Source: a virus. Taken from it: a stretch of DNA of 21,468 nucleotides. The notes below the pieces were generated by a model. That model searched no databases. It saw nothing but the letters and a program-made list of their open reading frames with translations, and was not told the origin of the DNA. Made by a program: the position numbers and the translations under genes. Numbering within the stretch: the stretch's first letter is position 1; the number at the start of each line of letters is the position of its first letter. Positions 1 to 21,468 of this stretch are shown here, piece by piece. The DNA lies in IMG/VR virus record IMGVR_UViG_3300032299_001139, positions 1 to 21,468 of that record; one strand, written 5' to 3'.

Positions 1-963
1 AGACTTGGTGGCACTATTGATTTATCTCAGTTTGCAAATCTTACAGAGTTTATATGTCAGGGTAATGATGTTACAAGCATTGCTGGTCATACAACCAATA
101 ACAATCTAACAAAATTAGATTTCGACGATAATAAAGTAACTGGTTCTATTCCAATTTATCCAGCTAATAGTGGACTTACTTATTTAAATTGTCAGAGAAA
201 TCTGCTTACGGGCTCAATTCCTAATTTATTATCATTTCCTAATTTAACGAATTTTTATTGTGCTAATAGTCAGCTTAGTGGCTCAATTCCTCCTATATTA
301 TCACATCCCAATCTAAAAGTTTTTTATTGTAGCGATAACCAGCTTACCGGCTCAATCCCAGCTCTTCCCAGTGGCATAACTCATTGCACTTTTTACAACA
401 ATCAATTTACAGGACCAATACCAAGTGTAAGTAGTTCTACTAATTTAAGTCTTTTTTATTGTTTCGGCAATAAATTAACTGGATCCATACCGAGCTTAAA
501 TGGATTAACCAAGTTAATAGATTTTCGGTGTCAAGGACAAACCGGCGTAACAAAACTTAGGGGATCGATTCCAAGTTTAAACGATAATAATAGCCTTATA
601 CTTTTTGCTTGTAGCGCGAATGAACTAACTGGGTCTATTCCAAATCTTACAAACAATATAAAACTAGAGTATTTTTATTGTGACAGAAATCAACTCACAG
701 GTTTTGCTGGTGGTTCAGTCTCTAACACTTTGGGGCAATTTGAAGCATATAATAATCAATTAACTTCCACAGTAGTTAATAACCTTTTATCAGCTTTTGT
801 GGCGGCGGGGAGAACAACTGGCACGCCAGTTGTAAATGGAACTTGTACATTAAATTTAGGTGGAACAACTAATTCCAGACCAACGGGTCAAGGACTAACG
901 GATTTTGCAACATTAACAGGTAGAGGTTGGATTGTTACAACAGGAACTGCCGCAGCATTATGA
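1..963 (+). CDS. Leucine-rich-repeat adhesin/fibre protein, C-terminal part (5' end outside window)
   Basis: The reading frame is open from the left edge to a TGA at 961-963, so only the C-terminal 320 residues are present. It shows about ten tandem leucine-rich repeats of 20-24 residues with the pattern LxxFYCxxNxLTGSIPxL, resembling the plant/BspA-like LRR consensus, and most repeats carry a Cys two positions after the strand hydrophobics. The repeats end near residue 265. A tail follows with a Gly/Thr-rich TLNLGGTTNSRPTGQG segment and an RGWxVTTG ending, as in LRR surface proteins of bacteria and phages. Such domains form a solenoid for protein or glycan binding, so a receptor-binding fibre or appendage is the likely role (inference). 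The stop overlaps the ATG of the next gene (ATGA), indicating translational coupling. A TTG at 730 could be read as a start but lies in mid-solenoid and is not one. Confidence 0.85.
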   Translation, partial: RLGGTIDLSQFANLTEFICQGNDVTSIAGHTTNNNLTKLDFDDNKVTGSIPIYPANSGLTYLNCQRNLLTGSIPNLLSFPNLTNFYCANSQLSGSIPPILSHPNLKVFYCSDNQLTGSIPALPSGITHCTFYNNQFTGPIPSVSSSTNLSLFYCFGNKLTGSIPSLNGLTKLIDFRCQGQTGVTKLRGSIPSLNDNNSLILFACSANELTGSIPNLTNNIKLEYFYCDRNQLTGFAGGSVSNTLGQFEAYNNQLTSTVVNNLLSAFVAAGRTTGTPVVNGTCTLNLGGTTNSRPTGQGLTDFATLTGRGWIVTTGTAAAL

Positions 964-1223
964 TTAAAATATATTCAAATCAAGAAAGACCAGATGTAAT
1001 TCCAATGGTTGATAGCGTTATGACAAATGAAACCGAATGGTGGATGATTTATAATGCAAATACATTACAAGTGCTTGTTCCACCACAGCAATGTGCGGGA
1101 GGAACTTCCTGTGTATATACGATGGTTATTACTGACACAAAACAAGAAATAGATCAATATATTCAAGATAATGGTTTAATTCTTCCACCTAGCGAGTTTG
1201 ACTCTATTTATAATATAGAATAA
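960..1223 (+). CDS. Small hypothetical protein downstream of the LRR adhesin
   Basis: This 87-residue protein starts at the ATG inside the ATGA overlap with the LRR gene. A longer reading from a TTG at 927 is possible but would run 37 bases into the upstream coding region. It is soluble, with no signal peptide or membrane segment, and has a WWMIYNANTLQVLVPP stretch and one Cys pair (CAGGTSC). I do not recognise the family. Its coupling to an adhesin gene suggests a fibre-associated role such as a chaperone or cap, but nothing in the sequence proves this. Its last 20 bases overlap the end of the minus-strand gene that follows, so the two transcription units converge, and no terminator hairpin is visible between them. 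Confidence 0.7.
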   Translation: MIKIYSNQERPDVIPMVDSVMTNETEWWMIYNANTLQVLVPPQQCAGGTSCVYTMVITDTKQEIDQYIQDNGLILPPSEFDSIYNIE

Positions 1224-1791
1224 CACGTTCTGGTATTTCCAGATATTCTTTATAAGATTTTAGAATTTTAGCGGGACAAAAGTCTTGCACTTTTTCATAT
1301 TTTCTATTGTCTTCTGGCCATTTTCCAAAATTATATAAGAAAGCATATTTATATATAATTGCGTTCGCACTTTGCACATATTTTTTATGATCAAAAAGTT
1401 TATTATTTTTAATAATATTTACAGCGCATTTTTCGCAATCTATTTCTAATTCCATTAATGCTTCTAATTCTTTTTTATAATTTTGTGGTTTTAAAATAAT
1501 TTGTGAATAACTCACATCGTAATCACAAAACTTATTCCATAATTTAGAATCATTTCTCCATTGCATAAAATGGCAGTATTCGTGAATTAATACGCCAAAC
1601 CATTCGTCTTCTTGTAAATTTCCTTTTGCTACTTTAATAATTGGATTGTCATGAGAATCCATATAAAAAAGTCCTGAGCATTTACTTTTACCACCGCAGT
1701 AATTTCCTTTTAATAAAACAATACGACCATCAAGAGATTCGATATCTTCCTTGATGATATCGAACACCTCGGAATTAATTAAAGACGACAT
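1204..1791 (-). CDS. Putative zinc metallopeptidase with HExxH motif
   Basis: This 195-residue protein is the only clear gene on the minus strand. The ATG at 1791-1789 is chosen over an ATT one codon upstream. Residues 67-76 read VLIHEYCHFM, a canonical HExxH zinc site (H70, E71, H74). Downstream, a helix with ELEIDCEKCAV (about 114-124) offers acidic residues that could give the third ligand, as in minimal gluzincin-like peptidases. An N-terminal beta segment has a Cys pair (YCGGKSKC, 31-38). No signal peptide is present, so it should act in the cytoplasm or inside the virion. The target is unknown; virion maturation or host-protein cleavage are guesses. It is divergent from the sigma/terminase operon, with a GTGTAA motif 10 nt upstream of its start. 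Confidence 0.75.
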   Translation of the reverse strand: MSSLINSEVFDIIKEDIESLDGRIVLLKGNYCGGKSKCSGLFYMDSHDNPIIKVAKGNLQEDEWFGVLIHEYCHFMQWRNDSKLWNKFCDYDVSYSQIILKPQNYKKELEALMELEIDCEKCAVNIIKNNKLFDHKKYVQSANAIIYKYAFLYNFGKWPEDNRKYEKVQDFCPAKILKSYKEYLEIPERVILYYK

Positions 1792-1810
1792 CAATAGTTA
1801 TTTACACTAG
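1792..1810 (-). promoter_or_regulatory. Putative phage promoter motif driving the metallopeptidase gene
   Basis: Read on the minus strand, the sequence is CTAGTGTAAATAACTATTG directly followed by ATG. It shares TAGTGTAA plus a TAT element five bases later with motifs before four other genes in the window. GTGTAA ends only 10 nt from the start codon, so a -10-type element here would give a very short or absent 5' leader. No -35 box is evident. The promoter role is inferred from recurrence and position. Confidence 0.5.
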
Positions 1811-1849
1811 CATTTTTATAAAATGTTGATAGAAGAGATTTTGGAATTT

Positions 1850-1871
1850 TTTTGTGTAAACCTATAGAATA
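1850..1871 (+). promoter_or_regulatory. Putative phage promoter motif for the sigma/terminase operon
   Basis: A T-rich run leads into TTTGTGTAAACCTATAGAAT, 19 nt from GTGTAA to the ATG at 1879. The same spacing (18-19 nt) is seen before the portal and protease genes. It faces the minus-strand copy at 1792-1810, making a divergent pair within about 85 bp. The sequence matches the recurrent T(T/A)GTGTAA(A/T) element, and the promoter role is inferred. Confidence 0.55.
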
Positions 1872-1878
1872 CTAGTGT

Positions 1879-2283
1879 ATGAAATATTTTTGCTCAAAAT
1901 GTGGCAAGACCACCCAATATAATTTTGAACTACCAAAATTTTGTGCTTTTTGTGGGCAATCGTTTGCTAGTAAAACATCTTCCATGCCAGTAGAAGATAA
2001 AAGAAATAAATTTTTAAATGAATTAAAATTAAAGAAAAATATAAACTCTATAGAAGTTGATGATGAGAGTTATGATACAATAGATAGCAATATTGACTTT
2101 AAAAAAATTAAACCATCTTTTAAAGTAGATGTTTATCAAGCAAAAGGGGAATCTTTTGGTAGTTTAATTGATAATCCATCTGCTCCTATTGAGATAAATA
2201 ATCAAAATAATATTCAAACAAAAACTAAAGAAGAAATTTTATCAGAATTTCAAAAAGAAGCTGGCTCGTTAAGATCTAAATAA
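1879..2283 (+). CDS. Small zinc-ribbon protein upstream of the sigma-like factor
   Basis: This 134-residue protein opens with a zinc ribbon: C5-x2-C8 and C22-x2-C25, the second as FCAFCGQSF. The rest is polar and Lys/Asp/Asn-rich, with probable disorder around residues 34-105 and a short C-terminal helix (TKEEILSEFQKEAGSL). It is the first gene of the operon and lies one base before the sigma-like gene. Zinc ribbons usually bind nucleic acid or protein, and the context makes a transcription cofactor plausible (compare the T4 gp33/gp55 pairing), but no homology to gp33 is claimed. There is no Shine-Dalgarno; the ATG follows the promoter-like motif by 19 nt. Confidence 0.75.
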   Translation: MKYFCSKCGKTTQYNFELPKFCAFCGQSFASKTSSMPVEDKRNKFLNELKLKKNINSIEVDDESYDTIDSNIDFKKIKPSFKVDVYQAKGESFGSLIDNPSAPIEINNQNNIQTKTKEEILSEFQKEAGSLRSK

Positions 2284-2284
2284 T

Positions 2285-2995
2285 ATGCCACGCAAAAAAA
2301 AAGGCGTTGTTAGACCATCTTTTGAAGAATCGATAGATATTATTAATTCTGAAATTCAAAAACGCAAACATCGTTGGCATTTAACTGCCATCGCATGGAT
2401 GGATTTCGAGGATGTTGCTCAAAGATTAAGAATACATATTTATAAGAAATGGGAGAAATGGGATCCACTGCGCCCTATGAGGCCATGGCTTAATCAAGTT
2501 ATTAACCACCAAATGACAAACATGTTGAGAAACCATTATTCTAATTTCTCGCGCCCATGTTTAAAATGCCCATTTAATACTGGAGATTATGGTTGTTCTA
2601 TATATGGAACACAAAATAATTCTTGTAAGGACTATTCTAAATGGGAAAAAAGTAAAAAATCAGCTTATGACGTAAAATTCCCATTAAGTATTCATAGTCC
2701 AAACCATGACAACCCTGAAACAACCTTGGAAAATGTTTTACATGATACGGAGAACATGATGGATATAGAAAATTTAATGCCACTTTTCCATGAAATCATG
2801 AAGAAAAATCTAAGTCTCATTGAGTGGAAAGTTTATGATTATATGTTTTTACAGCATTTAGACGAGTCCGAAGTAGCAAAAAAAATGGGTTATAAATTAA
2901 GTTTAAAAGAGGGGCGGCCAGCATATAGACAAATTAGTAAAATTAAATCAAAAATTTTACAAAAAGCGCGCGAAGTTGTAAGGGAGGTTTTATAA
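2285..2995 (+). CDS. Sigma-70-family-like transcription factor with four-cysteine insertion
   Basis: This 236-residue protein has the layout of a small divergent sigma factor. Residues 40-86 (DFEDVAQRLRIHIYKKWEKW, then PWLNQVINHQMTNMLRNHY) look like sigma region 2, with the acidic/aromatic start and the PWL...N...N helix typical of ECF-like factors. Residues 176-230 (LSLIEWKVYDYMFL, then DESEVAKKMG and a basic helix RQISKIKSKI) look like region 4 with a helix-turn-helix. Between them is an insertion with C92-x2-C95-x8-C104-x9-C114, probably binding zinc, which ordinary sigma factors lack. The N-terminus is basic (PRKKK). It would bind host RNA polymerase core and direct it to phage promoters. 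Position upstream of the terminase and the recurring GTGTAA motif suggest late-gene control (inference). The start is one base after the previous stop, in the TAATATG context common here. Confidence 0.7.
   Translation: MPRKKKGVVRPSFEESIDIINSEIQKRKHRWHLTAIAWMDFEDVAQRLRIHIYKKWEKWDPLRPMRPWLNQVINHQMTNMLRNHYSNFSRPCLKCPFNTGDYGCSIYGTQNNSCKDYSKWEKSKKSAYDVKFPLSIHSPNHDNPETTLENVLHDTENMMDIENLMPLFHEIMKKNLSLIEWKVYDYMFLQHLDESEVAKKMGYKLSLKEGRPAYRQISKIKSKILQKAREVVREVL
2981..2988 (+). promoter_or_regulatory. Strong Shine-Dalgarno site, unusual for this window
   Basis: AGGGAGGT lies six bases before the ATG at 2995, inside the last codons of the sigma-like gene. It is the best anti-16S match in the window; most other starts have none. 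It supports ATG 2995 as the true start of the probable small terminase and shows that the host ribosome can probably use SD sites. Confidence 0.65.
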
Positions 2996-4107
2996 TGGAA
3001 GAAATTCTTACATTAGAACAGCAAAATAGATTAAAAGAATTTTTGCAAAAAAATCCTGAAGCCACCCTCACAGAAATTACTGCTTATACTTATAATAATG
3101 AAAATATTGATAGCCGTAGTAAAGAAGGGCGGATTTTAAAACAATATTTATTAGATAATAATATTGAATATAAAAATCGGTCAGTTTTCCAAAGGGGTCG
3201 CGTTTCATTAACAAAAGATCAAGAAGAATTTATAAAAAATAATTATAAAAATCAACACTATTTAGATATGGCGAAAATCTTATTTAAAAATAATACTTTA
3301 ACCCATCTAAGTCTCGAATCGCGCGAAGTTAACAAATATGTTAACAAACTGCAAAAAGCAGACCCTACTTTTTTGAACATGACGACTTATGTTCCCAAAG
3401 AATCGGAAGTCACGACCCCAACCCCTCTGGGTGAATACTTTCCACCGCGCCGTATGGATCAAACATTATATCGAATTAATAAATATCTTAACTTGGGGTG
3501 GGAGGATAAGAAATTAAAAGCCGTTCAGACTAAGCAAGTCGAAATGTTGCAAAGATATTTGAATACTTTTAGTTTTTGTTATCAAATTAATACCTATCGT
3601 CGTGAAGACGATAGAAAATTATTTGAGGATGCTTTTATCCGTTATACATATGATAAAGAAGATCTTACGCAAGAAGAACTAGATCAATTTATTACCTTAT
3701 GTACTGAGACAGTTACGGCTTCAAGTATTTTGCAACAGGTTGAGGACTTGCGTCAATTATTGAGACAGGCATCGGAAGAAGACGATGGTCGCAATATTAA
3801 AATGAGCCTTAATGAGGCAATTAGTAGCTTACAAACTGAATACAACCAATGTCGTAATAGACAAAATAAATTATATAAATCACTTGTAGATGATCGATCT
3901 AAAAAAATACAGGAGCGCAAGGAAGAAAACGCAAGTATTCTTAATTTAGTGCAAGCGTGGAAAGACGAGGAACGTCGTAAAAGTATTATTCACCTCGCGG
4001 AAGCTCAAAAACAAAACCTGCAAGACGAAGCTAAACGCTTATCATCAATGGACGAGTTAAAAGCGGTAATTCGTGGAATTGATATTGATGAAATGGTTCA
4101 TAGTTAA
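2995..4107 (+). CDS. Probable terminase small subunit (DNA recognition)
   Basis: This 370-residue protein overlaps the sigma-like gene by one base (TAATG) and has a strong Shine-Dalgarno. The N-terminal ~115 residues are helical and look like HTH DNA-binding modules: a 'LTEITAYTY' helix pair, then SLTKDQEEFIKNNYKNQHYL near residue 72. The middle (125-230) is mixed, and residues 245-355 are a long charged coiled coil. A DNA-binding N-terminus, an oligomerising helical part and a place just ahead of the nuclease and large terminase fit a small terminase subunit that recognises phage DNA and stimulates TerL. It is larger than typical TerS (140-200 residues). No diagnostic motif proves the assignment; another DNA-binding packaging factor is possible. 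Confidence 0.5.
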   Translation: MEEILTLEQQNRLKEFLQKNPEATLTEITAYTYNNENIDSRSKEGRILKQYLLDNNIEYKNRSVFQRGRVSLTKDQEEFIKNNYKNQHYLDMAKILFKNNTLTHLSLESREVNKYVNKLQKADPTFLNMTTYVPKESEVTTPTPLGEYFPPRRMDQTLYRINKYLNLGWEDKKLKAVQTKQVEMLQRYLNTFSFCYQINTYRREDDRKLFEDAFIRYTYDKEDLTQEELDQFITLCTETVTASSILQQVEDLRQLLRQASEEDDGRNIKMSLNEAISSLQTEYNQCRNRQNKLYKSLVDDRSKKIQERKEENASILNLVQAWKDEERRKSIIHLAEAQKQNLQDEAKRLSSMDELKAVIRGIDIDEMVHS

Positions 4108-4118
4108 TATAATATATT

Positions 4119-5054
4119 ATGAATAAGAACAAAATATACTTAAAATGTAAAGTTTGTGGTGAAGAATTTAATTATTTTGCTGAACTACAAAAACATTTAA
4201 GATATTACCATAAGCTTTCTTGTAAAACTTATTTTGAAACTTATTGGAAGCGCATTGATCGTTTTAATGGAACAAAATTAGAATATAAATCTTTTGACCA
4301 ATATATTACTTGCGATTTTGTTGATAAAAAAAACTATAAAAACTGGTTAAAGACTCTTTCCAAAGAAGAGTGTGCGGATTATTTTAAAAGTAAGTTAGAG
4401 CAATATTGTGATTTAAAAACTCTTGATATGACGCCCAGTCAGGTAGAGTGTCAAAGTATTAATTGTTTATTACCTATTAGTACAATGGAAGCTTTGTCTG
4501 GAATCTGTTACAATGATTTATGTAAAAAAATTGGATTGCATTCCAGATTTAATTATCAAATTCCTGATGAAATTCCTTTCACTCCTGTTCCACAAATTAT
4601 TGTAGATAGTCGTGAACAAAAACCATTTCATTTTGAAGAGCATACTTTAATTGAATCTAAATTAGAATATGGCGATTATTCTCTTCACCCTAACAATAAA
4701 TTAGCAGTAGAGAGAAAAAGTTTATCTGATTTATATGGAACTTTGAGTGGTGGCCGCGAAAGATTTGAACGCGAAATTCAAAAGGCTAAAAAAATGGAAG
4801 GTTATATTGTCGTAGTTGTAGAATCGACTCTCAATAATATGATGTATCAAAAACAAAAATTTGGTAAAGCTTCTGGCGAGTTTATTGCTCATAACATGAG
4901 AAAATTATTACGTCAATATGATAATTTACAATTTGTTTTTTGTGATGGGCGCGAAGAAGCCAGAAATAAAACACTTCATATTTTAGGTATGAATGAAGAA
5001 GCTTGTAAAATAGATTTACAATATTACTTTGATACAAAATGGCACTCATCGTAG
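4119..5054 (+). CDS. C2H2 zinc-finger + ERCC4/XPF-type nuclease
   Basis: This 311-residue protein has an N-terminal C2H2 finger (C10-x2-C13-x12-H26-x4-H31) followed by YYHKLSCKTYFETYW, a fold used for DNA binding. Residues 158-245 match the ERCC4 nuclease core: IIVDSREQKP (D163, R165, E166), LEYGDYSL (D186) and VERKSLSDL (E198, R199, K200, D204), equivalent to the XPF family GDxnERKx3D signature. It should be a metal-dependent structure-specific endonuclease, cutting branched or flap DNA. It overlaps the large terminase start by 16 bases, so a role in trimming or resolving replicative concatemers before packaging is likely (inference). TerL has its own RNase H-like nuclease, so this is an extra activity. 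No SD; start ATG lies after an AT-rich 11 bp gap. Confidence 0.8.
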   Translation: MNKNKIYLKCKVCGEEFNYFAELQKHLRYYHKLSCKTYFETYWKRIDRFNGTKLEYKSFDQYITCDFVDKKNYKNWLKTLSKEECADYFKSKLEQYCDLKTLDMTPSQVECQSINCLLPISTMEALSGICYNDLCKKIGLHSRFNYQIPDEIPFTPVPQIIVDSREQKPFHFEEHTLIESKLEYGDYSLHPNNKLAVERKSLSDLYGTLSGGRERFEREIQKAKKMEGYIVVVVESTLNNMMYQKQKFGKASGEFIAHNMRKLLRQYDNLQFVFCDGREEARNKTLHILGMNEEACKIDLQYYFDTKWHSS

Positions 5055-6943
5055 GAAATCAAAAAAAATCTAAACCATTAGCTAACGTTAATAAAGAATT
5101 GCTTGATTTAAAAGGCGATTTAACCGACGAAGAAGCAAGGGTTAGCCTTGCTAAATTTCTAAGATATAATCTTGGTTTTACTACGGAATTATCAATGGGC
5201 TTGACATTAGAAGCTTATCAAGAATTAACGTTAAATTCTTTTTTTAATAGAAACTATTGCATGTTAGTATGGGGTCGTGGTGGTGCTAAAAGTTTTTGCG
5301 CTGCAATCTATTGTATTCTCAAATGCATGCTAGAACCTGGAACTAAAATACTTATTGCATCTATTAACTTTCGTACTAGCCGCCGTGTTTTTAATGAAAT
5401 TGAAAAATTTTTAATGTCTCCAGGGGCGGCTCTAGCGCGACAATGTTTTGGTTTAAAAAGCAAGCGTAATGACCAGTACGAATGGCAAATTAATGGCGGT
5501 AGTATCACAGCTATCCCACTAACTGGAGAAAAAATTCGTGGTATCCGTGCTAACGTACTTATATTGGACGAGTTTTTACTTTTACCCCCAGATATTATTG
5601 ACAATGTTCTTATTCCATTCTTGAGTTCGCCAAGAGATGTAGGCGAACGTATTCGTATTAGAAAATTAGAAGAAGAATTAATAAAAAAGGGCTTATTACA
5701 TCCAGATAATAGACATATCTTTGAGAACACATCTCAAATGTTATGTTTAAGTTCTGCAAGTTATACCTTTGAACATTTATTTCGCGTTTATCAACAATGG
5801 TCGCATTTGGTAGAACATCCAGACGAACAAGAGTCTAAAGAGGGCGAGCTTCCTGGGACATATTTTATTTCCCAATTAAGTTATGAAGCCTTACCACAAC
5901 ACATGGTAGATCAAGGCGCGATTCAAGTTGCTAAAAGTGGTGGGAGTTCACATCATTCGTTTTTACGTGAATATTGCGCCCGTTTTATTGATGGTGGGGA
6001 TAGTTATTTCTCACCTAAAAAAATGCATGACTGTACGATTCCAGATGGAGAATACCCAACCACTAAAGTAATTGGAGATAGTGATAAAAAATATATTATA
6101 TCTATTGACCCAAATTTTTCTTCTTCAAAAGGTGCTGACTATTTTGCTATGAGCGTTATTGAGATTGACGAAGAAAAGAAGCAGGGTATTTTAGTACATG
6201 GTTACCAAGCGGCTGGCTCATCTTTACAAGATCATATAAAATATTTTTATTATTTATATAAAAACTTCAATATTGCCTTAATTGTAATTGACCATGCTGG
6301 TGCGGATACTTTTATTGACGCGGTTAATAACTCTCAATTTTTTAAAGACATAAATCGTAAAATTGGTTTTGTGGATTTTGACTCTGATAAAGAAAATGAA
6401 GATTATACTAAAATGTTAAAAGACTGCGCTCGTCAATATAATAAAGATTTTGGTAATATATGTATTAAACAATATTTTACTAGTTTTTTCTTGGGTCGCG
6501 CAAATTCTTATTTACAAACCTGCATTGATCATAAAAAAATATGGTTTGCCTCGCGCGCGAGTAACCATCCCGATATCTTAGAAAATATTTTTACAATGAA
6601 CCTTCCAATGGAATATATTTACCCAAGAGGAATTGGAGATAAAGCTGATAATGAATTTGAGACTAAAAAATTAACTGTTAGAGAATTTATAGAACAACAA
6701 GATTTTATTGTACAGGATACTAAAGATCAGTGCGCCAATGTTGAAGTAACCACAACATCTAGGGGCACTCAGAGTTTCGATCTGCCATCTCATTTGAAAA
6801 AATCTACAAGTATAAACAGGGCTAGAAAAGATAATTATACAACCCTGATGCTTGGTAATTGGGGCGTTAAAGCTTATTTTGATATAATGGCTCCAGAGAA
6901 CTTTGCGAAAAAGAATACAACTTTTGTCGCAGAATTAATCTAA
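5039..6943 (+). CDS. terL: Terminase large subunit (packaging ATPase and nuclease)
   Basis: This 634-residue protein is the packaging motor. The ATPase domain shows a Walker A variant WGRGGAKSF (78-86), Walker B VLILDEF (173-179, D177/E178) and a coupling-motif-like CLSSAS (236-241). The C-terminal RNase H-like nuclease begins with YIISIDPNF (D357) and continues with LIVIDHAG (D418), expected metal ligands. Length is normal for TerL (450-700). The start overlaps the nuclease gene by 16 bases; the next Met is at residue 53, inside what looks like the conserved N-terminal region, so 5039 is preferred. It docks on the portal encoded next and translocates DNA using ATP. A 12 bp GC palindrome lies within the gene at 6550-6561. 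Confidence 0.95.
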   Translation: MALIVGNQKKSKPLANVNKELLDLKGDLTDEEARVSLAKFLRYNLGFTTELSMGLTLEAYQELTLNSFFNRNYCMLVWGRGGAKSFCAAIYCILKCMLEPGTKILIASINFRTSRRVFNEIEKFLMSPGAALARQCFGLKSKRNDQYEWQINGGSITAIPLTGEKIRGIRANVLILDEFLLLPPDIIDNVLIPFLSSPRDVGERIRIRKLEEELIKKGLLHPDNRHIFENTSQMLCLSSASYTFEHLFRVYQQWSHLVEHPDEQESKEGELPGTYFISQLSYEALPQHMVDQGAIQVAKSGGSSHHSFLREYCARFIDGGDSYFSPKKMHDCTIPDGEYPTTKVIGDSDKKYIISIDPNFSSSKGADYFAMSVIEIDEEKKQGILVHGYQAAGSSLQDHIKYFYYLYKNFNIALIVIDHAGADTFIDAVNNSQFFKDINRKIGFVDFDSDKENEDYTKMLKDCARQYNKDFGNICIKQYFTSFFLGRANSYLQTCIDHKKIWFASRASNHPDILENIFTMNLPMEYIYPRGIGDKADNEFETKKLTVREFIEQQDFIVQDTKDQCANVEVTTTSRGTQSFDLPSHLKKSTSINRARKDNYTTLMLGNWGVKAYFDIMAPENFAKKNTTFVAELI

Positions 6944-6955
6944 TAAAATATCAGA

Positions 6956-6981
6956 TTTTAGTGTAATAGACTATTATAATA
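6956..6981 (+). promoter_or_regulatory. Putative phage promoter motif for the portal operon
   Basis: The 42 bp gap between TerL and portal holds TTTTAGTGTAAT then AGACTATTATAATAAG. GTGTAA (6961-6966) is 19 nt from the portal ATG, the same spacing as at 1854. TATAATA inside the motif also resembles a bacterial -10. No hairpin terminator precedes it, so read-through from the terminase operon is possible. The assignment rests on recurrence of the motif. Confidence 0.55.
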
Positions 6982-6985
6982 AGTT

Positions 6986-8890
6986 ATGGCGCGTGATACT
7001 AATAAAAATATTAAGTTCCCAGAACCACAGGTAATTGAAGGATCTATAAAATCAAAAGATACTATAGAAGTCAAAGCTAGTCGCGGGGAAGTGAATTCTT
7101 CCGTAAGAAGAAATAGGTCATCCACAATCTCTAGAACTGATAAATATGCAAATATTGAGGGTGGGGTAATTCCTTTTATTTATGGTGGTGGTTATGGTAA
7201 ATATACCTCAAATATTAGTATAAAAGATACTATTATCTTATGTCAAAAGGCTTATTATAATTTTTCTATTTTTAGAAATACTATTGATTTAATGACCGAG
7301 TTTAGTTGCTCGCCTATTTATTTTACTGGTGGCAATGAACAATCCCGTAAATTTTTCCAAGCATGGGGGGACCGTGTCAATTTATGGAAATTACAAGATA
7401 TGTTTTTCCGCGAATTTTTCCGTAGTGGAAATGTATTTTTATATAAATTAAACGCACAATTTACAAAACAAGACATGCGCGTTCTTACTGATTTAATTAC
7501 GACAGAGGCGCGCACGGGAGAAATTCCGGTTAGATATATTATTTTAAATCCTGCTGATATCCAAGCTATTGGATCAGCTTCATTTATTACTCCTCAATAT
7601 ATTAAAGTTTTAAACGATTTTGAAATGCAAGTTTTAACAAATCCAGATAATGAACAAGATAGAGAACTTGCTCAAAGAGTTAAGAATGTAAGAGATTTAA
7701 AAACTACTAGCAATATTACCCAATCAAATCAATACATGATATTTGAATTAGATCCAGAAAGATTTATTCCAGTATTTTATAAAAAACAAGATTATGAACC
7801 ATTCAGCGTCCCGATGGGTTTCCCAGTTCTCGAAGATATTAACTGGAAGCAAGAACTTAAAAACATGGATATGGCAATCAGCCGTACAATACAGCAAGCG
7901 GTCTTATTGGTTACAATGGGAAATGATGAAGTCGGTATGCCGACTAAAGAACAAATCGGAACGTTAAGAAAAATTTTCGAAAATGAAAGCGTGGGTCGTA
8001 TTCTGGTGACTGATTATACAACCAATATTAAATTTATTATTCCAGAAATCAGTAATATCCTTGATCCTAAAAAATATGAAGTTGTTGATCGTGATATTCG
8101 TTATGGTTTAAATAATGTTCTTTTTGGCGAGGAAAAATATGCCAATACTAATACTAAAATAGAAGTATTCTTATCAAGATTAAAGCATGCGCGTGAAACA
8201 TTTATGAATGAGTTCATTTTACCAGAAATGAAAAAAATTGGTAAAAATCTTGGTTTTAAAAATTTGCCAGTCGCACGTTTTAAAGACGCTGATTTTAAGA
8301 GTGACGCAAATCTGACGCGCGTTTATTCAAGGCTTATAGAATTAGGCGTTCTTACTCCAGAAGAGGGAATTACGGCTATAGATACTGGAAGATTACCCCT
8401 ACCCGAAGAAAGTGTTGAATCTCAACAGGAATTTCGGAAACTTCAAGAAGACGGTTTATACCAACCACTTTTAAATAAGCCCCAACAACAACAAACTGGT
8501 CGCCCTGCTGGAACCGGAACCCCCCAAACAACAAAAGCGCCTAGAACAGCGCCAACTGTTCAAGCATCGGAAGTAAAACCTAAAATTAACGCGGATCTTG
8601 TAGCTAAAAATCTAGTAAAATTTGATAGTTTAGTTGAAGCGGTTGAAACAACTTTAAAAGAAAAGTATGATCGTAAAAGATTAACAAAAGAACAAAAAGA
8701 AATTATTCAAACAATTGCGGAAACAATTGCAACAAATGAATCTCCAAAAGACTGGATGAATAAAATCAATGACTATATTAATAAACCCGTACAAATAAAT
8801 GTAAATATGGAAAAAATTAATGAAATTGCCGCTGAATACGGGCTAGATTATAAAACAGCAATTTTATTATATCATAGCAAATTAGATTAA
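6986..8890 (+). CDS. Portal protein
   Basis: This 634-residue protein directly follows TerL. After a basic/Ser-rich N-terminus (1-55) comes a Gly-rich loop (IYGGGYGKY, 65-73) and a portal-like core starting QKAYYNFSIFRNTIDLMTEFS (87-107), the conserved region of ring-forming portals. A long helical crown region follows, with LEDINWKQELKNMDMAI near 281-297 in the expected stem/clip area. Residues ~490-530 are a Gln/Pro/Thr-rich linker (low complexity), then a helical C-terminal extension that many portals lack. It forms the dodecameric ring at one capsid vertex through which DNA enters and leaves, and the platform for TerL and the neck. No SD precedes the ATG. The call rests on position, length and these segments. 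Confidence 0.85.
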   Translation: MARDTNKNIKFPEPQVIEGSIKSKDTIEVKASRGEVNSSVRRNRSSTISRTDKYANIEGGVIPFIYGGGYGKYTSNISIKDTIILCQKAYYNFSIFRNTIDLMTEFSCSPIYFTGGNEQSRKFFQAWGDRVNLWKLQDMFFREFFRSGNVFLYKLNAQFTKQDMRVLTDLITTEARTGEIPVRYIILNPADIQAIGSASFITPQYIKVLNDFEMQVLTNPDNEQDRELAQRVKNVRDLKTTSNITQSNQYMIFELDPERFIPVFYKKQDYEPFSVPMGFPVLEDINWKQELKNMDMAISRTIQQAVLLVTMGNDEVGMPTKEQIGTLRKIFENESVGRILVTDYTTNIKFIIPEISNILDPKKYEVVDRDIRYGLNNVLFGEEKYANTNTKIEVFLSRLKHARETFMNEFILPEMKKIGKNLGFKNLPVARFKDADFKSDANLTRVYSRLIELGVLTPEEGITAIDTGRLPLPEESVESQQEFRKLQEDGLYQPLLNKPQQQQTGRPAGTGTPQTTKAPRTAPTVQASEVKPKINADLVAKNLVKFDSLVEAVETTLKEKYDRKRLTKEQKEIIQTIAETIATNESPKDWMNKINDYINKPVQINVNMEKINEIAAEYGLDYKTAILLYHSKLD

Positions 8891-8891
8891 T

Positions 8892-9875
8892 ATGAGTAAA
8901 AGTTTAATTAGAAAAAATCAATTACATCCTGATATTTCCGACTTAGTGAGTGGGTATGGAACTGGTTTTTTTGTTACCCCCTCTCAATTAGAAAATGCTA
9001 TAGACATAGCTCAGGCAGAAGCTACCCAAGGAGCTGTTTTAATTAGCGGTAATCAAACAATTACTGGTATTAAAACATTTATAAATAGGCCTATTTTTAA
9101 TGGTTCTGGACTAGCTACAACTGGGGAATTAGGTGGATCTACAACTTTTAATGGTAATAGAGCAATAACAAGATCGAGTATTGATGGTGTAACACCTGGG
9201 GGTACAGATGTAGTAACCTTTTTAAATAATTTATTTTATCCATTTATTTCTGGATCAATTACTTTAAATGGCTTCGCAGTTCAAGAGCTTGGTACAACAA
9301 CAGTTTCTATCCCTTTTGTTGGAACTATAAATACAGGAAGTTTAAGTTTAACCGGATTCACAAATGTCGAGGGATATGTAAATAATGTGGGTCGTCTGCC
9401 ATTACTCTTTCCAGTTGTTCAAAATTTTAATTTTTCTGTTGGGGTTAATTTAAATTCAACATCTAATAATGTTTATATTAAAGCAAGTGGTAGAGATCAA
9501 AATAATATCCCAATTCAAATTCAAAGTAATACGCAAAGTATTGTATTCGAAGCTCCTTACTACTGGGGGTCTGGGCAAGATAATTTAACACCCGCTCAAA
9601 TTACTGGAGCGCCGAGAACTAAAGTTGTTTCAAGTCGTCCTAATCCTATTACATTAACATATAATACAGTTAATAGTCGTTTTTGGCTAGCATACCCTTC
9701 TGGATGGGGAGCTTTAACTTCTATAATAGATCCTAGCAATTTTAATATTATAACAAGTTTTACTGGTTCGGGTATGTTGTTAAATCTAGTAAATGGGTCT
9801 ACACACCCATATTTAGTATATAAATCTTTAGTCAATTCAACAAATTCTGATTTTCAAATTAAATTTAATTTTTAA
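8892..9875 (+). CDS. Fibre-like structural protein with GNQTITGIKTF module
   Basis: This 327-residue protein is rich in Gly, Ser, Thr and Asn with almost no Cys, typical of beta-structured phage fibres. Residues 51-79 carry the module SGNQTITGIKTF...RPIFNGSGLATTGE, which recurs twice in the next gene and marks this adhesin group. The N-terminal 50 residues (SLIRKNQLHPDISDLVSGYG) may be the virion attachment part. The C-terminal half is a beta-rich domain with a hydrophobic, aromatic end (HPYLVYKSLVN). It begins one base after the portal stop in a TAATATG context, so it is made with the portal. Whether it is a tail or head fibre is not visible. No enzyme motif is seen. Confidence 0.7.
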   Translation: MSKSLIRKNQLHPDISDLVSGYGTGFFVTPSQLENAIDIAQAEATQGAVLISGNQTITGIKTFINRPIFNGSGLATTGELGGSTTFNGNRAITRSSIDGVTPGGTDVVTFLNNLFYPFISGSITLNGFAVQELGTTTVSIPFVGTINTGSLSLTGFTNVEGYVNNVGRLPLLFPVVQNFNFSVGVNLNSTSNNVYIKASGRDQNNIPIQIQSNTQSIVFEAPYYWGSGQDNLTPAQITGAPRTKVVSSRPNPITLTYNTVNSRFWLAYPSGWGALTSIIDPSNFNIITSFTGSGMLLNLVNGSTHPYLVYKSLVNSTNSDFQIKFNF

Positions 9876-9878
9876 CCT

Positions 9879-12194
9879 ATGGGAATACAATTATCCACAA
9901 ATTTTGACCTATCATCACAAATCCCCTTGGATTCAAGGGCGATTGTTGCTACTACTGGCGAAATGAACGCATTCGTAGTAAATAATAAAGCTTATGCAGG
10001 ACTTACTGTATATGTAACTGGAGAAAATAAATATTATTATTATAATACTAGTAACCAATGGGTAGTTTTAAATAATTTTCCAGGGGAAAATGTTGTTTAT
10101 ACTACCGGTAATCAAACGATTAGTGGAATTAAAACTTTTGCGACTCGTCCACAAGTAAACGGAACTGGGATTTTATTGCAAGGTGAAATCCCATCTTTGC
10201 CGAACACTCTTGTTTATACGACCGGTAATCAAACGATTAGTGGGGAAAAAAAATATGCAGAAAATGCTACTTTTTTAGACGAATCCGTTTTTCAAAAAGA
10301 ATCAACTTTTTACGACAGATTAACATTAACGAATCGAAATTGGAGTAATACATATTCTATAAGTGGCTCTGGTGTAAATGATCAAATTGGCAAAACTGTA
10401 TATTTAAATAAAGATGGTAATGTGCTTATTGCCTCAAGTAGCCCAAGTGGTTCATCGGTTGGGGGTCCTGTTTATATATATACAGGATTTAATAATACAT
10501 GGAATTTAAAACAAACCATAACTGGAAATTCTTTTAATTCTTCTCTCGTGGGCGATAGGTTTGAGATGAGTTCCGACAATACGGTATTGTGTATTAGTTT
10601 TGAAAATTTTGGTAACAAATTACATATTTTTACTGGATCTAGAAATCTTGGATGGAACTTTAAACAAACTATTACCGGAAATTATACTTTTGGGCATCGT
10701 TTTGCTATGGATGACAATGGTGAAACAATAGCTGTTAGTACATATAGATTCGGAGGTGGCATCGGAGAAACTGGTAAGGTTGATATATTTACTGGATCTA
10801 AAAATACTACCTGGAATTTAAAACAAAGTTTCACGGGCGAGGGGCTAAACCAGCTATTTGGGAGCAGTGTATCTTTATCTAAAGATGCTAAAGTATTAGC
10901 AATTGGAGCGGTTTTCAGCGGTCGCGCCTATACATATGTTGGTAACCCTATTGATGGATGGCTCCCGCAGCAAATATTTACGACGAATGCGATTCAACAA
11001 CCAGCAATCGGCTTTGGACAATTCGGCTCTAAACTTCTTCTTAATAATAGCGGAACAGTTTTAATAATTAGTCATAGTAATGAAGATAATTATAGAGGTG
11101 CTCTATATTTTTATACAGGATCTAACACTAACTCTTGGAATCTAGTAGATAAAGTTATTGGTTTTACAGGTTTTGATCTGTTAGGTGTTTCTGAAGGTCT
11201 TGTGTCTAATAGTGACGCATCTATTGTGGTACCTACAGCCCCAGGCTATAATGGGATAGGTGGACACTATTCATTAATATTACAAAAATCTATAATAGAA
11301 AATAGATGGTTTATACAACAAAAAATTGATACTAATCAAGATTTACGAGTAAATACTGCTAGCACAATAAATAGTGATGCAAGCATTATAGCGTTTTCCT
11401 CGCCTTTTTTCAATTATAATAATTCTCCATTTAGATATGGTAATGGATTAATACAACTTTATACAGACGTAAATCCTAATAGTTTTAGTCTTGGTAATAT
11501 TTATCCAGAAGATTTTGCAAGAATAGACGGCTCATTAAAAATTGTTGGAAATTTAAATTTAACTGGTAATTTAAATATCAATGGGAATTTTAATACGAAT
11601 GTAACTCCAACAGTAAATAATAGTGGTTTAGCATTACTTGACAGGTCTGTACAAACAGATTCTGACGCTAGAATAGTTAGTTTAAGATTTACCCAAACTG
11701 GTGATAATGGTGATTATTCAGAACCGGCTCCAAGAATTAGAACAAAATTTGTATCTGGTGGATATGATAGAATTCAAGTTACTCATGGCCTATTTTCTAA
11801 TAGGCAAATACTTGAAGTTTGGGAGAGCGGGGTTATATTAAATCATCGCCCAACAGTAAATGGAACTGGTGTTCTTTTAAGCGGTGAAACTACCCTACCA
11901 TTCGTTAATATAAATAATATTACTACTAATTTTGGTTTTAACGATTCTTATAATTCAAAATTATTAACTATAAATGCATCTCAAAATATAACCGGAACCG
12001 TGCCAACAGGATTGTCAACTGGTTATAATGTGTCTTTTGCTCAAATAGGCACTGGGAAATTATTTATTACTGGTAGTGGTGGAGCGATAGTCAGACAACG
12101 TTTAAATTTATATAATACTGCTGGTCAATATGCGGTTGCTTCTTTGGTTCATTATAGTGGTAACCAATATTTGTTATACGGAGATTTAAATTAA
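9879..12194 (+). CDS. Large adhesin with seven-bladed beta-propeller and fibre modules
   Basis: This 771-residue protein has two N-terminal GNQTISG modules (residues 77-87 and 117-122; the first continues into RPQVNGTGILLQGE). Residues ~163-532 hold seven repeats of about 50-60 residues with a xYxYTGxxNxxWNLKQ signature (near 198, 248, 302, 350, 409, 465 and 525), with DG/DA-x-VLxIS strands between them, as in FG-GAP/integrin-type or kelch-like propellers. A short beta-helix stretch follows (GNLNLTGNLNINGNFN, 557-572), then a third RPTVNGTGVLLSGE module near 662 and a beta C-terminus rich in Gly/Tyr. Propellers bind glycans or proteins, so this is the strongest receptor-binding candidate. It begins three bases after the previous stop with no SD. 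Confidence 0.75.
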   Translation: MGIQLSTNFDLSSQIPLDSRAIVATTGEMNAFVVNNKAYAGLTVYVTGENKYYYYNTSNQWVVLNNFPGENVVYTTGNQTISGIKTFATRPQVNGTGILLQGEIPSLPNTLVYTTGNQTISGEKKYAENATFLDESVFQKESTFYDRLTLTNRNWSNTYSISGSGVNDQIGKTVYLNKDGNVLIASSSPSGSSVGGPVYIYTGFNNTWNLKQTITGNSFNSSLVGDRFEMSSDNTVLCISFENFGNKLHIFTGSRNLGWNFKQTITGNYTFGHRFAMDDNGETIAVSTYRFGGGIGETGKVDIFTGSKNTTWNLKQSFTGEGLNQLFGSSVSLSKDAKVLAIGAVFSGRAYTYVGNPIDGWLPQQIFTTNAIQQPAIGFGQFGSKLLLNNSGTVLIISHSNEDNYRGALYFYTGSNTNSWNLVDKVIGFTGFDLLGVSEGLVSNSDASIVVPTAPGYNGIGGHYSLILQKSIIENRWFIQQKIDTNQDLRVNTASTINSDASIIAFSSPFFNYNNSPFRYGNGLIQLYTDVNPNSFSLGNIYPEDFARIDGSLKIVGNLNLTGNLNINGNFNTNVTPTVNNSGLALLDRSVQTDSDARIVSLRFTQTGDNGDYSEPAPRIRTKFVSGGYDRIQVTHGLFSNRQILEVWESGVILNHRPTVNGTGVLLSGETTLPFVNINNITTNFGFNDSYNSKLLTINASQNITGTVPTGLSTGYNVSFAQIGTGKLFITGSGGAIVRQRLNLYNTAGQYAVASLVHYSGNQYLLYGDLN

Positions 12195-13150
12195 TGTTTA
12201 ATAACTATTCTGCTCATGTTGGAATTTTAACCAGAGAGGTCGGAAGAATCTACTGGAAAAAAGCTCTTGGGTCAGAATGTCCATTGGAAATTTTTAATAA
12301 TAGGGTTTATATGGATTTTTCCCAAGAAGCTCCTGGATGGTATATGTATAATTTTCCACCAACGAATATTGGTATAGGTCAAACTTTAAAAGTAGAATGT
12401 GATTTTGCTCTTTATACTGGAAGTAACGATTTTAATACCTATTTAGGTACTGAGGGTGGTATTAGATTTGGATTATTTAATTCTAATAATAATCCTGTAA
12501 ATATAGATGGTTTATCGAATAGTGGGCAAATATTTTGTAATTATGAGGGGTACGCCACAACTTTAAGCCCCGATAGTTTAGACCCGAATGGATTACAATT
12601 ACGAATACGAACTAAAGATCCGAATGGCACTATATTTGATTATGGACGATTAATTAACTCTGTGGGGGCTGTATGTTACGGAAATGGTGCTGTAGCGGCT
12701 GAAACTTCAATTAATACATCTATTACTGGAGTCAATAATCCTCTCGAGGTTAGGGACGGAGAGTCAGTTAATAATCAAATTTTTTATTATAAATTTAAAC
12801 AAACGGTAAATAGGACATCTCTTACAGGTTCACTTATTACATTATCAATTTTAACCGGGTCTTTAAATATAGGAGAGGTCTCATATACACATAATTTTAC
12901 AGGTAATTATGATACATTTGATAATTTTGTTTTCAGGTGCAATGGTGATATGGTAGACCAAGCAATCATACAAAATCTTAAAATATCGTTAAGTAGTAAT
13001 TTTTGGGATATACCTGAAAATCAAGCGGGGCAAACTTTGACAGCATTCAAAGTTATATATTCAAGTGGAAATGTAATTGCCGATTGGGGGGATGGAAATA
13101 CTAGTGGTATAACTTCTAATGTGAATTATAATTATACTTGGAGTGCATAA
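12194..13150 (+). CDS. Lectin-like structural protein ending in a short WGDG domain
   Basis: This 318-residue protein overlaps the propeller gene by one base (TAATG), with GGAG about ten bases upstream. The first ~270 residues are beta-rich and look like a concanavalin/jelly-roll glycan-binding domain (IFNNRVYMDFSQ, then GIRFGLFNSNNNPV, later NFVFRCNGD). The last 45 residues contain VIADWGDGNTSGITSNVNYN, the start of the PKD-like WGDG domain that in BspA-type surface proteins precedes leucine-rich repeats. The protein stops right after it with a tandem TAATAA. Because the neighbouring adhesin at 1-963 consists of such repeats, this may be a shortened paralogue (inference). No catalytic residues are recognised. 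Confidence 0.65.
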   Translation: MFNNYSAHVGILTREVGRIYWKKALGSECPLEIFNNRVYMDFSQEAPGWYMYNFPPTNIGIGQTLKVECDFALYTGSNDFNTYLGTEGGIRFGLFNSNNNPVNIDGLSNSGQIFCNYEGYATTLSPDSLDPNGLQLRIRTKDPNGTIFDYGRLINSVGAVCYGNGAVAAETSINTSITGVNNPLEVRDGESVNNQIFYYKFKQTVNRTSLTGSLITLSILTGSLNIGEVSYTHNFTGNYDTFDNFVFRCNGDMVDQAIIQNLKISLSSNFWDIPENQAGQTLTAFKVIYSSGNVIADWGDGNTSGITSNVNYNYTWSA

Positions 13151-13156
13151 TAAATA

Positions 13157-13172
13157 AATTGTATAATTTAAA
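13157..13172 (+). promoter_or_regulatory. Weak promoter-like element before the lysis cassette
   Basis: The 22 bp gap contains AAATTGTATAATTTAAA. GTATAAT differs by one base from the GTGTAAT element found before other operons and also resembles a bacterial -10. It could give the lysis genes their own start site, but in AT-rich DNA such a match may be chance. Confidence 0.25.
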
Positions 13173-13460
13173 ATGTGTGTACATATGTATATGAGATATT
13201 TCTTAATATTATCAATGTTTTTAACAGGATGCGTATGTTTGAATCCAGATCATAAAAAATCTGGACCACCAATTGCTAATACCGGAGAAGTTATTAGTTC
13301 TTTAGAAAAAACAAAAACAGAATTAGAAAAAGCTGGTGATTCAAATACAATTGTTAGCGAAAAAGTAGATAAAGCTTTAACACTCGCTGAGCGTTTAGAA
13401 AAACTATTAGAACAAATTCAAGAAGAAAATTCTAAGAATGTAAAGGAACCAATTAAATGA
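13173..13460 (+). CDS. Small lipoprotein, probable outer-membrane spanin-like lysis protein
   Basis: This gene encodes 95 residues from ATG 13173. In-frame ATGs at 13185 and 13191 are alternatives, and MRYFLILSMFLTGC from 13191 is the minimal lipoprotein signal. The lipobox is FLTG|C (Cys20 from the first Met), followed by a Pro/Gly-rich stretch and a helical, charged C-terminus (ISSLEKTKTELEKA; LTLAERLEKLLEQIQEEN) likely to form a coiled coil. A short lipoprotein at the head of a lysis cassette fits an o-spanin that joins the outer membrane to an inner-membrane partner. This implies a host with an outer membrane. The stop overlaps the next ATG (ATGA), so it is translationally coupled to the coiled-coil membrane protein. 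Confidence 0.65.
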   Translation: MCVHMYMRYFLILSMFLTGCVCLNPDHKKSGPPIANTGEVISSLEKTKTELEKAGDSNTIVSEKVDKALTLAERLEKLLEQIQEENSKNVKEPIK

Positions 13461-13978
13461 AAAAATTATTACCATTAATTATATTATTAATTTTGTCTGG
13501 AACAAGTTTCGGGCAATTTTGGAAGCCAAAACCAAGGCCCACCCCAGTTCCAAAACCCACCCCAGTTGTTGTGGAAAAATCTAAAAATCCAATACAGGAC
13601 GCAAAACAAATAGTTAAAGAATTGCAATCAGAATTAAAAATTGCAAAAAATGAAAACGCGAAGTTGAAGCAAAATTTAAATGAAGCGAATACTAATGTTA
13701 AAAATGGATTTATACAAATTGAAAAGTTAAATAAAGATATTACTACTTTGAAAGAATGGGGTGTAGTACAACAAGCTGAAGCGCAAAAATGGCTTGAAAA
13801 ATATACCAATGCGATTAAACGTTATCATCGTCTCAAATTGATTGCTGCGCTTATTGCGGCTGCTGGCGGTGTTTTGTTAGGATTACAATTTATGACTTTT
13901 GTTCCACCACCATATAATTTATTAGTTCCAATTGGTGGCGCCGGATTATTTGCAACACTTGTTTGGTTATTTTTATAA
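13457..13978 (+). CDS. Signal-peptide, coiled-coil, two-TM lysis-associated protein
   Basis: This 173-residue protein has a clear N-terminal signal or anchor (MKKLLPLIILLILSGTSFGQ), with possible cleavage near residue 19. A Pro-rich spacer follows (KPKPRPTPVPKPTPVVV, 23-39), then a long coiled coil (about 45-110) and two hydrophobic segments at the C-terminus (about 128-148 and 153-173). A coiled coil spanning the periplasm next to a lipoprotein gene suggests an inner-membrane spanin partner, but classical i-spanins have a single N-terminal TM, so the two C-terminal TMs are odd. A holin or envelope-stress protein is the alternative. AAAGGA nine bases before the ATG may act as SD. Confidence 0.55.
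   Translation: MKKLLPLIILLILSGTSFGQFWKPKPRPTPVPKPTPVVVEKSKNPIQDAKQIVKELQSELKIAKNENAKLKQNLNEANTNVKNGFIQIEKLNKDITTLKEWGVVQQAEAQKWLEKYTNAIKRYHRLKLIAALIAAAGGVLLGLQFMTFVPPPYNLLVPIGGAGLFATLVWLFL
13538..13567 (+). repeat. 18 bp partial tandem repeat coding the Pro-rich spacer
   Basis: CCCACCCCAGTT occurs at 13538-13549 and 13556-13567, in an 18 bp period with CCAAAA between. It codes the PTPVPK/PTPVV spacer of the lysis-associated protein, so spacer length could vary by slippage. Confidence 0.5.
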
Positions 13979-13979
13979 T

Positions 13980-14453
13980 ATGTGGGAGAATGTAAAAAAT
14001 ATTGCTAGTAATGCGGCGGCTTTTCTAAGTTCAAATAAAGTTCCGCCTGGAACGCCAATCGAATTACAACCAGCCTTAAGAAATGAAAATCATTTTAAAT
14101 CTAAAAAATTCTTTTTAGCATTTTCATCTTTTATTGGTCTCTTGGCGTTTTATTTATTATCGGTTAGCATTTTATTTTTATTGCCAACGAAGAACGAATT
14201 AATTTCTGGGTATGTAACTATTTTTACAAAAACGATAGAAATCATTGCAATTATTGTCGCCGTATATATTGGAACGCAAGCCACAATTGATTTTAAATAT
14301 GGAAGTACTTCTAATACAAATTTAGATTCTGTGTTAACATCCGAGCAACGTGAAGAAAAAATAATTCAAGAACAAACAATTGTTTATGCGGAAAAATATA
14401 AAAATGATCCATCATATGCCCCAATAGATTGGGTGTTTAATCAAGAACAGTAA
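13980..14453 (+). CDS. Holin-like membrane protein with two transmembrane helices
   Basis: This 157-residue protein starts at the ATG one base after the previous stop (TAATATG). A longer reading from a TTG at 13932 would overlap the previous gene and is rejected. Two hydrophobic segments are visible (about 44-68, FFLAFSSFIGLLAFYLLSVS; and 79-100, VTIFTKTIEIIAIIVAVYIG), with a polar N-terminal domain (1-40) and a charged C-terminal tail (101-157). Two TM helices with both ends probably cytoplasmic fit class II holins, which permeabilise the membrane to time lysis. Its place directly before the endolysin supports this. The size is somewhat above typical holins (70-130). No motif defines the family. 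Confidence 0.6.
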   Translation: MWENVKNIASNAAAFLSSNKVPPGTPIELQPALRNENHFKSKKFFLAFSSFIGLLAFYLLSVSILFLLPTKNELISGYVTIFTKTIEIIAIIVAVYIGTQATIDFKYGSTSNTNLDSVLTSEQREEKIIQEQTIVYAEKYKNDPSYAPIDWVFNQEQ

Positions 14454-14457
14454 TAAT

Positions 14458-15153
14458 ATGAAAGTTTTACAAAAAGGAGACGTAAGTGAAGAAGTAAAAC
14501 AGTGGCAATTGTTTTTGCAAAGTGCTGGTTATAAAGTTCCTTATGTTGACGGAGCCTTTGGCCCAGCAACAGAACGCGAAACTATAAAATTTCAAGTCAA
14601 AAATGGATTAAAAGCAGATGGTGTTGTTGGTCTGAAAACTTGGAAATTCGTAACAAATATTTCTAATAATACCCCATTGTCTCAACGCTGGCCAAAACAA
14701 GATTATAATAGCATGGTAAATTTTTATGGGCCAGTTGGGGAGAATCAAACCCAATTAGAAGTTCCTTATAAATTAAAACTGGCATGGGCTCCATCTACGA
14801 CTTTAACAAAAGTAACATGCCACCAAAAAGTAGCAAAATCTTTATATACAATTTTTGAAAATACACTCAAAACATATGGAGACAAAGAAATTAGTAAATT
14901 AAGATTAGATATTTTTGGCGGAATTCTAAATGTGAGAAAAATGCGGGGAGGATCTTCTTGGTCAATACATAGCTGGGGGGCGGCTATGGACCTTGATCCT
15001 GATAATAATCAATTAAGATGGGGTAAAGATAAAGCAAGCTTTGCCAAACCAGTTTATAATGATTTTTGGAAAATTGTAGAGGCCGAAGGCTGGGTTAGTT
15101 TATTAAAGGAAAGAAATATGGATGCTATGCATATCCAAGCAGCGAGATTATGA
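14458..15153 (+). CDS. Endolysin: peptidoglycan-binding domain + M15 peptidase
   Basis: This 231-residue endolysin has an N-terminal PG_binding_1 domain (residues 4-63: VLQKGDVSEEVKQWQLFLQS, then DGAFGPATERETIKFQ and ADGVVGLKTW) and a C-terminal M15-family peptidase domain. The zinc motif SIHSWGAAMDLD (169-180) provides H171 and D178 in the SxHxxGxAxD signature, and DAMHIQ near the end provides H225. M15 endolysins cleave L-Ala-D-Glu or DD peptide bonds in peptidoglycan. No signal peptide is present, so export should need the upstream holin. The start follows TAATAATATG without SD. The stop overlaps the HNH gene by four bases (ATGA). Confidence 0.9.
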   Translation: MKVLQKGDVSEEVKQWQLFLQSAGYKVPYVDGAFGPATERETIKFQVKNGLKADGVVGLKTWKFVTNISNNTPLSQRWPKQDYNSMVNFYGPVGENQTQLEVPYKLKLAWAPSTTLTKVTCHQKVAKSLYTIFENTLKTYGDKEISKLRLDIFGGILNVRKMRGGSSWSIHSWGAAMDLDPDNNQLRWGKDKASFAKPVYNDFWKIVEAEGWVSLLKERNMDAMHIQAARL

Positions 15154-15710
15154 AACATGGAAAATTAAAAGGAGTAAATTTAAAAATTTCTAGATCCCAA
15201 ATGTCTCAAGAAGATTTAGAGGCGATCAGAAAATATGATAGAGAATACCGAGCTAAACGAAGATTAAATCCAGAATTAAAAGAATTAGATAGACAAGCAT
15301 ATCATAGATGTATCAATAAAGATAGAAAAAAAGCATATAAAAGAAATGCAGAATGGCGAAAAAGAAATTGGGCCAAAGTATATGCAAAACGCCTTGAGCC
15401 AACCAACAAAATAGCAAATATGTTTCGTTCCAGATTATGCACGGCAATAAAAAAACAATTAGGTTTTAAAAAAGTAAAATCTATTGAGTTATTAGGTTGT
15501 TCAATCCCAGAATTAATGAACCACCTCGAATCCAAATTTTATGCAAACATGTCATGGGAAAATTATGGCAGCTATTGGCATATAGATCACATTCGCCCGT
15601 GCGCGAGCTTCAATTTACAAAATGAAGAAGAGCAAAAAATATGTTTTCATTATTCTAATTTGCAACCCTTGACTGCAAAAGATAATATAATTAAAGGCGC
15701 AAGATTATAA
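15150..15710 (+). CDS. Free-standing HNH homing-type endonuclease
   Basis: This 186-residue protein has a very basic N-terminal half (residues 1-110, many Lys/Arg) for DNA contact and a C-terminal HNH nuclease: YWHIDHIRP (142-150; H144, D146, H147), HYSNLQPL (167-174; N170) and AKDNIIKG (176-183). It matches the common phage HNH group that nicks or cuts DNA and spreads as a mobile gene. It sits between the endolysin and the protease/scaffold, unrelated genes, as expected of an inserted homing endonuclease. It overlaps the endolysin by four bases, so it may use that gene's translation. A 15 bp repeat that includes its stop codon recurs 37 bp downstream. Confidence 0.85.
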   Translation: MKHGKLKGVNLKISRSQMSQEDLEAIRKYDREYRAKRRLNPELKELDRQAYHRCINKDRKKAYKRNAEWRKRNWAKVYAKRLEPTNKIANMFRSRLCTAIKKQLGFKKVKSIELLGCSIPELMNHLESKFYANMSWENYGSYWHIDHIRPCASFNLQNEEEQKICFHYSNLQPLTAKDNIIKGARL

Positions 15711-15756
15711 TAATAAAATTATAAAAATTAGTGTAATGTATTTATAATAATAAAAT
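15705..15756 (+). repeat. 15 bp direct repeat flanking the HNH/protease junction
   Basis: TTATAATAATAAAAT occurs at 15705-15719 and 15742-15756. The first copy includes the HNH stop codon, and the second runs into the protease ATG. The copies bracket the promoter-like motif. It may be a trace of duplication at the HNH insertion or only low-complexity A/T sequence. Confidence 0.45.
15726..15750 (+). promoter_or_regulatory. Putative phage promoter motif for the capsid operon
   Basis: AAATTAGTGTAATG followed by TATTTATAATAA lies in the 44 bp gap, with GTGTAA (15731-15736) 18 nt before the ATG. It matches the 6961 copy in TTAGTGTAAT and contains TATAATA. It would drive protease/scaffold, decoration and capsid genes up to the terminator at 19216. 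Confidence 0.55.
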
Positions 15757-17485
15757 GCCGACTTACGATGATGAGCCAGTAAAAAATGTTGAGTCCTTAA
15801 CTGGGTTTGACTTGTCCGATTTACTTTTTTCTTTCTCGCGCCCAATCTCTTTGTGCGCTATGGAGCTAGATAAATTCGAAAACAATAAAATTGTTATTAG
15901 CAATAAACTCAAAAATGTTGCCCTGTTAGCAGAACAAAGTGTAAATTTACCAATGGATACAATGAAAGATTTTAAATATTCAATTCGTTTTGACGGTATT
16001 ATAGTTCAGGCAATGGTTTCGTCTGATGAAGATAAATATTTAGCAGTGGCGTCTGTTGACCAATTAAAAGAATATCTTCCTAAGAATGTTGATCTTGATG
16101 TAAATCGTGATTTGATGGGCGTTGCTTTTGATGCTTTCGTTGTTAATCGCGGAAATAAAAATGGACATATTATTAGTACAGACGTTGCCCTAGCAATGGT
16201 TGAAAATTTTATTAATAAACCTTTTAATATTGAACATAATCGCAAAGTTGTAGTTGGTGTTTGTACTGGTTATGGATTTAGCGAATTTGGTAGTAGCAAA
16301 CCATTGACTCTTGAAGAAGTTAAAACTAGAAAAGATCCTTTCAACGTTGTTCTTTCTGGATACGTATGGAAAATTGTAAATCCTGATTTTGCTTCAGAAC
16401 TCGTTGAGAGTAGCGACCCGTCTTCTAATAAATATCTTTCTGTTAGCGCAAGTTGGGAACTCGGGTTCAATGAGTTTAATGTTGCTAAAGGTAATAAAAA
16501 TTTAGCAGATGCAACTATTATTGAGAAAGAAGAAGATATTGTAGAATTAAAAGATCGCCTTAAAGTATTTGGTGGAAACGGTTTTACTGAAGATGGTGAG
16601 ATGGTTCTTTTAAATCTTCAGGGGAATGTTCTTCCATTAGGAATTGGTTTTACAAATACTCCCGCCGCCGAAGTTAGTGGCGTTGTTATTTCCTACGATA
16701 AACCAGAAGTAGAAGAAGCTGTAAAAGCCGAAGATGATGCCAAAGAAGAAAAAATTGTAGAATCGTCTGAAATTAAAATGAATAAAAAAAGTGTCCAAGA
16801 AGAAAATAATAATGTAAAAAATAATATGCAATTAAATAATATTGATGATATTACGGAAGATTCCATTAAGGAAATTGCTGCAAGCCAAGTTCGTGAATTT
16901 ATTTCGAATCGTATTGCAGACCTTGCAAAAGAATGGCAATCAAAAGTTGAAGAAAAAGAAACAGCACTTAAAGCCGCTGAAGATCAAATCGCTGAATTAA
17001 AAACCAGTCTTGAATCAATCAAAGCTGACAGTGAAAAAGTAAAAGAAGAATTCACAAAAATTCAAGAAGATCTCAAAGCCAAAGAAATTGAAGCCAATTT
17101 CCAACGCCGTATGTCCTTGCTTGATGAAGAGTTCGATCTTACTGATGAAGATCGTAGTATCATCGCAGAAGATTTAAACACCATTGAAAACGATGAACAA
17201 TTCGAAAAATGGTATAAGAAGTTTTCTACATTCGCCGCTGCGAAAAAGAAGTCGGCAAAGAAATTCGTACTCTTCAAAAAAGAGGGCGAAGAAAAAGACG
17301 AAAAAGACGCTAAGGAAGAAAAAGCTTCCGAAGTTGTCGCCAGCGAAGAAAAAACTGTAGAAGAAGTAATTTCGAGTGCAGAGGTAACGGAAGAAGTCCT
17401 TCCAAACGCTTCCTCTCCTCAAGAAGTTTCACTGGTTGAAAAAATCAGCGCCGCTTTCAATAAAAATAGCGTAAAAATTAAATAA
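15755..17485 (+). CDS. Prohead protease fused to capsid scaffold
   Basis: This 576-residue protein joins two assembly functions. Residues 1-330 look like a herpes/T4 gp21-type prohead serine protease: H161 in PFNIEHNRKVVVGVCTGYGF and a serine in KYLSVSASWELG (S229 or S231) give the expected His/Ser pair. Residues ~330-365 are an acidic, Lys-rich linker. Residues ~375-480 are a long charged coiled coil (KEWQSKVEEKETALKAAEDQ), typical scaffold. The C-terminal 100 residues are Glu/Lys-rich. During assembly the scaffold organises the capsid and the protease then degrades it. An in-frame ATG at 16778 (Met342) could start a scaffold-only product. No SD; an A-rich leader precedes the ATG. Position before the capsid gene supports the call. 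Confidence 0.8.
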   Translation: MPTYDDEPVKNVESLTGFDLSDLLFSFSRPISLCAMELDKFENNKIVISNKLKNVALLAEQSVNLPMDTMKDFKYSIRFDGIIVQAMVSSDEDKYLAVASVDQLKEYLPKNVDLDVNRDLMGVAFDAFVVNRGNKNGHIISTDVALAMVENFINKPFNIEHNRKVVVGVCTGYGFSEFGSSKPLTLEEVKTRKDPFNVVLSGYVWKIVNPDFASELVESSDPSSNKYLSVSASWELGFNEFNVAKGNKNLADATIIEKEEDIVELKDRLKVFGGNGFTEDGEMVLLNLQGNVLPLGIGFTNTPAAEVSGVVISYDKPEVEEAVKAEDDAKEEKIVESSEIKMNKKSVQEENNNVKNNMQLNNIDDITEDSIKEIAASQVREFISNRIADLAKEWQSKVEEKETALKAAEDQIAELKTSLESIKADSEKVKEEFTKIQEDLKAKEIEANFQRRMSLLDEEFDLTDEDRSIIAEDLNTIENDEQFEKWYKKFSTFAAAKKKSAKKFVLFKKEGEEKDEKDAKEEKASEVVASEEKTVEEVISSAEVTEEVLPNASSPQEVSLVEKISAAFNKNSVKIK

Positions 17486-17505
17486 ATAGAAAGAAATAAA
17501 ATATT

Positions 17506-18042
17506 ATGGCAAATTTAAAACCATTCAGAGATTACGATGAGCATGATGTTATTAACCTTTTCGCCGTCAATGCCGTAAGTGCCAATAAAGGTACTGTAGT
17601 TATAGCCGACAGCAATGGTGTTAATCTCAAAGACGCTTCATCTTTAGATAACCTCTCGCCCTACGGGAATACTCTTTCAGCACAATTCAATGTTCCTTGG
17701 ACTGTTAGCCCAGCCGCTTCTGGCGCAGCTAAAAGCCAAATCGTTGGATTATTGCTCAAAGACGTTCGCAGAGTTGACGAGAACGGTGAACAATTAATTT
17801 TCAACCCACGCAAGGCAGCTGAGATGGATGTCATCATCAGTGGTCAAGCATGTCCCATTCTTACGAAGGGTCTTGTTCTTGTAAGCGGTATTGTTGGAAC
17901 CCCAGCTTTCGGTAGCGGCGCAGCCGTTTCTGATGCTGGCGGCGGAGATCTTAAAGTAGTTGCTTATGGCAGCGCAACAGTTGGTAAATTCCTCGGACCT
18001 AAAAATGACGAAGGATATGCTTTACTCAAAGTAGAACTCTAA
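17506..18042 (+). CDS. Probable capsid decoration/head-stabilising protein
   Basis: This 178-residue protein lies between protease/scaffold and major capsid genes, where lambda gpD-like decoration proteins are often encoded. It is Ala/Gly/Val-rich and beta-structured with no membrane segment: KGTVVIADSNGVNLKDAS near 28-45, an NPRKAAEMDV loop near 101-110, and GGGDLKVVAYGSATVGKFLG near 145-165, which resembles the beta barrel of gpD-type proteins. Codon use shifts to C-ending codons, shared with the capsid gene, suggesting high expression. It should bind outside the expanded capsid. The A-rich leader AATAGAAAGAAATAAAATAT precedes the ATG. Function is inferred mainly from position. Confidence 0.6.
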   Translation: MANLKPFRDYDEHDVINLFAVNAVSANKGTVVIADSNGVNLKDASSLDNLSPYGNTLSAQFNVPWTVSPAASGAAKSQIVGLLLKDVRRVDENGEQLIFNPRKAAEMDVIISGQACPILTKGLVLVSGIVGTPAFGSGAAVSDAGGGDLKVVAYGSATVGKFLGPKNDEGYALLKVEL

Positions 18043-18066
18043 TAAATTAGAAAAAATTATAAAAAT

Positions 18067-19191
18067 ATGAAAATTCAATTCGATAAAAACCCTGAGCAAA
18101 TCGAGCTTATCAAAGCCCTTGCCTCAGATAACAAAACAGTTGCCGTAGAAGCTCAAGAAGCTTTTGCAGCATTCATCAGTGATGTCGTTCAGCAAGTTCT
18201 TTTACAAGCTGGTACAGCTTCAATGATTTATCGTGACGTAGAATTTGACGAAGACGATTCTCCCTCGATTCCTCTCGACTTATACTATGGTCTTAACGAA
18301 GGTCACATCAGCGTTTGGTCACAAACAGTAGGTGGCGGTCTCCCAACAAACTTTGTTCAAGGTATGCAAGAGATGAAGGTTAATACCTATCGTCTTGACA
18401 GTGCTATCAGCATGGACAAACGTTATGTTCGCAGAGCCCGTCTCGACGTTGTTGCTGCTGGTTTAGAACGTATGGCCAATGAAATTCTTGTCAAACAAGA
18501 ACGTAATGCTTGGGCTGTTATTCTCAAACTCTTGGCCGAAGCTTCCACAAACAGCACCAAACACGTTTTCCGTGTAGGTACTGCTGGAACTTTCCAACTC
18601 GACGACATGAACAAGCTCTGGACTTTAGTCCGTAGACTTAATGCTGCTTACACAGGTGGTACCCCACAAGCTCTTCAAAGCCGTGGATTAACCGATATCT
18701 TCGTAAGCCCAGAAGTCAAGGAACAAATTCGTGCGTTCGCTTATCAGCCAATGAACACCCGTTCTGGCGCTGTTACTACAAGTGGTGCTACTTCGGTAGC
18801 TCTTCCTGACAGCGTTCGTGAAGAAATCTATCGTGCCGCTGGTACGAACGAAATCTTCGGCGTAACAATTCATGAATTGCTTGAACTCGGTGAAGGCCGT
18901 AAATATAATGACTTGTTTGACACTTTCGCTGGTGCAACACAATTCAATACTTATGGACAATCCGGTGGGACAACATTCACAAGCGCAACCGATGAATTAA
19001 TTCTCGGTATCGACGCTAGCCGTAACGCTTTCTTGCGCCCAGTCGCAATCCAAAGCGAAAGCCGTGGTCAAGTCAAGGTTCTTCCTGACGATCAATTCTT
19101 GGCTCGTAGCCAAAAAGTTGGTTTCTACAGTTATGTAGAAGAAGGCCGCGTAGCTGTTGACGCTCGTGCAGCTGTTGGTTTAATTGTATAA
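18067..19191 (+). CDS. Major capsid protein (HK97 fold)
   Basis: This 374-residue protein is the expected size for an HK97-fold capsid subunit. It follows protease/scaffold and decoration genes. The N-terminal arm and helix (1-60) are followed by an acidic E-loop-like segment (FDEDDSPSIPLDLYYGLNEG, about 61-80). A long helix (about 126-162: RLDVVAAGLERMANEILVKQ) fits the P-domain spine helix. The C-terminus (QKVGFYSYVEEGRVAVDARA) matches the usual final strands. Its codons strongly favour C-ending forms, and the G+C of sampled stretches is near 45-50 percent against about 25-30 in other genes, a sign of selection for very high expression. The leader is A-rich without SD. It is the last gene before a strong terminator. 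Confidence 0.85.
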   Translation: MKIQFDKNPEQIELIKALASDNKTVAVEAQEAFAAFISDVVQQVLLQAGTASMIYRDVEFDEDDSPSIPLDLYYGLNEGHISVWSQTVGGGLPTNFVQGMQEMKVNTYRLDSAISMDKRYVRRARLDVVAAGLERMANEILVKQERNAWAVILKLLAEASTNSTKHVFRVGTAGTFQLDDMNKLWTLVRRLNAAYTGGTPQALQSRGLTDIFVSPEVKEQIRAFAYQPMNTRSGAVTTSGATSVALPDSVREEIYRAAGTNEIFGVTIHELLELGEGRKYNDLFDTFAGATQFNTYGQSGGTTFTSATDELILGIDASRNAFLRPVAIQSESRGQVKVLPDDQFLARSQKVGFYSYVEEGRVAVDARAAVGLIV

Positions 19192-19215
19192 TTAAACAAA
19201 TAGTATAAAAATTAA

Positions 19216-19244
19216 GGGCCACCCGCGAGGGTGGCTCTTTTTTT
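19216..19244 (+). terminator. Strong rho-independent terminator after the capsid gene
   Basis: GGGCCACCC (19216-19224), loop GCGA, GGGTGGCTC (19229-19237), then seven T. The stem is nine pairs with one G-T wobble, closed by a GNRA-type tetraloop. It lies 25 bases after the capsid stop and is the only clear intrinsic terminator in the window. Confidence 0.95.
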
Positions 19245-19289
19245 GTAAAAAATTAGATTATTATTACATAAAATAACATAATATTTAAG

Positions 19290-19667
19290 ATGAATACTCA
19301 ACCTAAAAAGAAAAGAGGTCGCCCTTCAAAAAAAGAAATGTTACAAGTACATGGAAAAGAAGAAAAAAATCAAAAGCCGCCCTCTTCTTTAGATGAAATC
19401 TTGGGAGAAACTCTTTCGATATACACAGCTAACAGCTCAGAAGAATATCGTGGACAATTAGCGGAAATGAATATGACTGATTTGCAAGCGCATGCATATA
19501 AGATTGGGCTAGTTCCCACGCCAGATAGAAAAGTTCTTACAGATCGTTTAGCCCAAGAGTTTGTAAAATGGAATTCGCGTTATGGTAGTAATATCGCTAC
19601 TGGTCAAGTTAAATCCGTTGATGATTTAGATGCTAAAGCTAAAAAGATCTTAAGAGAAGGTGCCTAA
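19290..19667 (+). CDS. Small DNA-binding protein with AT-hook and SAP-like domain
   Basis: This 125-residue protein has an N-terminal AT-hook (KKKRGRPSKKE, core RGRP at 9-12), which binds the minor groove of A/T-rich DNA. Residues ~58-92 (QLAEMNMTDLQAHAYKIGLV, then DRKVLTDRLAQEF) fit a SAP or Rho-N-like two-helix DNA-binding module. Such small proteins next to capsid genes occur in many tailed phages, with unclear roles in DNA condensation or head completion. It is the first gene after the terminator. The 45 bp between terminator and start hold only T/A-rich sequence with a degenerate GTAAAA match, no convincing promoter. No SD is seen. Confidence 0.65.
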   Translation: MNTQPKKKRGRPSKKEMLQVHGKEEKNQKPPSSLDEILGETLSIYTANSSEEYRGQLAEMNMTDLQAHAYKIGLVPTPDRKVLTDRLAQEFVKWNSRYGSNIATGQVKSVDDLDAKAKKILREGA

Positions 19668-19670
19668 TTT

Positions 19671-19686
19671 TTGTGTAAAATAGTAT
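19671..19686 (+). promoter_or_regulatory. Putative phage promoter motif abutting the connector start
   Basis: TTTGTGTAAAATAGTAT fills the 19 bp gap, and GTGTAA (19674-19679) is only seven bases before the GTG start. It matches the recurrent element. If GTGTAAAAT contains the -10, transcription would begin at or just inside the start codon, giving a leaderless message. A minimal ATG-TGA overlaps the start at 19685-19690. Confidence 0.5.
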
Positions 19687-20220
19687 GTGAACTGTCAAAA
19701 TTATTTAACACAATTAGTTGCCAATGTTTATTATGATTTAGGAGAACCTTCGGATTATACTCCTGCAAGATTAACTGCATGGTTTATAGATGACTCAAAT
19801 CTAGGTAAATTAAATAACTTAATTGGAACTTCTTTTTCCGGAGTTGCGTACAGAAATAATAATGGAATGATTACTGGATATGGAGTAAGTCCAGAACCTA
19901 ATAATGACCAACTCGCAATTTACAAAATGATTTTTGATTGTGATTATTTAAAAATTCAATCTAGAAATTTAGCAAAAAGTTCTGCTACCATTGGAAATGA
20001 TTGGACTGATTTAAGAGAAGGTGACAGTTCTATTAAAAAAATTAATAAAAATGAAATTTCAAAAAACTTTCGCGGTTTGGCACAAGATTGTAAAGCAGAA
20101 TTAGATAAAGCTGCTAAAATGTATCTGAAATATAATGCTATTCCAGACCAAGTTGCGGGTGACGATACCGAAGGAGTCTCGCATTACATAATTCAAGAAT
20201 ATCAAAGAACTTTAAATTAA
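19687..20220 (+). CDS. Probable head-tail connector/adaptor protein
   Basis: This 177-residue protein begins with GTG. An in-frame TAG at 19681 and no other nearby start codon force this choice. It is mainly helical (NCQNYLTQLVANVYYDLGEP at the N-terminus; helix 132-150 FRGLAQDCKAELDKAAKMYL), like gp6/gp15-type adaptor proteins that sit under the portal. It has no enzymatic motif. The place after the capsid gene and before two further neck-like genes supports an adaptor or head-completion role. The sequence alone does not define the family. Confidence 0.5.
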   Translation: MNCQNYLTQLVANVYYDLGEPSDYTPARLTAWFIDDSNLGKLNNLIGTSFSGVAYRNNNGMITGYGVSPEPNNDQLAIYKMIFDCDYLKIQSRNLAKSSATIGNDWTDLREGDSSIKKINKNEISKNFRGLAQDCKAELDKAAKMYLKYNAIPDQVAGDDTEGVSHYIIQEYQRTLN

Positions 20221-20221
20221 T

Positions 20222-20653
20222 ATGGCAAGTTTAGTTTCAGATAGTGATAAGTTAGTATATGCAAATGAATTTAATAATATTCATGATACGTTCGCTAGAC
20301 CCGTTATTGCGTGGAAAACTCCTGAGCGTGTAGTTGTTTCTAGTAACCTAGATTATAATTTTTTATATAACGATCAAGAGTCAATTGAAGTTTCGTATGT
20401 GCCCGTAAGTGGTATATTTGACTGTCGAATTCAATGGCAAGACCCTTCTAAAATGATGGGATGGCCAGAAATTCGTGAAGAAGTTCGTGGAAATATTTGC
20501 CGTATAAAAGCTAGAAAAGATTTTGTAGATTTTATTAGCGATGCAGAAAAAATTGAAATTGATGGACGGCCAGTTCAAGCTGTGGGGACAAATCGCCCAC
20601 ACGGGCTTTTCAATATAGATTTTTACACAATGTTTTTTAAGGAGAGTGAGTAA
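20222..20653 (+). CDS. Probable neck/head-closure protein
   Basis: This 143-residue beta-rich protein starts one base after the previous stop (TAATATG). It has ESIEVSYVPVSGIFDCRIQW and EEVRGNICRIKARKDF strands and ends in a hydrophobic YTMFF motif. In size, beta content and order (adaptor, closure, completion) it fits head-closure or stopper proteins that seal the portal after packaging. No family motif is recognised, so the call is positional. Its last codons (AAGGAG at 20639-20644) provide a Shine-Dalgarno for the next gene. Confidence 0.45.
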   Translation: MASLVSDSDKLVYANEFNNIHDTFARPVIAWKTPERVVVSSNLDYNFLYNDQESIEVSYVPVSGIFDCRIQWQDPSKMMGWPEIREEVRGNICRIKARKDFVDFISDAEKIEIDGRPVQAVGTNRPHGLFNIDFYTMFFKESE

Positions 20654-21232
20654 ATGGCTAACAAAATTAATAAGAAACTCATTCAAAAAAAAATTTTTGA
20701 AAATAAAGTAACGAAAAAAATGGTTCGTGAAATTATACGAAAAGAAGTGGAAAAAGAAAAAGTTTTATTTTTAACGGAATTTGAATCTCATCCAGTAACT
20801 CAAGAATTAGATGGGGGCGAAAATGCTTCTAATAATTCTGGAACGCTAGGTGGTTATGGAAATTTGTTTTCTTTTCTAGGTTTTAATAATGGGGCAAATC
20901 CAACGGCTCCAGTCAAAACTTTAATTCAAAAAATTGCATTAGATCGTAATGTTCAAAGCAGTGGTAATACTTTTAAATTTAAAGTTAATATCCCATCAAA
21001 AGAAGATTTCGCCGCAGTTAGTCGAATGCCGTGGGAGGGTGGGCGTAGTTGGTTATTAGATATCGAGCGTGGAATTTCAGGTTTAGGGGCTTATTTGTAT
21101 GGAAGATTTAAAAGCTCTCGCTCTGGGACAGGTATCCAAAATAAGTACAATTATGCGAATCGTAGGTTTCAAAATGTAAAATACTTTAGTGAGATGTACT
21201 CAAAATTTCTTAGAAGATTAGGGGCTAAATAA
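20654..21232 (+). CDS. Probable tail-completion/neck protein
   Basis: This 192-residue protein has a very basic helical N-terminus (1-40), a Gly/Asn-rich loop (about 53-76), then a compact domain with FKFKVNIPS, MPWEGGRSWLLDIERGISGL and FKSSRSGTGIQNKY. The pattern PW..GRSWLL..IE..(x)..SRSG resembles neck/tail-terminator proteins of tailed phages in which PWLEWLL and SRSG are conserved (recalled pattern, not searched). It follows the previous stop directly and has AAGGAG nine bases before the ATG, one of few SD sites here. It probably closes the tail top and joins the neck. The stop overlaps the next start (TAATG). Confidence 0.5.
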   Translation: MANKINKKLIQKKIFENKVTKKMVREIIRKEVEKEKVLFLTEFESHPVTQELDGGENASNNSGTLGGYGNLFSFLGFNNGANPTAPVKTLIQKIALDRNVQSSGNTFKFKVNIPSKEDFAAVSRMPWEGGRSWLLDIERGISGLGAYLYGRFKSSRSGTGIQNKYNYANRRFQNVKYFSEMYSKFLRRLGAK

Positions 21233-21468
21233 TGAAAGCTACTTATATTACAAACTTAATGTCAAGTTTTTATTTGTGGTTGGACCATGAAATTTTAACT
21301 CGTGGCGAAGCGTTTACAAATTATAGTGGAAAACTATATAGTTCACCAGATCCAAATTTTCCAACAAATTCTGTTTATAGCGCGCCATTTCGTCAATGGG
21401 TTTATGATGTTAGCGTGCCAAATGCAAACATTCCTTCGGGAATTTTTATAAATGGCAATCGCGTTAAT
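21232..21468 (+). CDS. Structural protein, N-terminal part (runs off right edge)
   Basis: The frame starts at an ATG overlapping the previous stop and stays open to the edge, giving 79 residues. It begins MKATYITNLMSSFYLWLDHE and continues with AFTNYSGKLY and PFRQWVYDVSV, then NIPSGIFINGNRV. It has no signal peptide and no enzymatic motif. It lies in the neck/tail gene series, so a tail or neck structural protein is likely. It is truncated by the window and the family is not identified. Confidence 0.6.
   Translation, partial: MKATYITNLMSSFYLWLDHEILTRGEAFTNYSGKLYSSPDPNFPTNSVYSAPFRQWVYDVSVPNANIPSGIFINGNRVN

Follow-up and report, generated by a model that had tools for sequence, protein, structure and literature searches.

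Late transcription in phage T4 starts from promoters that consist of a −10-type element only, with no conserved −35 element and with AT-rich DNA downstream (PMC2988020). Compact late promoters close to the start site are also used by phages AR9 (AACA-N6-TA/G) and phiKZ (TATG) (PMC5312081), both of which encode their own RNA polymerase. Among bacterial sigma factors, CorE carries a CXC motif in the linker between σ2 and σ4 and senses metal through cysteines (PMC8999054), and OrbS senses Fe(II) through C-terminal cysteines (PMC9023288); CorE, CorE2 and OrbS have C-terminal Cys-rich regions and mediate metal responses in bacterial physiology. In initiation complexes of extracytoplasmic function (ECF) sigma factors, the σ2/σ4 linker enters the active-center cleft and leaves by the RNA-exit channel, a task that zinc ribbons and readers perform in archaeal and eukaryotic factors (PMC6372665).

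Here we describe a locus in a 21,468-bp fragment of an uncultivated virus (the window, meaning the whole stretch analyzed) in which the terminase operon is headed by a zinc-ribbon protein, ZnR, and a σ70-family protein with a four-cysteine linker module, Cys4 sigma (Table 1). On balance, we consider it probable that Cys4 sigma is a phage late sigma factor that turns host RNA polymerase to GTGTAAT promoters, with ZnR as its likely partner. The gene order ZnR, Cys4 sigma, ORF3, ERCC4-type nuclease, TerL and portal is strictly syntenic, and the nuclease gene always lies between ORF3 and TerL. For ORF3, two helix-turn-helix-like segments are predicted along with a long coiled coil, and a structure search with it returned no significant match. 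The divergent gene on the other side of the operon's promoter region encodes a HEYCH metallopeptidase-like motif, has a weak SprT-like match and carries its own GTGTAA box.

Table 1. Features of the window, numbered from its first nucleotide
Feature	Position	Strand	Basis or remark
Divergent gene opposite the ZnR operon	1204-1794	−	
Divergent GTGTAA box of gene 1204-1794(−)	1802..1807	−	Retained in G001 and G002 at 16 nt from the start
GTGTAA box 25 nt 5′ of the ZnR start	1854..1859	+	Predicted to drive the ZnR-sigma-ORF3-nuclease-TerL operon as its late promoter; distance of 24-25 nt kept through most of the window's clade
TATAGAAT, itself an overlapping σ70-like −10 candidate	1863..1870	+	TATAAT here in related lineages
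ZnR, zinc-ribbon protein, 134 aa	1879..2283	+	ORF; heads the terminase operon
Four-Cys knuckle of ZnR (C5-C25)	1891..1953	+	Alignment
ZnR C-terminal conserved peptide EEILSEFQKEAGSLR	2230..2274	+	Alignment
Cys4 sigma, 236 aa, ECF-like two-domain σ70-family protein	2285..2995	+	Pfam/NCBIfam, AlphaFold2, structural matches
Sigma region 2 (residues 8-88)	2306..2548	+	VIA-align to 9isn_F, Pfam, conservation in 84/84
C92-x2-C95-x8-C104-x9-C114 module in the σ2/σ4 linker	2558..2626	+	84/84 homologs
Sigma region 4 (residues 160-235)	2762..2989	+	VIA-align to 2h27_D and 5wur_A
ORF3, 370 aa, helical, invariably 3′ of Cys4 sigma	2995..4107	+	Synteny, model
ERCC4-type nuclease with N-terminal C2H2-like finger	4119..5054	+	Same operon as Cys4 sigma
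TerL, terminase large subunit	5039..6943	+	PHROG phrog_2, E 9e-24
GTGTAA box 25 nt 5′ of the portal-like gene	6961..6966	+	Conserved in G001 and G002
Portal-like protein	6986-8890		Downstream of TerL
GTGTAA box 24 nt 5′ of gene 15755-17485	15731..15736	+	
Structural-region gene	15755-17485		Behind GTGTAA box 15731
GTGTAA box 14 nt 5′ of the GTG start at 19687	19673..19678	+	Leaderless geometry

An earlier note on this DNA had described the 2285-2995 product as sigma-like, with a C-x2-C-x8-C-x9-C insertion between parts resembling regions 2 and 4 and a separate zinc-ribbon gene just upstream, and our analysis bears out each of these points. Cys4 sigma matches the Pfam family Sigma70_r2 (PF04542) over residues 38-84 (E 4e-6) with 27 bits, above the cut-off of 24 bits, and this family also scores above cut-off in all seven genomes searched. 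The NCBIfam sigma70-ECF model matches residues 34-204 (E 5e-8) with 32.7 bits, short of its cut-off of 42.9 bits, and region 2, including D43 and Q46, can be aligned with CnrH at its region 2 helix. The AlphaFold2 check proposed in the earlier note likewise predicted a sigma fold: the model (mean pLDDT 74.9, pTM 0.38) places the Cys module in a linker of lower confidence (pLDDT about 50-70) between two helical domains that are predicted with confidence, and the arrangement of these domains relative to each other is uncertain. Each of the Protein Data Bank matches that Foldseek listed is a sigma factor, or a complex or model that includes one, and none has E < 0.001. Whole-chain VIA-align comparison gave SigL (6dv9, Z 9.3) and SigmaE (1or7, Z 9.0) as the best matches; by domain, region 2 superposed on 9isn_F (Z 8.0, rmsd 2.5, 81 residues) and region 4 on SigmaE bound to −35 DNA (2h27_D, Z 9.1, rmsd 2.6, 68 residues), 5wur_A (Z 8.8, rmsd 1.7, 63 residues) and 3vfz_A (Z 8.8, rmsd 1.9, 62 residues). 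At the level of the predicted structure, these matches confirm an organization of σ2, linker and σ4 with the Cys4 module inside the linker.

The cysteine spacing runs exactly from C92 to C114, and all four cysteines are kept in each of 84 distinct homologs (less than 95% identical to one another), down to about 42% identity. W38, D40, D43, Q46, P67 and W68 are also invariant in all 84, and 24 homologs have a fifth cysteine that turns the module tail into C-x6-C-x2-C. Conservation of the four-cysteine pattern across this alignment is far above chance, and the module probably binds zinc. D43 and Q46 are presumably the equivalents of σ70 D403 and Q406, the region 2.2 contacts for core RNA polymerase; region 2 is predicted to combine binding of core polymerase with recognition of the −10 element.

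In functional terms, late transcription in T4 comes closest to this system. Like the gp55/gp33/gp45 system, it would pair a phage σ70-family factor that redirects host polymerase with −10-only late promoters, AT-rich DNA downstream of them and a small candidate partner. T4 gp55, however, consists of σ2 and a C-terminal clamp-binding peptide, whereas Cys4 sigma has a full σ4 and the Cys4 linker module; because σ4 is present, Cys4 sigma is not a member of the gp55 family. The late elements also differ, an 8-bp TATA box in T4 and GTGTAAT here, where many late mRNAs are predicted to be leaderless. In domain order Cys4 sigma resembles bacterial ECF factors such as Mycobacterium tuberculosis SigL and Escherichia coli SigmaE, which have σ2, a linker and σ4 without σ3, but it differs from them in its linker Cys4 insert, the lack of a −35 element, the late phage genes concerned and the lack of a known anti-sigma. 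Unlike CorE, CorE2 and OrbS, it has a complete CxxC...C...C motif inside the linker and no Cys-rich tail. The compact phage-specific late promoter close to the start site recalls phiKZ and AR9, but the phage-encoded polymerases of those phages have no counterpart found in the Cys4 sigma genomes. Bacillus phage Stills, in the nearest cultured TerL group, has an annotated ECF-subfamily sigma of 236 aa upstream of TerL, but this protein has no Cys4 insert and does not match the Cys4 sigma profile, and GTGTAA is not enriched in Stills.

ZnR accompanies Cys4 sigma without exception. Its gene lies directly 5′ of the Cys4 sigma gene in 127 of 127 loci, with no locus lacking it among those with at least 700 nt of upstream sequence, and it occurs once per genome in seven genomes. 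The protein has an N-terminal CxxC-x13-CxxC knuckle, a variable middle and a conserved C-terminal peptide, EEILSEFQKEAGSLR, which is a possible docking motif; C5, C8, C22 and C25 are invariant in 25 aligned homologs, and L121, E127 and R132 nearly so. ZnR is most likely a dedicated partner of the Cys4 sigma holoenzyme, acting as coactivator or regulator, and the two-part switch suggested in the earlier note is plausible from adjacency and conservation. ECF sigma factors are commonly co-transcribed with anti-sigma factors, some of which bind zinc (compare PMC8999054). ZnR could, by this parallel, be an anti-sigma or gatekeeper that holds Cys4 sigma until late infection rather than a coactivator, and its strict adjacency and conserved C-terminal peptide would fit such a role; however, the knuckle differs from the HxxxCxxC motif of ZAS zinc anti-sigma factors, and the gene lies upstream of its sigma gene. 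We regard this gatekeeper function as possible but unlikely. Membership of ZnR in the ZAS family itself we rejected, as the protein lacks HxxxCxxC and has no invariant histidine.

The earlier note had proposed that the switch reads GTGTAA. A plain count in the window shows no enrichment (11 copies against 10.4 expected), and five of the 11 lie just 5′ of start codons (Table 1). The picture changes in nine relatives, represented by genomes or near-genomes of 125-209 kb with 1,793 genes. There, 99 copies of GTGTAA stand 12-18 nt 5′ of a start codon where 3.9 would be expected, most often at 14 nt (log10 P −99, with sites that are not fully independent because some of the nine genomes are close relatives), and GTGTAA ranks first of all hexamers at this distance. 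Its density is 3.8-7.5 times higher in intergenic than in coding DNA across the nine genomes, and the larger sigma clades retain it at identities as low as 41%. Two unrelated phages gave ratios of 1.06 and 1.59 and no genes with the motif, and a literature search for GTGTAA as a phage promoter yielded nothing relevant. The motif is thus real and promoter-like.

Promoter geometry places this motif at the −10 position. Distances to the start codon are 14 nt for GTGTAA, 13 nt for TGTAAT, 12 nt for TATAAT and 35 nt for TTGACA; the host-type TTGACA/TATAAT promoters are leaderless here, with +1 at the A of ATG, and using them as a ruler identifies TGTAAT at 13 nt as a −10 element. An alignment of 157 non-redundant sites gave GTGTAA(T/A) with AT-rich flanks and a preference for T at +13, and information of at most 0.12 bit at each position from −40 to −7 relative to GTGTAA; GTGTAA promoters therefore have no conserved −35 element. 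Shine-Dalgarno (SD)-like sites are found at none of the 99 genes with GTGTAA at 12-18 nt and at 20 of 68 with GTGTAA at 22-45 nt. The lack of such sites at the short distance implies leaderless late mRNAs: transcription would start about 13-14 nt 3′ of GTGTAA, and GTGTAAT promoters probably give mRNAs that begin at the first codon. Exact TATAAT at 12 nt is partly confounded as a pure σ70 marker, since in many late genes TATAATAA separates GTGTAA from the start.

Among the genes examined, many small ones carry no assignment; those behind GTGTAA include the genes for the tape measure protein, tail-related proteins, PhoH, a ClpB-like ATPase and the portal-like protein, and those behind TTGACA/TATAAT include the genes for DnaB helicase, a clamp loader, a dNMP kinase, a polymerase-like fragment, rIIB and a second phage sigma factor, S2. 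This split is the classical division into early and late genes, and it places GTGTAA on late genes. We found no phage RNA polymerase β or β′ subunit in the genomes; host polymerase must therefore be used. A search of seven genomes for a T4-type sliding clamp (gp45, PF02916) gave nothing above cut-off and one sub-threshold match, in G001. A search of the residual genes for a third promoter class, one that might belong to S2, turned up nothing beyond A-tracts near −45, AGGA sequences of SD type and weak σ70 boxes; TAATAG looked asymmetric but has no fixed position. The A-tracts, centered near −45 in genes without a recognized promoter in the nine genomes, are reminiscent of UP elements. Separately, G011:160001-180000 (L194) holds about 20 small early genes, each with a near-identical TTGAC-...AAAAAGAT...-GTATAAT promoter, an unusual family in that its spacer is invariant.

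Each of the nine genomes checked encodes both Cys4 sigma and S2, a core protein of the family of about 195 aa found at G001:96405(+), G002:121314(−), G003:175898(−) and G004:23240(+), for example; PF04542 missed it in G011 and G013, and an S2 profile recovered it in all nine. In G003 it adjoins an SSB gene, whereas in G001, G002 and G004 it lies beside a conserved gene of small size. Presence or absence consequently fails to separate the two factors; several long contigs have S2 without Cys4 sigma and are possibly fragments. Some marine members also encode a third, primary-sigma-like factor (L114:14426-15283 in G004, 285 aa; G012:159442-159654). As no third promoter class emerged, there is none to assign to one of the two shared sigmas, and S2 could be the factor that reads GTGTAAT, with Cys4 sigma as one of its targets and serving a later or different function. 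S2 has a sigma-like region 2.3/2.4 and stands under a host-type promoter in G001 (TTGACT...TATAGT) and in G002, and GTGTAA precedes the operon of Cys4 sigma itself in the window's clade. Over the same genomes, however, S2 is less conserved than Cys4 sigma (28-35% against 44-47% identity) while GTGTAA stays constant, and it lacks the canonical region 2.2 D/Q pair that Cys4 sigma keeps.

The promoter of the ZnR-sigma operon also bears on this question. A TATAAT-like box precedes the operon in 47 of 57 lineages against 21.5 expected, and in most lineages outside the window's clade GTGTAA was not found there, so the operon need not depend on a GTGTAA reader and Cys4 sigma could be produced before GTGTAA promoters fire; this argument is weakened by the AT-rich TATAATAA leaders also present at late genes. 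The suggestion in the earlier note that the factor controls itself would consequently hold for the window's clade, where its operon has the motif, and not for most other lineages; self-control by Cys4 sigma, if it occurs, is limited to some clades. One point against Cys4 sigma as reader is the conservation of its σ4 domain in spite of the missing −35 element at the late promoters. Because it is the more conserved factor, keeps the D/Q pair and has a TATAAT-type box in most lineages, Cys4 sigma rather than S2 is the likely reader of GTGTAAT as judged from sequence comparison, and we hold the assignment to S2 to be improbable, if still a serious contender.

Recruitment of the sigma fold to packaging, as a small-terminase-like DNA-recognition protein outside transcription, is very improbable: the strict synteny with TerL and portal would suit it, but D43/Q46 and the entire two-domain sigma architecture are invariant, a phage-specific promoter class exists and needs a reader, and ORF3 is a better small-terminase candidate than Cys4 sigma, although still a weak one whose resemblance to the HK97 small terminase is non-significant (Foldseek E > 2). 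That GTGTAA serves as a signal for translation or RNA processing and not as a promoter is barely credible, since its fixed short distance from start codons has to be set against its place at the −10 position that the host-type promoters of these genomes mark out, the contrast in SD-like sites between its two distance classes, its partition by gene class, its divergent occurrence between genes and its AT-rich, melting-region-like flanks.

With Cys4 sigma as the late factor, infection would begin with host polymerase and its own σ70 transcribing the TTGACA/TATAAT genes, including replication genes, rIIB and S2. Cys4 sigma would first be made from a TATAAT-type early or middle promoter, and its region 2 would then bind host core polymerase. 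The resulting holoenzyme would recognize the −10-type GTGTAAT without a −35 element and switch on head, tail and packaging genes, and initiation shortly past the motif would leave many late mRNAs leaderless. Where the factor's own operon carries GTGTAA, as in the window's clade, positive feedback would be added, and ZnR may act on the holoenzyme as coactivator or regulator. Because the Cys4 module directly follows region 2, it may enter the cleft or sit at the region 3 DNA contact upstream of −10. A more speculative extension, which we consider doubtful, is that the module replaces the σ2/σ4 linker or region 3 and forms, with ZnR, a zinc-module initiation apparatus dedicated to leaderless late mRNAs from the −10-only GTGTAAT promoters, comparable with the zinc ribbons of TFB in archaea and TFIIB in eukaryotes but acting on bacterial RNA polymerase.

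Close relatives of Cys4 sigma occur in at least 120 IMG/VR contigs, and a profile search extends the family to at least 502 uncultivated virus contigs; no match was found among 50,697 phage records. The window's TerL is about 24% identical to those of cultured (Bacillus) phages over 58% of its length, and no cultured-phage relative of the gene at 18067-19191 was found. A search of 84,980 bacterial and archaeal genomes gave one match, on contig NZWA01000041.1 (L173) in a Flavobacteriales metagenome-assembled genome bin, which does not by itself establish the host. The TTGACA/TATAAT early promoters are unlike typical Bacteroidota promoters.

Phage late sigma factors are a kind already known, and what is new here is the linker Cys4 module and the GTGTAAT promoter. 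Together, these data define a large, never-cultured aquatic phage family with its own Cys4 sigma and a new late promoter that is recognizable by eye, and with what appears to be a complete and readable transcription program, with early promoters for host σ70, a pair of phage sigmas and a single late promoter. Host core RNA polymerase is the only requirement of the system, which should make it tractable in vitro. If Cys4 sigma reads GTGTAAT, a single motif would suffice to call late genes in these genomes; the sigma repertoire would gain a metal module embedded in the linker, the very part that runs into the polymerase cleft in known ECF complexes, and these phages would offer a natural case of large-scale use of leaderless late mRNAs.
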